A stretch of DNA of 64,000 nt, taken from the NCBI RefSeq assembly GCF_913060805.1, contig NZ_CAJXTC010000014.1, forward strand, positions 1 through 64,000, written 5' to 3'. Origin of the DNA: an uncultured Draconibacterium sp. (GTDB lineage Bacteria > Bacteroidota > Bacteroidia > Bacteroidales > Prolixibacteraceae). Below are positions 1 through 64,000 of this stretch, piece by piece. The position numbers were made by a program, and so were the translations under genes. Position 1 is the stretch's first letter; the number at the start of each line of letters is the position of its first letter. The notes below the pieces were generated by a model, which did no database searches, had not been told where the DNA came from, and saw only the letters and a list, made by a program, of their open reading frames with translations.

Positions 1-41
1 GACTTATTTTTGTTCTCTTAAATAAGTACTGTACAAAAAAA

Positions 42-848
42 ATGAGTTTAGGAAAATTTATCACCAGCCGTGCTTTTATAATGCACCTGTTAATTGCCAT
101 CGGGCTAGTGGCGCTTCTCCTTTTTATAACCTTTAAAGGATTGCAACTATACACCCAACATGGTGTTTCTTATCCGGTTCCGGCTTTAACAGGTCTGAGT
201 TTGGATGAAGCTACTGCCAGCGCCGAAAACAATAAGCTGCGTGTAGAAGTAATCGATTCGGTTTACAACAAAAATTTCGAGCCGGGAACGGTTGTCGATC
301 AATTGCCGTTGGCCAATTCGCATGTAAAAGAAAACCGTGTAATCCGCATTACCATAAACTCAAACGAGCCCGAAAAAGTTGTTCTGCCGCGATTGACCGA
401 TATTTCGTTCCGCCAGGCACAGGTACTTATTGAAAGCACCGGATTACAAGTGGGTAATATTTCGTATCAACCATCGGAATACAACGATCTGGTTCTTAAA
501 TCGCTTCAGGATTCTGTTGAAATTTTCGAAGGCGACAAAATTATTAAAGGCTCTGATGTTGATCTGGTTGTTGGTCGCAGCCAGGGAAATATGCAAACAA
601 CACTGCCCAACCTTACCGGATTCTCAATGGAAGAAGCCAGGTCGACTATTACCGATGCTATGCTGAATATGGGAGCCATTATTTACGACGAAACTGCTGA
701 AACAGCCGAAGACTCGGCAAGTGCAAGAATATGGAAACAACTTCCCGATCCGAAGTTTACAAAAAATGTAAACCTGGGATCATCGGTTGACATTTGGTTA
801 ACCACCGACACAACAATTATTAACCAGTCGTACGAAAGAAATTTTTAA
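42..848 (+). CDS. PASTA-domain membrane-anchored protein
   Basis: A 268-residue protein with a short cytoplasmic N-terminus, one hydrophobic membrane segment at about residues 13-32, and three PASTA-like modules beginning near residues 46, 115 and 188. Each starts with a Pro-x-Leu-Thr-like stretch followed by a (F/L)SxxxA helix. PASTA modules bind peptidoglycan or muropeptides in Ser/Thr kinases and PBPs, but here there is no kinase or transpeptidase domain, so it is probably a periplasmic cell-wall-binding protein anchored in the inner membrane. It ends 2 nt before the RluD-type gene and is followed by ddl, so the three probably form an operon linked to wall synthesis. The precise role is unknown. 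Confidence 0.85.
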   Translation: MSLGKFITSRAFIMHLLIAIGLVALLLFITFKGLQLYTQHGVSYPVPALTGLSLDEATASAENNKLRVEVIDSVYNKNFEPGTVVDQLPLANSHVKENRVIRITINSNEPEKVVLPRLTDISFRQAQVLIESTGLQVGNISYQPSEYNDLVLKSLQDSVEIFEGDKIIKGSDVDLVVGRSQGNMQTTLPNLTGFSMEEARSTITDAMLNMGAIIYDETAETAEDSASARIWKQLPDPKFTKNVNLGSSVDIWLTTDTTIINQSYERNF

Positions 849-850
849 AA

Positions 851-1891
851 ATGGTAGATTACAATCAGGAAAACGAAGAGCCGGAAGAAGGCGAAATGTA
901 CGAACATTACCGTTTATCTGTCGATCCGGGGCAATCTCCCCTGCGTATCGATAAGTTTCTTTCGAACCGAATTGACAACGCCTCGCGAAGCCGCATTCAG
1001 GCTGCTGCCGATGCAGGAAATATTCTGGTGGACGGAAAACCAGTAAAACCCAATTACAAAATAAAACCCAACGAGGAGATTTTGATCGTGATGGATTTTC
1101 CGCGGCGCGAGCTAAAGATTATCCCCGAAGATATTCCGTTGGATATTGTTTACGAAGACGATCAGCTGATCGTAATAAATAAACCACCTGGTCTGGTGGT
1201 GCATCCCGGCCATGGCAACTACACCGGTACTTTGGTGAATGCATTGGCCTGGTATTTCCGCGACCTTCCGTTGTTTAACAGCGAAGATCCACGACCGGGA
1301 CTGGTTCACCGTATCGATAAAGATACTTCGGGACTGTTGGTTGTGGCCAAAACCGAACTGGCAAAAAATAAGCTGGCGCTACAGTTTTTTGAAAAAACCA
1401 CCGAGCGCCGCTACCATGCTCTGGTTTGGGGAAGTGTAAAAGAAGACGAAGGCACAATAACCGGACACATCGGGCGAAGCCTTAAAAACAGGCAGGTTTT
1501 TACCGTATTTCCTGAAGGCGATTACGGGAAACATGCGGTTACGCATTATAAAGTGCTGCGCCGCATTGGTTATGTTACACTGGTTGAATGCCGTCTGGAA
1601 ACCGGGCGCACACACCAGATCAGGGTGCACATGAAACACATTAACCACACGCTTTTTAACGACAGTAATTATGGTGGCGACCAGATTTTGCGCGGCACCA
1701 CTTTCAGCAAATACAGGCAGTTTGTACAAAACTGTTTTAAAGTGTTGCCCCGCCAGGCGCTGCACGCCAAAACACTCGGATTTATTCATCCAACAACAGG
1801 AGAAAAAATGTTATTCAATTCGGAAATGCCTGAAGACATGGCCACCGCAATTGATAAATGGGAAAATTATATAGCAAACAGAAATGAGTAA
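851..1891 (+). CDS. rluD: RluA/RluD-family 23S rRNA pseudouridine synthase
   Basis: A 346-residue enzyme that isomerises uridine to pseudouridine in large-subunit rRNA. An acidic N-terminal tail of about 20 residues precedes an S4 RNA-binding domain (about 30-85) and the catalytic domain. The signature HRIDKDTSGLL lies at residues 153-163, with Asp156 the expected catalytic aspartate; the RTHQIRVH motif follows near residue 250. Length fits the RluD subgroup (RluA/C/D), but the exact target uridines cannot be read from sequence. It lies between the PASTA gene and ddl; its last 8 nt overlap the start of ddl, indicating translational coupling. Confidence 0.9.
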   Translation: MVDYNQENEEPEEGEMYEHYRLSVDPGQSPLRIDKFLSNRIDNASRSRIQAAADAGNILVDGKPVKPNYKIKPNEEILIVMDFPRRELKIIPEDIPLDIVYEDDQLIVINKPPGLVVHPGHGNYTGTLVNALAWYFRDLPLFNSEDPRPGLVHRIDKDTSGLLVVAKTELAKNKLALQFFEKTTERRYHALVWGSVKEDEGTITGHIGRSLKNRQVFTVFPEGDYGKHAVTHYKVLRRIGYVTLVECRLETGRTHQIRVHMKHINHTLFNDSNYGGDQILRGTTFSKYRQFVQNCFKVLPRQALHAKTLGFIHPTTGEKMLFNSEMPEDMATAIDKWENYIANRNE

Positions 1892-2873
1892 GAACAACAA
1901 ACCCAATATAGCCGTAATTGCCGGAGGCGATTCATCGGAATTTGTAGTGTCCGTAAAAAGCGGAGCAAACGTTTTAAAAGCTGTCGACAGCGAGAAATTT
2001 ACACCATGGCTAGTTCAAATGCAGGGACTAAACTGGGAAGTTTTTCAAAACGAGGAAAAAATTGCCGACATCGATAAATCGGATTTTAGTTTTACCGTAA
2101 ACAACGAAAAAATAAAATTCGATTTTGCTTACATCACCATTCACGGAACTCCGGGTGAAGACGGGATTTTACAAGCTTATTTCGAATTGCTGAATGTTCC
2201 CTACTCTACTTGCAACGTTCATTCGTCGTCGCTTACTTTTAACAAGTGGTTTTGCAACAACTACCTGCGTTCGCACGGCATAAAAATGGCGATATCGAAA
2301 AAATTCACAAAAGGCGAAGCTATTGATGCCGAAGCTATTGTTAAAGATTTGGGTTTGCCCATTTTCGTAAAACCTAATGCAGGAGGTTCGAGCTTTGGAA
2401 TTACCAAAGTTAAAGAAACCGGTGAAGTAAAAGCGGCCATTGAAAAAGCCTGGAAAGAAAGCGAAGAAGCGCTGGTGGAACAATTTATCGACGGACACGA
2501 GTTTACCTGTGGCGCCGTTCGTTTAAAAGGCGAGAAAGTGGTTTTCCCGATTACCGAAGTAATTCCGCAAAATGAGTTTTTCGATTTCGAAGCAAAATAT
2601 ACGCCGGGAGCTACACAGGAAATTACCCCTGCGAGGTTACCCGAACCGCTTTTCAAAAAGTGTCAGGAATTAACTTCGCAGATTTACGACTTGTGCGAAT
2701 GCTCAGGAATCGTTCGAATTGACTTCATTTTGCAAGGCGAAGAGTTCTATTTCCTTGAAGTAAATACCACGCCCGGAATGACTGCTACCAGCTTTATTCC
2801 GCAGCAAATCGGCGCAATGGGGAGCACACTAAAAAGCATTATTACTCAAATTATTGAGGAGAAATTAGGTTAG
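1884..2873 (+). CDS. ddl: D-alanine--D-alanine ligase
   Basis: A 329-residue ATP-grasp ligase that joins two D-alanines to make the dipeptide terminus of the peptidoglycan stem, in the cytoplasm. The N-terminal Rossmann-like part contains the AVIAGGDSSE stretch (the usual GGxSxE motif is present as GGDSSE). The ATP-grasp core shows KPNAGGSSFG near residue 160 and the metal-binding EVNTTPGMT motif near the C-terminus. The start overlaps the 3' end of the upstream pseudouridine synthase gene. The partner enzymes alanine racemase and MurF are encoded as a fusion about 20 kb away in this window. Confidence 0.93.
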   Translation: MSKNNKPNIAVIAGGDSSEFVVSVKSGANVLKAVDSEKFTPWLVQMQGLNWEVFQNEEKIADIDKSDFSFTVNNEKIKFDFAYITIHGTPGEDGILQAYFELLNVPYSTCNVHSSSLTFNKWFCNNYLRSHGIKMAISKKFTKGEAIDAEAIVKDLGLPIFVKPNAGGSSFGITKVKETGEVKAAIEKAWKESEEALVEQFIDGHEFTCGAVRLKGEKVVFPITEVIPQNEFFDFEAKYTPGATQEITPARLPEPLFKKCQELTSQIYDLCECSGIVRIDFILQGEEFYFLEVNTTPGMTATSFIPQQIGAMGSTLKSIITQIIEEKLG

Positions 2874-2949
2874 AAAACTATCAACAATTGTGAATAGCGC
2901 GAGTTGATAAGAGAGCGCAGAATTTCTTGTATCAGGCAAGTTAAATTTC

Positions 2950-2957
2950 TATTTTTG
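2950..2957 (+). promoter_or_regulatory. Putative -7 promoter element for dnaB
   Basis: TATTTTTG matches the Bacteroidota primary-sigma -7 consensus TAnnTTTG. A weak -33-like CTTG lies at 2926-2929, about 20 nt upstream. The ATG of dnaB is 53 nt downstream. Confidence 0.5.
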
Positions 2958-3009
2958 ATACCCGCTAATACAGAAGGTGGCGGTAAATTTTTATGCATAC
3001 AGAAGCAAT

Positions 3010-4542
3010 ATGGCACAACGAAAAAAAACCAATCAACAACAAAATACAGTAGAACAAATCAACGCGCAATATGGCCAATTGCCGCCTCAGGCAGTTGATG
3101 TTGAGGAAGCTGTGCTTGGAGCGCTAATGCTTGAGCGCGACGCGTATGTTACGGTTGCCGATACTATTGATTCGAACAGTTTTTACAAAGAGGAACACCG
3201 AAAAATATTCGACGCGATTAAAACCCTTTCGGGAAAGGAAAAGCCTGTCGACCTGTTGATGGTAACACAGGAATTAAAGGACCGTGACCAATTAGACGAG
3301 GTAGGCGGACCGGGTTATATCACCCAGCTTACCCGCCGTGTTGCTTCGGCTGCACACATCGAATTTCACGCGCGTATTATTGCCCAAAAATTTATGCAGC
3401 GCGAGTTGATTCGTGTTTCTTCCGAAATTCAGACAAAAGCTTACGACGATACCATCGATGTTGACGACCTGATCGACTTTTCAGAGTCGGCATTGTTCCA
3501 GGTATCCGAAGGAAATATTAAAAAGGAGACAGTACCGATCAAGCCTATCCTGAACCAGGCAGTGCTTCAAATTGAAGCAGCACGTAGCAAACCCGACGGA
3601 TTAAGTGGTGTACCATCAGGATTTACTGCGGTAGACCGGATTACTTCGGGTTGGGAACGCTCGGCACTGGTTATTCTGGCTGCACGTCCTGCGATGGGAA
3701 AAACGGCTTTCGTGTTATCAATGGCCCGAAATATGGCTGTTGATCACCGACAGGCAGTGGCAATTTTCTCGCTCGAGATGTCGTCGTTACAGTTGGTAAA
3801 CCGTTTAATTTCGGCAGAATCGGAATTAGGTGGTGAAAAAATTAAGACCGGTAAACTTGAAGATTACGAATGGGCACAGCTAAACCAGCGAATTAAAACG
3901 CTTGATGAAGCACCTATTTTTATCGATGATACACCTGCACTTTCGATTTTTGAATTCAGGGCAAAGTGCCGCCGTTTGAAAATGCAGCATGATGTCGACA
4001 TTATCATTGTCGATTACCTGCAGCTGATGACCGCCGGAACCGATACCCGCGGAAGTCGTGAACAGGAAGTAAGTATGATCTCTCGCTCGCTGAAAGCTAT
4101 TGCCAAGGAGCTGGATGTACCGATTATTGCACTTTCGCAGTTGAGCCGTGCCGTTGAATCGCGCGAAGGCAAACGCCCGCAGCTATCCGACCTTCGTGAG
4201 TCGGGAGCGATTGAGCAGGATGCCGATATTGTGTGTTTCATCCACCGTCCGGAGTATTTTGGTATTACCGAAGACGAATCGGGTAATTCGCTGCTGGGAA
4301 TTGCTGAGTTGATCATTGCAAAACACCGTAACGGTGCCACCGCCGATGTTCCACTTCGTTTCCAGAAAGAAATGGCGCGTTTCTCCGATCTCGATCCGCA
4401 ATTCGATTCGGGAGATTTCTCGCAGGAGGTTCAAACCTTTGGTTCATCGATGAATCAGGACGACGACAGCCTGGCTGCAGGAATGTCATCCAACAGTGGG
4501 TTCGACAGCCAAAGCTCATCAACCAGCGATGCACCGTTTTAG
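3010..4542 (+). CDS. dnaB: Replicative DNA helicase DnaB
   Basis: A hexameric helicase that unwinds DNA at the replication fork. The 510-residue product has the N-terminal DnaB domain (about 25-130), a linker, and the RecA-like C-terminal ATPase domain with Walker A ARPAMGKT at 225-232 and Walker B-like IIIVDYLQLM. The last 45 residues are a low-complexity Ser/Asp/Gln tail. An in-frame GTG at 2977 would add 11 residues. The ATG at 3010 is preferred because it starts the usual basic N-terminus and leaves a normal leader after the putative promoter at 2950. No intein is present. It appears monocistronic. Confidence 0.95.
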   Translation: MAQRKKTNQQQNTVEQINAQYGQLPPQAVDVEEAVLGALMLERDAYVTVADTIDSNSFYKEEHRKIFDAIKTLSGKEKPVDLLMVTQELKDRDQLDEVGGPGYITQLTRRVASAAHIEFHARIIAQKFMQRELIRVSSEIQTKAYDDTIDVDDLIDFSESALFQVSEGNIKKETVPIKPILNQAVLQIEAARSKPDGLSGVPSGFTAVDRITSGWERSALVILAARPAMGKTAFVLSMARNMAVDHRQAVAIFSLEMSSLQLVNRLISAESELGGEKIKTGKLEDYEWAQLNQRIKTLDEAPIFIDDTPALSIFEFRAKCRRLKMQHDVDIIIVDYLQLMTAGTDTRGSREQEVSMISRSLKAIAKELDVPIIALSQLSRAVESREGKRPQLSDLRESGAIEQDADIVCFIHRPEYFGITEDESGNSLLGIAELIIAKHRNGATADVPLRFQKEMARFSDLDPQFDSGDFSQEVQTFGSSMNQDDDSLAAGMSSNSGFDSQSSSTSDAPF

Positions 4543-4545
4543 AAA

Positions 4546-4608
4546 GGATTAAGGATGAATAATAAATGATGAATTTAGATTAACGATTGAAGATTTGAGA
4601 TTAAAATA
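4546..4608. repeat. Degenerate 7-nt periodic array after dnaB
   Basis: Starting 3 nt after the dnaB stop codon, nine consecutive units in exact 7-nt register can be read: ggattaa, ggatgaa, taataaa, tgatgaa, tttagat, taacgat, tgaagat, ttgagat, taaaata. The units drift but share a GAT/TAA core. Similar heptad arrays with other words occur at 27634, 28812, 30922, 49981 and 63612-63928. Confidence 0.7.
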
Positions 4609-4715
4609 AATACAAGTACGCGATGAAATCACTTCTGAAATCAAAAATCGTTAATCATCATTGGCAAATCAAGTTGAACCAAAATCCCGTTTCGCTGTAA
4701 TAATACAAAAACAAC

Positions 4716-5981
4716 ATGCGCACACTCATAAAAATATTCCTTTTGCCGGTTCTGCTCTTTATGGCATTGCATGCCGGAGCCATTTCGCTGCTCATCCCAA
4801 TGGATGACACGCAAAAGGACCACCTGAAATCGTACGGTATTGCTTATTGGGTGCTGGAACAGGACATTGAGGTAAAGTGGCTGCTCAACTACCGTGGAGG
4901 CAGTTTTTTAATGCAGCACTACCCCGAAATTGAAAATGAGTGCGTGATTCGTGGAGTTAGTTTCGAGGTAATAAGTGATGCACAAGCGTCGGGAATTTTA
5001 AACGAAATTGCGCAGCCCGATGTTAACCAGGATGCCGTGGCGATGAATAAAGCACCGAAAATTGCCGTTTACTCGCCACCCAACAAACAACCCTGGGACG
5101 ATGCGGTTACTATGGTTTTAACCTACGCCGAAATTAACTACGATATTATTTACGACGAAGAAATACTAAACGGCAACCTGAAGGATTACGACTGGCTGCA
5201 CCTGCACCACGAAGATTTTACGGGGCAGTTTGGTAAATTCTGGCGCTCGTACCAGCACATGCCGTGGTACCAGGAGGAAGTGAGCATTAACAAACAGCTT
5301 GCACAAAAACTGGGTTTTATGAAGGTGTCGGAAATGAAATCGTTTGTAACGCGCGAAATACAAAAATACGTGCAAAACGGCGGCTTCCTGTTTGCCATGT
5401 GTGCGGCTACCGATACTTACGATATTTCGCTGGCAGCAGTGGGTGTTGACATTTGCGAAAGTATGTTCGACGGCGATCCCATGGAAGCTAACGTTGATGA
5501 GAAACTCGACTTCCACAACACTTTTGCTTTCGAGAATTTTAAGCTGGAAAAAAGTCCTTATGCCTACGAGTTTTCGAATATTGATGCTACCGAACACAGG
5601 CATGTAGCCCGTGAGAACGATTACTTTACCTTGTTTGATTTTTCGGCCAAGTGGGATCCGATTCCTACTATGCTTTGCCAAAACCACCACAACCTGATTA
5701 AAGGTTTTATGGGGCAAACAACAGCTTACCGCAAAGAGGTACTAAAATCGAACGTGCTTGTACTGGGCGAAAACAAACCGGCCAACGAAGCGCGCTATAT
5801 CCATGGTGAGCAAGGCAAAGGATTCTGGACATTTTACGGTGGCCACGATCCGGAAGATTACCGCCACCTGATCGGTGATCCGCCAACCGACCTGAGCCTG
5901 CACCCCAACTCTCCGGGTTACCGGCTAATTTTAAATAATGTGCTGTTCCCGGCGGCTAAGAAAAAGAAACGGAAAACTTAG
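4716..5981 (+). CDS. Secreted conserved protein of unknown function (asparagine synthetase B-named family)
   Basis: A 421-residue protein with a cleavable signal peptide (about 1-22, hydrophobic core LLPVLLFMALHAG). The mature part is rich in aromatic residues and contains the sequence YDWLHLHHEDFTGQFGKFW around residues 162-180 and GGHDPEDYRH near the C-terminus, followed by a basic KKKKRK tail. From memory, relatives in Bacteroidota are often named asparagine synthetase B, yet no N-terminal Cys nucleophile amidotransferase domain or PP-loop synthetase motif is visible, so that name should not be trusted. A ThuA/class I glutamine-amidotransferase-like fold is possible. It is flanked by unrelated genes. 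Confidence 0.75.
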   Translation: MRTLIKIFLLPVLLFMALHAGAISLLIPMDDTQKDHLKSYGIAYWVLEQDIEVKWLLNYRGGSFLMQHYPEIENECVIRGVSFEVISDAQASGILNEIAQPDVNQDAVAMNKAPKIAVYSPPNKQPWDDAVTMVLTYAEINYDIIYDEEILNGNLKDYDWLHLHHEDFTGQFGKFWRSYQHMPWYQEEVSINKQLAQKLGFMKVSEMKSFVTREIQKYVQNGGFLFAMCAATDTYDISLAAVGVDICESMFDGDPMEANVDEKLDFHNTFAFENFKLEKSPYAYEFSNIDATEHRHVARENDYFTLFDFSAKWDPIPTMLCQNHHNLIKGFMGQTTAYRKEVLKSNVLVLGENKPANEARYIHGEQGKGFWTFYGGHDPEDYRHLIGDPPTDLSLHPNSPGYRLILNNVLFPAAKKKKRKT

Positions 5982-6048
5982 GAATTTTACTTTCGAAGGC
6001 TTTTTCTCAAACGAAGATCAGTCAGATGAAATGTCAAACACCACTTGC

Positions 6049-6480
6049 TTAAGACGATGCGATATCGTTTATTACCTGGGTAAACTTTGATTCATATTCT
6101 AAAGGGATATCTAACCAGGATAGTGCAGCTTTATAGGTGCTGAAAATCATAAAATTCATCGGAAGATCTTTCACCGCATTTGCATATATTGTGCTAATAG
6201 CCACATGCTTGGGCGCACTTGTTAATACCGCAACTTTTCTGTCACCAATTACTTTTTTATTCTCCGCTAAAAAATTTTTATAATTCTCAATATCCTCTTT
6301 GGCAAAACAAAATTCACTATGATAAAAAACGGACAAGTGATTAAAAGAACTGTCAAAAGCACTATCATCGATTAGCCTCCTTTTGTAATCTTCAAAAGGC
6401 TTATAATGCAGTTCTCCTATGGCAAGCTCCAGCACCAATTTTATCTCAGGAAAGATTTTGTATGTAATGATATTACTCAT
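6049..6480 (-). CDS. Small cytoplasmic protein, STAS/SpoIIAA-like fold suspected
   Basis: A 143-residue soluble protein without signal peptide or membrane segment. The pattern of an N-terminal strand (YKIFPEIKLVLELAIGEL), a central Asp/Ser-rich loop, and a helix ending in AALSWLDIP near residue 120 resembles the Bacteroidota single-domain STAS-like proteins of about 130-145 residues. This is a resemblance, not a clear family assignment. It is monocistronic, facing the upstream gene, and function is unknown. Confidence 0.65.
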   Translation of the reverse strand: MSNIITYKIFPEIKLVLELAIGELHYKPFEDYKRRLIDDSAFDSSFNHLSVFYHSEFCFAKEDIENYKNFLAENKKVIGDRKVAVLTSAPKHVAISTIYANAVKDLPMNFMIFSTYKAALSWLDIPLEYESKFTQVINDIASS

Positions 6481-6812
6481 TTCAATATTTTGTTAAACAT
6501 AACTTTTCTAATTGAATATTAAAAACTTTTAGCCGATTGTTAGCGAATTCATAAGGTAATGGTAAATATGACCTTAAAACTATTCTCGCCCGGTGCATCT
6601 TTAATTCGAGACTTCAACTAAGCAGACGGCAACTCTTTCTCCTCAGAAACTTTTCTGCAATCCTAAGACTATCCCGCCTTACAACATCGAAATTACCAGG
6701 AAAGCTCTGATACAAAAGAACAAATTAAAAGGACATACGACCTTAAGCAGATCTTATGGTTTACAGTTTATCTTAATTTTATATCTTTAAACGAAACATT
6801 AAACAATAGAAA
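6481..6812. other. Divergent intergenic region, no gene seen
   Basis: About 330 bp between divergent genes. No credible ORF or RNA gene was found. A TATCTTTA element at 6782-6789, one base from TAnnTTTG, lies 24 nt before the start of the gene at 6813 and may be its promoter. Confidence 0.5.
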
Positions 6813-7514
6813 ATGAAGAAATCGGCATTAACATTTTTACTCGTAATAATTTGCGTAGCATTCTCGCAGGCTCAATACCTGAATTACGAGATTATTGAGA
6901 AAATGGATTATCTGAGAACCAACCAGATGACTACCAACAGACCAAGCAACAATGTACCTCAATATGCAATAGAAGGATCGCCTTACCTTGATGATGCTTT
7001 TGTGAACGGCACAATTTATACTACGGCAAAAACCCAGGTTCCCGATGTACCACTTCGTTACAACATTTATAACGACAACCTTGAATTTAAAACAAGCGAT
7101 GGTACTATTTTGGAACTGGCACAACCGGAAACAGTTGAACGGGCAAAATTGGGCGAAACAGAAATGATTTATACCGACTACTTAACCACTACTAGAAATA
7201 CCAAACAAGGATTTTTTAAAGTACTGGCAGAAGGCAATCTTAACTTATTGGCCAAACCTGATATTTTTTACCAGGAAGCCACAGAAGAAGCTGCCTACAA
7301 AGAAGCACAGCCACCTAAGTTTATTCCAAAACCCGATGTATTATACGTGCAAAAACCCGGAGCTCCGGCCATAAAAATTAAAAAAAGCAAAGATCTGGAT
7401 GAGGTAATCGATGCGCACCAAAAAGAGCTTGACGCTTATATTAAGAAGAACAAATTAAAATTTAAAAGCGCCGAAGATCTAACTCAACTTGTTGATTATT
7501 ATAACTCGTTGTAA
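6813..7514 (+). CDS. Secreted hypothetical protein
   Basis: A 233-residue protein with a clear signal peptide (MKKSALTFLLVIICVAFSQAQ, cleavage after about residue 20). No known domain was recognised. The mature region looks beta-rich up to about residue 150. The C-terminal third is Lys-rich (IKIKKSKDLDEVIDAH, then a charged helix) and resembles the tail of small periplasmic Bacteroidota proteins. It stands alone, followed by two stacked terminator hairpins. Confidence 0.7.
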   Translation: MKKSALTFLLVIICVAFSQAQYLNYEIIEKMDYLRTNQMTTNRPSNNVPQYAIEGSPYLDDAFVNGTIYTTAKTQVPDVPLRYNIYNDNLEFKTSDGTILELAQPETVERAKLGETEMIYTDYLTTTRNTKQGFFKVLAEGNLNLLAKPDIFYQEATEEAAYKEAQPPKFIPKPDVLYVQKPGAPAIKIKKSKDLDEVIDAHQKELDAYIKKNKLKFKSAEDLTQLVDYYNSL

Positions 7515-7520
7515 AGAGTT

Positions 7521-7560
7521 ATTGAGCAGGTGACTTGGAGTCACCTGCTCAATGGCTTTT
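7521..7560 (+). terminator. Strong intrinsic terminator
   Basis: A perfect 15-bp stem (7521-7535 with 7539-7553), 3-nt loop TGG, then GGCTTTT. It lies 7 nt after the stop codon of the secreted protein gene. Confidence 0.85.
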
Positions 7561-7567
7561 AATGTAG

Positions 7568-7614
7568 AGTCCCGGACTTTATTTTCTACTTTAATATAGT
7601 CCGGGACTTTTGTT
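7568..7614 (+). terminator. Second tandem terminator hairpin
   Basis: A perfect 11-bp inverted repeat AGTCCCGGACT (7568-7578) with AGTCCGGGACT (7598-7608), 19-nt loop, followed by TTTTGTTT. It comes 15 nt after the first terminator. Confidence 0.65.
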
Positions 7615-7757
7615 TGCTGCTGCAGGTTTCTATTTGTCATTCAGCCTCCTTTTACAGAAAAAACTTTTCATGAGTATTGTCTTCTTTTAGTGTCCGGAAG
7701 AAGCAACTAGCTTCGATTGACCAATTTCGCCGCACAATTAACGTCTTACTTCCTTTT

Positions 7758-8147
7758 CCCCAAGGCGCTGCCCCGGGTTTAAATGACAACGCACTTTCAG
7801 CGCGTATATACCTGCAATTTGTTTATTCTAAAAAACTTTCATGATTCCCGGGAATCACCAACAGGAATGAAAGTGAGGCCTGTAGATAGCATTTCTTAAG
7901 GACATTCAGATTACGAGGCGCATACAACGATTGTTCTCTGAATAGCTTATTGATTGCGCCTTTAATTTACTTTTACATCAACCCCGGGTTTCACCCGAGG
8001 TTAATCATATTTTATCCCTTCGGGATATTGAGAAGAGTTAGAAAGTTATGCAGAGTTACCTGACCTGCTATGGCAGAATTCCAATCCTTTTATGGCGCTG
8101 AAAGCGTTGAATATAATTAACCCGGTGCCTAGCGCCGGGATGAAATA
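7758..8147. repeat. Cluster of REP-like palindromic modules
   Basis: Three modules share the plan: GC-rich hairpin ending CCGGG (or CCGAGG), a TTAAT/TTTAAA spacer with ATATT, then a second small hairpin. Copies lie at 7758-7804, 7980-8027 (stem AACCCCGGGT with ACCCGAGGTT, then TATCCC/GGGATA) and 8080-8147 in inverted orientation (CCCGG...CCGGG at 8121-8139). A related copy lies at 63676-63735. They look like dispersed extragenic palindromes; no transposase is nearby. Confidence 0.6.
7842..7857. repeat. Perfect 16-bp palindrome
   Basis: TGATTCCCGGGAATCA reads the same on both strands. It is nested in an 8-bp inverted repeat ACTTTCAT (7835-7842) and ATGAAAGT (7867-7874). Confidence 0.6.
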
Positions 8148-8245
8148 ACCGAAAGGAATCGTCCGGCGAAGTATGCTGATCGAAGCTAATTGGTTCTCCC
8201 GGACGAAACGCAAACGGCAATATTCATAAAAGGATGGGGGCTTTC

Positions 8246-8280
8246 AAAAAAAAGAGCCACGGCAAATGCCGCAGCTCTCT
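8246..8280 (-). terminator. Terminator of SusCD operon 1
   Basis: On the minus strand a stem built from AGAGC/GCTCT and inner CGGCA/TGCCG with a CA/CA internal mismatch is followed by a run of eight T. It lies 36 nt after the stop codon of the first susD gene. Confidence 0.8.
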
Positions 8281-8315
8281 ATATTTTTAATCAATTAATA
8301 TCGATTAACTGTGAT

Positions 8316-9770
8316 CTATTGAACACCTGTACGGGTATCCCACCACATTTGTTTTCCCCAGAAGTCATCTACTACCTCAGCAGCAAAAGAACTTGAGTTA
8401 CCACCGTTCAATGTAAGCTCATTGTTCGGGTAAGGGTAACGGAAAGGAGGAGTGTTATGACCTGTATATGCTGATCCCGGAGCAACATAGTGTGTTGTTG
8501 GCACACCAGTTCTGCGGTACAACGACCAAGCTTCCATACCTTGTTTAAATAAGGCGATCCACTCTTGCCAGTAAATTTGCTCCAATGTTCCGTCGAATGC
8601 AGCATCAGCAGCTAAATAAGCAGTGATATCAGCAGCCTCAACACCATTCTCTTCGCAAGAAGCAGTAACAGCAGCTTCGTATGCTTCTTCAGCACTCATT
8701 CCTACGTTGTATCCTTTTTGAGCAGCTTCAGCAATGTGGAACATTACCTCTGCATAACGCATGTAAGGAGAGAATCCGGCAGCATCGTCTCTGTAACGAG
8801 CACCAATACGCGAAATAGTTGGTAAAGCTGGCTGTGCAACACCACCAATTGTGAAACCGCGGTACTCACCATCTTCAGTGGCAGGTTTTGCAATAATCGA
8901 CAATCTTGGGTCGTTAAGATCTTTCAATGCATCGATTAAAACGTCAGAAACACCGTGGTCATCACGACCTGTTCCATCTTCGTACCAAGGCTCCTGGTAT
9001 GGAGTACTTCCCGGGTACCAGAAGAAAGCGTTATCGTCGTTGCTTTCCATAATTGGGTTAGCCGAAGGATTTCCCATAATGGTTTCGATAGTAGATTTTC
9101 CTAATGGATCAACATCTGAAATACGCATTGCCATACGCAAACGTAAAGAGTTACAGAATTTTTGCCATTTTTCAGTATCACCATCAAAAAGAACATCTCC
9201 GTCGCCTAAGTTATCATTCGATCCGGCGTTAAACAAAGCGTTGGCTTCTTCAAGCGAAGCTAACATTGCAGGATAAATCTCTTCCTGAGTATCATACGAT
9301 GGAAGTAATACACCTTCGCCCAACTGAATTGCATCAGTGTAAGGAATATCTCTCCATGTATCAGTCAAAATCTGGAAGATCATTGCTTCCAAAGTTTTAG
9401 CCACTGCCAACATGTTGTCAGCTTCATCAGCTTCCGCTTTTTTACGAATTTCGTACAGGTTATTTAACTGAATATAACCATAGTACCATTTATTTTCAAC
9501 AACTCCTGGACGGAAGTTGTAACGAGCTTCATCAATGTACTGAATCTTTGCAATGTGACCTCCGTATGATTCAGGCTCATTCAAGTTGTTCCATGAATCG
9601 TAAAAGGTGTCAGTATGGTAACGCAGCACAAAGGCAAGTACGTTCGTTGCCGGCGCATCTTTTGCACGGTCCGGGTCAGTGTTAATCTCCTCGAAATCGT
9701 CGGTACATCCTACTACAAGGAAGGCCATGAGAAAACTAACTGCTAGTAATTTTCCTATTATATTTTTCAT
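8316..9770 (-). CDS. SusD/RagB-like nutrient-binding outer-membrane lipoprotein 1
   Basis: A 484-residue surface lipoprotein acting as the lid and substrate-binding partner of the SusC channel encoded just upstream. The start ATG at 9770 gives MKNIIGKLL followed by a hydrophobic segment and lipobox LVVGC; upstream in-frame codons would put about 30 residues before the signal. The sequence TDDFEEINTDPDRAKD after the lipid cysteine and the C-terminal motif KQMWWDTRTG are typical of the SusD-like group with tetratricopeptide-type helices. The gap to the susC stop is about 100 nt, so the two are cotranscribed. Substrate is unknown because no degradative enzyme is nearby. Confidence 0.92.
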   Translation of the reverse strand: MKNIIGKLLAVSFLMAFLVVGCTDDFEEINTDPDRAKDAPATNVLAFVLRYHTDTFYDSWNNLNEPESYGGHIAKIQYIDEARYNFRPGVVENKWYYGYIQLNNLYEIRKKAEADEADNMLAVAKTLEAMIFQILTDTWRDIPYTDAIQLGEGVLLPSYDTQEEIYPAMLASLEEANALFNAGSNDNLGDGDVLFDGDTEKWQKFCNSLRLRMAMRISDVDPLGKSTIETIMGNPSANPIMESNDDNAFFWYPGSTPYQEPWYEDGTGRDDHGVSDVLIDALKDLNDPRLSIIAKPATEDGEYRGFTIGGVAQPALPTISRIGARYRDDAAGFSPYMRYAEVMFHIAEAAQKGYNVGMSAEEAYEAAVTASCEENGVEAADITAYLAADAAFDGTLEQIYWQEWIALFKQGMEAWSLYRRTGVPTTHYVAPGSAYTGHNTPPFRYPYPNNELTLNGGNSSSFAAEVVDDFWGKQMWWDTRTGVQ

Positions 9771-9876
9771 ATCTATCATTTTTATTTTATCAATTGAATT
9801 TAGAACATCGCTCGAATACTTCCCTTTTCCGAAAAGGTTACGTATTATAACATGTGTTCTCATCTCTCAATATGGT

Positions 9877-12800
9877 TTAGAATTTCAAATTCAATTTAAC
9901 ACCAAAACTTCTTGATGAAGGAAGAGAAGTTGACTCAAGACCAACACCGCCGTTACCTGAACCTGTTACGTTCTCAGGATCGATTTTTGCCATGTTTGAA
10001 TCGTGCAACCATAAAATAGCCAGGTTGTTTCCAACCAACGATACAGAACCTCCTTTGATAAAGTTGCCAGCACCAAACAATCCTTTAGGGAAATTGTAAG
10101 TAATGTGTGCTTCACGTAATTTACCATAAGAACCATCGTATACTGAAAGTTCGCGGTTACTGTAGTACGACTCGAAGAAACTTTGAGCAGAAGTAGTAAG
10201 ATCGTTAGGCGTACCATCTTCTTTTACGAAAGTTTTATCTGTAAAGAAGTTTTCGCCAAGAACGATACCTGTTTCACGAACATCGCCAGTAGCAGTAAAG
10301 CCAAGCTGACCACCATAAGCACCAAACATGTTCGATACACTAAAGATATCGCCACCTTTACGTACTTCGATTAAGAAACCGGCGCTCCAGTTTTTGTATG
10401 AGAATTCGTTGCTGATACCACCCATCCAGTCAGGGTTAACAGCACCCAATTTTTTAGGACCTTCGATTAATGGTCTTCCGTTTGATCCAACAACAATAGC
10501 TCCATTGTCGTCGCGTACCATACCGTTTCCGTAAATTACACCCCACTCATCACCAGGACGTGCTTCAACAGTAGTTCCCCACTGGCCACCAATTTGGTAT
10601 GATTCAAGTTCCTGACCTGAATTTGGGTCAGTATAAAGCTCAATAATTTCTGATTTATCTCTAGCCCAGTTTAATGTTACATCCCAGTTTAAACCATTAC
10701 GTTTTTTAAGAATGCTTCCTGTTAACTGTACTTCGATACCTTTGTTGTTAATCTCACCGGCATTTACCAGAGTTGAGTTATAACCGGTAGCTTTTGAGAT
10801 TGAAACACTCATAATCTGGTCGGTAGTTGTTTTATCGTAATACGCTAAATCAACACCTAAACGGTTATCAAAGAAATTCGCTTCAAGACCAACCTCTGTA
10901 GTTTCAATATTTTCCGGTTTCAAACTTAACGGAGGATATGTAGTTGCCTGAGAATACTGAGTTACACCATAAATGGTACTTGAACTTGCAGAGAAGTAAG
11001 GATCAGTTCGGTATGCACTTGTTGCAGCACCAACCTGAGACCAACCACCACGCAGTTTCAAATACGAGATAGTGTTTGATTCGATATCGAATGCCTCAAG
11101 AGGCAAGAAACTCATACTAACTGCAGGGTAGAAGAAAGGATCTTCAATAGTAGAACTCCAGTCGTTACGTACACTTACATCTAAATAAATCCAGTTAGCG
11201 TAACCTAATGAAGCAGAACCGTACACACTGTTTGTGCGAACCCACGAGTGATCCATGCCGGTAGAAGGACTACCGCTAACGTTAGAAATAGTAAACAAGT
11301 TTGGCACTGTTAACTGAGATGCTCCAAGGTCAGAGCTTTCGTACTGCATATCGCGGTAGTTAGCACCTGCCATTGCACTCAGGTCAAAATCACCAAAATG
11401 TTTCTGATAAGTTGCAATAATGTCTGCATTTATTTCCGAACGGCTGATTTTGTTTTGGTAGAAGCTACCACCGTGGAATTCAGCATTCGAAGCGCTCAAG
11501 ATTGTTTCGTTTGAACCAGAATAAGTCACACGCATCATGCGCTGGCTATAGTAGTCCATACCTAAACGACCTTCGATAGTTAAACCGGTAACTGGTTTCA
11601 CAAAAATAGATGCTTTACCAAATACCCTGTCTTTTTGCAATTCGTTGGTGTTGTTATACAAACTCCAGTAAGGGTTATTGTGGTAGTTACTGTTCCAGTT
11701 GTATGGGAAACCATTATCCATTGAAGTTTTCCAGTTTTCTTTCAGGTCAACCATATCAACCTGACGACCGAACCACTGACCAATTGACTGCAATGGGTTA
11801 CTTGCGTTGTACTCTGTTTGTACCAGGTTATCACTCTCGGTACGCGCATAGTTAATAGTAGTGTTAAACTCGATGTATTTATTCAGAGTTACTCTTGAAT
11901 TAACACCTGCATTGTAACGTTTCAAACCTGTATTTGGTAATGTACCTGCCTGGTCCATAAAACCTAATGAGAAACGAGTACTTGAGTTATCGCCTACCGA
12001 AGTGATTCCGATGTTGTGGCTTGTTGTGTGTCCAACAACGTATAAGTCTTTAATGTTATCAGGACGAGAAATCCATGGAGTAGCAGCTCTGTTACCACTT
12101 CCGTCAACAGGACTGTTGTACTGAGGAATATTTAAACCAATATCCAAACGTGGTCCCCAACTTTCGTCAACACCGTCGTTTACACCGTTACCAATACCGT
12201 CGTAATAAGTAAAACCTACACCCGGATCGAAACCACCGGTTGCAAAGTCCTGGTATGACATTTCTGGTGCATAATACTGGTGCCAGAATTCACTACCTAA
12301 GTAACCTTGTCCGTATTTATCCTGGAATTCCTGGATACGTGCAACCTGGTCGAAATTGTAGTTACCATCGTAAGTTACAGAAACACCTTTAGCAGAACCT
12401 TTACCAGATTTCGTTGTGATAAGGATAACACCGTGTCCTGCACGCATACCATAAAGTGCAGCAGCAGCACCACCTTTAAGTACCGAGATGTTCTCGATAT
12501 CCTGTGGGTTGATGTCGTTCAAACCACTACCAAAGTCAACGTCGCCAGCAGTGTGGTTAGAGTTTGAAATTGGAATACCATCCACTACAATAAGTGGTTG
12601 GTTATCGCCAAACGAACTGTTACCACGAATAACGATACGCGAAGAAGCACCAACCTGACCACCGGTTTGGTTAATCTGAACACCGGCTACTTTACCAGAA
12701 AGCGAGTTCATTACGTTAGGTGATGCAGCTTTAGTTAAAGCGTCGCTTTGTACACTTTGTGCACTATATCCCAATGACTTTTTCTCACGGGAAATACCAA

Positions 12801-13128
12801 GTGCTGTTACAACAACCTCGTCAACACCAATGGCTTGTGGTTGCAAAGTAACATCAACAGTAGAACCTGAAATCGCTACTTCTTCAGTTTTCATTCCAAC
12901 AAAACTGAAAACCAGTGATTGTGCATCTTGAGGTACTTTCAAAGTATATTCACCATCAATGTTGGTGACTGTTCCTAATGTAGTACCTAGTACCGCAACC
13001 GAAACTCCGGGTATTGGCATATCGTCATCAGCAGAAATAACCGTACCGGTTATTGTCTTCGTTTGAGCGAAAGTTACCAAATTACCCATGAAAAGGAGTA
13101 TCGATAAAAAAATCGCAAATTTTTTCAT
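9877..13128 (-). CDS. SusC/RagA-family TonB-linked outer-membrane transporter 1
   Basis: A 1083-residue TonB-dependent channel that imports oligosaccharides or peptides together with its SusD partner. Signal peptide about 1-21 (ends VTFAQ), a carboxypeptidase-regulatory-like beta domain (about 24-100: GTVISADDDMPIPGVSV), then the plug domain starting near DEVVVTALGISREKKSLGYS, and a 22-strand barrel ending in the aromatic residue of LNLKF. The plug start is almost identical to that of the second SusC at 15480, so the two pairs are tandem paralogues. Its leader is unusually long (conserved upstream block at 13595-13680) and carries a terminator-like hairpin at 13202-13266. No HTCS, sigma/anti-sigma pair or glycosidase is adjacent. 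Confidence 0.95.
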   Translation of the reverse strand: MKKFAIFLSILLFMGNLVTFAQTKTITGTVISADDDMPIPGVSVAVLGTTLGTVTNIDGEYTLKVPQDAQSLVFSFVGMKTEEVAISGSTVDVTLQPQAIGVDEVVVTALGISREKKSLGYSAQSVQSDALTKAASPNVMNSLSGKVAGVQINQTGGQVGASSRIVIRGNSSFGDNQPLIVVDGIPISNSNHTAGDVDFGSGLNDINPQDIENISVLKGGAAAALYGMRAGHGVILITTKSGKGSAKGVSVTYDGNYNFDQVARIQEFQDKYGQGYLGSEFWHQYYAPEMSYQDFATGGFDPGVGFTYYDGIGNGVNDGVDESWGPRLDIGLNIPQYNSPVDGSGNRAATPWISRPDNIKDLYVVGHTTSHNIGITSVGDNSSTRFSLGFMDQAGTLPNTGLKRYNAGVNSRVTLNKYIEFNTTINYARTESDNLVQTEYNASNPLQSIGQWFGRQVDMVDLKENWKTSMDNGFPYNWNSNYHNNPYWSLYNNTNELQKDRVFGKASIFVKPVTGLTIEGRLGMDYYSQRMMRVTYSGSNETILSASNAEFHGGSFYQNKISRSEINADIIATYQKHFGDFDLSAMAGANYRDMQYESSDLGASQLTVPNLFTISNVSGSPSTGMDHSWVRTNSVYGSASLGYANWIYLDVSVRNDWSSTIEDPFFYPAVSMSFLPLEAFDIESNTISYLKLRGGWSQVGAATSAYRTDPYFSASSSTIYGVTQYSQATTYPPLSLKPENIETTEVGLEANFFDNRLGVDLAYYDKTTTDQIMSVSISKATGYNSTLVNAGEINNKGIEVQLTGSILKKRNGLNWDVTLNWARDKSEIIELYTDPNSGQELESYQIGGQWGTTVEARPGDEWGVIYGNGMVRDDNGAIVVGSNGRPLIEGPKKLGAVNPDWMGGISNEFSYKNWSAGFLIEVRKGGDIFSVSNMFGAYGGQLGFTATGDVRETGIVLGENFFTDKTFVKEDGTPNDLTTSAQSFFESYYSNRELSVYDGSYGKLREAHITYNFPKGLFGAGNFIKGGSVSLVGNNLAILWLHDSNMAKIDPENVTGSGNGGVGLESTSLPSSRSFGVKLNLKF

Positions 13129-13196
13129 AGAAATAATTTTAAGTTATTAATTAAAGCGCTATAAAAATTGTTTTAAGCATTTTTATTCATATTCGA

Positions 13197-13266
13197 GAAA
13201 AACCGGGAGGATTTAAGATTCTACGAAGGGTAATTGTGAGTAAATGTAGAGTGAATACCTCCCGGT
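13197..13266 (-). promoter_or_regulatory. Terminator-like hairpin in SusC 1 leader (possible attenuator)
   Basis: On the minus strand ACCGGGAGG (complement of 13258-13266) pairs with CCTCCCGGT (complement of 13202-13210) and is followed at once by TTTTTCT (13197-13202 side). The loop is 47 nt. The structure sits about 70 nt before the susC ATG, where it could stop transcripts early or end a small leader RNA. Confidence 0.45.
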
Positions 13267-13594
13267 CATATACTTTTACCATTTTTAATATTGTTTCACT
13301 TCTCAAGATTCCTGTCTTTAAAAAGCTATTTTTCCTAATCCCTTCCATTCAGAAAAATTTTATTAAGATTAAAAACGAATTTTCTTTTTTGGTTTATTAT
13401 GATTCTTTGTTTATCGCTGAAACTTTTACTAATTGTTAATTTTTTTAACAGTTAGCCAATTTCCCAGACCTTTCCAACAACGTTATTACCCCCGACATGC
13501 GAGTAACGCTATTGCAGAACACTAATCGACAGCTAACTACTGAACCGATTTAAATGGAACCTAAGATTTTGATTTAAGATCAAATGAATGTTTA

Positions 13595-13680
13595 CCCCCT
13601 TCATAGAAACATTTTTAAGTAATAATTAAACAGCATTTATTTTTTGTAATTTCTGAAAAGGATTCCCCCAAATCCCTATT
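13595..13680 (-). promoter_or_regulatory. Conserved upstream block, SusC operon 1
   Basis: This stretch aligns with 18786-18873 upstream of susC 2. Shared landmarks on the plus strand are GAAACATTTT/AAAACATTTT, TAATTAAACAGC, a T-rich run, TGAAAA, and ATTCCCCCAAAT. Sequence around it is not similar, so the block is probably a promoter or operator. Distance to the susC ATG is about 470 nt. Confidence 0.6.
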
Positions 13681-13948
13681 TTCAGTAATACCCCTCACAA
13701 TTAAAAGAACTATTTATTCTTTTTTGACAATTACAAATATTAAAAGAAGATTTGATTTTTTAAAGAAAGTGTAAGTTTTTTTTCAGTATAACTGACAAAT
13801 AGATAATATTAAAGAAACAATACAACAATTACACCACAAGCACAAGCACTGCAAACTTGTTGATTTTATGCAATTTACATGTTTTTAAAAATTACTTATG
13901 ATCTTTATCTCAAATACATGATTTTTGTCATACAATTAAAAACCAAAA

Positions 13949-13975
13949 GAAAAGCCGGTAAGAAATCTTACCGGC
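13949..13975 (-). terminator. Terminator of SusCD operon 2
   Basis: Perfect 9-bp stem GCCGGTAAG (13954-13962) with CTTACCGGC (13967-13975) and an AAAT loop; the minus-strand T-run TTTTCTTTT follows. It lies about 60 nt after the second susD stop. Confidence 0.85.
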
Positions 13976-14031
13976 CGCTCTTTAATTAATAACCTAAAGT
14001 CCCTCAACAGGGTCGATAAGTATTTTTAATA

Positions 14032-15459
14032 TTATTTATCCCACCAAATGTGAGTTTCCATTGCATCTTCGCCCTGACGAGAAACAGCTGCTTTTACATT
14101 TTCTTCGTTCAGGTCGTACTCGTTTTGCGTATATGCTCTACGACGAGGAATCTCTCTGTCCTGGTATGCAGCAGGCGCAGGTGCCAGTTCAGGATAATCG
14201 AGGCGTCTCCACTCCGACCATGCTTCCTGACCATCCATGTATAAGCTTACCCACTTTTGCTCACCAATTGATTTTTTGTAGTTAGCTGCGTCATAAGCAA
14301 CCGCTTCCTGTGCTAAATAATCAGCAATGCTGGCTTCATCAATTCCCCAGAATTCCATGCTGGCAGTAATAGCTTCTTCGTACACAGTGGCAGGATCGTC
14401 GCTGATCCATCCTCTGGCTGCGGCTTCGGCTTTAATAAACAGCAACTCAGAATAAGTTTGCATGATACCCGGACTGTCGGCAGAACGTACAGCAATACCC
14501 GGGAAAGAAATCTCGGCATTGGTGATACTACCTGATATAGCATCGGATACTCCGTAAGGCATACCAACAACAGTTCCGGTATTTGGAGCAGGATCGGCAT
14601 AAACAGGTAAACGTGGATCGCTTATTGCAGCCATATAATCAGCCAATGTGTTGCTGATTGCATAGTCAGTTCTTGTTAAGAAGTGGTCGTAGTATGGATT
14701 CCAGTTTGCAGCATCTGCCAGGTAGGTAAACAAGGCATTGTCAGCGTTGCTTTCGAAACCTCCTGCCAAACCAGAAACTACAGCGCTTTGTGCAGCAGCT
14801 GCATCGGCTTCACTCATGCGGATTCCAACGCGAGCTTTTAGTGAGTTGGCGAATTTTTTCCAGGCAGCCATATCACCACCGAAAATAATGTCGCCTTCCA
14901 TACCAGCAGCATTTACATCAATCTGTGCAGCAGCCTCAGTTAATTCAGTAACAAAGTCGGCATAAATCGCATCCTGCGTATCGTAAGTTGGCTTAAAGGC
15001 TTCCGATCCTCTTAATGCATCGCTATAAGGAATCTCACCCCAAACATCAGTTATCAACTGAAAAGTATATACTTTCAGGATTCTTGCAACAGCAATCTGG
15101 TTGGCATTTGAACCTGAAGCTGTAGCATCGCTCGCAGTAGCCTCATCAGAGTTAATAGTAATAATCTGCTCTAAATCTGCCAAAGGCCCTGTATAAAAAC
15201 CGTTAAAACTTGCTTCGGCAGTTTGGTATCTCGATGTATTGGTATACTGCGTTTCAGACCACTGCTGCGAATACAGCAAAGATGTTGTATTAAAACGCTG
15301 TCCTAATATTGAACGCTGCGCCTGAGTCATCAGGTATGCAGTTGGCACATCCGTAACGTTGTTCGGATCGGTATTGATTTCTTCGAAATCTTTTGTACAG
15401 CCCACAAATAAGCTAGCAAATAGCAGGGCAAAAACTGATTTCTTAATATATCTCTTCAT
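14032..15459 (-). CDS. SusD/RagB-like nutrient-binding outer-membrane lipoprotein 2
   Basis: A 475-residue lipoprotein with signal MKRYIKKSVFALLFASLF and lipobox VGC, followed by TKDFEEINTDPNNVTD, matching the SusD-like group and the first SusD of this window. The C-terminus ends with the conserved ETHIWWDK. It is the surface-exposed partner of the SusC 2 channel, whose stop codon is 20 nt upstream, so the two are one transcript. Internal regions are rich in Ala/Ser (for example SDATASGSNANQ), unlike the first copy, suggesting a different ligand. No adjacent enzymes reveal the substrate. Confidence 0.92.
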   Translation of the reverse strand: MKRYIKKSVFALLFASLFVGCTKDFEEINTDPNNVTDVPTAYLMTQAQRSILGQRFNTTSLLYSQQWSETQYTNTSRYQTAEASFNGFYTGPLADLEQIITINSDEATASDATASGSNANQIAVARILKVYTFQLITDVWGEIPYSDALRGSEAFKPTYDTQDAIYADFVTELTEAAAQIDVNAAGMEGDIIFGGDMAAWKKFANSLKARVGIRMSEADAAAAQSAVVSGLAGGFESNADNALFTYLADAANWNPYYDHFLTRTDYAISNTLADYMAAISDPRLPVYADPAPNTGTVVGMPYGVSDAISGSITNAEISFPGIAVRSADSPGIMQTYSELLFIKAEAAARGWISDDPATVYEEAITASMEFWGIDEASIADYLAQEAVAYDAANYKKSIGEQKWVSLYMDGQEAWSEWRRLDYPELAPAPAAYQDREIPRRRAYTQNEYDLNEENVKAAVSRQGEDAMETHIWWDK

Positions 15460-15479
15460 AATATCTTCTTCTTAACTTG

Positions 15480-18400
15480 TTAAAATTTAACATTTACGCT
15501 GAAACCCACAGTTCTGGTACTTGGATGCTGACCATTCTCAAATCCCTGGATGTTGCCCGAACCGTATGCACTTTCAGGATCAACGTTAGGAATATTTTTA
15601 TGAAGGATAGCCAGGTTTCGTCCTACCAATGCAACATTAACTCCGTTGATAAATGTATTGGCAAACAAACTGCTTGGCAGTGAGTAACCAATTTTCACTT
15701 CTCTCAACTTGATAAAGCTTGCATCGTATAAATAGTTCTCTCTGTAGTTTCTCATCGCTTTCCAGTAATCAACAGCTTCGATGTAAACTTCGTTTGGAGT
15801 TCCGTCTTCATGTACACCTTCTGCAAGCATACCCCCGCCTTCGCTAACCGGATCCCTCATTGGGTTTCCTTTAGCGTTATCACCAGCAGTTGAAGCCAAC
15901 AATCCAGAATATTCACCGTAACGGTTAGTTACTGAATAAAGCTGACCACCTTTTTGGAAATCAACCAAAGCACTTACCGAAATTCCTTTGTAAGCGAATG
16001 AGTTGGTTACACCACCAGTCCAATCTGGTAAATACGAACCGTAAGTTTGGTTGGTTGAACGAACATAGTAACCATCTTCATCCACTAAACGCTCTCCGTT
16101 GTCGTTGTATGTAAAACCGTCGGTTACCCATGTACCGTAGGTTTCACCTTCTTTAGCATTAATCGAAGGTCCCCAACTTGCCAAAACGTAATTATCAACG
16201 CCTTCAGCCAATCTTACCACCTTGTTATTATTTTTTGCCCAGTTCACAACAACATCCCATGAAAACTCTCTATCAACAGGTCGTGCACGCAACATTACTT
16301 CCCATCCTTTATTGGTAATCAATCCGGCATTAACAACTGCCGAACTATAACCGCTTGTACTTGCAGTACTTAAACCAAGGATCTGGTCTTTCGATTTAAT
16401 ATCGTAGTAAGTAACATCCAAACCTAAACGGTTTTTAAAGAAACCAAACTCAGCACCAAACTCCACAGTTTCGATGGTTTCAGGTTTCAGGTCGGCATTT
16501 TTCAGGTTATTAGGTACTGCATAGGCAGGATAACTTCCGTAGTTATTTTGAGAAGAATAGGTTACGGCCAACTGATAAGGATCGGTATCGTTACCTACCT
16601 GCGACCAACTTGCTCTAACTTTTCCTAATGAAAGGAATGAGTCGTCTTCGATTAGTTCTGAGAAAAGGAATGTACCTGTTACAGCAGGATACAGGTAAGA
16701 GTTGTCTCCGTCAGGTAAAGTTGAAGACCAGTCGTTACGTAATGATACATCAACGAAAGCCATACTCTTGTAACCGAAACTTGCGCTACCGTATACCGAG
16801 TTTACAACTTTTTTCGATTTGTAATCGGTAATAGAAGGACGGTCGATTGAAGCACTTACATTAAAGAAGTTAGGTACACTTAAACCACCATTGGTACTGG
16901 CAGTGTTGTTATAATAGTTACGTACACGTTTGTTGGCACCAAGGTTGGCATCTAAAGAAAAGTCAGATCCCAGGTTTTTAGTATAAGTTGCCAGGAATTC
17001 GAAGTTATTATCTTCAATCTGACGAACTTGCTCCTCGTACCAGGCCTGAGGAATAGATCCTGAAGCAATTCTTTGTTCACGACGGTCGTTGTAGAAGTCG
17101 GTACGTGCCCATCCCTGAACAGTAAGACCAGGAAGCAAATCGTATCTCAACGAAACATTACCGTATACACGGTCCCTCATCATATTTGCAGGACTTTCGT
17201 TAATTACCCAATATGGGTTCTCCCAGTATAATGGATGTGTATTAGTTGGCGAACTAATGTTCCAGGTACGGTCCATACCATCCGCTGTTTTATAATTGGC
17301 CAGTTGATCCATATCGATCTGACGCTGGAACCACTGGTTAAAACTGGTTACAACGTTACCCTGAACACCAGAATATCCTTGAGAAGGAATACCATCGTTT
17401 TTGGTTTTAACATAGTTAACACTTGCTGAAGCAGTTAATTTTTCAGTAAGTTTTGAGCTTCCGTTAAAGGCAATTGTATTTCTGTTTAATTCAGAAGTAG
17501 GCAATGTACCAGTTTGCTGATAATTAGTATAAGATAAACGGAACAGTGTACCTTCACCACCACCTTCAATAGATATATTATTGTTGGTTGTAATACCGGT
17601 TTCGTAAAAGTCTTTCACGTTGTCAGGATGAGGAATAAATGGAGTCATCTGTCCGTAGTTTGGATCATCCTCGTACCAGCTATACCACTGACGCACCAAC
17701 TGGCCCTCCATACGTGGTCCCCAACTTTCGTCGGCTGCGTAGTTTACAATAGGCTCACCGGTTGGCTCATAAATGTCAAACGACTGTTTGTAACCACCAC
17801 CGTATTCATCCTGATAATCAGGCAACAATGAAACTGTTGTAACATTTACACCCGAAGTAACAGAAACGCCAATACCTTTGCGTTTTGTACCTTTTTTAGT
17901 GGTGATAAGGATTACACCGTTGGCAGCACGCGAACCGTAAAGCGCAGCAGCATTGGCACCTTTCAGCACTGTCATCGACTCAATATCTTCAGGGTTGATA
18001 TCTGCTGCAGAGTTACCCCAGTCAGTACCACCACCACCGTTTTGTGTTCCGGTAGTGTTAAAGTTTGAGTTGTCGATTGGTGTACCATCCACAATAAATA
18101 ATGGCTGGTTGTTACCTGAAATGGAGTTTACTCCACGAATAACAATACGCGAAGAACCACCAAGACTACCAGGCGATCCTGTTACCTGCACACCGGCAAC
18201 TTTTCCCGATAAGGAGTTCACAACGTTCGCATCTTTAACTGCGGCAATATCTTCGCCGGTTAGCTGCTGAGCTGAATACCCCAAAGATTTTTTCTCGCGA
18301 GAAATACCTAATGCAGTAACCACAACTTCGTCGATACCAACAAGGTCGGGCTCCATTACAATACTGTATTCTGAACCCTCTCCCAACTCAACGGTTTGTG

Positions 18401-18641
18401 TTTTCATACCCACAAAACTGGCCAATAAAGCCTCTGCATCTTGTGGAACTTTCAAATTAAAAACTCCGTCAATGTCGGTTACGGTACCCAGAGTTGTTCC
18501 TGCAACAGAAACAGAAACTCCCGGAATTGGCAGATCATCCTCGCTGGATGTAACCGTACCGGTAACGATCTTGGTCTGAGCATTTACCACAGTCACTCCC
18601 AGCAAAACCAGAAATGACATAATAAGCGCGATTTTTTTCAT
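15480..18641 (-). CDS. SusC/RagA-family TonB-linked outer-membrane transporter 2
   Basis: A 1053-residue TonB-dependent transporter: signal peptide (MKKIALIMSFLVLLGVTVVNA), carboxypeptidase-regulatory-like domain (GTVTSSEDDLPIPGVSV), plug beginning DEVVVTALGISREKKSLGYS, and a barrel ending GFSVNVKF. The ATG at 18641 is preferred to the in-frame TTG at 18650. It is paralogous to the SusC at 9877, with near-identical plug entry and similar closing strands but divergent extracellular-loop sequence. It is the first gene of a two-gene operon with susD 2. The conserved upstream block (18786-18873) lies about 145 nt before the start. Confidence 0.95.
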   Translation of the reverse strand: MKKIALIMSFLVLLGVTVVNAQTKIVTGTVTSSEDDLPIPGVSVSVAGTTLGTVTDIDGVFNLKVPQDAEALLASFVGMKTQTVELGEGSEYSIVMEPDLVGIDEVVVTALGISREKKSLGYSAQQLTGEDIAAVKDANVVNSLSGKVAGVQVTGSPGSLGGSSRIVIRGVNSISGNNQPLFIVDGTPIDNSNFNTTGTQNGGGGTDWGNSAADINPEDIESMTVLKGANAAALYGSRAANGVILITTKKGTKRKGIGVSVTSGVNVTTVSLLPDYQDEYGGGYKQSFDIYEPTGEPIVNYAADESWGPRMEGQLVRQWYSWYEDDPNYGQMTPFIPHPDNVKDFYETGITTNNNISIEGGGEGTLFRLSYTNYQQTGTLPTSELNRNTIAFNGSSKLTEKLTASASVNYVKTKNDGIPSQGYSGVQGNVVTSFNQWFQRQIDMDQLANYKTADGMDRTWNISSPTNTHPLYWENPYWVINESPANMMRDRVYGNVSLRYDLLPGLTVQGWARTDFYNDRREQRIASGSIPQAWYEEQVRQIEDNNFEFLATYTKNLGSDFSLDANLGANKRVRNYYNNTASTNGGLSVPNFFNVSASIDRPSITDYKSKKVVNSVYGSASFGYKSMAFVDVSLRNDWSSTLPDGDNSYLYPAVTGTFLFSELIEDDSFLSLGKVRASWSQVGNDTDPYQLAVTYSSQNNYGSYPAYAVPNNLKNADLKPETIETVEFGAEFGFFKNRLGLDVTYYDIKSKDQILGLSTASTSGYSSAVVNAGLITNKGWEVMLRARPVDREFSWDVVVNWAKNNNKVVRLAEGVDNYVLASWGPSINAKEGETYGTWVTDGFTYNDNGERLVDEDGYYVRSTNQTYGSYLPDWTGGVTNSFAYKGISVSALVDFQKGGQLYSVTNRYGEYSGLLASTAGDNAKGNPMRDPVSEGGGMLAEGVHEDGTPNEVYIEAVDYWKAMRNYRENYLYDASFIKLREVKIGYSLPSSLFANTFINGVNVALVGRNLAILHKNIPNVDPESAYGSGNIQGFENGQHPSTRTVGFSVNVKF

Positions 18642-19366
18642 AAAAAACAATTTTAGATTAATATTAAAAACTAGATTTGAAACTCGTCGGATATAACTTT
18701 AATGTCACACGCACTAGGGTTTTCAGCACCTTGCACATGTACAATTGATATAATTTTTCTTTCGATAAGTCTGTTGGATATTGAACTCCCTGATAAAAAC
18801 ATTTTAAGCATTAATTAAACAGCGTTTTGATATTTTTCGTCTTTGAAAATGAAAATCAAATTCCCCCAAATTTGTTCCTGTAAAACTTTACATCAACAGC
18901 AAACTTTCATTTTCAACTCTTAATTTGAGCGACTCAAATATTCATATTTTATTCCTATCGCACAACTGAATGATGTCAACTAGACACATTTTATTTCTTT
19001 TTGCTATATTTTCACACCATTCATTGACAACACAACTCGAATCCACAAAACACAAATCATTCATTTTTAACTTCTTGTAAAAATTACATATATGCATTAT
19101 TACATATTAAATAAATGTTAACAGAAATTAACAAATCACGCTTAAAAGATAGAATAAACCCACATTGTGCTACAAATTGTCATCAAATGACACTTACAAC
19201 GCACCAATACGACATGAAAAGGCCAATAATATGAGTGTTAAATAAAATAATGGAAAGGTCCGATCAATTGAAGCAGATGCCAACGCGGAAAATAATACTG
19301 CAAATGAAAGCCGATAACCTGAACCAGGTAGACTCGAGTGCAGAAGTAGAAAACTTTTCAGACCAA
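18642..19366. other. Upstream region of SusC 2, no gene
   Basis: About 725 AT-rich bp. Apart from the conserved block at 18786-18873 I see no gene or RNA. A 69-codon ORF at 19235-19444 runs antisense into the next gene and is not credible. Confidence 0.55.
18786..18873 (-). promoter_or_regulatory. Conserved upstream block, SusC operon 2
   Basis: Aligns with 13595-13680 upstream of the first susC, sharing AACATTTT, TTAATTAAACAGC, TTTTGAAAAT-like and TTCCCCCAAAT elements in the same order and close spacing. It is a probable shared promoter or operator for an unlinked regulator. Confidence 0.6.
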
Positions 19367-20068
19367 TTACAAAACCAGAAACAACTCCTTCAGCGAATCG
19401 ATGATTTTAACATCTCCGGCCGAGTTACTTTTTGGCTGCTTTAAACGATTAAAATAAACTGCATCAATTCCAAAATTCAATGCACCACGAATATCAACCT
19501 CCCAATCGTCGCCGATCATCAGGCTCGATTTTTTCTTTGCATTGGAAGATTTAATAGCATGCTCGAATATTTCGCGACCGGGTTTTGGCATTTTTATTTC
19601 TTCCGAAATAAATACCTTTTCGAAATAGTTTTGGAGACCCGATTGTTTTAACTTCTCGTGTTGAACTTCTTTAAAACCATTGGTTATTATAAATAAACGA
19701 TAGCCTTTTGATTTTGTATAATCAAGAATTTCTCTGGCCCCGTCAATCAAATGCGATTGTTTGGGCATTTCCTTCAAATACATATCGTTCATCATCAAGG
19801 CATCAACATTATCTATTTCTAATGAATCGAAAGTTAATTGAAAACGCTGTCGGGTAAGCTCTTTTTTGGTTACTTCCTTTTTACGATAAGCAGCCCACAA
19901 GCTGTCGTTATGCAAGGAATAAGTATTAAAAAAATGGCCAAATTCCACACCTTTCTTTTCCAGATTGAGCAACCTAAAAGTTTCCTGCATGGCATACATT
20001 GAATTGGTTTTAAAATCCCACAATGTGTTATCCAAATCAAAAAAAAGATGTGTGTATTTTTTCCTCAT
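19367..20068 (-). CDS. YjjG-family HAD nucleotidase
   Basis: A 233-residue cytoplasmic HAD phosphatase. Motif I is FFDLDNTLWDF (nucleophile Asp11, acid/base Asp13), motif II ITNGF, motif III the Lys of KMPKPGREIF, and motif IV MIGDDWEVDIRGA. The helical cap and the WDF after motif I fit the YjjG group, which removes phosphate from non-canonical pyrimidine nucleoside monophosphates. That substrate is by family analogy. The ATG at 20068 is chosen over an in-frame TTG at 20080. The rsmI stop is 36 nt upstream, so it probably belongs to the same minus-strand transcript as rsmI and the acidic protein. Confidence 0.88.
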   Translation of the reverse strand: MRKKYTHLFFDLDNTLWDFKTNSMYAMQETFRLLNLEKKGVEFGHFFNTYSLHNDSLWAAYRKKEVTKKELTRQRFQLTFDSLEIDNVDALMMNDMYLKEMPKQSHLIDGAREILDYTKSKGYRLFIITNGFKEVQHEKLKQSGLQNYFEKVFISEEIKMPKPGREIFEHAIKSSNAKKKSSLMIGDDWEVDIRGALNFGIDAVYFNRLKQPKSNSAGDVKIIDSLKELFLVL

Positions 20069-20104
20069 TTCTTTGGGCAAGGTTATTTGCTGCGACAGAA
20101 ACGA

Positions 20105-20788
20105 CTAATCGTTTTTTCCCTCAACAACGATCACTATTTCGCCTTTGGGAGTATGTTCAGTGTAGTATTCTTGTAGCTCTGTTACAGTTCCCCGCTTCAC
20201 TTCTTCGAACATTTTACTAAGCTCGCGGCAAACACAGGCTTTTCTTTCGGGGCCAAAAAATTCGGCAAACTGTCCAAGAGCTTTTACCAATCGGTATGGC
20301 GACTCGTAAAGTACTATTGTCCGTGGCTCTTCTGCCAAAATTTTCAAACGTGTTTGTCGTCCCTTTTTCTGTGGCAAAAACCCTTCGAAAACAAATTTAT
20401 CGGTTGGCAAACCCGAAACCGCCAAAGCAGGAATTAATGCTGTTGCTCCCGGCAAACATTCCACTTTCACGTTTTTCTCCACGCAGGCACGCACCAACAA
20501 AAAACCGGGATCCGAAATGGCAGGTGTTCCTGCGTCAGATATTAGCGCGACAGTATTTCCCTGCTCAATTTTTGAAACGATTGAGCCCGTAGTTTTATGC
20601 TCGTTAAACTTATGATGTGCAAGCAGTTTTTTATCAATTTCAAGGTGTTTTAAAAGTTTCGACGACACACGAGTATCCTCGGCCAAAATAATATCGGCTG
20701 CTTTTAAAACTTCAACTGCCCGCAATGTGATATCCTGAAGATTTCCAATGGGCGTTGGAACGAGTATTAATTTTGCTTCGTTATCCAT
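20105..20788 (-). CDS. rsmI: 16S rRNA (cytidine1402-2'-O)-methyltransferase RsmI
   Basis: A 227-residue SAM-dependent tetrapyrrole-methylase-fold enzyme that 2'-O-methylates C1402 in the 16S rRNA decoding site. Visible motifs are PTPIGN (11-16), ILAEDTR (about 34-40) and SDAGTPAISDPG (84-95). At 227 residues it lacks the extra C-terminal domain of longer proteobacterial RsmI proteins. Its start overlaps the stop of the upstream acidic hypothetical gene by 8 nt, so translation is likely coupled. Confidence 0.92.
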   Translation of the reverse strand: MDNEAKLILVPTPIGNLQDITLRAVEVLKAADIILAEDTRVSSKLLKHLEIDKKLLAHHKFNEHKTTGSIVSKIEQGNTVALISDAGTPAISDPGFLLVRACVEKNVKVECLPGATALIPALAVSGLPTDKFVFEGFLPQKKGRQTRLKILAEEPRTIVLYESPYRLVKALGQFAEFFGPERKACVCRELSKMFEEVKRGTVTELQEYYTEHTPKGEIVIVVEGKND

Positions 20789-21686
20789 TGGGGAACCGGC
20801 GCTTTACAAGGTTTACAAATTTCAGGCTGGTTTCTGTTTTCTTCCACTTAAAGTTCTCCTGCAAATAAGTTACAGCCTCCTGGATATTTCCTAATTTATC
20901 GAGATCGACAACTGTTTTTGCAAACGATTCGGCGCTGCCATCGAACAACTCGCGGATATACTGGTAACGATCGTTTATTCCAATGGCAGCCTGAATACTT
21001 TGTACCGGGCTGTTCGAGATTTTATATTCCAGTTTTTTATCGCCGTTACCGCTCAACAAGTCGTTAACCGATTTTTCAGTAATAACACGATCGCCAATCC
21101 GGTTACTTGTTGCAACAGGCTCCGGTTCGTCTTCCGGCTCATCTACTTGATGTGGTTCTTTTTCGCTTACAGGTTCTTCTTTTACTTCTTCTGCTTTTGG
21201 TTCTTCCCCGGGAGTTTCTTCCTCTACTTCAGGAGCACTCTCCTCCTCCATTTCGGCAACAACCGTTTCCTCGGCTTCTTCGGAAGGTTCTTCTATCGTT
21301 TCAATTTCTTCTTTGGGCGCTACAACTTCCTCTTCATGCACAACCGGTTCAGGTTTCTTTTCTTCCTGTTTTAACTCCTCCTCAAAATCCGATAAAGCGG
21401 CTAAGCTTTCCTTTTCGTCCTCCGAAAGTTGTGTTTGTGGTTCAACTGAGTTTTTGGATTCTACGCTCACCGGCTCAGACACCACTTTAGGTGCTGAAAC
21501 CACAACTCTTTGTGCGGGCACATCTTTATCGCTCAACAGCTGAATGATGTGTTTGGCTCCATTGAAACGAGTACGGATAAATTCCATTTCCAGTTCATCG
21601 AAACCTTCGTTCCCCTTTTCGGCAAACAATTCTTCTATCTCCGAAATATCTTTAAGCAGAAATTTAAATAACTTTTTATTGTCCAT
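20781..21686 (-). CDS. Acidic hypothetical protein with conserved ends
   Basis: A 301-residue soluble protein. The N-terminal 60 residues (helical, IEELFAEKG) and the C-terminal 90 residues (LFDGSAESFAKTV...WKKTETSLKFVNLVKRRFPNG) look like small conserved domains. They are joined by a Glu/Pro/Val-rich, probably disordered linker from about residue 75 to 195. No catalytic motif, signal or membrane segment is visible. It is the first gene of the operon with rsmI and the YjjG-like phosphatase, divergent from thymidine kinase. Function unknown. Confidence 0.8.
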   Translation of the reverse strand: MDNKKLFKFLLKDISEIEELFAEKGNEGFDELEMEFIRTRFNGAKHIIQLLSDKDVPAQRVVVSAPKVVSEPVSVESKNSVEPQTQLSEDEKESLAALSDFEEELKQEEKKPEPVVHEEEVVAPKEEIETIEEPSEEAEETVVAEMEEESAPEVEEETPGEEPKAEEVKEEPVSEKEPHQVDEPEDEPEPVATSNRIGDRVITEKSVNDLLSGNGDKKLEYKISNSPVQSIQAAIGINDRYQYIRELFDGSAESFAKTVVDLDKLGNIQEAVTYLQENFKWKKTETSLKFVNLVKRRFPNG

Positions 21687-21757
21687 TCATCCAAGCTTTT
21701 AACGCGATGTTGGTAAATTAATCGTGCTTCACAGTGCCCAATCAAGCCTGTAAATTT

Positions 21758-21765
21758 TATTTTTG
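21758..21765 (+). promoter_or_regulatory. Putative -7 promoter element for tdk
   Basis: TATTTTTG matches TAnnTTTG, 60 nt before the tdk start in the divergent intergenic region. No clear -33 element. Confidence 0.45.
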
Positions 21766-21824
21766 TAAAAGTAGTAAATAAAAATACCCTGTAAGAAAAG
21801 TATTACCAAAAAGAGTAACGATAA

Positions 21825-22403
21825 ATGTTTATTGAAAGAGATGTAAACGGCCATAAAAAAGTTGGCACCATTGAAGTTGTTGCCGGATCGATGTTTTCGG
21901 GAAAGACCGAGGAGTTGATCAGGCGGCTGAAACGTGCTAAAATTGCCAAACAAAAGGTGGAAATTTACAAGCCGATGGTTGACATTCGTTACTCGGAAAC
22001 GGAAGTGGTTTCGCACGACGAAAATGCAATCCACTCAACTCCGGTTGAAAACTCGGCCAATATTTTATTGCTCGCCGGAGATGTTGACGTTATTGGAATT
22101 GACGAAGCACAGTTTTTCGACAAAGGCCTTATCGAGGTTGTTAACCAGCTGGCCAATATGGGTATCCGTGTAATTGTGGCCGGACTTGACATGGATTTTA
22201 AAGGCGTACCTTTTGGCCCGATTCCCGGACTGATGGCGGTGGCCGATTACATTACCAAAGTACATGCAATTTGTGTTCGGTGCGGAAGCATCGCGCAATT
22301 CTCTCATCGTCTTTCGGAAAAAGAGCAAGTGGTTCTGCTGGGCGAAAAAGACATTTACGAGCCACTTTGCCGAAGCTGTTACAACAAAGCACATAAGGAA
22401 TAA
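21825..22403 (+). CDS. tdk: Thymidine kinase, type II
   Basis: A 192-residue salvage enzyme that phosphorylates thymidine with ATP. Walker A is GSMFSGKT (21-28), Walker B-like DEAQFF is at 93-98, and the zinc-binding lasso domain has cysteines at 150, 153, 182 and 185. All expected residues are present. The stop TAA overlaps the ATG of murF-alr by one base (TAATG), so the two are a translationally coupled operon although their pathways differ. Confidence 0.95.
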
Positions 22404-24871
22404 TGATCAACCTGACGGCAAAAAAAATAAGTGCCGTTGTAAATGGTGAGTTTTTCACTTCCTCATCGTTTCAGGATTTTACTGTTTCAGAAATTATTAC
22501 CGACAGCCGGACTTTCTTCGGCGGAGCAAACGTTGCTTTTTTTGCCTTAAGCGGCCCCGTTTTTAACGGGCACAACTACATTGCTCAACTACGCAAAAAA
22601 GGCGTTCAGCTATTTATCGTTTCCGACAAGAATTTTATAGATGATGAAGCCAACTATATTTTGGTAAAGGACACAGGTTTTGCACTTCAGCAACTAGCCG
22701 CTTATAACCGAAGCCTGTTTTCGAAGCCTGTAATTGGAATTACGGGCAGTAACGGAAAAACGATTATAAAAGAGTGGCTGTACGATCTGCTTTCTAGTGA
22801 TTTAAAAATCGTTCGAAGCCCGAAAAGCTACAACTCACAGGTGGGTGTTCCCTTATCGGCATTGTTAATTGATAACCAGTACGACCTGGCTATTTTAGAA
22901 GCAGGAATTTCGGAGCCTAAAGAGATGCAAAAGCTGGCACCGATCGTTCGGCCCAACATCGGAATTTTAACCAACATTGGCGATGCTCACCAGGAAAATT
23001 TCAACTCGCTTGAGGAGAAGCTGAACGAAAAATTACAACTTTTCGTTGATGCAAAAAAACTGGTATTTCGTTCCGATCGCTTCTACTCAGAAAACATATC
23101 TGAATTTTGCTCGCAAAATGATATTGAACCGATAAACTGGTCGTTGGGAAATAACGACGCAGCCATTCACTTCATGAGCAAAGTAAAATCGATTGACACC
23201 GAAATTGAGGTCAGAATTAACGACAAGCATTATTCATTTTCAATTCCATTCACTGATGATTCGGCCATTGAAAATGCCTGCCATTGTTTTGCTACGATCA
23301 TCGCACTTAAGAAAGATCCAAAAGACTTTCTGGCGCAATTCAGCAAACTGCAACCGGTGGCTATGCGCCTCGAAATAAAACAGGGAATAAACAACTGTTT
23401 GCTGATTAACGACTATTACAATTCTGATTTAAATTCGCTGAGTATTGCACTGTCAGTACTGAAACAACAAGCCGCCAAAAGTCACTTGTTTAAGCACGTA
23501 ATTCTGTCCGACATTCAACAAACGGGTATTGAAACAGCTGCACTATATTCGAAAGTAAACCAGCTTTTACAAGAGTGGGGAATTAACAAACTCACCGGAA
23601 TTGGAAAAGAACTCTACCAACACCAGCATATTTTTCAGCTGGAAAGCGAATTTTATACAGATCGAAGTGAGTTTGAAAAACATTTTGTTCGAAGCAATTA
23701 TTCATCATCTGCAATTTTGTTAAAAGGTGCGCGGCAATTTGAATTTGAAAAGATTTCATCGCTGCTACAACAAAAAGCACATCAAACAGTGCTCGAAATT
23801 AACCTGAACGCACTGGTGCATAACCTGAATACTTTCCGAAAATTACTGCGCCCGGAAACCAAAATAATGGTAATGGTAAAAGCTTTTTCGTACGGTAGCG
23901 GCGATGTGGAAATTGCAAGGCTTTTACAACACCAAAATGTAGATTACCTGGCAGTGGCGGTGGCCGACGAAGGTGTGCAATTGCGAAATGCAGGCATCAG
24001 CATTCCGATTGTGGTAATGAATCCTGAACACGACAGTTTTCAGAATATCATCGATTTTAACCTGGAACCAAATATTTACAGCATCCAACTTTTGCAACAA
24101 TTTACAAAGGCTGTTGAAGAATTTGGATTAAATAACTTCCCCATCCACATTAAAATCGATACAGGCATGAACCGCCTTGGTCTGAAAACGAAAAAAGAGA
24201 TTGAGGAAGTAATCACATTTACCAAAAACAATAAGCATTTAAAAATTCAATCTGTCTTTTCGCATCTCGCCGGCAGTGACGAAACGGAACTCGATGATTT
24301 TACCCAAGAACAGTTCCAGCGATTTGCAAATTTATCAGAGTTGATTGAAAAAGCTTTTGATTACAAAATCGACAAGCACATTTTAAACTCAGCCGGTATT
24401 GAACGTTTTCCCAATCATCAAATGGATATGGTGCGGCTGGGAATTGGCCTTTACGGTATCTCGCAAACTGGTTTACCGCTGCAACAAATCAGTACCCTTA
24501 AAACCACTGTTTCGCAGGTTAAAACTGTTAACACAAACGAAACCGTTGGATATAACCGAAAAGGAGAAATAAAACATCAAAGCCGGGTAGCTGTTGTTCC
24601 GATGGGGTATGCCGACGGAATAAACCGCCGACTGGGCAACGGTTTAGGCAGCGCTTTTGTAAACGGACAAGAAGCAAGGATGATCGGAAATATCTGCATG
24701 GATATGTTGATGCTCGACGTTACCAACCTGGAAGTTAACCCGGGAGACAGCGTTGAAATTTTTGGGCCAAATATTTCCATTTTGAAGGTGGCCCAACTAC
24801 TGGAAACTATTCCTTATGAGATTTTAACAGGCATTTCACAACGCGTAAAACGGGTGTATTTGCAGGAATAA
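22403..24871 (+). CDS. Bifunctional MurF ligase / alanine racemase
   Basis: An 822-residue fusion. The N-terminal half (about 1-450) is UDP-MurNAc-tripeptide:D-Ala-D-Ala ligase with ATP loop GITGSNGKT (112-120). The C-terminal half (about 455-822) is a PLP-dependent alanine racemase, with the Schiff-base lysine in MVMVKAFSYG (Lys493) and the second-base tyrosine in VGYNRKGE. The fusion makes D-alanine and uses the D-Ala-D-Ala product of Ddl, and is characteristic of Bacteroidota. The MurF half is degenerate in places (INDYYNSD where DxYNANP is usual), as in other fusions. It is coupled to tdk upstream. The last 14 nt of the gene recur at 25084-25097. Confidence 0.93.
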   Translation: MINLTAKKISAVVNGEFFTSSSFQDFTVSEIITDSRTFFGGANVAFFALSGPVFNGHNYIAQLRKKGVQLFIVSDKNFIDDEANYILVKDTGFALQQLAAYNRSLFSKPVIGITGSNGKTIIKEWLYDLLSSDLKIVRSPKSYNSQVGVPLSALLIDNQYDLAILEAGISEPKEMQKLAPIVRPNIGILTNIGDAHQENFNSLEEKLNEKLQLFVDAKKLVFRSDRFYSENISEFCSQNDIEPINWSLGNNDAAIHFMSKVKSIDTEIEVRINDKHYSFSIPFTDDSAIENACHCFATIIALKKDPKDFLAQFSKLQPVAMRLEIKQGINNCLLINDYYNSDLNSLSIALSVLKQQAAKSHLFKHVILSDIQQTGIETAALYSKVNQLLQEWGINKLTGIGKELYQHQHIFQLESEFYTDRSEFEKHFVRSNYSSSAILLKGARQFEFEKISSLLQQKAHQTVLEINLNALVHNLNTFRKLLRPETKIMVMVKAFSYGSGDVEIARLLQHQNVDYLAVAVADEGVQLRNAGISIPIVVMNPEHDSFQNIIDFNLEPNIYSIQLLQQFTKAVEEFGLNNFPIHIKIDTGMNRLGLKTKKEIEEVITFTKNNKHLKIQSVFSHLAGSDETELDDFTQEQFQRFANLSELIEKAFDYKIDKHILNSAGIERFPNHQMDMVRLGIGLYGISQTGLPLQQISTLKTTVSQVKTVNTNETVGYNRKGEIKHQSRVAVVPMGYADGINRRLGNGLGSAFVNGQEARMIGNICMDMLMLDVTNLEVNPGDSVEIFGPNISILKVAQLLETIPYEILTGISQRVKRVYLQE

Positions 24872-24909
24872 TGCATGTTTGAAACATAAAATCAATTCCA
24901 AATTATGAT

Positions 24910-25061
24910 ATTTTTTGCACCGCCTTTTAAGGTGGTGACAGAAATTCATTAGCTCAGACTGATTTTTTAGGATTTTTGTAACTTCCATTTTTCAAAAATC
25001 CTAAAAAATCATAAGCTCTTCTCTATCTCAGAACACCGCTCTAAAGAACGGTGCAAAAAAT
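24910..25061. repeat. 152-bp nested foldback (MITE-like) element
   Basis: Outer 13-bp perfect inverted repeat ATTTTTTGCACCG (24910-24922) with its complement at 25049-25061, and an inner perfect 18-bp inverted repeat at 24961-24978 and 24993-25010 around a 14-nt loop. The two 70-nt arms align along most of their length, so the whole element can fold into one long hairpin. No ORF is inside. A 14-bp direct repeat (24858-24871 and 25084-25097) brackets it, but not immediately at its ends. Confidence 0.65.
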
Positions 25062-25091
25062 AATTCAAGGAACTTTACATTGAATTTGCAG

Positions 25092-25125
25092 GAATAAAAA
25101 ATGCCACCTGATTTCTCAAGTGGCA
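25092..25125 (-). terminator. Terminator of the Crp-family regulator gene
   Basis: Stem TGCCAC (25102-25107) with GTGGCA (25120-25125), extended by TG/CA pairs; on the minus strand it is followed by TTTTTATTCC. It may also serve the convergent murF-alr transcript. Confidence 0.65.
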
Positions 25126-25148
25126 CTCACAATATTTTATTGAAACTG

Positions 25149-25850
25149 TTATCCTAATTTACTGATGCGCTCTAAACGCGTTGCATCCAGAATCCGAATT
25201 TTTCTTCCATCGATAGCAATTACTTTTTCGCTGGCAAAAGTCGATAAGGTACGAATAGCATTCGAAGTGGTCATATTCGAGAGGTTAGCAATATCCTCGC
25301 GCGACAAGAACGCTTTCAACGTTGTTCCGTCGTTTTCAAAACCGTATTTATCTTTCAGCAAAATCAGCGATTCGGCCAAACGTCCACGAATATGTTTTTG
25401 TGTTAAAGTAACGGTTCGGGCATTCGAGAAACCAAGCTCTTTCGAAAGTTTACTGATAATCTTAAATGAAAAATCAGGGTTTTTTAAAGCACGTTTAAAG
25501 ATAAAATCCGGATCAATGGTACAAACAAGCGATTCTTCAAGCGTAACCGCCGAGCCGTTGTGTGTTTCATCGGCAAGCAAAGCACGATAACCGATCAAAC
25601 CCAAAGGTTTCGTCATTCGAATAATCTGCTCTCTACCGCCAACTCCTTCTTTAAAAATCTTGACCTTTCCGTCAATCAAAACCAAAAATCCATTTGGTTT
25701 GTCTCCTTCTTTGTAAATAAATTCATTCTTTTTGTACTGCGAAAGAGAAATATGGTGTTGCAAGTCGTCTTTATCTTCCTGCCCCAACAAATAAAAAATT
25801 GATTTCTGATTGTCAACTAGATCTCGAAGTCCAATATCTGAATTTAACAT
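25149..25850 (-). CDS. Crp/Fnr-family transcriptional regulator
   Basis: A 233-residue regulator with an N-terminal cyclic-nucleotide-binding-type beta roll (about 18-135, containing GDKPNGFLVLIDGKVKIFKEG) and a C-terminal winged helix (about 155-222; SREDIANLSNMTTSNAIRTLSTF is the recognition region). No Cys cluster for an Fe-S centre is seen in the N-terminus, so it is not an FNR-type oxygen sensor by that criterion. Effector and targets are unknown. It is monocistronic, with a TAnnTTTG-type promoter (25877-25884) and its own terminator. Confidence 0.9.
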   Translation of the reverse strand: MLNSDIGLRDLVDNQKSIFYLLGQEDKDDLQHHISLSQYKKNEFIYKEGDKPNGFLVLIDGKVKIFKEGVGGREQIIRMTKPLGLIGYRALLADETHNGSAVTLEESLVCTIDPDFIFKRALKNPDFSFKIISKLSKELGFSNARTVTLTQKHIRGRLAESLILLKDKYGFENDGTTLKAFLSREDIANLSNMTTSNAIRTLSTFASEKVIAIDGRKIRILDATRLERISKLG

Positions 25851-25876
25851 ATACCCGTCTGTATGTTTTACAGCAT

Positions 25877-25884
25877 CAAAGCTA
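25877..25884 (-). promoter_or_regulatory. Putative -7 promoter element for the Crp-family regulator
   Basis: Minus-strand TAGCTTTG matches TAnnTTTG, 27 nt upstream of the ATG. Confidence 0.5.
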
Positions 25885-25989
25885 AAAAAAATTGTTAAAA
25901 TTGATTCTTTTTTAACAGTTATTTTACCTCAGATCTGAATAATATCATTAACAACAGCCCATAAAACTGTTGATAAAAAATGGACATAG

Positions 25990-27633
25990 CTAGTAACGGG
26001 CAACCAGCGGCATTTTTCGTCCGAAGCCAAAAGCTTTTGAACTTACTCTTAAAATAGGAGCAGCCTGAAAGCGCTTGTATTCATTCATGTTTACCATTCT
26101 GATCACTCTACGAACTACAGCCTCATCATAACCTAATGCGGCAATTTCTTTTGGCGATTTGTTCAACTCAATGTAGTTAAAAAGCATATCATCCAGTTCT
26201 TCGTACTCCGGCAACGAATCGGTGTCTTTCTGATCGGGGCGTAACTCGGCCGACGGCGGTTTAACAATGGTATTCTCCGGAATCACTTCGCCGTCTTTAT
26301 TCATAAACCGCGACAGTTTAAACACATCAAGTTTGTAGACATCTCCAAGTACTGCCAGGCCGCCGTTCATATCGCCATAAAGTGTACCGTAACCAACGGC
26401 GCACTCGCTTTTATTGGTTGTGTTTAACAGAATATGGCCAAATTTATTCGAAATCGCCATCATATAAATTCCGCGGGCACGGGCCTGAATATTTTCTTCG
26501 GTAACATCGGGCGAGCGGCCTTCGAATATTGACGAAAGTGCCGACTCAAACTGATCGACTGCCGATTGAATATTCACTACATCGTAACGAATTCCCAGAT
26601 TTTCGGCTAGTTCGCGGGCGTCATTCACACTGTGGTCCGACGAATACTTTGAAGGCATTAACAACACGCGAACATTTTCGGCACCCAAAGCACGAACGGC
26701 TAGCACAACGGTTACTGCTGAATCAATTCCACCCGACAAACCAAGCGTTGCCTGCTTGAAGCCCATCTTTTTAAAATAGTCGCGGATGCCCAGCACCAGC
26801 GCGTCGTGTATTTTTTCAATATAGTCGACCTTTTGTTGTAACTCTTTTTCGCCAAGCGAAGTAGTATCGAGCACCAGACAATCCTCTTCGAAATATTTCA
26901 GCTCTTTTACAATTTCGCCGGTGGCATCGATGTAAACTGATCCGCCATCGAAAACCAGCTCGGTTTGTGCACCAACCTGGTTGCAATACAAAATCGGGAT
27001 GCCGTAGTTTTTAGCTTTTGTAATGAGTACATTCTTGCGCCAGCCTTCCTGGTTGTACGAAAATGGAGATGCCGAAAGGTTTACCACAAAATCGGGTTTC
27101 AATTTAGCCAGCTCTTCCATTGGCGATATCGAATACAACTTGTCTTTACCAAATTCGTTGGCCGTTGGTTGCTCGTCCCACAAATCTTCGCAAATGGTTA
27201 CTGCAATCTTTTCGCCTTTGTATTCTACCAAACTAAACTCGCGGTTAGGCTCAAAATGGCGGTATTCATCAAAAATATCGTAGGTAGGCAGCAGCGTTTT
27301 GTTGTGGCTGCTTTTTATTTCGCCATCGGCCAGAAAAAGTGCCGAGTTAAAAAGCTTTTTCCCACGTTCGTGCTGGTTAATACGCGGCGCACCAACCAAA
27401 GCAGCAATACCGTGACAATGTTTTGCTATTTCGGCAACAGCATCATCGGCTTTTGCAATAAACTCCTTTTTCTCCAACAAATCGTGCGGGTAATAACCCG
27501 TTACCGACAATTCGGAAAAAACAACCAGATCAACGTCCTCCTGTTTCAGACGGTTGATCTCTGCAATAATCTTCGACGCATTTCCTTCAAAATCGCCGAT
27601 GGTATAATTTAACTGTGCCAGTGCAACTTTCAT
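25990..27633 (-). CDS. nadE: Glutamine-dependent NAD+ synthetase
   Basis: A 547-residue two-domain enzyme converting deamido-NAD to NAD with glutamine-derived ammonia. The N-terminal nitrilase-type glutaminase carries the Glu41-Lys112-Cys148 triad (FSELSVTGY, NKTLLP, ITICEDLWDE). The C-terminal synthetase has the PP-loop LSGGIDS (299-305) and the TNKSECAVGYGTLYGD stretch. Length and domain order are normal for the glutamine-dependent form. It is divergent from the GldB-like gene, an association I recall from gliding flavobacteria. The ATG is directly preceded by a 7-nt periodic array (27634-27682). Confidence 0.95.
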   Translation of the reverse strand: MKVALAQLNYTIGDFEGNASKIIAEINRLKQEDVDLVVFSELSVTGYYPHDLLEKKEFIAKADDAVAEIAKHCHGIAALVGAPRINQHERGKKLFNSALFLADGEIKSSHNKTLLPTYDIFDEYRHFEPNREFSLVEYKGEKIAVTICEDLWDEQPTANEFGKDKLYSISPMEELAKLKPDFVVNLSASPFSYNQEGWRKNVLITKAKNYGIPILYCNQVGAQTELVFDGGSVYIDATGEIVKELKYFEEDCLVLDTTSLGEKELQQKVDYIEKIHDALVLGIRDYFKKMGFKQATLGLSGGIDSAVTVVLAVRALGAENVRVLLMPSKYSSDHSVNDARELAENLGIRYDVVNIQSAVDQFESALSSIFEGRSPDVTEENIQARARGIYMMAISNKFGHILLNTTNKSECAVGYGTLYGDMNGGLAVLGDVYKLDVFKLSRFMNKDGEVIPENTIVKPPSAELRPDQKDTDSLPEYEELDDMLFNYIELNKSPKEIAALGYDEAVVRRVIRMVNMNEYKRFQAAPILRVSSKAFGFGRKMPLVARY

Positions 27634-27682
27634 GATTCTAGTTTAAAGTTCAGAGCTACGAGTTGCGAGTTTTAAAACCCGA
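27634..27682. repeat. 7-nt periodic array abutting the nadE start
   Basis: Seven units in exact register: gattcta, gtttaaa, gttcaga, gctacga, gttgcga, gttttaa, aacccga. All but the last begin with G. The array starts at the base next to the nadE start codon and so occupies its 5' leader. Confidence 0.65.
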
Positions 27683-27717
27683 TATCAACCTCATCATTCC
27701 GATCATTCTTTTTAACC

Positions 27718-27751
27718 TTGCAAAAGTTCAATTTTTAGTTCAGTTTTGCAA
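27718..27751. promoter_or_regulatory. Inverted repeat between nadE and gldB
   Basis: TTGCAAAA (27718-27725) and TTTTGCAA (27744-27751) form a perfect 8-bp inverted repeat with an 18-nt spacer midway between the divergent genes. A possible operator; no function is shown. Confidence 0.35.
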
Positions 27752-27793
27752 TAAATAAGAAGTGTAAGCGTAATGATTTAAATTTCTTGTAAA

Positions 27794-28810
27794 ATGAAGT
27801 GGACAAAAACAGTGGTTTTTATGGGCTTAATTGCCCTGTTATTTTTTTCATGCAAACGAAATCCATTAAAAGTAAATATTTCTGAAGTTGAAATGGAAGT
27901 TGAAGTGGTGCGGTTTGGTGAGCAACTTTTTAACCTCGAAGGAAAAGACACGCTGGAAGCACTTACGGAGCTGAGCAACGCGTACCCCGATTTTTTCAAT
28001 TTGTATACTTACCGCGTTATTAAGGTGGGCGGAATTGGCGACGACGATTTTAAAGAAATGATGAACCTGTTTTTAAACGACTCGATGATTACAGAGGTGA
28101 AACTAAAAACCGACTCGGTGTTCCCCAACCTGCGAAAGCTGGAAAAAGGACTGACAAAAGCATTTAAATATTACAGCTACCATTTCCCGGAGAAAGAATT
28201 GCCGACCATTTACACCTACACTTCAGGTTTTAATCAATCGGTGGTTACGGCCGAAAATATTATTGGCATCAGCCTCGACAAATACCTGGGGCGCGATTGC
28301 AAATATTACCAACAACTAAGCACAACGCCGCAATACAAAATACAAAATATGCACAAAGACAAGATTTTGTCGGACGTGGCATTTGCGTGGGCAATTACCG
28401 AATTTGAGCACGAAGACCGCGCTACTAACCTACTGGGCAATATGATTGAAAAAGGGAAACTGATGTACCTGGTTGATGCCATGCTTCCCGATATGGAAGA
28501 TTCGCTGAAAATTGGCTACACCACACAACAATTGGAGTGGTGCGAAATGAACGAGCCGCAAATGTGGACTTACCTTATTGAGCACGAAATGTTGTATACC
28601 AGCAAACGTATGGATATTATCCGCTACATTAACCCGGCACCGTCAACCAGTGGTTTTCCGCTCGATTCGCCAGGACGTACCGGTGTATGGATTGGCTGGC
28701 AAATTGTACGCCAGTACATGAAAAAGCACCCGGAAGTAACCGTATCTGAATTAATGGCAAATTACGATTTTCAGCAGATTTTGAACGATTCGGGGTATAA
28801 TCCTGAGTAA
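27794..28810 (+). CDS. gldB: GldB-like gliding motility lipoprotein
   Basis: A 338-residue lipoprotein: N-terminal signal with lipobox LLFFSC (Cys at about residue 20), then VNISEVEMEVEVVRFGEQLFNLE and a helical domain with ITEFEHEDRATNLLGNMIEKGKLMYLVDAMLP and SPGRTGVWIGWQIV near the C-terminus. These match the GldB family, which supports type IX secretion and gliding in flavobacteria; some members occur in non-gliders. The usual neighbour gldC is absent; the gene is followed by a heptad array and a minus-strand terminator. Location is expected at the cell envelope. Confidence 0.82.
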   Translation: MKWTKTVVFMGLIALLFFSCKRNPLKVNISEVEMEVEVVRFGEQLFNLEGKDTLEALTELSNAYPDFFNLYTYRVIKVGGIGDDDFKEMMNLFLNDSMITEVKLKTDSVFPNLRKLEKGLTKAFKYYSYHFPEKELPTIYTYTSGFNQSVVTAENIIGISLDKYLGRDCKYYQQLSTTPQYKIQNMHKDKILSDVAFAWAITEFEHEDRATNLLGNMIEKGKLMYLVDAMLPDMEDSLKIGYTTQQLEWCEMNEPQMWTYLIEHEMLYTSKRMDIIRYINPAPSTSGFPLDSPGRTGVWIGWQIVRQYMKKHPEVTVSELMANYDFQQILNDSGYNPE

Positions 28811-28811
28811 A

Positions 28812-28846
28812 TAGCTACGAGCCACTAGTTTCTTGCAACTCGAAAC
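28812..28846. repeat. 7-nt periodic array after gldB
   Basis: Begins 1 nt after the gldB stop: tagctac, gagccac, tagtttc, ttgcaac, tcgaaac, each ending in C, in exact 7-nt register; a sixth imperfect unit follows. Confidence 0.6.
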
Positions 28847-28852
28847 TAAAAA

Positions 28853-28882
28853 ACAAAAAAGCCCGGCAGAAATCTACCGGGC
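28853..28882 (-). terminator. Terminator of the DUF1080 gene
   Basis: GCCCGG (28861-28866) pairs with CCGGGC (28877-28882), extended by AGA/TCT across one mismatch; the minus-strand T-run follows. Confidence 0.85.
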
Positions 28883-28904
28883 CATTCATTATCAGCTAAA
28901 AAGC

Positions 28905-29666
28905 TTAATAATTCATTTCTCTAATTTTGATGTTGCGAAACCAAACATCGTCGCCGTGGTCTTGCAATGCAATAACTCCTTCTTTGGCAACATTTGCCCA
29001 GTCAGGATTTAATCCAGGGAATTTCGATCCGGCTACCAGCTCTTTCCAGTCGTCGGTCCACAAGTGGTACTCCACAACTGTTTCGCCATTTTGCTTGTGC
29101 ACAACCGTTCCATTGTAGCAAATAATCTCGACGGTATTCCATTCGCCGGCAGGTTTTGCATTTTGTGGTTTTGCCGGAATCAGGTCGTATAACGAACCGG
29201 CTTTGCGGTTACCGTCTTTTCCCAGCAATGCATCAGGGTGACGCTCGTTATCCAACACCTGCATTTCTGGAGCCGTTTTGTATACCGGCCACCCTTCGTG
29301 CTCTTTTCCTAAGTAGAAAATACCTGAGTTTCCGCCCTCAGCGATTTTCCATTCCATTTTCAGGTGAAAGTTCGAGTATTCTTTCGTAGTGATAATGTCG
29401 CCACCATCGCGTGCTCCGGCTTCACCCTGACCAGATTTTTTGCAGTGCAATGTTCCGTCAACTACTTCCCAGCCTGTTGGGAAATGATCTTTGTTGTTAC
29501 CACGCCATCCTTCGCTGGTTTTGCCATCGAAAAGCATCACCCAGCCCTCTTCTTTTTCTTTTTTTGTTAATTGATTTAAAGCGGCCGAACCTCCTGTTTT
29601 TGTACTCTTACACGAGATCGAAAACACCAAGGCAGTAGCCATTAAAAGTGAAAAAAACTTTCTCAT
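28905..29666 (-). CDS. DUF1080 (3-keto-disaccharide hydrolase-type) lipoprotein
   Basis: A 253-residue lipoprotein with signal MRKFFSLLMATALVFSISC and Cys as lipid anchor. The mature part is one concanavalin-like beta-sandwich with the typical DUF1080 sequence: GWVMLFDGKTSEGWRG, FHLKMEWKIAEGGNSGIFY, and the closing VWFRNIKIREM. Some members hydrolyse 3-keto-glycosides or bind glycans, so a role in carbohydrate turnover at the cell surface or periplasm is plausible. No partner oxidoreductase is adjacent. Monocistronic, with its own terminator. Confidence 0.9.
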   Translation of the reverse strand: MRKFFSLLMATALVFSISCKSTKTGGSAALNQLTKKEKEEGWVMLFDGKTSEGWRGNNKDHFPTGWEVVDGTLHCKKSGQGEAGARDGGDIITTKEYSNFHLKMEWKIAEGGNSGIFYLGKEHEGWPVYKTAPEMQVLDNERHPDALLGKDGNRKAGSLYDLIPAKPQNAKPAGEWNTVEIICYNGTVVHKQNGETVVEYHLWTDDWKELVAGSKFPGLNPDWANVAKEGVIALQDHGDDVWFRNIKIREMNY

Positions 29667-29871
29667 TTCTATTACATTTAATTGGTTAAAGATTAAAATG
29701 CCATTTTTTCAAACGACCCGCGAATGTACGAATTTTGTTAAACGGATTTTTATCACAGCTAAAAAGAAATTATGAATTACTGTATTTAGCGGGCTTTGAG
29801 CATCGTTTTTATAAAGTTCTTTTGTAAATTCGGTAGATAATTAGAAAATACAGGAATCTTAAATAAAAACT

Positions 29872-30918
29872 ATGAGTACTTCAGCAAAGCCAAAAAGAAT
29901 TGGTATTTTGACTGCAGGGGGCGATTGCCCGGGACTAAATGCAGCAATTAGAGGCGTTGGAAAAACAGCGATAGTTGAATACGGCATGGAAGTGCTGGGA
30001 TTTAATGCCGGCTATTCGGGATTAATTAACGGCGACTATACTGAGTTGAAAGAATCGGCACTATCGGGTATTTTAACGCTTGGCGGAACCATCCTGGGAA
30101 CTTCGCGCGAAAAGCCCTACAAAGGCAAGAAAAACGGAAAAGATGCAGAGGATAAACCTCACAAAATAGTTAAGAACTATAAAAAACTGGGCCTCGACGC
30201 CGTAGTTTGTATTGGCGGAAACGGCACCATGAAAACCGCAAGCCTTTTGGCACAGGAAGGTATGAATGTGGTTGGAATTCCCAAAACCATTGATAACGAT
30301 GTTTGGGGCACCGATGTAACTTTTGGATTCGATTCGGCCGTGCAAATTGCCACCGATGCCATCGACCGTTTGCACACCACTGCCAACTCGCACCAGCGTG
30401 TAATGATTATTGAAATTATGGGACACCACGCCGGTTGGCTGGCGCTGTACTCTGGACTTGCAGGTGGTGGCGACATTATTTTGCTTCCTGAACTGGATTA
30501 TAACATCCGCTCGGTTTGCAAGAAAATAGAGAGCCGTTACGAAAGCAACAAACCTTATTCAATTGTGGTGGTTGCCGAAGGTATCGACCACCCGAAAGAA
30601 GTATCTGCTGCTACACATATTGCACAGGCGATACAAACTTACACCGGCATTGAAACCCGCGAAACAGTTTTGGGTTACATTCAGCGCGGTGGCTCACCAA
30701 CTCCAATGGACCGGATTCTGGCCACACGCTACGGAGCTTTTGCAGCACAATGTATTGCCGAAGAAAATTTTGGCACCATGGTGGCCATAAAAAATAACGA
30801 ACTATCTACTGTACCATTAGAAGAAGTTGGAGGAAAGCTACGTCTGGTGGAACCCGACTTTGGTCTCATTGAAAAAGCACGCAGAATGGGCGTTTCGTTT
30901 GGCGACGAATACCTTTAG
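29872..30918 (+). CDS. pfkA: 6-phosphofructokinase
   Basis: A 348-residue enzyme phosphorylating fructose 6-phosphate at C1, the committed step of glycolysis. Motifs are GGDCPGLNAAIRG (16-28), GGNGT (115-119), PKTIDND (137-143, base Asp141) and MGHHAGWLAL (about 184-193). Gly118 corresponds to the position that is Gly in ATP-dependent and Asp in PPi-dependent enzymes, while Lys138 is the PPi-type residue, a mixed pattern seen in the clade that is usually ATP-dependent. Asn117 replaces the usual Mg-binding Asp. Monocistronic; followed by a heptad array and a terminator. Confidence 0.92.
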   Translation: MSTSAKPKRIGILTAGGDCPGLNAAIRGVGKTAIVEYGMEVLGFNAGYSGLINGDYTELKESALSGILTLGGTILGTSREKPYKGKKNGKDAEDKPHKIVKNYKKLGLDAVVCIGGNGTMKTASLLAQEGMNVVGIPKTIDNDVWGTDVTFGFDSAVQIATDAIDRLHTTANSHQRVMIIEIMGHHAGWLALYSGLAGGGDIILLPELDYNIRSVCKKIESRYESNKPYSIVVVAEGIDHPKEVSAATHIAQAIQTYTGIETRETVLGYIQRGGSPTPMDRILATRYGAFAAQCIAEENFGTMVAIKNNELSTVPLEEVGGKLRLVEPDFGLIEKARRMGVSFGDEYL

Positions 30919-30921
30919 GAA

Positions 30922-30956
30922 GGATTAAAGATTATCGATTAAGGATAAATTGAAAG
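30922..30956. repeat. 7-nt periodic array after pfkA
   Basis: Four nucleotides after the stop: ggattaa, agattat, cgattaa, ggataaa, ttgaaag in exact 7-nt register. The first four share a GAT core and resemble the array after dnaB. Confidence 0.65.
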
Positions 30957-30993
30957 AAAGCCGGTTTGTTGAAGCAAGCCGGCTTTGTTTTAT
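30957..30993 (+). terminator. Terminator of pfkA
   Basis: Stem AAAGCCGGTTTG (30957-30968) with CAAGCCGGCTTT (30975-30986), one G-U pair, 6-nt loop, followed by GTTTTAT. Confidence 0.85.
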
Positions 30994-31020
30994 CTAAGAT
31001 TTTAAAAATACAATTTATCA

Positions 31021-31084
31021 CCCCTACTGACCTCCCCGAGGGGGAGGAAATATCCCCCTTCGGGGGATTATAGGGGGGTCAGAC
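31021..31084. repeat. Compound palindromic repeat
   Basis: Two small hairpins, CTCCCC-GAG-GGGGAG and TCCCCC-TTC-GGGGGA, sit inside outer arms TGACC (from 31028) and GGGGTCA (to 31081). A G/C-rich repeat of this plan is common between genes in Bacteroidota; only one copy is seen here. Confidence 0.6.
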
Positions 31085-31149
31085 CAATTATCAATCAGAA
31101 CACAAAATATTTTCATTTCTGCTGCTGATTTCTAGAACTTTTTGAAGTT

Positions 31150-31770
31150 TTACAGTGGCAAATGCAGTACCTTCTTCGTTTCGAAAAAAGGTTCTTCGAA
31201 ATATTGCGAAAGATCCTGCAAGAAGATCCGTTTCCCGAAAGGTTTTACTTCTTCGGTAAGATCGCCACCTTTTAGATAAATTACACCGTTGGGCAGCGCA
31301 TTTTGTTGTTTCTTCGAGATGTTTGTTCTTATCCATTTCACAAAATCGGGCAAACGAGTAACGGCGCGGCTTACTACAAAATCGTACTTTTCTTTTAACT
31401 CCTCGGCACGAATTTGATCGGCACGCACATTTTTTAACCCAAGTGAATGGGCAACTCCGTTCACTACTTTTATTTTCTTTCCGATCGAATCAACCAAATG
31501 AAACTGCACTTCCGGAAAAAGAATTGCCAGCGGAATTCCGGGAAAACCTCCACCGGTTCCCACATCAAGTACTTTTGTTTTATCGTTGAAGCGAATAAAC
31601 CTGGCAATGCCCAGCGAATGCAACACATGACGCTCGTAAAATTCAGAAAAATCTTTCCTGGAGATCACATTTATTTTTGCATTCCAATCGGCATACAACG
31701 GCTCCAATTGTTTAAACTGTTCAATCTGGGTTACAGTTAAATGGGGAAAATACTTTAGAATTAAGTCCAT
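31150..31770 (-). CDS. rsmG: 16S rRNA (guanine527-N7)-methyltransferase RsmG
   Basis: A 206-residue SAM-dependent methyltransferase acting on G527 of 16S rRNA. SAM-binding motif VLDVGTGGGFPGIPLAI lies at about residues 70-86, and NVISRKD near residue 35 is a family hallmark. The ATG at 31770 begins MDLILKYFP, the normal family start, 8 nt after the sigma factor stop; an in-frame ATG further upstream would overlap the sigma factor. It is the last gene of a three-gene minus-strand cluster. Confidence 0.93.
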   Translation of the reverse strand: MDLILKYFPHLTVTQIEQFKQLEPLYADWNAKINVISRKDFSEFYERHVLHSLGIARFIRFNDKTKVLDVGTGGGFPGIPLAILFPEVQFHLVDSIGKKIKVVNGVAHSLGLKNVRADQIRAEELKEKYDFVVSRAVTRLPDFVKWIRTNISKKQQNALPNGVIYLKGGDLTEEVKPFGKRIFLQDLSQYFEEPFFETKKVLHLPL

Positions 31771-31777
31771 ACAAAAG

Positions 31778-32386
31778 TTAATCTTTTCGTCCGATCTCGG
31801 TGCTTTCAATCATTTTAAACAGCATTTCGCGAGCTCTGAAAAGCTGTGCTTTAACTGTTCCGAGCGGCAAATCTAACTCTTTTGCAATTTCTTCGTACGA
31901 AAACTCCCTGAAATAACGAAGTTCGACCAGAATTTGATAACGCGGTTTTAACTTTCGCACAACGCGCCGCAGTAAAATGGCCTTTTGCTGACGAATCAAC
32001 TTTTCTTCCGGATCAGGATCTTTCGACCGAAGTTTTATGGTTTCGCTGTTATCATCCTGCCCGTTGTTTTCAATGGGTACATGCACTCCCTTTTTCTTTC
32101 GTAAGAAATCGATGCAATTGTTCGATGCAATTTTAAACAACCAGGTGCTGAATGCGTAAGTAGGCGAGTATTGGTGAAGACTTTTAAATGCCTTTCCAAA
32201 TGCTTCAAGTGTCAGGTCTTCGGCGTCGCTGCGGTTATTCACCATTTTTAGCAGCATAAAATAAATGGCGTCTTTGTAGCGGTTTAACAATCGCGCAAAA
32301 GCTTTATCGTCGCCAGCTAACGCAGCTTTTACAAGCTCGTAGTCCTGCCGCGCTTTTTCCGATAGTATTACCCCCTGTTTTTCCAT
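31778..32386 (-). CDS. ECF-type RNA polymerase sigma factor
   Basis: A 202-residue sigma factor with region 2 (about 35-105: YKDAIYFMLLKM, DAEDLTLEAFGKAF, STWLFKIASNNCIDFLRK) and region 4 (about 140-195: LRYFREFSYEEIAKELDLPLGTVKAQLFRARE). The linker is acidic and Lys/Arg rich. No anti-sigma factor is adjacent, so it is probably one of the conserved, non-partnered ECF sigma factors of Bacteroidota rather than a SusCD-linked one. It overlaps the upstream glycosyltransferase by 19 nt. Confidence 0.9.
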   Translation of the reverse strand: MEKQGVILSEKARQDYELVKAALAGDDKAFARLLNRYKDAIYFMLLKMVNNRSDAEDLTLEAFGKAFKSLHQYSPTYAFSTWLFKIASNNCIDFLRKKKGVHVPIENNGQDDNSETIKLRSKDPDPEEKLIRQQKAILLRRVVRKLKPRYQILVELRYFREFSYEEIAKELDLPLGTVKAQLFRAREMLFKMIESTEIGRKD

Positions 32387-33525
32387 TTGTGATTTTGACT
32401 TTGCCGATTAAAGCTCCACCTGAAAAAAAGTTTATAAAAAGGCATTATAAAACTGAACACTAACGAAGTTATGAATAATTTACGTTCATTCAAACGTTTC
32501 TGCAACATTTTTATGATAACCATGAAAACCAGCAACTTAACTACTACAAAGGCTGCAATAATGGGCCATAGCTTGAATACAACCAGCAATACCAATGCAA
32601 TAGAAAGGGGATATAAGAGCTGTGTTAAGCGGTCGAGAAGCAGTACAAACTGCTTCCATTTACTCAGATGATTCTCAATACGAATGCTTTTTCGAACCAA
32701 ATCTTTGAACGCTGAACGATCAACAGAAACCTGTTTTTCCAGGATACTTTTATCGTTAAAACAGAGTTCAACATTTTTCTTGCTGATGAAACGGTTTATT
32801 ACCAGCTCGAGATTGGCATAAGGCTCCTGCACTTTAGTGCCAAACCCGCCCAGCTTAAAGTATTCTTGTTTTTTAAAGGCTACATTTTCCTCGTTATAAA
32901 CAAAGGCTAAACCGTTAAGCGAAAAAGAAGCACTCCTCACCTGCTGAAAGAAATTTTCGATGCGATAAAATTTATTATACCGGTTTTTATTTTCTGCAAT
33001 CGTAGTGTAAGCCACTTTTACCAAAACCGGATCGGCGGTTGATTTATCCATTTCGTTCAACCAATCCTGCGACGGATTTTGTGCACTTACCGGGTACACT
33101 AAAACCCAATCCTTTTCGGCCGATTTTAATCCAATGTTCTGCGATAATTTTTCGGAATACCGTGTTTCCTGGCTCAGCGACGAAAGCTTCATTCGTGGAT
33201 GACGCTGCTTTAATAATCCTAGAACCGACAAAGTATTGTCTTGCGAGAAATCATCTACAACCACAACTTCCAGATCCGGGTTTTCCAAATTGAGTAAACG
33301 CGGCAAAGTTTCGTGGCAATTTTCTTCTTCATTGCGCACCACCATTAATACCGTTAGCGGTGCTTTTCCGGTTGCAACCGATTTTGCTTTGGTTTTAACA
33401 AGCACCCGCAGTGGGAAAAAAAGCAAATACAAAAGCCGTAACAGCCACAATAAAGCTACCACCACAAACACCACCAACTGCATAGCTGTTAAGGTGTTAA
33501 AAGTATCCAACAACTCCCGGATCAT
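32368..33525 (-). CDS. Family 2 glycosyltransferase, membrane-bound
   Basis: A 385-residue protein with an N-terminal membrane segment (about 14-37, VVFVVVALLWLLRLLYLLFF), a GT-A domain with VLMVVRNEEENCHETLPRLL and VVVVDDFSQDNT (DD before the nucleotide-sugar site), and two or three C-terminal membrane segments (about 300-370). The topology suits polymerising or lipid-linked sugar transferases of the inner membrane. Donor and acceptor are unknown. First gene of the cluster with the sigma factor and rsmG; divergent from tgt. Confidence 0.85.
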   Translation of the reverse strand: MIRELLDTFNTLTAMQLVVFVVVALLWLLRLLYLLFFPLRVLVKTKAKSVATGKAPLTVLMVVRNEEENCHETLPRLLNLENPDLEVVVVDDFSQDNTLSVLGLLKQRHPRMKLSSLSQETRYSEKLSQNIGLKSAEKDWVLVYPVSAQNPSQDWLNEMDKSTADPVLVKVAYTTIAENKNRYNKFYRIENFFQQVRSASFSLNGLAFVYNEENVAFKKQEYFKLGGFGTKVQEPYANLELVINRFISKKNVELCFNDKSILEKQVSVDRSAFKDLVRKSIRIENHLSKWKQFVLLLDRLTQLLYPLSIALVLLVVFKLWPIIAAFVVVKLLVFMVIIKMLQKRLNERKLFITSLVFSFIMPFYKLFFRWSFNRQSQNHKWKNRG

Positions 33526-33566
33526 AAAGAGAAGAAAATTCGGTATTAAAAACTAAGCAATAGTAG

Positions 33567-33574
33567 CAAAATTA
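33567..33574 (-). promoter_or_regulatory. Putative -7 promoter element for the GT2-sigma-rsmG cluster
   Basis: Minus-strand TAATTTTG matches TAnnTTTG, 42 nt before the GT2 start. Confidence 0.4.
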
Positions 33575-33676
33575 CCGGTATCATTTTGTGTTATAAGTTC
33601 TATTTTGTTTACAGTAATTAGTTTTTATTAACAGCCTCGGGCGGGTTTAAAACAAGTGCAATTCGGGTGAAATAGC

Positions 33677-33684
33677 TATATTTG
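33677..33684 (+). promoter_or_regulatory. Putative -7 promoter element for tgt
   Basis: TATATTTG matches TAnnTTTG, ending 18 nt before the tgt ATG, so the leader would be very short. Confidence 0.55.
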
Positions 33685-33702
33685 CCACGCAATTTTACAC
33701 AA

Positions 33703-34830
33703 ATGCAATTCGAATTACAGAAAACAGCAGATAACTCGCGCGCCCGGGCCGGTGTAATTACCACCGACCACGGAACAATTGAAACGCCAATTTTTATGCC
33801 GGTTGGAACGGCCGGATCGGTGAAAGGAATTCACACCCGCGATATAAAAGAAGATATTAATGCCCAGATTATATTGGGGAATACCTACCATTTGTATTTA
33901 CGCCCTGGAATTGATGTGATTGAAAAAGCAGGAGGCCTGCACAAATTCAATCGTTGGGACCGCCCGATTTTAACCGACAGCGGTGGTTTCCAGGTTTTTT
34001 CGCTGGGCGATATTCGTAAACTCAGCGAAGAGGGAGCACGTTTTCAGTCGCATATCGATGGATCATACCATATGTTCACACCAGAAAATGTGATGGACAT
34101 TCAGCGTACGATCGGCGCCGATATTATTATGGCTTTTGATGAGTGTACACCGGGCGATGCTGATTACAATTATGCCAAAAAATCGCTGGAGTTGACGCAA
34201 CGCTGGCTCGAACGCTGTTTTAAACAGTTTAACAGTACCGAACCAAAATATGGTTATTCGCAAACGCTTTTCCCCATTGTTCAGGGAAATACATTTACCG
34301 ATTTGCGAAAAGCGGCCGTTGCCAACGTAAAAACGTTTGATGCCGACGGTTATGCAATCGGTGGTTTGTCGGTTGGCGAAACCGAGCAGGAAATGTACGA
34401 AATGACTGAAGTTTGCACTGCCGATCTTCCTGAAAATAAACCGCGTTATTTGATGGGAGTTGGTACACCGGTAAATATTCTGGAAGGAATTCACCGCGGA
34501 ATTGACATGTTTGATTGTGTGATGCCCACCCGAAACGGCCGCAACGGAATGTTATTCACCAGCGAAGGTATCATCAACATCCGCAATAAAAAATGGGAAA
34601 ACGACCACTCTCCCATCGATGAAAACGGAACATCGTTTGTCGACCAGTATTCAAAAGCTTATCTTCGCCACCTTATAATTTCGAACGAAATGCTTGGCGC
34701 GCAAATTGCAAGTCAGCACAACCTGGCATTTTACCTGTGGCTGGTAAAAACAGCCCGCCAGAAAATACAAAGCGGCGATTTTGTGAGCTGGAAAAACGAA
34801 ATGGTAATAAAACTGAAAGAAAGACTATAA
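33703..34830 (+). CDS. tgt: tRNA-guanine transglycosylase
   Basis: A 375-residue TIM-barrel enzyme exchanging G34 for the queuine precursor preQ1 in tRNAs with GUN anticodons. Visible residues are DSGGFQ (92-97) and the nucleophile Asp271 in FDCVMPTRNGR. The zinc site normally formed by CxCxxC plus His is altered: at about 305-316 the sequence is PIDENGTSFVDQ, with no cysteine, while the SQHNL histidine remains. I recall the same loss in other Bacteroidota enzymes. The ATG at 33703 is chosen over an in-frame TTG at 33682. It ends 6 nt before the LptG-type permease gene. Confidence 0.93.
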   Translation: MQFELQKTADNSRARAGVITTDHGTIETPIFMPVGTAGSVKGIHTRDIKEDINAQIILGNTYHLYLRPGIDVIEKAGGLHKFNRWDRPILTDSGGFQVFSLGDIRKLSEEGARFQSHIDGSYHMFTPENVMDIQRTIGADIIMAFDECTPGDADYNYAKKSLELTQRWLERCFKQFNSTEPKYGYSQTLFPIVQGNTFTDLRKAAVANVKTFDADGYAIGGLSVGETEQEMYEMTEVCTADLPENKPRYLMGVGTPVNILEGIHRGIDMFDCVMPTRNGRNGMLFTSEGIINIRNKKWENDHSPIDENGTSFVDQYSKAYLRHLIISNEMLGAQIASQHNLAFYLWLVKTARQKIQSGDFVSWKNEMVIKLKERL

Positions 34831-34836
34831 AAGAAT

Positions 34837-35916
34837 ATGAAGTGGTATAAAACAATAGATTTTTACATTTCGAAAAAGTTCCTGGGAACTTTCTTTTATG
34901 CCATTGGTCTGATTTTAAGTATCGCCATTGTTTTCGATATTTCTGAAAACCTCGACGAATTCCTTTCGAAAGACATTCCGCTGAAGGATATTGTTTTTGA
35001 CTATTACATGAACTTTATCCCCTATTTTGCCAACCTGTTTAGCCCGTTGTTTACATTTATTGCGGTAATTTATTTTACCTCGAAAATGACCTACAACACC
35101 GAGATTATTGCCATTTTAAGCAACGGTGTTTCTTACCGACGTTTAATGCGGCCTTACCTGGTTTCGGCATTTGTAATTGCACTGTTTTCGTTTATGTTGG
35201 GCAACTACGTTATTCCGCCGGCCAATAAAACCATGAACAATTTCAGGCACAATTATATTAAAAGCAAATCGGTTGGTACCGAACGAAATATTCACCGGCA
35301 AATTGAACCCGGCACTTATATTTATATGCAAAGTTTTAATGCCAACAATGTTGGGCAACGCTTTACGTTGGAGCGTTTTGAAGACTCGGAATTGGTAGAA
35401 AAACTCACAGCGAGAAACATTAGCTGGAATAAAGAAACCGGGAAATGGGTAATTAACTCATACTGGAAACGTAATATTTTTGAAGATCACGAAACTTTCG
35501 AAAAAGGTTACCGCATGGACACCACACTAAATATGGTTCCGGGCGATTTTCAACGTTTGAAAAACGAAATGGAAACATATACCACTCCATCACTTCTTAA
35601 AGAAATTAAATTGATGAAGATGCGCGGGGTGAACACTATCGAATGGGAAATTGAAAAACATAAACGTATTGCGAATCCGTTTGCGGCTTTTATTCTTACG
35701 CTTATCGGCGCCGGATTGGCATCGCGAAAAGTAAAAGGAGGACTCGGTCTACACATCGGTTTGGGGCTGCTTCTGGCATTCTCCTACATATTATTTATGC
35801 AAATTTCAACCGTATTTGCCGTAAGTGGCACGGTACCAATCGTTTTTGCAATCTGGCTCCCTAACATAGTGTATGCTGTGCTAGCATTGTTTGTGTACCG
35901 CTGGGCTGCCCGGTAA
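34837..35916 (+). CDS. LptF/LptG-family permease
   Basis: A 359-residue YjgP/YjgQ-type membrane protein with about six membrane segments (first at about 16-33, then about 58-80, 98-120, and three in the last 90 residues) and a periplasmic beta-jellyroll domain between them (about 135-265). LptF and LptG are the permease subunits of the ABC transporter that moves lipopolysaccharide from the inner to the outer membrane. Whether this copy is F or G cannot be told. It is in an operon with tgt, a common pairing in Bacteroidota as I recall. Confidence 0.9.
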   Translation: MKWYKTIDFYISKKFLGTFFYAIGLILSIAIVFDISENLDEFLSKDIPLKDIVFDYYMNFIPYFANLFSPLFTFIAVIYFTSKMTYNTEIIAILSNGVSYRRLMRPYLVSAFVIALFSFMLGNYVIPPANKTMNNFRHNYIKSKSVGTERNIHRQIEPGTYIYMQSFNANNVGQRFTLERFEDSELVEKLTARNISWNKETGKWVINSYWKRNIFEDHETFEKGYRMDTTLNMVPGDFQRLKNEMETYTTPSLLKEIKLMKMRGVNTIEWEIEKHKRIANPFAAFILTLIGAGLASRKVKGGLGLHIGLGLLLAFSYILFMQISTVFAVSGTVPIVFAIWLPNIVYAVLALFVYRWAAR

Positions 35917-36075
35917 ATTTCAGAAATAACATTTGCTTCCACCAAAGCCTGATAAATGTTACTATATCCAACAATTTTTCAAACATACAATACAATAATT
36001 CGAAGGCATTGAACCTATGTTGGTTAATTTCCGTAGTACAGGAATACATAAGTCCACGGCAATTAAAAAAAATTA

Positions 36076-36083
36076 TAATTTTG
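36076..36083 (+). promoter_or_regulatory. Putative -7 promoter element for the carboxyltransferase operon
   Basis: TAATTTTG matches TAnnTTTG, 64 nt before the ATG at 36147. Confidence 0.45.
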
Positions 36084-36146
36084 CCCACGCTAAATAAAAA
36101 TAACACCGGTCTGCAACCGGGAAATTTATAACTAAAAAAATACTTT

Positions 36147-37691
36147 ATGTCACTAAGAAGTAACGTACTCGATCTTCGTAAAAGAAAGAAAGAAGTACAA
36201 AAAGGTGGTGGAGATAAAGCCATTGAGAAACAGGTTAAGATGGGGAAACTCACAGCCCGTGAACGTATCCTGGCCCTGTTGGATAAAAACTCATTTCACG
36301 AATACGACTTATTTGTTGAGCACGCCGCCAAAGATTTTGGGATGGAAGGCAAAAAACTACACGGAGATGGTGTTATCATTGGTACCGGAACTATTTACGA
36401 TAAGCCGGTTTGCGTTTTCGCCCAGGACTTTACCGTTGCAGGTGGTTCGTTGGGATTAATGCACGCCCGCAAGATTACAAAAATTATGGACCACGCACTG
36501 AAAATGCGCGTTCCTTTAATTGGTATCAACGACTCGGGTGGTGCTCGTATTCAGGAAGGTGTTAACTCATTGGCCGGTTACGGAGAGATTTTCTTCCGCA
36601 ACACACTGGCTTCTGGTGTTATTCCTCAAATCTCGGTAATTCTTGGCCCTTGCGCCGGTGGAGCGGTTTATTCGCCTGCACTTACCGACTTTGTTTTTGT
36701 GGTAGAAAACATTTCGAAAATGTTCATTACCGGACCATCAGTGGTTAAATCGGTATTGGGCGAAGAAGTTTCGATGGAAGAACTGGGTGGTGCACGTGTA
36801 CATGCCGAAGTAACCGGTAACGCACATTTTTATGCACAAACCGAGTTGGAATGTTTCGAGCAGATAAAAACACTTATCAGTTATATTCCGCGTAACAACT
36901 CACGGAAAGCTTTGGCACACAAACCAAAAGCGCCGCTAAAAGGTAAAAAAGTGGAGGACATCGTTCCTGCAGATCCAAGAATTCCGTACGACATGCGCGA
37001 GGTGATCAAAAGCATCAGCGACGGTTCTGAGTTCCTGGAAGTAATGGAAGATTTTGCACCAAACATTATTATCGGTTTCGGTAGAATGAATGGCGAAACT
37101 GTTGGTTTTGTTGCCAACCAGCCAATGGTTCTTGCAGGTGTATTGGATATTGACAGCTCTGACAAAGCAGCTCGTTTTATCCGCTACTGCGACGCTTTCA
37201 ACATTCCGATTGTTACCATGGAAGACCTTCCGGGATACTTGCCAGGAGTTGACCAGGAGCATGCCGGTGTAATCCGTCACGGAGCAAAAATTCTTTATGC
37301 ATACAGCGAAGCTACAGTGCCAAAAATTACCGTTATTTTGCGTAAAGCATACGGTGGTGGTTACATTGCAATGAACTCGCGTCACTTGCGTGCCGACTTT
37401 GTTTTTGCATGGCCAACAGCCGAAATTGCGGTTATGGGACCAGAAGGTGCTGCAAACATCGTTTTCCGTAAAGAAATTGCCGAAGCTGAGAATCCTGAAG
37501 AAATGCGTCAGCAAAAAATCGAGGAGTACAAACAAAAGTTTGCCAATCCTTATGTTGCTGCTGCACAAGGTTATATCGACGAGGTAATCGAGCCTAGCGA
37601 AACACGTTCGCGCATTTTACATGCCTTGCAGGTTTCGGAAAACAAAAGCGCTTCAATGCCAGCTAAAAAACATGGAATTCCTCCGTTTTAA
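36147..37691 (+). CDS. Acyl-CoA carboxylase/decarboxylase carboxyltransferase subunit
   Basis: A 514-residue carboxyltransferase of the PccB/MmdA family: two crotonase-like halves with GINDSGGARIQEGV and GPCAGGAVYSPALTDF in the N-terminal half and VTMEDLPGYLPGVDQEHAGVIRHGAKILYAY in the C-terminal half. It moves CO2 between biotin and an acyl-CoA, most likely propionyl-CoA/methylmalonyl-CoA. The biotin carrier gene follows by 20 nt, but neither a biotin carboxylase nor the membrane decarboxylase subunits are nearby, so the direction of the reaction is undecided. Confidence 0.9.
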   Translation: MSLRSNVLDLRKRKKEVQKGGGDKAIEKQVKMGKLTARERILALLDKNSFHEYDLFVEHAAKDFGMEGKKLHGDGVIIGTGTIYDKPVCVFAQDFTVAGGSLGLMHARKITKIMDHALKMRVPLIGINDSGGARIQEGVNSLAGYGEIFFRNTLASGVIPQISVILGPCAGGAVYSPALTDFVFVVENISKMFITGPSVVKSVLGEEVSMEELGGARVHAEVTGNAHFYAQTELECFEQIKTLISYIPRNNSRKALAHKPKAPLKGKKVEDIVPADPRIPYDMREVIKSISDGSEFLEVMEDFAPNIIIGFGRMNGETVGFVANQPMVLAGVLDIDSSDKAARFIRYCDAFNIPIVTMEDLPGYLPGVDQEHAGVIRHGAKILYAYSEATVPKITVILRKAYGGGYIAMNSRHLRADFVFAWPTAEIAVMGPEGAANIVFRKEIAEAENPEEMRQQKIEEYKQKFANPYVAAAQGYIDEVIEPSETRSRILHALQVSENKSASMPAKKHGIPPF

Positions 37692-37711
37692 ACCACTTAA
37701 AGAATTGCATT

Positions 37712-38038
37712 ATGGCAGAAGAAAAAGAGCTTAAAAATCTTGTTGTTCAAGGTGCGGTTTACAAAACTACGTACACCAAAAAGTTTGAGAACAGGGTTAA
37801 TTATACGTCTCCGGATCCGAATGAACTTTATTCATTTATTCCGGGAACGATCATCGATCTTTTTGTAAAACCAAAACAAAAGGTGAAAGAAGGCGAAACA
37901 CTTTTATTGCTTGAAGCAATGAAAATGGAGAACCAGGTACGCATGCCTTTTGATGGAGAGATCGTAAAAATTCACGTCAAAAAAGGTGAGGTTATTCCCA
38001 ACCGTCATTTAATGATTGTGATTAAACCGACAAAGTAA
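37712..38038 (+). CDS. Biotin carboxyl carrier protein
   Basis: A 108-residue biotinyl-domain protein with the attachment motif EAMKMEN (68-74; Lys71 receives biotin) and the flanking glycines of the lipoyl/biotinyl fold (PGTIIDL, FDGEIVKIHVKKGE). The first 40 residues are not part of the fold. There is no Pro/Ala-rich linker, unlike many methylmalonyl-CoA decarboxylase carriers. It serves the carboxyltransferase encoded 20 nt upstream. Confidence 0.92.
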   Translation: MAEEKELKNLVVQGAVYKTTYTKKFENRVNYTSPDPNELYSFIPGTIIDLFVKPKQKVKEGETLLLLEAMKMENQVRMPFDGEIVKIHVKKGEVIPNRHLMIVIKPTK

Positions 38039-38063
38039 CTCGTAACGAGTTTAGAGATATTGA

Positions 38064-38094
38064 AACCGCGCAATTAATTTGTGCGGTTTTTTTT
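38064..38094 (+). terminator. Terminator of the carboxyltransferase operon
   Basis: Stem AACCGCGCAA (38064-38073) with TTGTGCGGTT (38079-38088), one G-U pair, followed by eight T. Confidence 0.9.
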
Positions 38095-38116
38095 ATGCAA
38101 ATACTCAAAGGATATA

Positions 38117-38152
38117 AACAAAAAAGAGTTGCCCCAACTAAGCGGCAACTCT
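38117..38152 (-). terminator. Terminator of the four-repeat protein gene
   Basis: Perfect stem AGAGTTGCC (38125-38133) with GGCAACTCT (38144-38152), 10-nt loop; minus-strand T-run follows. Confidence 0.85.
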
Positions 38153-38190
38153 CAAAAATCCAAATAAAACTAATCGCGTTTTCTATTTAT

Positions 38191-38607
38191 CTACAAATTC
38201 CAAACTCTGTCGTTAATCATCCAGTCCTCAAGGCTTAAATGTCCTTCTGTTTCTACTGTTGCTGTTGGTGCTACTTCCCATGCAATGTCGTCAGTCATCC
38301 AGTTTTCCAACTCAATGCCGGCTTCGCTGGTATTGGCTGCCCAATCGCTTGAAGTAGACCACACATCGTTGTTTGTCATCCAGTTTTCAAGATTCAGCGA
38401 CTCTTCCTGCGCTTCAGCAAAATTCGATACATCCGAAGTGCTCCAAATCGCGTCGTCTGTCATCCAGTTTTCAACGTTTAACGATGCTTCAACAATGTTT
38501 TCATGGCTCGAGGCTTTTGTTACTTTCTCTGTTGCATTAGCTGTTCCTACTGTAAAAATGACGGCTATTATAAGTGCAACTGTTTTTAAATTAAATCTAG
38601 TTTTCAT
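38191..38607 (-). CDS. Small secreted protein with four LENWM repeats
   Basis: A 138-residue protein with a signal peptide (MKTRFNLKTVALIIAVIFTV, cleavage near ANA, residue 25). The mature part is made of four repeats starting at residues 43, 71, 98 and 124: LNVENWMTDDAIW, LNLENWMTNNDVW, IELENWMTDDIAW, LSLEDWMINDRVW. Consensus is L-x-L-E-N-W-M-T-D-D-x-x-W, spaced 28, 27 and 26 residues and joined by Ser/Ala/Glu-rich linkers; the last repeat ends two residues before the C-terminus. The ATG at 38607 is chosen because it directly precedes the signal. I do not recognise a named family. Expected to be periplasmic or exported. Confidence 0.8.
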   Translation of the reverse strand: MKTRFNLKTVALIIAVIFTVGTANATEKVTKASSHENIVEASLNVENWMTDDAIWSTSDVSNFAEAQEESLNLENWMTNNDVWSTSSDWAANTSEAGIELENWMTDDIAWEVAPTATVETEGHLSLEDWMINDRVWNL

Positions 38608-38688
38608 GTTTTCTGTTTTTAACTGTTTTCTTACTAATTGTTTGTTTTCAAATGCCTTCGTAAAGGACTTTTTTGTTTTCTTGTTTTC
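38607..38688 (-). promoter_or_regulatory. A-rich leader with repeated GAAAACA
   Basis: The minus-strand leader of the four-repeat protein gene contains GAAAACA five times (complement of 38607-38613, 38624-38630, 38643-38649, 38674-38680, 38682-38688). It may be a binding site array or simple A-rich leader. Confidence 0.3.
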
Positions 38689-38788
38689 AGTTAATATGAC
38701 TATTAACGAGTACAAAGGTTACATATCGTTTTGTTAAAAAGAATAAAAAAAATGTTAATGAGTTCTTAAGGTCGGTAAACGTCCGGGG

Positions 38789-39592
38789 TTATCGGTAAAT
38801 AAAAATACCTTCAGGTAGGAATATATCCAAATTTGTCGGTGAATGGCGAAAGATGCCAAATACAGCCGAGCCACTCCCCGACATGGAAGCGTAAACGGCG
38901 CCTGCTTCGTAAAGCTTGTTTTTTAGATCTTCAATTTCGGGGAACTGCGGAAATACGCTTTTTTCGAAGTCATTTTTAACCACTGTTTTCCAATCTTCGG
39001 TGGGAAGTTGATCAATTTCCAGCAGGTTAAAATCCGATTTTGCAGGAACGATATTTCGATAAGCCTGCGGTGTACTCACCGAAAAAGGCGGTTTAACGAT
39101 TACAATCTCGTAAGCTGATAAATCGAGATTTACCGGTTTAAACTGATCGCCAATGCCGTGTGCAAAAGTGGGTTTGTTTTGGATGAAAAACGGGCAATCG
39201 GCACCAATTCGGGCAGCGTAATCTTCCAGCTTTGTTGTTGCTAATCCCAACTCAAAATAATCGTTCAGCATTTTTAATGCAAAAGCTGCGTCGGCAGAAC
39301 CACCACCAAGGCCCGCTCCAAACGGGATAACTTTATGTAAATGCATTTTTACCGGCTGAAGGTCATAATCTCCGGCAAGCAAAGAATAAGCTTTATAAAC
39401 GAGGTTATTTTCCGGAGCAGCATCAATTTCAATTCCTGATGAAGTAAAAGCCGTTTCCCGAGCTTCGATCACTTCCAAAGCATCCGCTAATTTTACGGGG
39501 TAGAAAATCGTTTCCAGGTTGTGGTAACCATCCGGTCGTTTCTCCACAACATTGAGCCCGATATTTATTTTCGCATTGGGAAATGTGATCAT
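38789..39592 (-). CDS. ispE: 4-diphosphocytidyl-2-C-methyl-D-erythritol kinase
   Basis: A 267-residue GHMP kinase that phosphorylates CDP-methylerythritol in the non-mevalonate isoprenoid pathway. Motifs are AKINIGLNVVEKRPDGYHNLETIF near the start (7-30), the ATP-binding PFGAGLGGGSADAAF at about 91-105, and the C-terminal MSGSGSAVFG. All family landmarks are present at normal length. A terminator at 39604-39633 separates it from gcvP upstream. Confidence 0.94.
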   Translation of the reverse strand: MITFPNAKINIGLNVVEKRPDGYHNLETIFYPVKLADALEVIEARETAFTSSGIEIDAAPENNLVYKAYSLLAGDYDLQPVKMHLHKVIPFGAGLGGGSADAAFALKMLNDYFELGLATTKLEDYAARIGADCPFFIQNKPTFAHGIGDQFKPVNLDLSAYEIVIVKPPFSVSTPQAYRNIVPAKSDFNLLEIDQLPTEDWKTVVKNDFEKSVFPQFPEIEDLKNKLYEAGAVYASMSGSGSAVFGIFRHSPTNLDIFLPEGIFIYR

Positions 39593-39603
39593 GCCACAAA
39601 AAT

Positions 39604-39633
39604 AAAAAAGCCGCCTGAAAATTCAGACGGCTT
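39604..39633 (-). terminator. Terminator of gcvP
   Basis: Stem AAGCCG-C-CTGAA (39608-39619) with TTCAG-A-CGGCTT (39622-39633); on the minus strand TTTTTTATTTTTG follows. It stands between gcvP and ispE. Confidence 0.8.
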
Positions 39634-39659
39634 CCCATATTTATATCAATATTTATTTT

Positions 39660-42536
39660 TTAGTCAGCAAAAGCTTCGTATTCTTCCGGCGAACCACAGG
39701 TACAAATCAGGTTTCTATCGCCCCATGCATTATCAACACGGCCAACCGGCACCCAATATTTGTTCTCGCGCACCCAATCCAACGGATAAGCAGCTTTCTC
39801 GCGGCCATAAGCGTGTGTCCATTCATCGGCACAAACGCTCTCGGCTGTGTGCGGCGCATTTTTAAGAACGTTATCTGCTTTGTCGGCAACACCGTTCTCC
39901 ACTTCTTTCACTTCATCGAAAATAGAGTTTAAAGCACTGATAAAACGATCCAACTCATCTTTCGATTCACTTTCTGTTGGCTCGATCATTAACGTGCCAT
40001 GAACCGGGAACGACAGCGTTGGCGCGTGGAAACCATAATCCATCAAACGCTTAGCAATGTCTTCTTCCGTGATTCCCGCCGAAGCTTTCAGGTGGCGGCA
40101 CTCTAAAATCAATTCGTGTGCCACACGACCGTTTTCGCCGGTATATAAAATGCCGTAGTTATCTTTTAAAGCGGTTGCAATATAATTGGCATTCAGAATG
40201 GCCAGTTTTGTAGCTTCTGTTAGCCCTTCAGCACCCATCATTTTAATATAACCGTAAGTAATCGGCAATACCGAAGCACTTCCCCACGGAGCTGCAGAAA
40301 CAGCCGTTATTCCAACGTGGCCGTTATTCATAATCGGGTGCGATGGCAGAAACTCTACCAAGTGACTGGCAACGCCAATCGGTCCAACACCAGGACCACC
40401 ACCACCGTGAGGTATTGCAAATGTTTTATGCAGATTCAGGTGACAAACATCAGCACCAATCATACGTGGATTTGTCAATCCAACCTGTGCATTCATGTTG
40501 GCACCGTCCATATAAACCTGTCCACCATTTTCGTGAATCACTTCACACATTTCAATAATTGAAGCCTCAAAGACCCCATGCGTAGATGGATAAGTTACCA
40601 TAAAAGCCGAAAGATTGTCTTTGTGCAGTTCAGCTTTGGCACGAAGATCTTCCATGTCGACGTTTCCTTTTTCGTCGCATTTTACCACAACCACTTTTGT
40701 ACCGGCCATAACCGCACTTGCAGGGTTAGTTCCGTGCGCCGATGAAGGAATAATCACTACATCGCGTTGTCCTTCGCCTCGGCTCTTGTGGTATTCCTGA
40801 ATCACCATCAAACCGGCATACTCGCCTGCAGCTCCCGAGTTTGGCTGCAAACTTACGTCAGCCATTCCGGTAATCTCTGCTAAATCGCGGCGCAGTTCTT
40901 CCATCATTTCCTGGTAACCGCGTGCCTGGTTTTTAGGAACAAACGGATGCAAACCGTTAAATTCGATCCAGCTCAACGGCAGCATTTCAGTTGCTGCATT
41001 CAGTTTCATGGTACACGATCCCAGAGAGATCATTGATTGTGTTAGCGAAATATCTTTTTTAGCCAGTCGTTTAATGTAACGAACCATTTCTGTTTCCGAA
41101 CGGTATTTATTAAATACCTCCTCAGTCATGAATTCCGAAGTTCGTTTAAACGCAGCATCTATCTCAAAATCTTCAGGATATTCTTCGGCAACCTGCCATT
41201 TTTTGTTGGCAGCTTTTGCAAACACTTCGATAATCCAGCCAATATCCTGCGGGTTGGTAGTTTCGTCGATACTGATACCCACATCGCCATTTTCGAAATA
41301 GCGGAAGTTCATTTCCAGCTCGTGCGACAACCATTCAATATCTTCGCGCATTACATGTTTTGGCAACGCAAAACGGATGGTGTCAAAAAAGTTTTTATTG
41401 ATTTGAGTGTAACCCAGTTTTTCAATTTCAATAGCAAGGAATGCAGCGATATTATGAATACGCTCGGCAATTCCGATAATACCTTCAGGGCCGTGGTAAA
41501 CACCAAAGAAACCGGCCATAATAGCCAGCAGCGCCTGTGCTGTACAAATATTCGATGTTGCTTTTTCGCGTTTAATGTGCTGCTCGCGGGTTTGCAGTGC
41601 CATACGAAGCGCCCGGTTACCATGTATATCTTTGGTTACGCCAATAATTCGTCCCGGCATATTTCTCTTGAAAGCTTCGCGGGCAGCAAAAAATGCTGCG
41701 TGTGGTCCGCCATAACCCATTGGAACGCCAAAACGCTGCGAGTTACCAAATACAATGTCGGCACCCCACTCTCCCGGAGGAGTCAGAATGGCCAGCGACA
41801 TCAAATCGGCAGCAACGGCAACTTTTATCTCTTTTTCGTGCGCTTTTTCAACCAATTCAGAATAATCAGTTATTTCGCCATCCGAGTTCGGATATTGAAC
41901 AAGTACGCCAAATACATTCTCATCAAAATTAAATTCGTCTTTTGGCAGGATTTTCAATTCGAATCCCAGCGGCAGTGCACGGGTTTCTAAAACGTCGTGC
42001 GTTTGTGGCCACATCTTTTCATCTACCAAAATGGTATTCACATCTGCCTTTACCATTTTCCGCGATCTCAGGTTGGCCATCATTACCATCGCTTCGGCAG
42101 CTGCAGTTGCCTCATCAAGCAACGATGCATTGGCAATGTCCATTCCGGTTAAACCACAAACCATAGTTTGGTAGTTCAACAAAGCCTCCAATCGTCCCTG
42201 CGAAATCTCGGCCTGATATGGCGTGTAGGAAGTATACCAAACCGGATTTTCAAGTACATTACGCAAAACCACTGCGGGAGTGATCGTGTCGTAATATCCC
42301 ATTCCGATGTAAGTATTGAATACTTTATTTTTTGATGCCAGGTCGAGAATACGGCGGAAGTATTTACGTTCCGACAATCCTTCCTTCATTTTTAAAGGCT
42401 GTTGCAACCTGATGTTTGAAGGAACTGTTTGTTCCAATAATTCCTCCATCGACGAAACACCAACAAATTCAAGCATTTCGGCAACTTCTAATCCTCGCGG
42501 GCCAATGTGGCGGGTGACAAATCTATCCTGAGACAT
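39660..42536 (-). CDS. gcvP: Glycine dehydrogenase (decarboxylating), P-protein
   Basis: A 958-residue PLP enzyme of the glycine cleavage system that decarboxylates glycine and passes the aminomethyl group to lipoylated H-protein. Both halves of the single-chain form are present; the C-terminal half carries the PLP lysine in HLNLHKTFAIPHGGGGPG. The N-terminus starts FVTRHIGP, the normal family beginning. The T and H proteins are not in this window. It appears monocistronic, with a terminator after it. Confidence 0.96.
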   Translation of the reverse strand: MSQDRFVTRHIGPRGLEVAEMLEFVGVSSMEELLEQTVPSNIRLQQPLKMKEGLSERKYFRRILDLASKNKVFNTYIGMGYYDTITPAVVLRNVLENPVWYTSYTPYQAEISQGRLEALLNYQTMVCGLTGMDIANASLLDEATAAAEAMVMMANLRSRKMVKADVNTILVDEKMWPQTHDVLETRALPLGFELKILPKDEFNFDENVFGVLVQYPNSDGEITDYSELVEKAHEKEIKVAVAADLMSLAILTPPGEWGADIVFGNSQRFGVPMGYGGPHAAFFAAREAFKRNMPGRIIGVTKDIHGNRALRMALQTREQHIKREKATSNICTAQALLAIMAGFFGVYHGPEGIIGIAERIHNIAAFLAIEIEKLGYTQINKNFFDTIRFALPKHVMREDIEWLSHELEMNFRYFENGDVGISIDETTNPQDIGWIIEVFAKAANKKWQVAEEYPEDFEIDAAFKRTSEFMTEEVFNKYRSETEMVRYIKRLAKKDISLTQSMISLGSCTMKLNAATEMLPLSWIEFNGLHPFVPKNQARGYQEMMEELRRDLAEITGMADVSLQPNSGAAGEYAGLMVIQEYHKSRGEGQRDVVIIPSSAHGTNPASAVMAGTKVVVVKCDEKGNVDMEDLRAKAELHKDNLSAFMVTYPSTHGVFEASIIEMCEVIHENGGQVYMDGANMNAQVGLTNPRMIGADVCHLNLHKTFAIPHGGGGPGVGPIGVASHLVEFLPSHPIMNNGHVGITAVSAAPWGSASVLPITYGYIKMMGAEGLTEATKLAILNANYIATALKDNYGILYTGENGRVAHELILECRHLKASAGITEEDIAKRLMDYGFHAPTLSFPVHGTLMIEPTESESKDELDRFISALNSIFDEVKEVENGVADKADNVLKNAPHTAESVCADEWTHAYGREKAAYPLDWVRENKYWVPVGRVDNAWGDRNLICTCGSPEEYEAFAD

Positions 42537-42627
42537 TCGAAATATTTATTTAGGTGAATTTTTCTGCAAGTATATAAACTCAACCGATTCTAAAACATGA
42601 TTTTAAACAATTTTAAAGTGTTTACCT

Positions 42628-43269
42628 TCAGGTTAAAAACGGATTATTCTCTTTTTCAAAGCCAAGCGTCGTTTCCGGTCCGTGACCACAGTAAACTTTT
42701 GTATCGTTTGGTAGCGGAAAAAGTTTCTCTTTAATATTGGTAATCAAAGTATCAAAATCGCCACCGGGCAAGTCGGTTCGGCCAATACTGCCATAAAATA
42801 TTACATCGCCAGCAATTAACAAATTATCGTTTTTGCTGTAAAAAACTACATGGCCGGGAGCATGTCCGGGAACATGAATAACTTCAACACTTGATTCGCC
42901 AAACTCAATCGTTTGTCCCTCTTCAATAAATTCATCAATGGGTTTTACCGGCTGCATTTCGAAATTATACATTTTCCCCTGGTCAACAGCCCGATCTACC
43001 CAAAAGGCATCGTCGGCATGCGCATAAAACGGGATTTTATACTCGTCGCGAATAAAATCAACACCCATAATATGATCGAAATGGCAATGCGTATTAATAA
43101 TTTTTACCGGTTTCAGTTCGTTTCGTTCAATGTAATATTTTACCTCGTCCTGCTCTTCTCCGTAATAAAACCCGGGATCAATAAGTACACATTCTTTTGT
43201 TGCTTCGTCGCTTAAAACCAAGCTGTTTTCGCCCAAAGGGTTTACTACAAATTTTTCAACTTTTATCAT
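42628..43269 (-). CDS. MBL-fold metallo-hydrolase, glyoxalase II-like
   Basis: A 213-residue metallo-beta-lactamase-fold hydrolase. Metal ligands are visible in NTHCHFDHIMG (HxHxDH), HVPGHAPGH, IAGDVIFYGSIGRTD and YCGHGPET. The set is typical of glyoxalase II-like thioesterases of about 210 residues; the true substrate cannot be read. It lies 3 nt after the pcm stop codon and is cotranscribed with it. Confidence 0.88.
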   Translation of the reverse strand: MIKVEKFVVNPLGENSLVLSDEATKECVLIDPGFYYGEEQDEVKYYIERNELKPVKIINTHCHFDHIMGVDFIRDEYKIPFYAHADDAFWVDRAVDQGKMYNFEMQPVKPIDEFIEEGQTIEFGESSVEVIHVPGHAPGHVVFYSKNDNLLIAGDVIFYGSIGRTDLPGGDFDTLITNIKEKLFPLPNDTKVYCGHGPETTLGFEKENNPFLT

Positions 43270-43272
43270 TTA

Positions 43273-43923
43273 TCAGAAATTTACGGTTCCTTTTAAGAGA
43301 GGAACAAAAACAAAGCCTCCATGTTTTTTCATGGTGTAATCATTTTCGCCGGTTCGGATAATTTCGCACATATCCTGATGCTTATCGTTACCCACCGGCA
43401 CAACAAGTTTCCCCCCAATTTTAAGCTGCGTTTTTAATTCGGGCGGAACCAATGGAGCACCTGCAGTTACCAGTATTTTATCGAAAGGCGCAAAATCGGG
43501 CAATCCTTTATAACCGTCGCCAAAAAAGCAAGCCGGTTTATACCCGATCGATGGCAAAAATTTATGTGTTTTTGTGTACAACTCTTTTTGTCGTTCAATA
43601 GTAAAAACTTTTGCTCCCATTTCAACCAAAACCGCAGCCTGGTAACCCGATCCGGTTCCAACTTCCAGAATTTTTTCGCCCTTTTGCACATCAAGCAACT
43701 GGGTTTGAAAACCTACCGTGTACGGTTGCGAAATGGTTTGTCCGGCACCTATTGGAAATGCCTGATCTTTGTATGCAAAATTTATAAAACCACTGTCCAT
43801 AAACAAATGGCGCGGCACATTGCCAATAGCCTCCAAAACCGATGGATTTCGGATACCCTTCACTTTCAGGCCTTCAACCAAACGCTTGCGCAAGCCTTTA
43901 TGTCGCGATGTTTCGTTTATCAT
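43273..43923 (-). CDS. pcm: Protein-L-isoaspartate O-methyltransferase
   Basis: A 216-residue SAM-dependent enzyme that repairs isoaspartyl residues in aged proteins. Landmarks are VPRHLFM near residue 36, the active-site region GAGQTISQPYTV (about 57-68), SAM motif ILEVGTGSGYQAAVLVEMG (about 84-102), and LVPPELKTQLKIGGKLVVPVG. First gene of a two-gene operon with the metallo-hydrolase. Putative promoter at 43943-43950. Confidence 0.94.
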   Translation of the reverse strand: MINETSRHKGLRKRLVEGLKVKGIRNPSVLEAIGNVPRHLFMDSGFINFAYKDQAFPIGAGQTISQPYTVGFQTQLLDVQKGEKILEVGTGSGYQAAVLVEMGAKVFTIERQKELYTKTHKFLPSIGYKPACFFGDGYKGLPDFAPFDKILVTAGAPLVPPELKTQLKIGGKLVVPVGNDKHQDMCEIIRTGENDYTMKKHGGFVFVPLLKGTVNF

Positions 43924-43942
43924 TTTTACGTTGCTATGTTCA

Positions 43943-43950
43943 CAAAATTA
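43943..43950 (-). promoter_or_regulatory. Putative -7 promoter element for pcm
   Basis: Minus-strand TAATTTTG matches TAnnTTTG, 20 nt before the pcm start. Confidence 0.45.
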
Positions 43951-44052
43951 ATCGAATATAGTTACCAACAACAGTTGCTGCACATAATGAATATTAACAT
44001 TTAACGTTGATAAATTAACACTGGTACATTTAAAAGATGTTGGGCTGTATTC

Positions 44053-44060
44053 TATATTTG
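44053..44060 (+). promoter_or_regulatory. Putative -7 promoter element
   Basis: TATATTTG matches TAnnTTTG, 29 nt before the start of the oxidoreductase-fold gene at 44089. Confidence 0.5.
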
Positions 44061-44088
44061 CATTTAAATTCATTTTAAATAGCGCACT

Positions 44089-44952
44089 ATGCTGAATGTT
44101 GGATTAATCGGGAACACTGAAATTCTTGAGCCTTTTGTAATGGAGATCAAGAAAAATACCCAAATAAATATTATTGGGAAAGCATCTGTTGGATCAAGCG
44201 AAGAGCTGACCGGTTTTCATTATTCCATTCCGGAGTTTAACCGGGTTGAATTAATTGAACGCGCGGATGTGATTATCATGGACAACTCAACGCCCATGCC
44301 GTTTAAATTTATGCGCGAAATTGTAAAAAAATCGAAGCACATATTTTGCGCGGAATATCCCGATCTCACCATCGACGAGTGTACTGAACTGAATAAACTG
44401 ATAAACGAATCGCGATCGGTGGTGCAGGTTACCAATCCGTATTATTTCTCTCCGGCCATTCAGTGGGTAAATAAAAATGTAAAAACACCGGCTTTTATCG
44501 ATTATTCAAATTTTGAGCAGGATGTAACCGAAAAGAAATCGTTGTACCCGATGTTGCTCATGCTGTTGAAGGTTACGGGCATTTCTCCGAAAAAAATAGG
44601 AGCAGTTACTTTCCCGGGGTTTAATAACTCGAAATTTACCAACGTTCGCCTGGAGTTTGGCGACGCGTCGGTTGTTAACCTGAACTTCGGGAAGCTGGAG
44701 TCGCTGAAGAATTTTAAAGTCAGAATTTATTCCGACAACCAGTTTGCTACGTTTAACTTCAGCAAGGAGAAGTTTTTGTCTGACAATGAGCCTATTGAAT
44801 TTGATGACGATTGCAGGATTAGCGAGCTGGATATTTTTATTCAGGCAATTGAAGGAAAGATCAAAAAAATATCGACACTTGACGATTATTTAATTGCCAT
44901 GCACGTGGCGCAAAAGATCAACAAAAAGATAGCGCAGTTTTCTATTCATTAA
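44089..44952 (+). CDS. Gfo/Idh/MocA-like oxidoreductase-fold protein
   Basis: A 287-residue protein with an N-terminal Rossmann beginning (LNVGLIGNTEILEPFVMEI) and the ADVIIMDNSTPMPFKFMREIVKKSKHIFCAEYP stretch, which matches the NAD(P)-binding half of Gfo/Idh/MocA dehydrogenases. The nucleotide loop is GLIGNTE rather than GxGxxG, and the usual EKP catalytic lysine region is replaced by CAEYPDLT, so it may not be an active dehydrogenase. The C-terminal half is beta-rich. It precedes the sugar transferase by about 90 nt, suggesting a surface polysaccharide link. Confidence 0.75.
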   Translation: MLNVGLIGNTEILEPFVMEIKKNTQINIIGKASVGSSEELTGFHYSIPEFNRVELIERADVIIMDNSTPMPFKFMREIVKKSKHIFCAEYPDLTIDECTELNKLINESRSVVQVTNPYYFSPAIQWVNKNVKTPAFIDYSNFEQDVTEKKSLYPMLLMLLKVTGISPKKIGAVTFPGFNNSKFTNVRLEFGDASVVNLNFGKLESLKNFKVRIYSDNQFATFNFSKEKFLSDNEPIEFDDDCRISELDIFIQAIEGKIKKISTLDDYLIAMHVAQKINKKIAQFSIH

Positions 44953-44966
44953 TGCCAATAAAAAAC

Positions 44967-44974
44967 TATTTTTG
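44967..44974 (+). promoter_or_regulatory. Putative -7 promoter element for the sugar transferase
   Basis: TATTTTTG matches TAnnTTTG, 69 nt before the ATG at 45043. Confidence 0.4.
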
Positions 44975-45042
44975 CCGCAATATTTTGCATTACAGGCCGT
45001 TTAAATACTGATTGTAAAACGACCTGACTTAATCGCTTGTTA

Positions 45043-46461
45043 ATGAATAAATCGTGGCAAACAGCCAAATATTTATTTTTCGATTTTTTTGCCGCAGCAC
45101 TTGCCTGGGCTGCTTTTTTTGTGTACCGAAAAGAAATTATTGAACCCCAGTATTTTAACGGATGGGACGTTCCTTTTGAACTCACTCCGCAATTCTATTT
45201 GGGCTTGTTGATCATCCCTGCTTTTTGGATTACATTTTACTACATTGTTGGGTTTTACAATAATATTTATCGCCGATCGCGACTGCTTGAACTGGGACAA
45301 ACTTTCTCCACATCGATAGTTGGCGTGGTGGTAATTTTCTTTGCTTTTTTATTAGACGACTGGATTGGATCGTACAAAAACTATTACAATCTGGTGTTCA
45401 CGCTCTTCGGATTACATTTTTCGCTCACCTATATTTTCCGATTAATACTGACCACACAAACCATTCACAAAATTCACAAACGTAAGATTGGTTTTAACAC
45501 GCTTATTATCGGAAGTAACGAGAAGGCGCTGAAAGTATACAACGAAATGTCGAGCCAGGTGCGGCCTGCCGGAAATAAATTTGTTGGTTTTATCGAATTG
45601 GATGAAAACAGCGACTCCGTTTTAAGTGAGCAGTTGCCCATGCTCGGCCACATAAAAGACATCATCGACATTCTGGATAAACAACAAATTGAGGAAGTTA
45701 TTCTGGCGCTGGAAACAAGCGAACACGATAAACTGAGCGAAATTCTTACGATTATTGAAAACAGGCAAATCACCATTTGGGGAATCCCCGATTTGTACGA
45801 TTTGCTGTCAGGAATGACAAAAACCAACACGATTTTCGGAAGTCCGCTGATAAAGATCAGTAACGGCTTAATGCCCGGTTGGCAGGAAAACATGAAACGA
45901 TTGTTGGATGTTCTGTTCTCCATAATTGCGCTAATCCTGTTTTTCCCGGTATTTATTGTGCTGGCGTTTATTATTAAAACAACATCCAAAGGGCCAATTA
46001 TATACAAGCAACAGCGCGTAGGACGATACGGGAAACCATTTTATATTTACAAACTGCGAAGCATGGTTGCCGAAGCAGAAAATGGCTCGCCTGCACTTTC
46101 GTCTGAAAACGATGCACGGATTACTCCGATCGGTCGCTTTCTGCGTAAAACACACCTCGATGAAATTCCACAGTTTTTCAATGTAATCCAGGGAAGTATG
46201 TCGTTGGTTGGACCTCGTCCCGAGCGGGAATTTTACATTAAACAAATTGTAAAACGCGCACCGCATTACACGCACTTGCATAAACTGCGTCCGGGAATTA
46301 CTTCGTGGGGACAGGTAAAATATGGTTATGCTTCGAATGTTGATGAAATGTTGGAGCGTTTAACTTACGACATGATGTACCTGAAAAACATCTCCTTGTA
46401 CATCGATTTTAAAATCCTGATTTACACTGTCATGGTAAGTGTAAAAGGCAACGGAAAATAA
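45043..46461 (+). CDS. Undecaprenyl-phosphate sugar phosphotransferase
   Basis: A 472-residue polyisoprenyl-phosphate hexose-1-phosphate transferase (WbaP/CpsE type) that starts surface polysaccharide synthesis by loading a sugar phosphate onto the lipid carrier. Four N-terminal membrane segments (about 10-25, 48-70, 85-105, 115-135), a CoA-binding-like domain (about 140-265), a fifth membrane segment (about 285-310), and the C-terminal catalytic domain with [31 protein letters not shown] and GPRPERE. The ATG at 45043 is preferred over an in-frame TTG at 45037. No other glycan genes follow. Confidence 0.9.
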
Positions 46462-46467
46462 ACCGTA

Positions 46468-46785
46468 TTAAAAACCAAATTCCGCATCGCGCTCCACAAG
46501 AGCAACTCTTAACTTGTACTTTTTATACCATTTTTCTTTCCCCAGTTTTTGTGCCTGCAAATGATGGGTATTTTGTTTCCAGTTCTTAATGGCTTCCAAA
46601 CTCTCCCAGTACGAAACGGTTATTCCCAATCCATCACGCGCTGATTCTTCACCTAAAAATCCGGGCTGTTGTTTGGCCAGTTCCAACATTTGTTGAGCCA
46701 TTTCGGCATAACCTTCTTCAATCGCGCTGCGCTCTGTGGTAAAAATCACTGCGTAATAAGGTGGTTTTGGTGTATTGGCAATCAT
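46468..46785 (-). CDS. Antibiotic biosynthesis monooxygenase-fold protein
   Basis: A 105-residue ABM-type ferredoxin-like protein (YYAVIFTTERSA, AQQMLELAKQQPGFLGEESARDGLGITVSYWESLEAIKNWKQNTHH). Members include small monooxygenases and haem-degrading enzymes, but many are uncharacterised. The conserved TxSYWxSxxAxxxW pattern is present. It overlaps the thpR stop/start by 4 nt (ATGA), indicating coupling in a three-gene operon. Confidence 0.85.
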   Translation of the reverse strand: MIANTPKPPYYAVIFTTERSAIEEGYAEMAQQMLELAKQQPGFLGEESARDGLGITVSYWESLEAIKNWKQNTHHLQAQKLGKEKWYKKYKLRVALVERDAEFGF

Positions 46786-47348
46786 TTTAATGGGAATGTT
46801 TTTATTGGCCTGTATTCGGGGCCGGTTTGTTTTAATATACTCTGAAACAGAATTATCTCTTTTACTTCAACTTTCTGGTATTCTACTGCGGGCATTTCAT
46901 CTAAAATGGAGAAAAACCGGTTTCTGTTTTCTACCGATTTTATGCGGCCTAAAGTTAAGTGTGGCCTGAATGTTTTTTGCTCACCATCAAAACCACAGGC
47001 AACTACCTGCTCCTCAATTTCCGGGACCAATTGCAACAAATCTTCCGAATCGTTGAGTTTTAGAAACAAAACGCGTGGCTGATTTTTGCTTTTAAAGTAG
47101 CCTGTTCCTTTTAGGGTAATCTCAAATTTCGATTTATCAGAAAATATATCCTCTATTCGATCGACTAATTCGTACAGTTGCTCGCGTGTTGTGTTACCAA
47201 TAAATCGTAGTGTTAGATGAAAATTTTCGGTGTCAACCCAGTTTATGCGGTCGTTGGGAAACAAGTTTTTAAAATGCTGCAGCAGCTTCAGTACTTCCTT
47301 ATTAGGAGCAATTTTTATGGCTATAAAAGTTCTGATGTGGTCTCGCAT
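46782..47348 (-). CDS. thpR: RNA 2',3'-cyclic phosphodiesterase ThpR (2'-5' RNA ligase family)
   Basis: A 188-residue 2H phosphoesterase with both HxTx motifs: HLTLRFIG (about 43-50) and HLTLGRIK (about 129-136). Family enzymes hydrolyse 2',3'-cyclic phosphate RNA ends; the ligase name comes from an in vitro back reaction. Length is typical. It lies 1 nt after the DUF4294 gene stop and overlaps the ABM gene by 4 nt. Confidence 0.92.
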   Translation of the reverse strand: MRDHIRTFIAIKIAPNKEVLKLLQHFKNLFPNDRINWVDTENFHLTLRFIGNTTREQLYELVDRIEDIFSDKSKFEITLKGTGYFKSKNQPRVLFLKLNDSEDLLQLVPEIEEQVVACGFDGEQKTFRPHLTLGRIKSVENRNRFFSILDEMPAVEYQKVEVKEIILFQSILKQTGPEYRPIKTFPLK

Positions 47349-47349
47349 T

Positions 47350-47934
47350 TTAATAGTATCCTAATTCAATTAATGTTACTATTTCTTCCAGTATCTGGTC
47401 TTCTTCATCCGGATCGTAGCCGGCTTTTAAGTCGTTTCGGAAAAGTTTGGCAATTCCCTGCCAAAAGGTAGCACTAAATCCTCCACGGAAATCTTTTATT
47501 AAACTGTATGGCGTTCGTTCCGTTTCGCGATTGATGAGTTTCAGCAAAATCCGCCCATCCGAAATCGACCACTTTTTCAGTTCTTCTTTGTGTTTGTCGA
47601 GCAACTCTTTCTCAAGCTGTTTCATTAATTTCCGTTGCTCTTTCCGTGTTTCCAAAGCGTAGTATTCGGGCTCGTACTCTTTTAACAATTCGCGCGCTTC
47701 AACAGCCAGCGGGTACACTTTCTTCACTTTTTGTATGTAACGCGTGTATCGCCTGTATTGTCGTTTGTTTTTAAACTCCCGATCCGGGAAAACAGGTATC
47801 TCTTTTATGTTCTTAAAAATTATCGTGTCGCCATCCTGAACATAGCCAATATTAATCTCAGAAGTATCGTTTTCCTGCGCCCCGGCCAGCCACGCTCCCA
47901 TCAAAAAAATCGTTATAAAGACAAACCTCCTCAT
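47350..47934 (-). CDS. DUF4294 secreted protein
   Basis: A 194-residue protein with signal peptide MRRFVFITIFLMGAWLAGA. After an N-terminal beta part (IGYVQDGDTIIFKNIKEIPV) it is a charged helical protein: NKRQYRRYTRYIQKVKKVYPLAVEARELL and SDGRILLKLINRETERTPYSLIKDFRGG. These features match DUF4294, a Bacteroidota envelope family without known role. The ATG at 47934 is chosen because it begins the signal peptide; the ORF is open upstream. First gene of the three-gene operon with thpR and the ABM gene. Confidence 0.88.
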   Translation of the reverse strand: MRRFVFITIFLMGAWLAGAQENDTSEINIGYVQDGDTIIFKNIKEIPVFPDREFKNKRQYRRYTRYIQKVKKVYPLAVEARELLKEYEPEYYALETRKEQRKLMKQLEKELLDKHKEELKKWSISDGRILLKLINRETERTPYSLIKDFRGGFSATFWQGIAKLFRNDLKAGYDPDEEDQILEEIVTLIELGYY

Positions 47935-48130
47935 CAAAACATTTTTAGCAACATAAAAGTAGAACGAAACGAGTATACTAAAAAGTCTGTTGTAATACAC
48001 ATTGAATGAGCGATTTTTTTCATACAACGGCGAGTGAATATAATCATGCGAGTTACATCTGTTGCCGTAAAATAACCAATTATAAACAGATGAAATAATC
48101 GTTAATCAATTACAGACCATGCAAAGTTTA

Positions 48131-48138
48131 TATCTTTG
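48131..48138 (+). promoter_or_regulatory. Putative -7 promoter element for arginine deiminase
   Basis: TATCTTTG matches TAnnTTTG, 30 nt before the ATG. Confidence 0.5.
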
Positions 48139-48167
48139 ATCCCGAAAACAAAAGATTATACGCGATT

Positions 48168-49427
48168 ATGCAAACATCGGTTCATTCAGAAATTGGCCAA
48201 TTAGAAGGCGTAATTATCCACACTCCGGGCTCGGAAGTTGAAAACATGACACCGGCAAATGCCGAACGTGCACTGTACAGCGACATTTTAAATCTATCGA
48301 TTGCTTCGACCGAATATGCCCAGTTTGAGGGTGTGCTAAAAAAAGTATCGAAGGTATACCAGGTGAAGGATCTGCTGGCCGACATTTTGGCTATTGACGA
48401 AGTAAAAAAAGAGCTGCTGAATGAAATCTGCATGACCGAATACATCGATTCGTGCCAGCAAATGATTGATACCGATGCAAAGACATTGGCAACAATGCTG
48501 ATTGAAGGCGTGGTGCTGGAGAAAAACAACCTTACCAATTACCTGAGCAACGAGCGTTTTTTGCTGCGTCCCTTGCACAACCTGTTTTTCACGCGCGACT
48601 CGGCCATGGCAATGAATGACAATATGCTGATCGGTAAAATGGCCAACCCGGTGCGCGAGCGGGAATCGCTGATTATGGAGGCCATTTACAAATACCACCC
48701 GGATATTGAGAGCCATGTATTAAATCCTGCAAAACCGGAGTCGAACATTATGGTGAACCGAAAATCGATGGTAGAAGGCGGTGATGTACAAATTGCCCGC
48801 GACGATATTTTTGTGATCGGCACCGGTGTTAGAACCAGCACACAGGGTATTGATTTTATCATTGAAAACATTAAAAAGCAGAAAAAAGGGAAACAACATA
48901 TTATCGTTCAGGAGCTACCCGAAACACCCGAGTCGTTTATTCACCTCGACATGGTTTTTACTTTTCTGAACACCGATGAATGTATGGTTTATCCGCCGGT
49001 AATTTTTGGAATGAGTCGTTTTAAAACCATTCATCTTGAAATTGAAAATGGCAATGTTAGCCGAATTGAAGAAATGCCAAACCTACCAAAAGCCTTGAAA
49101 AAACTGGGTATGGATTTAAAACCGATTTCGTGCGGAGGCAATAGCGACGAGTGGATTCAGGAGCGTGAACAATGGCATAGTGGTGCAAACTTTTTGGCTT
49201 TTGCTCCGGGGAAAATAATTGGCTACCAACGTAACGTTCACACCATTGAAGAGCTGAACAACAACGGTTACGAAGTAGTTGCAGCTACGGATATTATTTC
49301 GGGAAAAGTTTCGGTTGACGATTACAAAAAGTGTGTGGTAACCATTGCCGGATCGGAACTGGCGCGCGGCGGTGGCGGTGCGCGTTGTATGTCGCAACCA
49401 TTCAGACGAGCCGCAGTCAACTGGTAA
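48168..49427 (+). CDS. arcA: Arginine deiminase
   Basis: A 419-residue amidinotransferase-fold enzyme hydrolysing arginine to citrulline and ammonia. Landmarks are HTPGSEVENMTP near residue 18, LFFTRDSA, EGGDVQIA, HLDMVFTFLN, GGNSDEWIQEREQWHSGANFLA, and the nucleophile Cys407 in RGGGGARCMSQPF, all in the correct order. The partner genes for the rest of the arginine deiminase pathway (ornithine carbamoyltransferase, carbamate kinase) are not here. A TrmH-type methyltransferase gene follows 23 nt downstream. Confidence 0.93.
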   Translation: MQTSVHSEIGQLEGVIIHTPGSEVENMTPANAERALYSDILNLSIASTEYAQFEGVLKKVSKVYQVKDLLADILAIDEVKKELLNEICMTEYIDSCQQMIDTDAKTLATMLIEGVVLEKNNLTNYLSNERFLLRPLHNLFFTRDSAMAMNDNMLIGKMANPVRERESLIMEAIYKYHPDIESHVLNPAKPESNIMVNRKSMVEGGDVQIARDDIFVIGTGVRTSTQGIDFIIENIKKQKKGKQHIIVQELPETPESFIHLDMVFTFLNTDECMVYPPVIFGMSRFKTIHLEIENGNVSRIEEMPNLPKALKKLGMDLKPISCGGNSDEWIQEREQWHSGANFLAFAPGKIIGYQRNVHTIEELNNNGYEVVAATDIISGKVSVDDYKKCVVTIAGSELARGGGGARCMSQPFRRAAVNW

Positions 49428-49450
49428 ATGACATTGAAAAGAAAAGATTT

Positions 49451-49981
49451 ATGCGCAAACTCAGAAATATAGAACTTGGCCGTTTAAGCGTTGAGGAATA
49501 CAAACAATCGACCAAAACACCCATTGTTGTGGTGCTCGACAATATCAGAAGCTGCAACAACATTGGCTCGGTGTTTCGCACATCGGATGCTTTACTGATT
49601 AATAAAATCTACCTGTGTGGGATTACAGCCACCCCTCCCAATAACGAAATCAGGAAAACTGCGCTCGACGCTGAAAAATCGGTTGACTGGGAATATTTTG
49701 AGCACACCGAAGAAGTGGTAAAAAAACTGCAGCAGGAAGGTTTTAAAGTTTATGCCATTGAACAAGTGGAAAACAGTATTATGCTGCCCGATTACCAACC
49801 TGCAGACGATGAAAAAGTTGCATTGGTTTTTGGCAACGAAGTAAAAGGCGTAAAACAAAGTGTGGTGGATCTTTGCGATGGCAGCATTGAAATTCCCCAG
49901 TACGGCACCAAACATTCTTTCAATATTTCGGTAAGTGCCGGAATTGTTTTGTGGGATATTTTTCAGAAAATTTCAAATTAA
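49451..49981 (+). CDS. TrmH/SpoU-family RNA 2'-O-methyltransferase
   Basis: A 176-residue SPOUT methyltransferase. Motif 1 is VVVLDNIRSCNNIGSVFRTSDA (about 25-46), motif 2 ALVFGNEVKGV (about 118-128), motif 3 IEIPQYGTKHSFNISVSAGIVLWDI. It modifies a tRNA or rRNA ribose; the exact site is unknown. The short length means the catalytic domain only, with no N-terminal substrate domain. The ATG at 49451 is the first after arcA; the upstream in-frame ORF extension overlaps arcA and is not conserved-looking. Confidence 0.88.
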   Translation: MRKLRNIELGRLSVEEYKQSTKTPIVVVLDNIRSCNNIGSVFRTSDALLINKIYLCGITATPPNNEIRKTALDAEKSVDWEYFEHTEEVVKKLQQEGFKVYAIEQVENSIMLPDYQPADDEKVALVFGNEVKGVKQSVVDLCDGSIEIPQYGTKHSFNISVSAGIVLWDIFQKISN

Positions 49982-50057
49982 AGGACAAACCACTAAGACA
50001 CGAAGGACACAAAGAAGAATACGTATAAACTTAGCGGCCTGGTATTCATCGTGGTAA
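49981..50057. repeat. 7-nt periodic arrays forming an inverted pair
   Basis: After the methyltransferase stop: aaggaca, aaccact, aagacac, gaaggac, acaaaga, agaatac (49981-50022). Then cttagcg, gcctggt, attcatc, gtggtaa (50030-50057). The second set is roughly the reverse complement of the first (ACCACTAAGACACG versus ACCACGATGAATACC...CTAAG), so the region may fold back on itself. Confidence 0.5.
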
Positions 50058-50168
50058 ATCGTTTAAATGTCAAGCTAAATTATTGATAGCCTGACTCAGA
50101 GTCAGACCATCAATTTCTGGAATCTCAAACATTTTCCTTATTTTTAAGGGAAACTAAAATATTCCCAA

Positions 50169-51461
50169 ATGACTGACCCACAAAATATGCCCGAAGAATT
50201 TCTTCAATACATTTGGCAAAACAAACTTTTCGCAACAAATCAGTTACAAACCGTTGAAGGCGATCGACTGGAAATTATTGACCAAGGCAGAAAAAATACC
50301 GATTCCGGTCCCGATTTTTTTAATGCCAGGATCAAATTAGACGACACAATTTGGGTCGGCAATATCGAAATCCACAAATCGGCATCCGATTGGCAAAAAC
50401 ACGAGCATACCAACGACAAAGCCTACGATAATGTTATTTTGCATGTTGTTGAAACGGCCGACACTTCCGTCACCCGAACTAATGGCGAGCTTATTCCGAC
50501 ATTGATTTTGCACTACCCCGAGCAACTAAAGCACAACTACCAAAACCTGATTAATGCACAAACCTGGATCGCCTGCGAAAACCAGTTCCACAAAGTTGAC
50601 CCGATTATGTTGCAGTTGGGTTTTAACCGACTGATGATAGAGCGACTGGAAACAAAAACACAAGCAATCGTTGAGCAACTGGAGCAAAATAACAACAATT
50701 GGGAGGAGACATTTTTTCAGATCCTGGCTCGAATGTTTGGTTTTAAAGTTAATGCAGTGCCCTTTGAATTACTGGCCAAATCGCTTACCGTACAAACCTT
50801 GCTCAAACACAAAAACAGTCTTTTTCAGTTGGAAGCTTTATTGTTTGGAAACTCCGGATTACTGAACCAACAATTACTGGGCGACGATTATTTTATACGG
50901 CTTCGTGAGGAGTACTCTTTTCTGTACAAAAAGTACAAGCTAAAAGGAATTGAAGGCCATTTGTGGAAATTTATGCGCCTGCGTCCGCCGAACTTTCCAA
51001 CTATTCGCATTTCGCAACTGGCAGCGCTTATTTATCAAACGGAAGGTCTGTTTTCAAAAATACTGGAAATTGAATCTACCGATGAACTAAAACAATTGTT
51101 TAAGGTGAAAGCTTCGGAATACTGGGACACGCATTACAATTTCAATAAAGCATCGAAAAACACTAAGCCAAAGGAACTTGGCGACACCGCTGCCCAAATT
51201 CTGATTATCAATGTTATCGTTCCGTTTTTGTTTGTTTACGGCGAAAAACAAAACAAACACCACTTAAAAAACCGGGCGCTCGAGTTTCTGGAAAACCTTC
51301 CGGCAGAAAGCAATTCTATCATTTCAAATTGGTCAGATTTGGGTATTCAGGCGCGCTCAGCTTTTGATTCGCAAGCCTTACTTCAACTAAAAAACTATTA
51401 CTGTGAATCAAAAAAATGTTTAAATTGCCAATTAGGGGTGAAATTAGTTTCATCAGTATAA
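50169..51461 (+). CDS. DUF2851 family protein
   Basis: A 430-residue soluble protein typical of the DUF2851 family of Bacteroidota: EEFLQYIWQNKLF near the start, SGPDFFNARIKLDDTIWVGNIEIHKSASDWQKHEHTNDKAYDNVILHVV (about 38-100), and CLNCQLG close to the C-terminus. The conserved EIH-S-W-H and H-V-V pattern suggests a nuclease-like or ligand-binding core, but no function is established as far as I know. Next gene, the potassium channel, starts 16 nt downstream. Confidence 0.9.
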   Translation: MTDPQNMPEEFLQYIWQNKLFATNQLQTVEGDRLEIIDQGRKNTDSGPDFFNARIKLDDTIWVGNIEIHKSASDWQKHEHTNDKAYDNVILHVVETADTSVTRTNGELIPTLILHYPEQLKHNYQNLINAQTWIACENQFHKVDPIMLQLGFNRLMIERLETKTQAIVEQLEQNNNNWEETFFQILARMFGFKVNAVPFELLAKSLTVQTLLKHKNSLFQLEALLFGNSGLLNQQLLGDDYFIRLREEYSFLYKKYKLKGIEGHLWKFMRLRPPNFPTIRISQLAALIYQTEGLFSKILEIESTDELKQLFKVKASEYWDTHYNFNKASKNTKPKELGDTAAQILIINVIVPFLFVYGEKQNKHHLKNRALEFLENLPAESNSIISNWSDLGIQARSAFDSQALLQLKNYYCESKKCLNCQLGVKLVSSV

Positions 51462-51477
51462 AATCAGGACGACTAAC

Positions 51478-52542
51478 ATGCCAACAAGTAGCCAACAGTA
51501 TAATAAATTTCAAGCGGTTTCGAGCAAAACTGTCAAGATCGGAATTGGTCTGCTCTCATCGATTTTAATTTTTGGCTCAATGGGTTATTATTACATCGAA
51601 GAAATGACCCTGCTCGACAGTGTGTACATGACTGTGATCACCATCTCAACCGTTGGTTTTAAAGAGGTTGGCTCGCATCCATTAACCCCCGACGGAAAGA
51701 TATTTACCATTGCTTTAATTATTATAAGTCTGGGTAGTGTAGTGTATGTAGGCTCAAATATGGCACGTTTTGTTTTCGACGGAGAATTGGCTAACTATAT
51801 AAAAACGTACAGGGTGGATAAAAAAATTGCAAAATTAAAAGACCACGTAATTATTGTGGGATATGGCCGAAATGGCGAACAGGCAGCCATGGAACTGGCC
51901 GAAAACGAGGTGGAGTTTGTTATTCTCGATAAACGCGACAATGTGATTTCACGAATTCGGGAGAACGAAAACCTGTTGTATATAAAGGGCGATGCAACCC
52001 ACGAAGAAACGCTGGAACAAGCAGGAATTAACAGGGCGCGCGCGTTAATTGCAACTACACCGAACGATGCCGACAACGTTTTTGTAGTGCTTACCGCGCG
52101 AAGCATGAACCCGGGACTTACTGTTATCAGCCGTGCTTCGGAACTGGAAAGCCAAATGAAATTAAAACGCGCCGGCGCCACCAATGTAATTATGCCTGAA
52201 CGTATTGGTGGTCAGCGAATGGCAAAGTTGGTTCATCAACCTGATGTTGTTGAGTTTATCGAATATATTTTGCTGCAAAAATCGCAGGATGTTACGCTTG
52301 AAGAAGTTTCGTGCAAACGCCTGGCACAACGTTTTGTAGGCAAATCAATTGCCGAGCTCAAAGTTCGGGAAACCACAGGAGCCAACATTATTGGAATAAA
52401 AATAAGTGGTGCCCGTTACGTTTTTAATCCCGATCCGCAAATGATACTTTCGCGTAACGATCAGCTTTTTGTTTTGGGAAATCCGGACCAGATAAAACGC
52501 CTGAAAGAAGTAATGGAAAGTGAAGTTCAGTTAAAAAAATAA
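51478..52542 (+). CDS. Two-TM potassium channel with RCK (TrkA) domains
   Basis: A 354-residue channel subunit: membrane segment about 19-40, pore helix and filter about 44-62 (DSVYMTVITISTVGFKEV), second membrane segment about 78-98, then an RCK N-terminal Rossmann domain (about 121-240; VIIVGYGRNGEQAAMEL) and a TrkA-C domain (about 265-350). The filter reads TVGFK instead of TVGYG/TVGFG, so the last glycine is a lysine. It would gate ion flow in the inner membrane in response to nucleotide or ions. It is the second gene of a cluster DUF2851-channel-PQQ protein. Confidence 0.88.
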   Translation: MPTSSQQYNKFQAVSSKTVKIGIGLLSSILIFGSMGYYYIEEMTLLDSVYMTVITISTVGFKEVGSHPLTPDGKIFTIALIIISLGSVVYVGSNMARFVFDGELANYIKTYRVDKKIAKLKDHVIIVGYGRNGEQAAMELAENEVEFVILDKRDNVISRIRENENLLYIKGDATHEETLEQAGINRARALIATTPNDADNVFVVLTARSMNPGLTVISRASELESQMKLKRAGATNVIMPERIGGQRMAKLVHQPDVVEFIEYILLQKSQDVTLEEVSCKRLAQRFVGKSIAELKVRETTGANIIGIKISGARYVFNPDPQMILSRNDQLFVLGNPDQIKRLKEVMESEVQLKK

Positions 52543-52544
52543 GT

Positions 52545-53807
52545 ATGTTCAAGTTGAAATACCTGCCGTTTTCCCTAATCGTAATTTTTAGTTTTGTTTG
52601 TTTCCTGAACCTTGAAGCCCAAATAATTCAGTTCCGCGGTCCTAACCGCGATGGTGTTTTCCCTGAAAAAGGTTTGCTAAAACAATGGCCGGAAAATGGT
52701 CCCGATATCTTGTGGGTAGTCGAAGACCTTGGAAAAAGCAATGCATCAACAATTGCCACCGACAACAGAATTTACACCACCGGAAATATCGACTCATTGG
52801 AATACTTGAGCTGCCTCGATTTGCGGGGAAATATTCTTTGGCAAAAACCGTATGGAAAAGCCTGGAAAAATTCTTACCCGGAAGCACGTTGCACACCAAC
52901 ACTTGAAGATAACCGGTTGTACCTGCTATCGGGATTGGATCAGATGGCCTGCTTAAATGCGGAAACCGGAGAAACGATCTGGAAGGTTGATTTACACGAA
53001 AAATATCAAAGCGACTGGGACATGTTTGGTGTTTCCGAGTCGCCACTTTTGGTTGACGACAAAGTAATCGCATCGATCGGGGGCGAAACAGCAATGGTAG
53101 TTGCGCTTGATAAAATGACCGGAGAGTTGGTTTGGAAATCGGAAACGATGCATGCCAAACGCTCGAACATTACACCCGCACTGATTGAACACTGTGGCAA
53201 AAAATACATTATTACGGCCAACCAAACGCATGTTATTAGCCTGAGTGCCGAAACCGGCGAAATTATGTGGAGTTTTCATCATAATTACCTCGATAATAAT
53301 GGAGACAATACGACTATTTTAACCAACGTGCCTACCTATCACGACAGCTGTGTGTGGATTACCAGCGGATGGGATGTTAAGTCGTCGATGTTGAAAATCG
53401 CTCCTGACGGGAAGTCGTTTACCGAAAAATTTGCCGATCACACTTTCGATAATGCCAACCACGGAGTTGTGCTGATTGATGGTTTTCTTTATGGCTCGAA
53501 CTTTACAGGCCGGCAAAGCGGAAAATGGATTTGCATGAACTGGGACACTGGCGAAATTGTATGGATTGCCGATTTCAATACCAAAGGGCCGATAATCTCA
53601 GCCGAAAATATGTTATACCTGTGTGACGAAAAACGAGGCAATATGGCACTCGTGAAGGCAAACCCGAAAAAGTTTGAAAAAGTTAGTGAGTTCAAAATAA
53701 AATATGGTTCAGGTCCGTATTGGTCGAGGCCGGCCATTTATAACGGAATGCTTTTGGTAAGGCATGGTAAAGTGCTGGTTGCATACGACATTCGAGAAAA
53801 AATTTAA
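52545..53807 (+). CDS. PQQ-type beta-propeller protein, secreted
   Basis: A 420-residue protein with signal peptide (about 1-25, LIVIFSFVCFLNLEAQ) and PQQ-like propeller repeats: LDLRGNILWQKPYG, LNAETGETIWKVDL, LDKMTGELVWKSET, LSAETGEIMWSFHH, MNWDTGEIVWIADF. Each repeat ends with the conserved W docking motif. No dehydrogenase catalytic Asp region or haem motif is seen, so it is likely a structural or binding propeller in the periplasm. It starts 2 nt after the channel gene; a functional link is not obvious. Confidence 0.88.
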   Translation: MFKLKYLPFSLIVIFSFVCFLNLEAQIIQFRGPNRDGVFPEKGLLKQWPENGPDILWVVEDLGKSNASTIATDNRIYTTGNIDSLEYLSCLDLRGNILWQKPYGKAWKNSYPEARCTPTLEDNRLYLLSGLDQMACLNAETGETIWKVDLHEKYQSDWDMFGVSESPLLVDDKVIASIGGETAMVVALDKMTGELVWKSETMHAKRSNITPALIEHCGKKYIITANQTHVISLSAETGEIMWSFHHNYLDNNGDNTTILTNVPTYHDSCVWITSGWDVKSSMLKIAPDGKSFTEKFADHTFDNANHGVVLIDGFLYGSNFTGRQSGKWICMNWDTGEIVWIADFNTKGPIISAENMLYLCDEKRGNMALVKANPKKFEKVSEFKIKYGSGPYWSRPAIYNGMLLVRHGKVLVAYDIREKI

Positions 53808-53876
53808 CTTTACCCCCGTTTTTGATAATCCTGACAACAGTAAAAATACTTATTTGTATTTTTATGCTTCTGTTTT

Positions 53877-54824
53877 ATGAAAAAGATAAAATTTGAATAC
53901 CGAATCACGTTAATCTATCTCCTCATCGGTGGGCTCTGGATCATTTTCTCCGATAAGTTTTTGCTAACGATTACCAGCGATCAGGAAATCTTAACGAAAT
54001 TTCAAACCTACAAAGGCTGGTTTTATGTGGCCGCTACCTCTGTTCTTTTGTTTTTGCTATTAAAATCGCACCTGAAAAAACTGCGCGAAGCTGAAGCCGA
54101 GGCGAAAAAAAGTAACGATCTGAAGACTGCATTTCTGCAAAATATTTCGCACGAGATAAGAACTCCGATGAACAGTATCGTTGGTTTTTCCGACATTCTG
54201 AACACCCACGAATTTAATGAGGAAGAGGTGCATCAGTATCTTGCCATCATTCGAAACAGCTCGAACCAATTGCTTTATATCGTTAATCAACTGCTTGATA
54301 TTTCCATGATTGAATCGGGCAATGTAAAGGTATTCGAAAACACTTTTACGCTGAACAATATGATCGATGAAATTAATGCAGCTTTTAAGCCCATTGTAAA
54401 GGATTCGATAAAATTTGTGGCCGAAAAAGGACTGAGCGATGAAGAAAGTTACATTGTTACCGATGCAGGTAAACTTCGCCAGGTAATTATGAATTTACTG
54501 AACAATGCCAATAAATACACCGTAGCAGGCACCATAAAATTAAGCTACAAGCTTGAAAAAGACATGTTGAGATTTACCATTGAAGATTCAGGAATTGGCA
54601 TTGCTTTCGATAAACAGCAATACATTTTTCAACGTTTTCAAAAGGCGCATAACGAACATAAAGAGTTTTACGACGGTGTTGGCTTGGGACTTTCAATCTG
54701 TAAAGGCAACATCGATCTGCTAAAAGGAGATATTGGTTTTACCTCAAAGATCGGAAAAGGAACCACGTTTTACTTCCGAATTCCGTTTACTCCTGCCTCC
54801 TCAGATTCTCATTTTCGCCCATAA
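53877..54824 (+). CDS. Membrane sensor histidine kinase
   Basis: A 315-residue kinase with two membrane segments (about 10-27 and 46-63) enclosing a loop of only about 18 residues, so no large extracytoplasmic sensor. HisKA has ISHEIRTPMNS with phospho-acceptor His92. The ATPase domain has N-box LRQVIMNLLNNANKYT (200-215), G1 EDSGIGI (236-242) and G2 GVGLGLSI (267-274). No response regulator gene is adjacent, so it is an orphan. Signal may come from within the membrane. Confidence 0.92.
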   Translation: MKKIKFEYRITLIYLLIGGLWIIFSDKFLLTITSDQEILTKFQTYKGWFYVAATSVLLFLLLKSHLKKLREAEAEAKKSNDLKTAFLQNISHEIRTPMNSIVGFSDILNTHEFNEEEVHQYLAIIRNSSNQLLYIVNQLLDISMIESGNVKVFENTFTLNNMIDEINAAFKPIVKDSIKFVAEKGLSDEESYIVTDAGKLRQVIMNLLNNANKYTVAGTIKLSYKLEKDMLRFTIEDSGIGIAFDKQQYIFQRFQKAHNEHKEFYDGVGLGLSICKGNIDLLKGDIGFTSKIGKGTTFYFRIPFTPASSDSHFRP

Positions 54825-54838
54825 AATCAATTAACATA

Positions 54839-54900
54839 GTTTAGTTTTTTTTCAGCAACCTTAAAATAACTAATCCCGATCTTTGTGCTGAAAACTAAAC
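54839..54900 (+). promoter_or_regulatory. Inverted repeat upstream of the gene at 54905
   Basis: GTTTAGTTTTTTTTCAGCA (54839-54857) and the complement of GTTTAGTTTTCAGCA (54886-54900) form an imperfect inverted repeat ending 4 nt before the start codon. GATCTTTG inside it is one base from TAnnTTTG. Confidence 0.4.
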
Positions 54901-54904
54901 AAAA

Positions 54905-55546
54905 ATGAAAACAATAACCATTCTGTTAGCCATTACCTGTTGTATTAATGCGTATGCCCAAGACCCGCCTACTTTTATCATCGAAGGAAAAACGGTGAAT
55001 AACGAAGGCCTCCCCATTGCCGATGTTTATGTAATAAATCCAAGAACTTTAGAAAAAGACATTACAAGAGCCAACGGTGTTTTTAAACTTTCTGTAAGTG
55101 CCCAGGACTCGCTGATATTCTCGCATATCTCCTATTTTCGCGTATCGGTTAAAGTGTATAATTTGCTGCAGAACCCAATCGTTAACATGGAATCAGAAAA
55201 TGTGCAAATACCTGAAATAGTGGTTAGCCCGGAGCACAAAACAGATTTAAAACGCGCCCAGGAAAACCTTGACTTTTTAGACAGCTACAAACCGTTGAAG
55301 TACAATAAAATGAAACCGGAGAGCGATCCAACCACAACGATAATGACCGAGCACAACCGGTTGATGCGAACCGAAGCCGGATCAATAAGTTTCTTACCAA
55401 TTTTGGGTGTTCCGTTGAAAGCAATTGACAAAGCAGTACAAAAACGGAAAAAGCGTAAAATGTACCGGACGGATTATTATTCTACCCGAAAAGTAGTAAA
55501 ACCACCAATTGAGGAAAAAGAAAAAGAACCGGACGAGGAGAATTAA
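54905..55546 (+). CDS. Secreted carboxypeptidase-regulatory-like domain protein
   Basis: A 213-residue protein with signal peptide (ends NAYAQ, about residue 20) and a CarboxypepD_reg-like beta domain (about 25-100; GKTVNNEGLPIADVYVINPRTLEKDITRANGVFKLSV). The remaining half is charged, with two Lys/Arg clusters (about 175-185) and a Glu/Lys-rich tail. Such single-domain proteins occur widely in Bacteroidota envelopes, often as accessory proteins without defined role. The stop overlaps the convergent PorE-like gene by 4 nt. Confidence 0.8.
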   Translation: MKTITILLAITCCINAYAQDPPTFIIEGKTVNNEGLPIADVYVINPRTLEKDITRANGVFKLSVSAQDSLIFSHISYFRVSVKVYNLLQNPIVNMESENVQIPEIVVSPEHKTDLKRAQENLDFLDSYKPLKYNKMKPESDPTTTIMTEHNRLMRTEAGSISFLPILGVPLKAIDKAVQKRKKRKMYRTDYYSTRKVVKPPIEEKEKEPDEEN

Positions 55547-57540
55547 CCTTCCGGCTCGGCATCAAACCGTTCGATAAAGTCGGTCGACAGTACTCTAAAC
55601 TCCGTTCTACGGTTAATTCCACGGGCAATTTCCTGCTGCGCTTCAGGCAACTTCAGAATAAACTCTTCCGTCAGTTCATCGCCACGCTTTAAGAAATCGT
55701 ACTGATTAGCCAATTTTCGATTCACGGTTTTTGGCCATGTTTCGCCATAACCTTTCGCTACCAAACGATCCGGATTTATACCCTTTTCAATCAGGTAATC
55801 CACTACACTTTGTGCACGTTTTTGCGACAAATCGAAGTTAAACTGATCGCTGCCAACGTAGTCGGTGTGTGCCATCAACTCAATGGTAATCGTTGGGTTA
55901 AAAACCAATATCTCAACCAGGGTGTCGAGTGCCGTTTTCGAGCTTTCGAGTAATTCCCAGCTGCCAAACTCGTAGTTAATATTATCAACTTTTATCGGCG
56001 CATCGGTTGGAGTCAGATTCATGGTAAAACGGAAGTCTTTACTGTCCTCCATTCCAATGGTGTTCACCGCCGCTTTATCGCGCAGGAAACCATCTTTAAA
56101 GGCCGCAAAAACATATTCTGTTTCGGGCTTCAGTTTCATTTTAAACTTACCACCGCGAGCGCGCACTTTCAGGTTGGTTCCGTCGGTGCCGATCACACGC
56201 ATTGTCGAGCCATCGAGATGCGATGCAGTTTCTTTATTGAAAACGTCAATTTCTATTTGGTAAACTTTCGGAGGAACTACAAAAGAGTAAATATCATCGC
56301 CACGCGATCCTTTGCGGTTCGAGGTGAACATCCCTTTGTTTTCGCCGGTTACGAATGCAATTCCAAAATCGTCGGAAGGCGAATTCATTGGCGATCCCAT
56401 ATTTTCAACCACCAAAATTCCATCATCGTTTTTGTAGGCATGAAAAAGATCGAAACCTCCCTGACCAATGTGGCCATTCGAGGCAAAATATAGATCTCCG
56501 TTATCGCGAACAAACGGGAACATCTCGTCGCCCGAAGTATTTACTGTGGGGCCAAGATTTACCGGTTTTCCAAAACTACCGCCATCAATCGTTGCTTTCC
56601 AAATGTCTTTTCCGCCCTGTCCGCCGACCATATCCGAAACAAAATAGATCTCCAGTCCATCGGGGCTAAGTGCCGGATGTGCAGCAATAATACTGTCGCC
56701 AACAATTTGTAATTTTATCGGACTTGACCACGATCCTCGCGATTGCGAAGTGGAATACAACTCGGCTCCCATAGGCTGAGATTTATCGTAACGGCAGCGC
56801 GTAAAAATCATCTCTTCGCCGGTTGAGCTTAAAGTAATAGCGCCTTCTTCATCGCCTGTGTTAATGATCATTCCCTCTTCCAGCAACTTGGGTTTTTCCC
56901 ATTTCTGCCGTTGAATACCAAAAGTTGCACGATAAATATCGGTGTATTTTTGCCCGGTAATCATACTTTCTTTTTTTCCGGTTGACGCTTCCCGCGACGA
57001 CGTAAAAAATATCTCGTTATCGCGGCCACCAACAAAAACAGGAGCGAAATCACTCTCGCGCGAGTTAATTTCTTTTATCGGGTTTATGATGTGTCGTGTA
57101 GGATTGGCCACCCATTCCTGTGTTTTTTGCATGGCTTCAACACCATCCAAAGCACGCTGGTCGCCCGGAACCGAATCAAGATAAGTTCGGTAGGTTTCGT
57201 AAGCCTCTTCGTATTTTTGCGTAATGCGCAACATATCGGCATAATGCAACAAAGCTTCCGTGTCATCATAACCTAAACGAATGGCAAATTTGTAGTTCTG
57301 GGCGGCGTAATCGTACATTCCGATTGCCCGGTAACATTCAGCCAACTGATAGGCGTAATCGATCCGTTTTTGGCGGTTCTTTTCCTTTTTTCTGGCCTTG
57401 CGGTATTTTTCAATGGCTTTGTAGTATTCGCCAATATCCTGCGACAGCGTAGCATCGCGCCCATATCTGGTCGATCCGCAACCACTTAAAAATATGATTA
57501 TAAAAACAAAAACAGCTAGTTTAACCTGCTTCATACCCAT
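55543..57540 (-). CDS. PorE-like OmpA-family lipoprotein
   Basis: A 665-residue outer-membrane lipoprotein: lipobox LSGC (Cys about 21), TPR-type helices (about 35-135), a PD40/WD40-like propeller (about 160-420; ALSPDGLEIYFVSDM), a carboxypeptidase-regulatory-like module (about 425-500), and an OmpA C-terminal peptidoglycan-binding domain (about 520-655; SQKRAQSVVDYLIEKGINPDRLVAKGYGE). This order and length match PorE of the type IX secretion system; more distant OmpA/PD40 paralogues also exist. Monocistronic, convergent with the preceding gene. Confidence 0.85.
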   Translation of the reverse strand: MGMKQVKLAVFVFIIIFLSGCGSTRYGRDATLSQDIGEYYKAIEKYRKARKKEKNRQKRIDYAYQLAECYRAIGMYDYAAQNYKFAIRLGYDDTEALLHYADMLRITQKYEEAYETYRTYLDSVPGDQRALDGVEAMQKTQEWVANPTRHIINPIKEINSRESDFAPVFVGGRDNEIFFTSSREASTGKKESMITGQKYTDIYRATFGIQRQKWEKPKLLEEGMIINTGDEEGAITLSSTGEEMIFTRCRYDKSQPMGAELYSTSQSRGSWSSPIKLQIVGDSIIAAHPALSPDGLEIYFVSDMVGGQGGKDIWKATIDGGSFGKPVNLGPTVNTSGDEMFPFVRDNGDLYFASNGHIGQGGFDLFHAYKNDDGILVVENMGSPMNSPSDDFGIAFVTGENKGMFTSNRKGSRGDDIYSFVVPPKVYQIEIDVFNKETASHLDGSTMRVIGTDGTNLKVRARGGKFKMKLKPETEYVFAAFKDGFLRDKAAVNTIGMEDSKDFRFTMNLTPTDAPIKVDNINYEFGSWELLESSKTALDTLVEILVFNPTITIELMAHTDYVGSDQFNFDLSQKRAQSVVDYLIEKGINPDRLVAKGYGETWPKTVNRKLANQYDFLKRGDELTEEFILKLPEAQQEIARGINRRTEFRVLSTDFIERFDAEPEG

Positions 57541-57769
57541 TCAATTTCGGGGAGTAAAAGTAAAATTTTTTTACCGACTATTTCCAATAATACCGATTTA
57601 ACAACAAAATGTCGTATTCGTTCACTTCGCTCCGACTGCGCCTTTGTTGTAGCATCGGCATTAACCATTGTAGACTTCGAAATTCTAAGAGAAATTTTGA
57701 AGAACAATTGGTATAAATTTATTTCGTCTTTTATCTAACGAATTAATAGTTGCTTAAGTATACGGAAAC
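57541..57769. other. Intergenic, no gene seen
   Basis: About 230 bp between porE and the glnN terminator. I see no gene, RNA or clear promoter here. Confidence 0.4.
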
Positions 57770-57806
57770 AAAAAAAGACTTCCCGAAAATCAGAAAGTCT
57801 TTTTTG
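57770..57806 (-). terminator. Terminator of glnN
   Basis: AAAAAAGACTT (57771-57781) pairs with AAGTCTTTTTT (57795-57805) around a 13-nt loop; T-rich on both sides, so possibly bidirectional. Confidence 0.75.
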
Positions 57807-57825
57807 TATCGTTGTAAACGTCTCG

Positions 57826-60015
57826 TTATCGAACAAAAAGCAGCTCGCGGTACTTTGGTAACGGCCATTTTTCGTTATCAACAATCAACTCCAATCGGTC
57901 GATATGATCACGAATTTCATCCAGGTACGGACGGACTTCTTTATCGTATTCTTTCGATCGTTCAACCACATCCTCAACCTTATTGGCTTTTGCACGGGCT
58001 GCAATCATCTCTTTGCGTTTTGCTTTAATTGCCGATATATGACCTCCCACTTCCCGGATCAGCTCTAAACGACCACCGGCCAGCGACAGAAATTCCTCCT
58101 CAGGAAATACTTCTTTCAGGTTTTTCACATTTTCCAGCAACATGGTTTGGTACTCCACTGCTGTTGGCACAATGTGGTTAATGGCAATATCGGCCAGAAC
58201 GCGCGATTCAATCTGCACTTTCATGATGAATTTCTCGTATTCAACCTCTACCCGGCCTTCAATTTCGGACTTATTGAAAATACCGTTTCGTTTGAACAGA
58301 TCAACATAATCCTCGCGCAGATACGCTGCCAGTGAATCAGGTACATTTCCAATATTGGTCAAACCTCTTTTTTCGGCTTCTTTTACCCAATCATCGCTGT
58401 AACCATCTCCGTTAAAACAAATTGGCTTTGTATCGATGATCAACGTTTTCAATACCTGGAAGATCGCCTCATCTTTTTTCACTCCTTTTTCAATCAGGGT
58501 ATCTACCTCTATTTTAAACTTTTTCAGCTGATCGGCTACTGCCGTGTTCAACACAATTAAAGCAGATGCATTGTTGGCCATCGATCCTACAGCGCGGAAC
58601 TCAAAACGGTTTCCGGTAAAAGCAAATGGCGATGTGCGGTTTCGGTCGGTATTATCGAGAATAATTTCAGGGATTCGACCAATATTCAGTTTTAAAGCTG
58701 TTTTTTCATCCGGAGTCATTTTGCGATCAACTACCGCCTCTTCCATCAAATCGAGCATAGCCGACACTTCCGATCCGAGGAATACTGAAATGATTGACGG
58801 AGGTGCTTCGTTGGCTCCCAAACGGTGCTGGTTCGATGCCGTTAAAATACTGGCGCGCAGCAAATCCTGATTATCGTAAACAGCTTTTAATGTGTTAATT
58901 ACAAACGTCAAAAACTGCAGATTCGATTTTGGGTTTTTACCCGGCGAATACAAATTCACACCGGTGTCGGTTGATAACGACCAGTTGTTGTGTTTTCCCG
59001 ATCCGTTAATTCCGGCAAATGGTTTCTCGTGGAAAAGAATACGGAATTTATGGCGACGGGCAATCTTTTGCATAATGTCCATGCACAGCTGGTTATGATC
59101 GTTGGCCAAATTGGCCTCTTCGTAAATCGGAGCAAGCTCAAACTGGTTTGGTGCCACCTCGTTATGGCGTGTTTTTACCGGAATACCAAGTTTGTATGCT
59201 TCATTCTCAACATCCTGCATAAACTTGTTTACGCGCGTTGGGATCGATGAAAAATAGTGGTCATCAAGTTGCTGATCTTTTGAAGAAGCGTGGCCCATCA
59301 AAGTTCGTCCGGTTAACATCAGATCAGGACGCGCCATAAATAAAGCTTCATCAATCAGGAAATATTCTTGTTCCCATCCCAGGTTAGCCTGAACTCGGGT
59401 AACGTTTTTATCGAAATACTGGCACACGCTGGTAGCCGCTTTGTCGATTGTATTTAGCGCGCGCAGCAAAGGTGTTTTATAATCGAGTGCCTCGCCGGTA
59501 TACGAAATAAAAATAGTAGGAATGGTAAGTGTAGTTTCGCTGATAAATGCCGGCGAAGACGGATCCCAGGCAGTGTAGCCGCGGGCTTCAAAAGTCTGGC
59601 GAATTCCGCCACTTGGAAATGACGAAGCATCGGGCTCCTGCTGTGCCAACAATTTACCCGAGAATGATTCGATCACACCGCCATCGGCACCATGAACAAT
59701 AAATGCATCATGTTTTTCGGCTGTACCGTCTGTTAACGGGTGAAACCAGTGCGTGTAGTGAGTTGCGCCGTTTTCAATCGCCCAGGCTTTCATGCCCTGA
59801 GCTACCTGGTCGGCCATTTTACGGTCAACAGTAGTTCCTCGTTCAACCGCATCGGTTACTGCTTTGTAGGCTTCGCGCGACAAATATTTTTTCATTTTTG
59901 ACTGATCGAACACCAACATGCCATAGTAATCCGAAACCAGGTTTTCTTCGCGTTCGATTTCCACCGGCTTACGGTTAAGCACTTCATCAAGCGCTTTAAA
60001 TCTAAATTGTGCCAT
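57826..60015 (-). CDS. glnN: Glutamine synthetase type III
   Basis: A 729-residue ammonia-assimilating enzyme of the GS III class, longer than GS I. Landmarks are TRHNEVAPNQFELAPIYEEANLANDHNQL, the ATP-site FAGINGSGKHNNWSL, LTASNQHRLGANEAPPSIISVFLG, and NRTSPFAFTGNRFEFRAVGS, where the active-site arginines lie. The ATG at 60015 gives the normal MAQFRFKAL start; upstream in-frame codons extend into the leader. A TAnnTTTG element lies at 60051-60058. Divergent from a GS I-like gene 262 bp away. Confidence 0.95.
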   Translation of the reverse strand: MAQFRFKALDEVLNRKPVEIEREENLVSDYYGMLVFDQSKMKKYLSREAYKAVTDAVERGTTVDRKMADQVAQGMKAWAIENGATHYTHWFHPLTDGTAEKHDAFIVHGADGGVIESFSGKLLAQQEPDASSFPSGGIRQTFEARGYTAWDPSSPAFISETTLTIPTIFISYTGEALDYKTPLLRALNTIDKAATSVCQYFDKNVTRVQANLGWEQEYFLIDEALFMARPDLMLTGRTLMGHASSKDQQLDDHYFSSIPTRVNKFMQDVENEAYKLGIPVKTRHNEVAPNQFELAPIYEEANLANDHNQLCMDIMQKIARRHKFRILFHEKPFAGINGSGKHNNWSLSTDTGVNLYSPGKNPKSNLQFLTFVINTLKAVYDNQDLLRASILTASNQHRLGANEAPPSIISVFLGSEVSAMLDLMEEAVVDRKMTPDEKTALKLNIGRIPEIILDNTDRNRTSPFAFTGNRFEFRAVGSMANNASALIVLNTAVADQLKKFKIEVDTLIEKGVKKDEAIFQVLKTLIIDTKPICFNGDGYSDDWVKEAEKRGLTNIGNVPDSLAAYLREDYVDLFKRNGIFNKSEIEGRVEVEYEKFIMKVQIESRVLADIAINHIVPTAVEYQTMLLENVKNLKEVFPEEEFLSLAGGRLELIREVGGHISAIKAKRKEMIAARAKANKVEDVVERSKEYDKEVRPYLDEIRDHIDRLELIVDNEKWPLPKYRELLFVR

Positions 60016-60050
60016 GATTAATTTTATTAAGTCTGTTTTTTGTCTGTGCT

Positions 60051-60058
60051 CAAAAATA
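60051..60058 (-). promoter_or_regulatory. Putative -7 promoter element for glnN
   Basis: Minus-strand TATTTTTG matches TAnnTTTG, 36 nt before the start codon. Confidence 0.45.
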
Positions 60059-60277
60059 ATATTTTCCAAACTCAACACTGACATTTATCATGCTTAATCT
60101 TCGTTTTTTAAGAAAATGTTTACTCCTACCTCGAAAGAACAGGGGTAATTCTGGAAATTTTCCATTTTTTCGTAACACAACATACAAATACCACCACCCC
60201 GTTAAGCGAAAGATCTAATGCTGATATTTGTTATTTCCTCAAACATCGTTTATTTTAAATTAAATTTAGAGCGCGCA

Positions 60278-61636
60278 ATGGATAAGCAAGAAATACTAAC
60301 CAAAATAAAGGAACGAAATTTCACGAAAATAAAGTTTGCCGTAGCCGATATCGACGGGATTTTACGCGGCAAATACATTCATAAAAACAAGTTTTTGAAT
60401 GCCCTTGAAAATGGACTCGGATTTTGCGATGTAATTTTTGGCTGGGACTGTGCCGACAAGTGCTACGAAAACAGCCAGGTTACAGGTTGGCACACCGGCT
60501 ACCCCGATGCAAAAGCCAGCGTTGCCACCGAAACTTACCGCCAGATTCCGTGGGAAGATAATACGCCTTTTCTGCTGGGTGATTTTAGCAACGACCCGAA
60601 ATATGCCAGTGCGGCCTGCTCGCGAAGTTTGTTAAAGCGAATTGCCGCCCGAAGCGAAGAAATGGGATTTAAACCTATCTTTTCGCAAGAATTTGAGTGG
60701 TTCAATTTTCAGGGAACACCAAGCGAAATTGCCGATGCTGATTTTAAAGATTTGCAGCCGATAACTCCGGGAATGTTTGGTTATTCGATATTACGAACTT
60801 CGCTTAACCAGCCCTTTTTTAACGACTTGTTCGAGCTGCTTCAGCAGTTTGATATTCCGTTGGAAGGCATGCACACCGAAACCGGCCCCGGCGTTATGGA
60901 AGCCACTGTTATTTACGACGAGATTCTGGCTGCTGCAGACAAAGCGCTGCTGTTTAAATCGGCAGTAAAAGAAGTGGCTTACAAACACAATTTCATGGCT
61001 ACGTTTATGGCCAAATGGAATGATAAATTGCCAGGTTGTGGCGGTCATATCCACCAAAGTTTGTGGGATATCGACAAAAAGAAGAATATGTTTCTAGATG
61101 CAAACTCGAACGATGGAATAAGTTCAACAATGCAACATTATATTGCCGGACTGCTAAAATGTTTGCCCAAAATACTGCCGATGTTTGCGCCCAACCCAAA
61201 CAGTTACAAACGATTGAGCGGCGGCGACTGGGCACCTCGCACGCTTACCTGGGGAATCGACAACCGCACTTGTGCTGTTCGCGCCATTCCGGGAAGTGAG
61301 AAATCTACACGCATCGAATTACGCGTTCCGGGATCGGACACAAATGCTTACCTGGCACTCGGCGCCTCGCTGGCTGCAGGACTTTACGGTATTAAAAATA
61401 AACTGCCGCTGAAAATTGCCCCGACCACAGGAAATGGTTACCTGGAAACAGGAAATGGCATTTTGCCTGATTCGCTGGAAAAAGCAACGAAAAAAATGGC
61501 CGAATCGGAAATTGCCAACGAATTGTTTGGCGAGGAATTCGTAAAACATTTCACGCTAACCCGCGAGTGGGAATGCCAGCAAATCGACAACAGCGATCCG
61601 CAATGGGAACTGAAAAGGTATTTCGAAATAATTTAA
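60278..61636 (+). CDS. Glutamine synthetase-like gamma-glutamyl ligase
   Basis: A 452-residue GS I-fold ligase. The N-terminal beta-grasp begins KFAVADIDGILRGKYI; metal and substrate motifs are HTETGPGVMEATV, LPGCGGHIHQSLWD, and RIELRVPGSDTNAYLAL. It lacks the adenylylation-site tyrosine motif NLYDLP of true GS I and resembles the PuuA/GlnT-type group that joins glutamate to amines. The amine substrate is unknown. The ATG at 60278 is chosen because it starts the family N-terminus. It heads a three-gene cassette with an APH-fold kinase and a HAD protein, divergent from glnN. Confidence 0.88.
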   Translation: MDKQEILTKIKERNFTKIKFAVADIDGILRGKYIHKNKFLNALENGLGFCDVIFGWDCADKCYENSQVTGWHTGYPDAKASVATETYRQIPWEDNTPFLLGDFSNDPKYASAACSRSLLKRIAARSEEMGFKPIFSQEFEWFNFQGTPSEIADADFKDLQPITPGMFGYSILRTSLNQPFFNDLFELLQQFDIPLEGMHTETGPGVMEATVIYDEILAAADKALLFKSAVKEVAYKHNFMATFMAKWNDKLPGCGGHIHQSLWDIDKKKNMFLDANSNDGISSTMQHYIAGLLKCLPKILPMFAPNPNSYKRLSGGDWAPRTLTWGIDNRTCAVRAIPGSEKSTRIELRVPGSDTNAYLALGASLAAGLYGIKNKLPLKIAPTTGNGYLETGNGILPDSLEKATKKMAESEIANELFGEEFVKHFTLTREWECQQIDNSDPQWELKRYFEII

Positions 61637-61691
61637 ACAACAGGAAGGCTGCGAAGCAAAACCAACTAACTTTGAAAAAAACAAGAAAGAG

Positions 61692-62741
61692 ATGATGCAG
61701 AAACTGGATTATGGAGAGATAATCAAACTGGCCTGGAAAGAATTTGATGGCGAAAGACACGAGATAAAAGGTGTTTTTGATGTGAGTGCCAAGGTTTCCA
61801 CCAATCATGTATATAAATTATCGTTTTACAAACGCGAGCCTGTTTTTGCAAAAATCTCGGAATACGGAAACTTCGAAGATTTTCGCGAAGACCACATTAT
61901 TATAAACAATCTGGCAAACAATCTCGAATATCCTTACCAGATGTTTCTGGCACAATCGCTTGTAAAAAGAAACGAACTGTTCATTTATCGTTACCACGAG
62001 CGCGATCGCAGTGCCTGGGTGGTGTTCTACAATCCTATTCAGATACGTAATAAACTGCCCCGCCGGCTGGAAGAAAAACACATAAAAAAACTGGGACGCG
62101 AGTTGGCTCGTTTTCATAAAGCGTGCACCAACGTTTCGAACCAGTTGCCACACTCCTCGAAAAATGTAATTACCGATATTCAGAAATTGAAACGCTCGAT
62201 CCATAAAAGCGAAATACAAATGGACGAGTCGCACAAGGATTTGATTCTTCGTCATGCCGATTATTTTTTGGAGAATGCCGACCGCGTGAATTACAACACC
62301 GAAATTGAAACCATACCCGTTTTGGTTGACTGGAACATTGGGAATTTCTCGATAACCGGCGACGGAAAATTCTATTCGCGATGGGATTACGACTGGTTCC
62401 GAATGTCATCGCGCGTTATGGATTTTTACTTTTTTAGCCGCGTGGTTTCCGATGTTGGCGACCGCACGGTTTTCAGTTACAAGGTCGACACTTTGATGGA
62501 AGACCGCTTTATGCTGTTTCTGAAAGAATACCACAAAGTTTTTCCACTTACACCTCCCGAAGTGCATTTAATTAAAGAAGTTTACCGCTTTTTTATTTTG
62601 AATTATGTGATTAAAGACGGGCCTTACTTTTTCAGAAGATACTATTCGAACAAGCTGATTAAAGAGGCCTACGATACTTATTTTCCTGCCATGGAAGAGA
62701 AATACAGGGTAGAGAAAATTTTGAAAATATTAAAACTCTGA
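61692..62741 (+). CDS. APH-fold phosphotransferase-like protein
   Basis: A 349-residue protein with the aminoglycoside/choline kinase fold: ATP-site lysine probably Lys54 in VFAKISEYG, catalytic loop VDWNIGNFSIT with Asp213 and Asn218, and metal motif RWDYDWFRM with Asp232/Asp234. The HG that usually precedes the catalytic Asp is LV, so activity is uncertain. Family members phosphorylate small alcohols such as aminoglycosides, choline, ethanolamine, homoserine or methylthioribose. Second gene of the cassette, 55 nt after the GS-like ligase and 9 nt before the HAD gene. Confidence 0.8.
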   Translation: MMQKLDYGEIIKLAWKEFDGERHEIKGVFDVSAKVSTNHVYKLSFYKREPVFAKISEYGNFEDFREDHIIINNLANNLEYPYQMFLAQSLVKRNELFIYRYHERDRSAWVVFYNPIQIRNKLPRRLEEKHIKKLGRELARFHKACTNVSNQLPHSSKNVITDIQKLKRSIHKSEIQMDESHKDLILRHADYFLENADRVNYNTEIETIPVLVDWNIGNFSITGDGKFYSRWDYDWFRMSSRVMDFYFFSRVVSDVGDRTVFSYKVDTLMEDRFMLFLKEYHKVFPLTPPEVHLIKEVYRFFILNYVIKDGPYFFRRYYSNKLIKEAYDTYFPAMEEKYRVEKILKILKL

Positions 62742-62750
62742 TGCTGTATT

Positions 62751-63611
62751 ATGATGAGAACAAAAAGTTTTAGAAGTGTAGTGAAAAACTACCGGGCCGT
62801 GTTTTTTGATGCTTTTGGTGTATTAAAAAATCATTCGGGATTGATTGAGGGCGTGGGAAATACTTTCGACTATTTAGAATCAAAGGGAATTCCTTACTAC
62901 GTATTAACAAACGATTCATCGAGAAGCCCTGATGAACTGGCAAACTGGTATCAGAACAAAGGCCTGACCACAATTACCACCGATAAGATTTTGTCGTCGG
63001 GGATGTTGGCCATGGAATTTTTTAAAACAAAACTGGCCAACGGAAAAGCGGTTGCTTACCTTGGCACAAAAGCATCTGCTCATTACCTTGAGTCGGCCGG
63101 GCAAAACACAGTGCCCATCAGCGAAGTAAACCTCGAAGATCTTGAGCATATTAAATCGTTTGCTTTTCTCGACGACGAAGGATTTGACTGGAACAAGGAC
63201 ATTGATAAAACCATCAACCTGCTACGTCACAAAAACATGACGGTAATTGTAGCAAATACCGACATTAATTACCCGGTAAATAAAAACGATATTTCGGTGG
63301 CCGTTGGAGGAATTGCCGACTTGGTTGAGCAGATTCTTGGAAAGAAATTTATACGTTTCGGGAAACCCGATGCACAGATGTTTTTGCTGGCTTACGAACG
63401 TGCAATGAAGGATGTTCCGAACATTAAAAGAAACGAGATTTTAATGGTTGGCGACACGCTTTACACTGACATTATTGGCGGAAATAAATTCGGGCTCGAC
63501 ACTGTACTTGTTCTATCGGGAAACACATTGCCGGATAATGCCAAGATTAAAATCGTTAGTTCGGGAATTATTCCAACTTACGTTTGCGACTCGGCAGTTA
63601 TTGAGTTGTAA
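62751..63611 (+). CDS. HAD-IIA (NagD-like) superfamily protein with altered motif I
   Basis: A 286-residue HAD protein with the IIA cap arrangement: motif I VFFDAFGVL (Asp20), motif II YVLTNDSSRS, motif III Lys in RFGKPDAQMF, motif IV MVGDTLYTDIIGG. Asp20 is present but the second aspartate (normally DxD) is Phe22, so the acid/base of HAD phosphatases is missing. That DAF pattern resembles non-phosphatase HADs such as 2-haloacid dehalogenases. Last gene of the GS-like/APH-like cassette; its stop is followed directly by a heptad array. Confidence 0.82.
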   Translation: MMRTKSFRSVVKNYRAVFFDAFGVLKNHSGLIEGVGNTFDYLESKGIPYYVLTNDSSRSPDELANWYQNKGLTTITTDKILSSGMLAMEFFKTKLANGKAVAYLGTKASAHYLESAGQNTVPISEVNLEDLEHIKSFAFLDDEGFDWNKDIDKTINLLRHKNMTVIVANTDINYPVNKNDISVAVGGIADLVEQILGKKFIRFGKPDAQMFLLAYERAMKDVPNIKRNEILMVGDTLYTDIIGGNKFGLDTVLVLSGNTLPDNAKIKIVSSGIIPTYVCDSAVIEL

Positions 63612-63646
63612 CTGGATGCTGGATACTTGATGCTGGATGCTGGAAG
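63612..63646. repeat. 7-nt periodic array after the HAD gene
   Basis: Directly after the stop codon: ctggatg, ctggata, cttgatg, ctggatg, ctggaag, five units in exact register with consensus CTGGATG. This is the clearest heptad array of the window. Confidence 0.8.
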
Positions 63647-63675
63647 GCTTTGCGTTTTTCAGAAAGGGAAATCGT

Positions 63676-63735
63676 AAAAATGGTCCTATCTCCCGGCGCT
63701 TACGCACCGGGCTTTAAACGTTCTCCCCTTTGGGG
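63676..63735. repeat. REP-like palindromic module
   Basis: Hairpin CCCGGCGCTTACGCACCGGG, spacer CTTTAAACGTTCT, then small hairpin CCCC-TTT-GGGG. It is the same plan as the modules at 7758-8147. Confidence 0.6.
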
Positions 63736-63928
63736 CTATTTGCGTATTGCTATTTGCATATTGCCTACTCATTCCCTCAATAACTCATTCACTTAAAGAG
63801 GGAAATTATTAAACTGCTGAAATGTCAAATTGTAAACTGACAACTGTGACTGTAAACTGAGACTAGTTACTATAAACCTATAGTTCTATTATCACTTTTG
63901 ACTTTGAACTTTTACCTTTTGCCTTTAA
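63736..63928. repeat. Run of successive 7-nt periodic arrays with three word families
   Basis: 63736-63797: ctatttg, cgtattg, ctatttg, catattg, then drifting units. 63811-63886: gtaaact, gacaact, gtgact (6 nt), gtaaact, gagacta, gttacta, taaacct, atagttc. 63894-63928: acttttg, actttga, actttta, ccttttg, cctttaa. The last array overlaps the stop codon of the minus-strand gene at the window edge. Confidence 0.65.
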
Positions 63929-63999
63929 AATTCTGCTGCCACCTCTTTCAGTGCATGAATTAGCAGTTGATCTTTATCACGGCCTTTTGAAGCGATTCG
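63925..63999 (-). CDS. C-terminal end of a gene cut by the window edge
   Basis: On the minus strand an open frame enters from beyond 64000 and ends at TAA (63925-63927). The visible C-terminus is RIASKGRDKDQLLIHALKEV followed by AAEF. It is too short to identify. The ending looks like a regular amphipathic helix, and codon use is normal, so it is probably real. Confidence 0.4.
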   Translation of the reverse strand, partial: RIASKGRDKDQLLIHALKEVAAEF

Positions 64000-64000
64000 G

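Follow-up and report, generated by a model that had tools for sequence, protein, structure and literature searches.

Heptad arrays at gene edges in a marine Draconibacterium genome: recurring word families and a possible origin by slippage and inverted copying

The STRR sequences of cyanobacteria are tandem heptamers lying between genes, CCCCAGT being one of their words, while REP/BIME and MITE palindromes are dispersed intergenic inverted repeats arranged in mosaics, for which we know of no body built of heptads. The closest known system is that of the GGGANTN heptamers of Xanthomonas, for which the accessible part of Rehm et al. 2015 (PMC4692102) describes a period of 7 with two free positions, an orientation on the sense strand near stop codons and on the opposite strand before starts, inverted pairs (70 and 75 cases), and the same gene context in 83% of cases between two species, with lengths that vary. 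These arrays consist of a single G-rich word, which was interpreted there as a G-quadruplex (PMC4692102). A second system is that of the TAACTGA direct repeats, reported from Beggiatoaceae, cyanobacteria and five Bacteroidetes in the accessible text of MacGregor 2015 (PMC4679880). They are formed by one exact word, which in its main genome is mostly found right before starts, and some of the Bacteroidetes gaps that contain it also carry other heptamers. The same text attributes the polymerase explanation of the 7-nt unit to Mrazek et al. 2007, who, as cited in these two papers, found 7 nt to be the commonest longer unit of long simple sequence repeats and proposed polymerase slippage.

The stretch of DNA analysed here (the window) covers positions 1-64000 of the 5.48 Mb genome of a marine bacterium, whose nearest relatives are Draconibacterium (its gldB is 92% identical to that of D. 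mangrovi). The heptad arrays of this window belong to word families that recur at different sites and in different species, and they represent a variant of a kind of repeat that has been described before. Their anatomy is nearly that of the Xanthomonas heptamers, with another word: the tandem 7-nt units have fixed and free positions, lie near stops on the sense strand, and keep their gene context in relatives while their length changes. Unlike GGGANTN, they use many words, mostly poor in G-runs. As tandem GGGANTN (two units) was found 0 times in the 864 kb covered by our word-absence counts, G-quadruplexes were rejected for want of G-tract words. With the TAACTGA repeats the arrays share their nature of intergenic heptamers at gene edges, and with the STRR that of intergenic tandem heptamers, but they differ from both in their words, which are many; two tandem copies of TAACTGA, or of CCCCAGT, were likewise found 0 times in 864 kb. 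In contrast to the long heptanucleotide runs of Mrazek et al., they are degenerate, dispersed and ordered, and one of their families, the GATTAAC element, resembles REP/BIME and MITE sequences in being a dispersed palindrome. The first-pass annotation of this DNA knew of no description of such a class in Bacteroidota, but the TAACTGA arrays of five Bacteroidetes (accessible text of PMC4679880) already provide one. For a multi-word heptad system in this phylum, no account was found in the accessible parts of the close literature (MacGregor 2015; Rehm et al. 2015), in a search that took in few subscription papers.

Period 7 in the window and in related genomes

A strict 7-nt array directly after the stop codon of dnaB, as proposed in the first-pass annotation, was confirmed by the lag-7 identity score of the segment, which was compared, as for every named place, with 2000 dinucleotide shuffles (Table 1). 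The array is flanked by dnaB (Pfam) and an ORF starting at 4716, and its units read AAGGATT AAGGATG AATAATA AATGATG AATTTAG ATTAACG ATTGAAG ATTTGAG ATT. The shuffle mean was 5.0, and lags 5, 6, 8, 9 and 10 reached only 3-7 at the same place. Five of the six places that had been named as heptad arrays were borne out in this way, whereas the one at 49981 was not, its best lag-7 score lying at 3 against a shuffle mean of 4.1. The arrays fall outside long ORFs. Rfam and tRNA scans of the whole window gave no result.

Table 1. Coordinates of the heptad arrays and associated features in the window
Feature	Position	Strand	Evidence
Heptad array that follows the stop codon of dnaB and forms the left arm of an inverted pair	4544..4602	+	Lag-7 score 18; 0/2000 shuffles as good
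Core of the left arm, GATTAAC element	4578..4600	+	23-nt inverted repeat with 4634-4656, 83% complementary; matches the dispersed element
Right arm, inverted GATTAAC copy	4634..4656	-	Inverted repeat; match to the dispersed element; DNA fold z -2.1, RNA fold z -2.3
Heptad array between the nadE start and the promoter side of gldB	27640..27671	+	3/2000 shuffles as good; relatives carry other words at this slot
Heptad array 3' of gldB, ahead of a terminator-like hairpin	28813..28860	+	0/2000 shuffles
Heptad array 3' of the phosphofructokinase gene, ahead of hairpin 30953-30990	30920..30949	+	2/2000 shuffles
GATNCTN array 3' of the HAD-hydrolase gene	63612..63644	+	0/2000 shuffles
Heptad array of the ACTTTTG type, sharing the gap of 63612..63644	63889..63926	+	Lag-7 score 17
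Gap at the named place 49981, without a period-7 array	49982..50168	.	Score 3; 1912/2000 shuffles as good

The window also holds other repeats. A dispersed intergenic repeat that is not built of heptads (ACCCC...CCCCGAGGGGG type) is present at 31019-31076, the segments 7844-7876 and 8131-8208 are repeated in at least 3 other gaps of stretches from the same genome, and TTCGAAGGAGGAACGACTGAGAAATCTGT represents another repeat family, present in several gaps of this genome.

In the gaps syntenic with the window in ten Draconibacterium relatives, lag 7 gave 39 segments against 2.0 in shuffled sequence, lag 14 gave 22 against 1.6 and lag 13 gave 6 against 1.6, with the remaining lags at 0-4 against 1.2-3.4. 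The gaps of the window itself gave 6 against 0.0 for lag 7 at score 11. When trinucleotide triple recurrences were pooled over the relatives, the window and 22 stretches of its own genome, 394 were counted at lag 7 (119 shuffled), compared with 117 at lag 6 (113) and 181 at lag 8 (125). In an unbiased sample of the own genome (400 kb, of which 39 kb are gaps), the excess was weak, with 11 against 4.6 for lag 7 at score 9, where lags 6 and 8 gave 7 and 7, and with 2 against 0.6 for lag 7 and 4 against 0.8 for lag 8 at score 11. The window is therefore richer in arrays than its genome (6 in 6.7 kb of gaps against 2 in 39 kb), and the genome-wide excess of period 7 over periods 5-10, which the first-pass annotation had named as the check on its own proposal, was found only weakly in the unbiased sample. 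Decayed coding sequence or chance would suit the place at 49981 and this weak excess, but it is barely credible for the five places at which only 0-3 of 2000 shuffles scored as well, and for the many lag-7 segments in the gaps of relatives. Decay of coding sequence is disfavoured in particular as the arrays in gaps keep period 7.

Seven is not the exclusive period. In stretches of G252 and G232 (L168-L200), period-8 arrays of the CAAAGGTT and CTAAGATG types occur together with period-7 arrays, and in G252, which belongs to family f6, lag 8 gave 31 against 7.4 and lag 7 gave 43 against 5.2.

Word families, kept slots and steps of seven

The same words recur between sites, contrary to the earlier suggestion that each array has its own. 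For GATNCTN, 150 middle units standing between matching neighbours (all 150 listed rows, from three genomes) keep positions 1, 2, 3, 5 and 6 at 0.93-0.99, compared with 0.51 for position 4 and 0.58 for position 7. Across 31 genomes, the mask with positions 4 and 7 free had 816 matches, against 74 for the mask with positions 2 and 5 free, which was the single alternative run. A test of column heterogeneity by permuting matches was set aside for these two counts because one variant unit produces two mismatches in one column. Among the 21 places listed, GATNCTN was followed by AACT/CTCG-type words at L023, L025, L026, L028 and L038, and by CTTTTGCC-type words at L023, L026 and L039.

The second family, the GATTAAC element, is dispersed and ordered. 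With at most one mismatch, GATTAACGATTNNNGATT had 46 matches against 2 for the reversed control, and several copies form facing pairs about 80 nt across, such as 4578 plus and 4639 minus. Its flanks, taken from 30 loci listed, 8 of them without a forward match, show by eye the recurring order GAATTTC GAATGAT GATTAAC GATTTTA GATTTCA GAAG, and GATTAAC was the first unit in 8 of the 8 fourfold GAT matches that contain it.

Both families recur in a sample of 296 Bacteroidota genomes, in which reversed patterns served as controls. GATNCTN was found in 33 genomes against 7 for its control, and GATTAACGATTNNNGATT in 28 against 13, the latter excess coming mainly from family f6 of the same class (16 genomes matched, 0 with control matches). 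The reversed GATNCTN control was itself abundant in three genomes (28 matches in G188, 16 in G116 and 26 in G214); these genomes may therefore have amplified heptad words of other kinds.

The first-pass annotation had taken the word to be free, and had argued from this for copying rather than a binding site. As five GATNCTN columns and the order of the GATTAAC units are kept, and as both recur in other families, this argument does not hold and a binding site has to be considered. Each heptad would then be a core of 4-5 nt with a free linker, and the tandem sites, in 3' UTRs and between genes, would be occupied by a protein that binds either DNA or RNA, in the latter case a small one of the RRM or cold-shock type. 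This would account for the fixed and free columns of GATNCTN and for the sense polarity at stop edges described below, and the genome does have two RRM proteins. RbpB of Bacteroides is a global RNA binder, and 26 of its peaks on mRNAs fall in 3' UTRs, although a link between RbpB and heptads was not found in the accessible part of that paper (PMC11697453). Tandem binding sites are nevertheless rather unlikely in our view, given the occurrence of period 8 and of slots that are kept while their words change.

Such slots are seen when relatives are compared. An array was present in 20 of the 39 slot-genomes of relatives where the window has one, and in 2 of the 191 at gaps without a window array (29 window gaps, the related genomes not being independent). 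Gap length is variable where arrays are present and mostly near constant where they are not; the gap at 39593, for example, departs from this and reaches up to 1993 nt. At slot 27634, the words AGTTTAA AGTTCAG are found in the window and G024, with the same type in several more distant relatives; among closer relatives, seven have CCGAAG-type words (lag-7 score at least 8) and three others a broken form, and L050 has TCCAGTT words. At slot 30919, the window has GGATTAA, compared with GAATATT GAATGTT in G013 and G012. The slot at the HAD gene holds a GATNCTN array in the window, G007, G024 and G005; in G030 no such array is evident, and the slot retains one of the ACTTTTG type, as also found at window 63889.

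The nadE-gldB gap (slot 27634) of G024 and G029 also contains an extra insert, about 160-185 bp long and bounded by the inverted sequences CCTGGTGTGAA / TTCACACCAGG, which is MITE-like and missing from the other genomes compared.

For the array at dnaB, the distance from AAGGAT to TTGAGAT was 58 nt in G000, 44 in G007, 58 in G024, 65 in G002 and 58 in G005, all of which are 2 modulo 7. Gain and loss in whole heptads was thus upheld in five of the six genomes with both anchors (one or both are missing in five more); in G009, the sole right anchor is 180 nt away, or 5 modulo 7. In pairwise comparisons, which are not independent, 74 of 303 gaps of at least 4 nt inside arrays were multiples of 7, against 157 of 1229 outside. 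The earlier proposal that a drifting word with a constant period is a trace of copying is therefore supported by the words that change at kept slots and by the whole-heptad lengths at dnaB, but not in its assumption of a free word.

The pairing and ordering of these units could also come from a mobile palindromic element of the REP/BIME or MITE type, which would be moved by a transposase and to whose arms the heptads would be incidental. Inverted pairs are dispersed, modules are ordered, and the heptad element occurs three times in tandem, at about 130 bp each, downstream of dnaB in G005 (L087-L090), all of which would be expected of such an element. However, solo arms are numerous, the words of G252 differ widely and yet have complementary arms at single loci, and a clean empty site was not noticed. 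A mobile palindrome is therefore considered unlikely.

Gene edges, strand polarity and matching arms

The arrays touch gene edges, as the first-pass annotation had observed, with 0.80 of the 10 arrays of the own genome lying at most 10 nt from a gene boundary, compared with 0.14 by random placement, and 0.67 at most 10 nt from a stop, compared with 0.12 (n=9). Arrays of Draconibacterium are clearly close to stops, and in G252 this tendency is weak (0.21 against 0.12).

With targeted loci included, GAT-type words near stops favoured the sense strand by 66 to 16, and those near starts the opposite strand by 30 to 12, a G/C skew that array-free start edges share (105:36, 108:57 and 164:82). Over five sets, arrays at stop edges showed a G skew in the sense direction (79 to 29), although not significantly in the own genome alone, and array-free stop edges were without such a skew (43:54, 60:68 and 84:74). 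After comparison with array-free edges, an inward polarity therefore holds on the stop side only and not at both edges. No consistent rule emerged from purine skew or from stop-codon content.

In G252, whole gaps are often filled by words that are specific to the locus and have complementary arms, and the partner edges of 42 array-bearing gaps scored 13.7, compared with 9.3 (sd 0.5) when permuted. The edges of G252 gaps without arrays also matched above chance (11.1 against 9.2), which is probably an effect of terminators. In the own genome, edge matching was at chance level (8.86 against 7.75, sd 0.75, n=7), as it was in its targeted set (8.20 against 8.21, n=15). Mismatches between arms showed no excess of G.U over A.C (54 to 56), in a test of low power because terminator-like controls were equally even (58 to 64).

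Complementary arms that fill whole gaps in other genomes could form RNA hairpins between stop and start, which would couple or insulate neighbouring genes and whose words would need only to pair. The edge matching in G252 and G232 agrees with this, as does the co-directionality of G252 gaps with lag 7 (28 of 33, compared with 214 of 301 overall). However, with no G.U excess, no edge matching in the own genome, and arrays also found between convergent genes, a role of this kind appears very unlikely.

Slippage and inverted copying as a possible origin

The arrays exist in many copies with fixed unit order and columns, they persist at corresponding gaps of related species, their length changes by whole heptads and their edges lie near gene boundaries. 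The best explanation, to which we give a probability of about 0.48, is that dispersed repeats between genes evolve here through slippage in 7-nt steps and through copying in inverted orientation. In the dnaB array we would then see the left arm of a single copy from a dispersed, heptad-built family, the GATTAAC type, which often occurs as two inverted copies with a short gap between them and is one of several word families here. Array length could change by replication slippage in 7-nt steps, and the matching arms could result from inverted template switching, an origin of hairpin arms that is in print (accessible part of PMC8794818), or from the spreading of a whole palindrome. Family copies would spread from gap to gap, and growth would be halted at the gene edge by coding sequence, so that a regulatory role would not be required.

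A copying step of 7 nt is plausible and in part supported. However, neither the two free and five fixed columns nor the words common to distant families are explained by slippage alone, and the sense G skew of stop-edge arrays is not predicted by it. The observation of 7-nt arrays in the first-pass annotation was mostly right, and its view of the words as free was wrong.

It is also conceivable, although quite doubtful, that the gene-edge arrays of Bacteroidota and Xanthomonas form one word-independent class, in which the word is replaced over time but the step, the slot and the polarity on the stop side stay the same. Such a class would be shaped by a shared machine with a reach of 7-8 nt, either a replisome step or tandem sites of an RNA-binding protein, and the quadruplex reading in Xanthomonas would be incidental.

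The presence here of a Xanthomonas-like anatomy with words lacking G-tracts argues against quadruplexes as its general cause. The question of why 7 nt is a favoured unit becomes testable through the two free and five fixed columns and the kept slots with changing words, and the complementary arms of G252 with their locus-specific words also help to test it.
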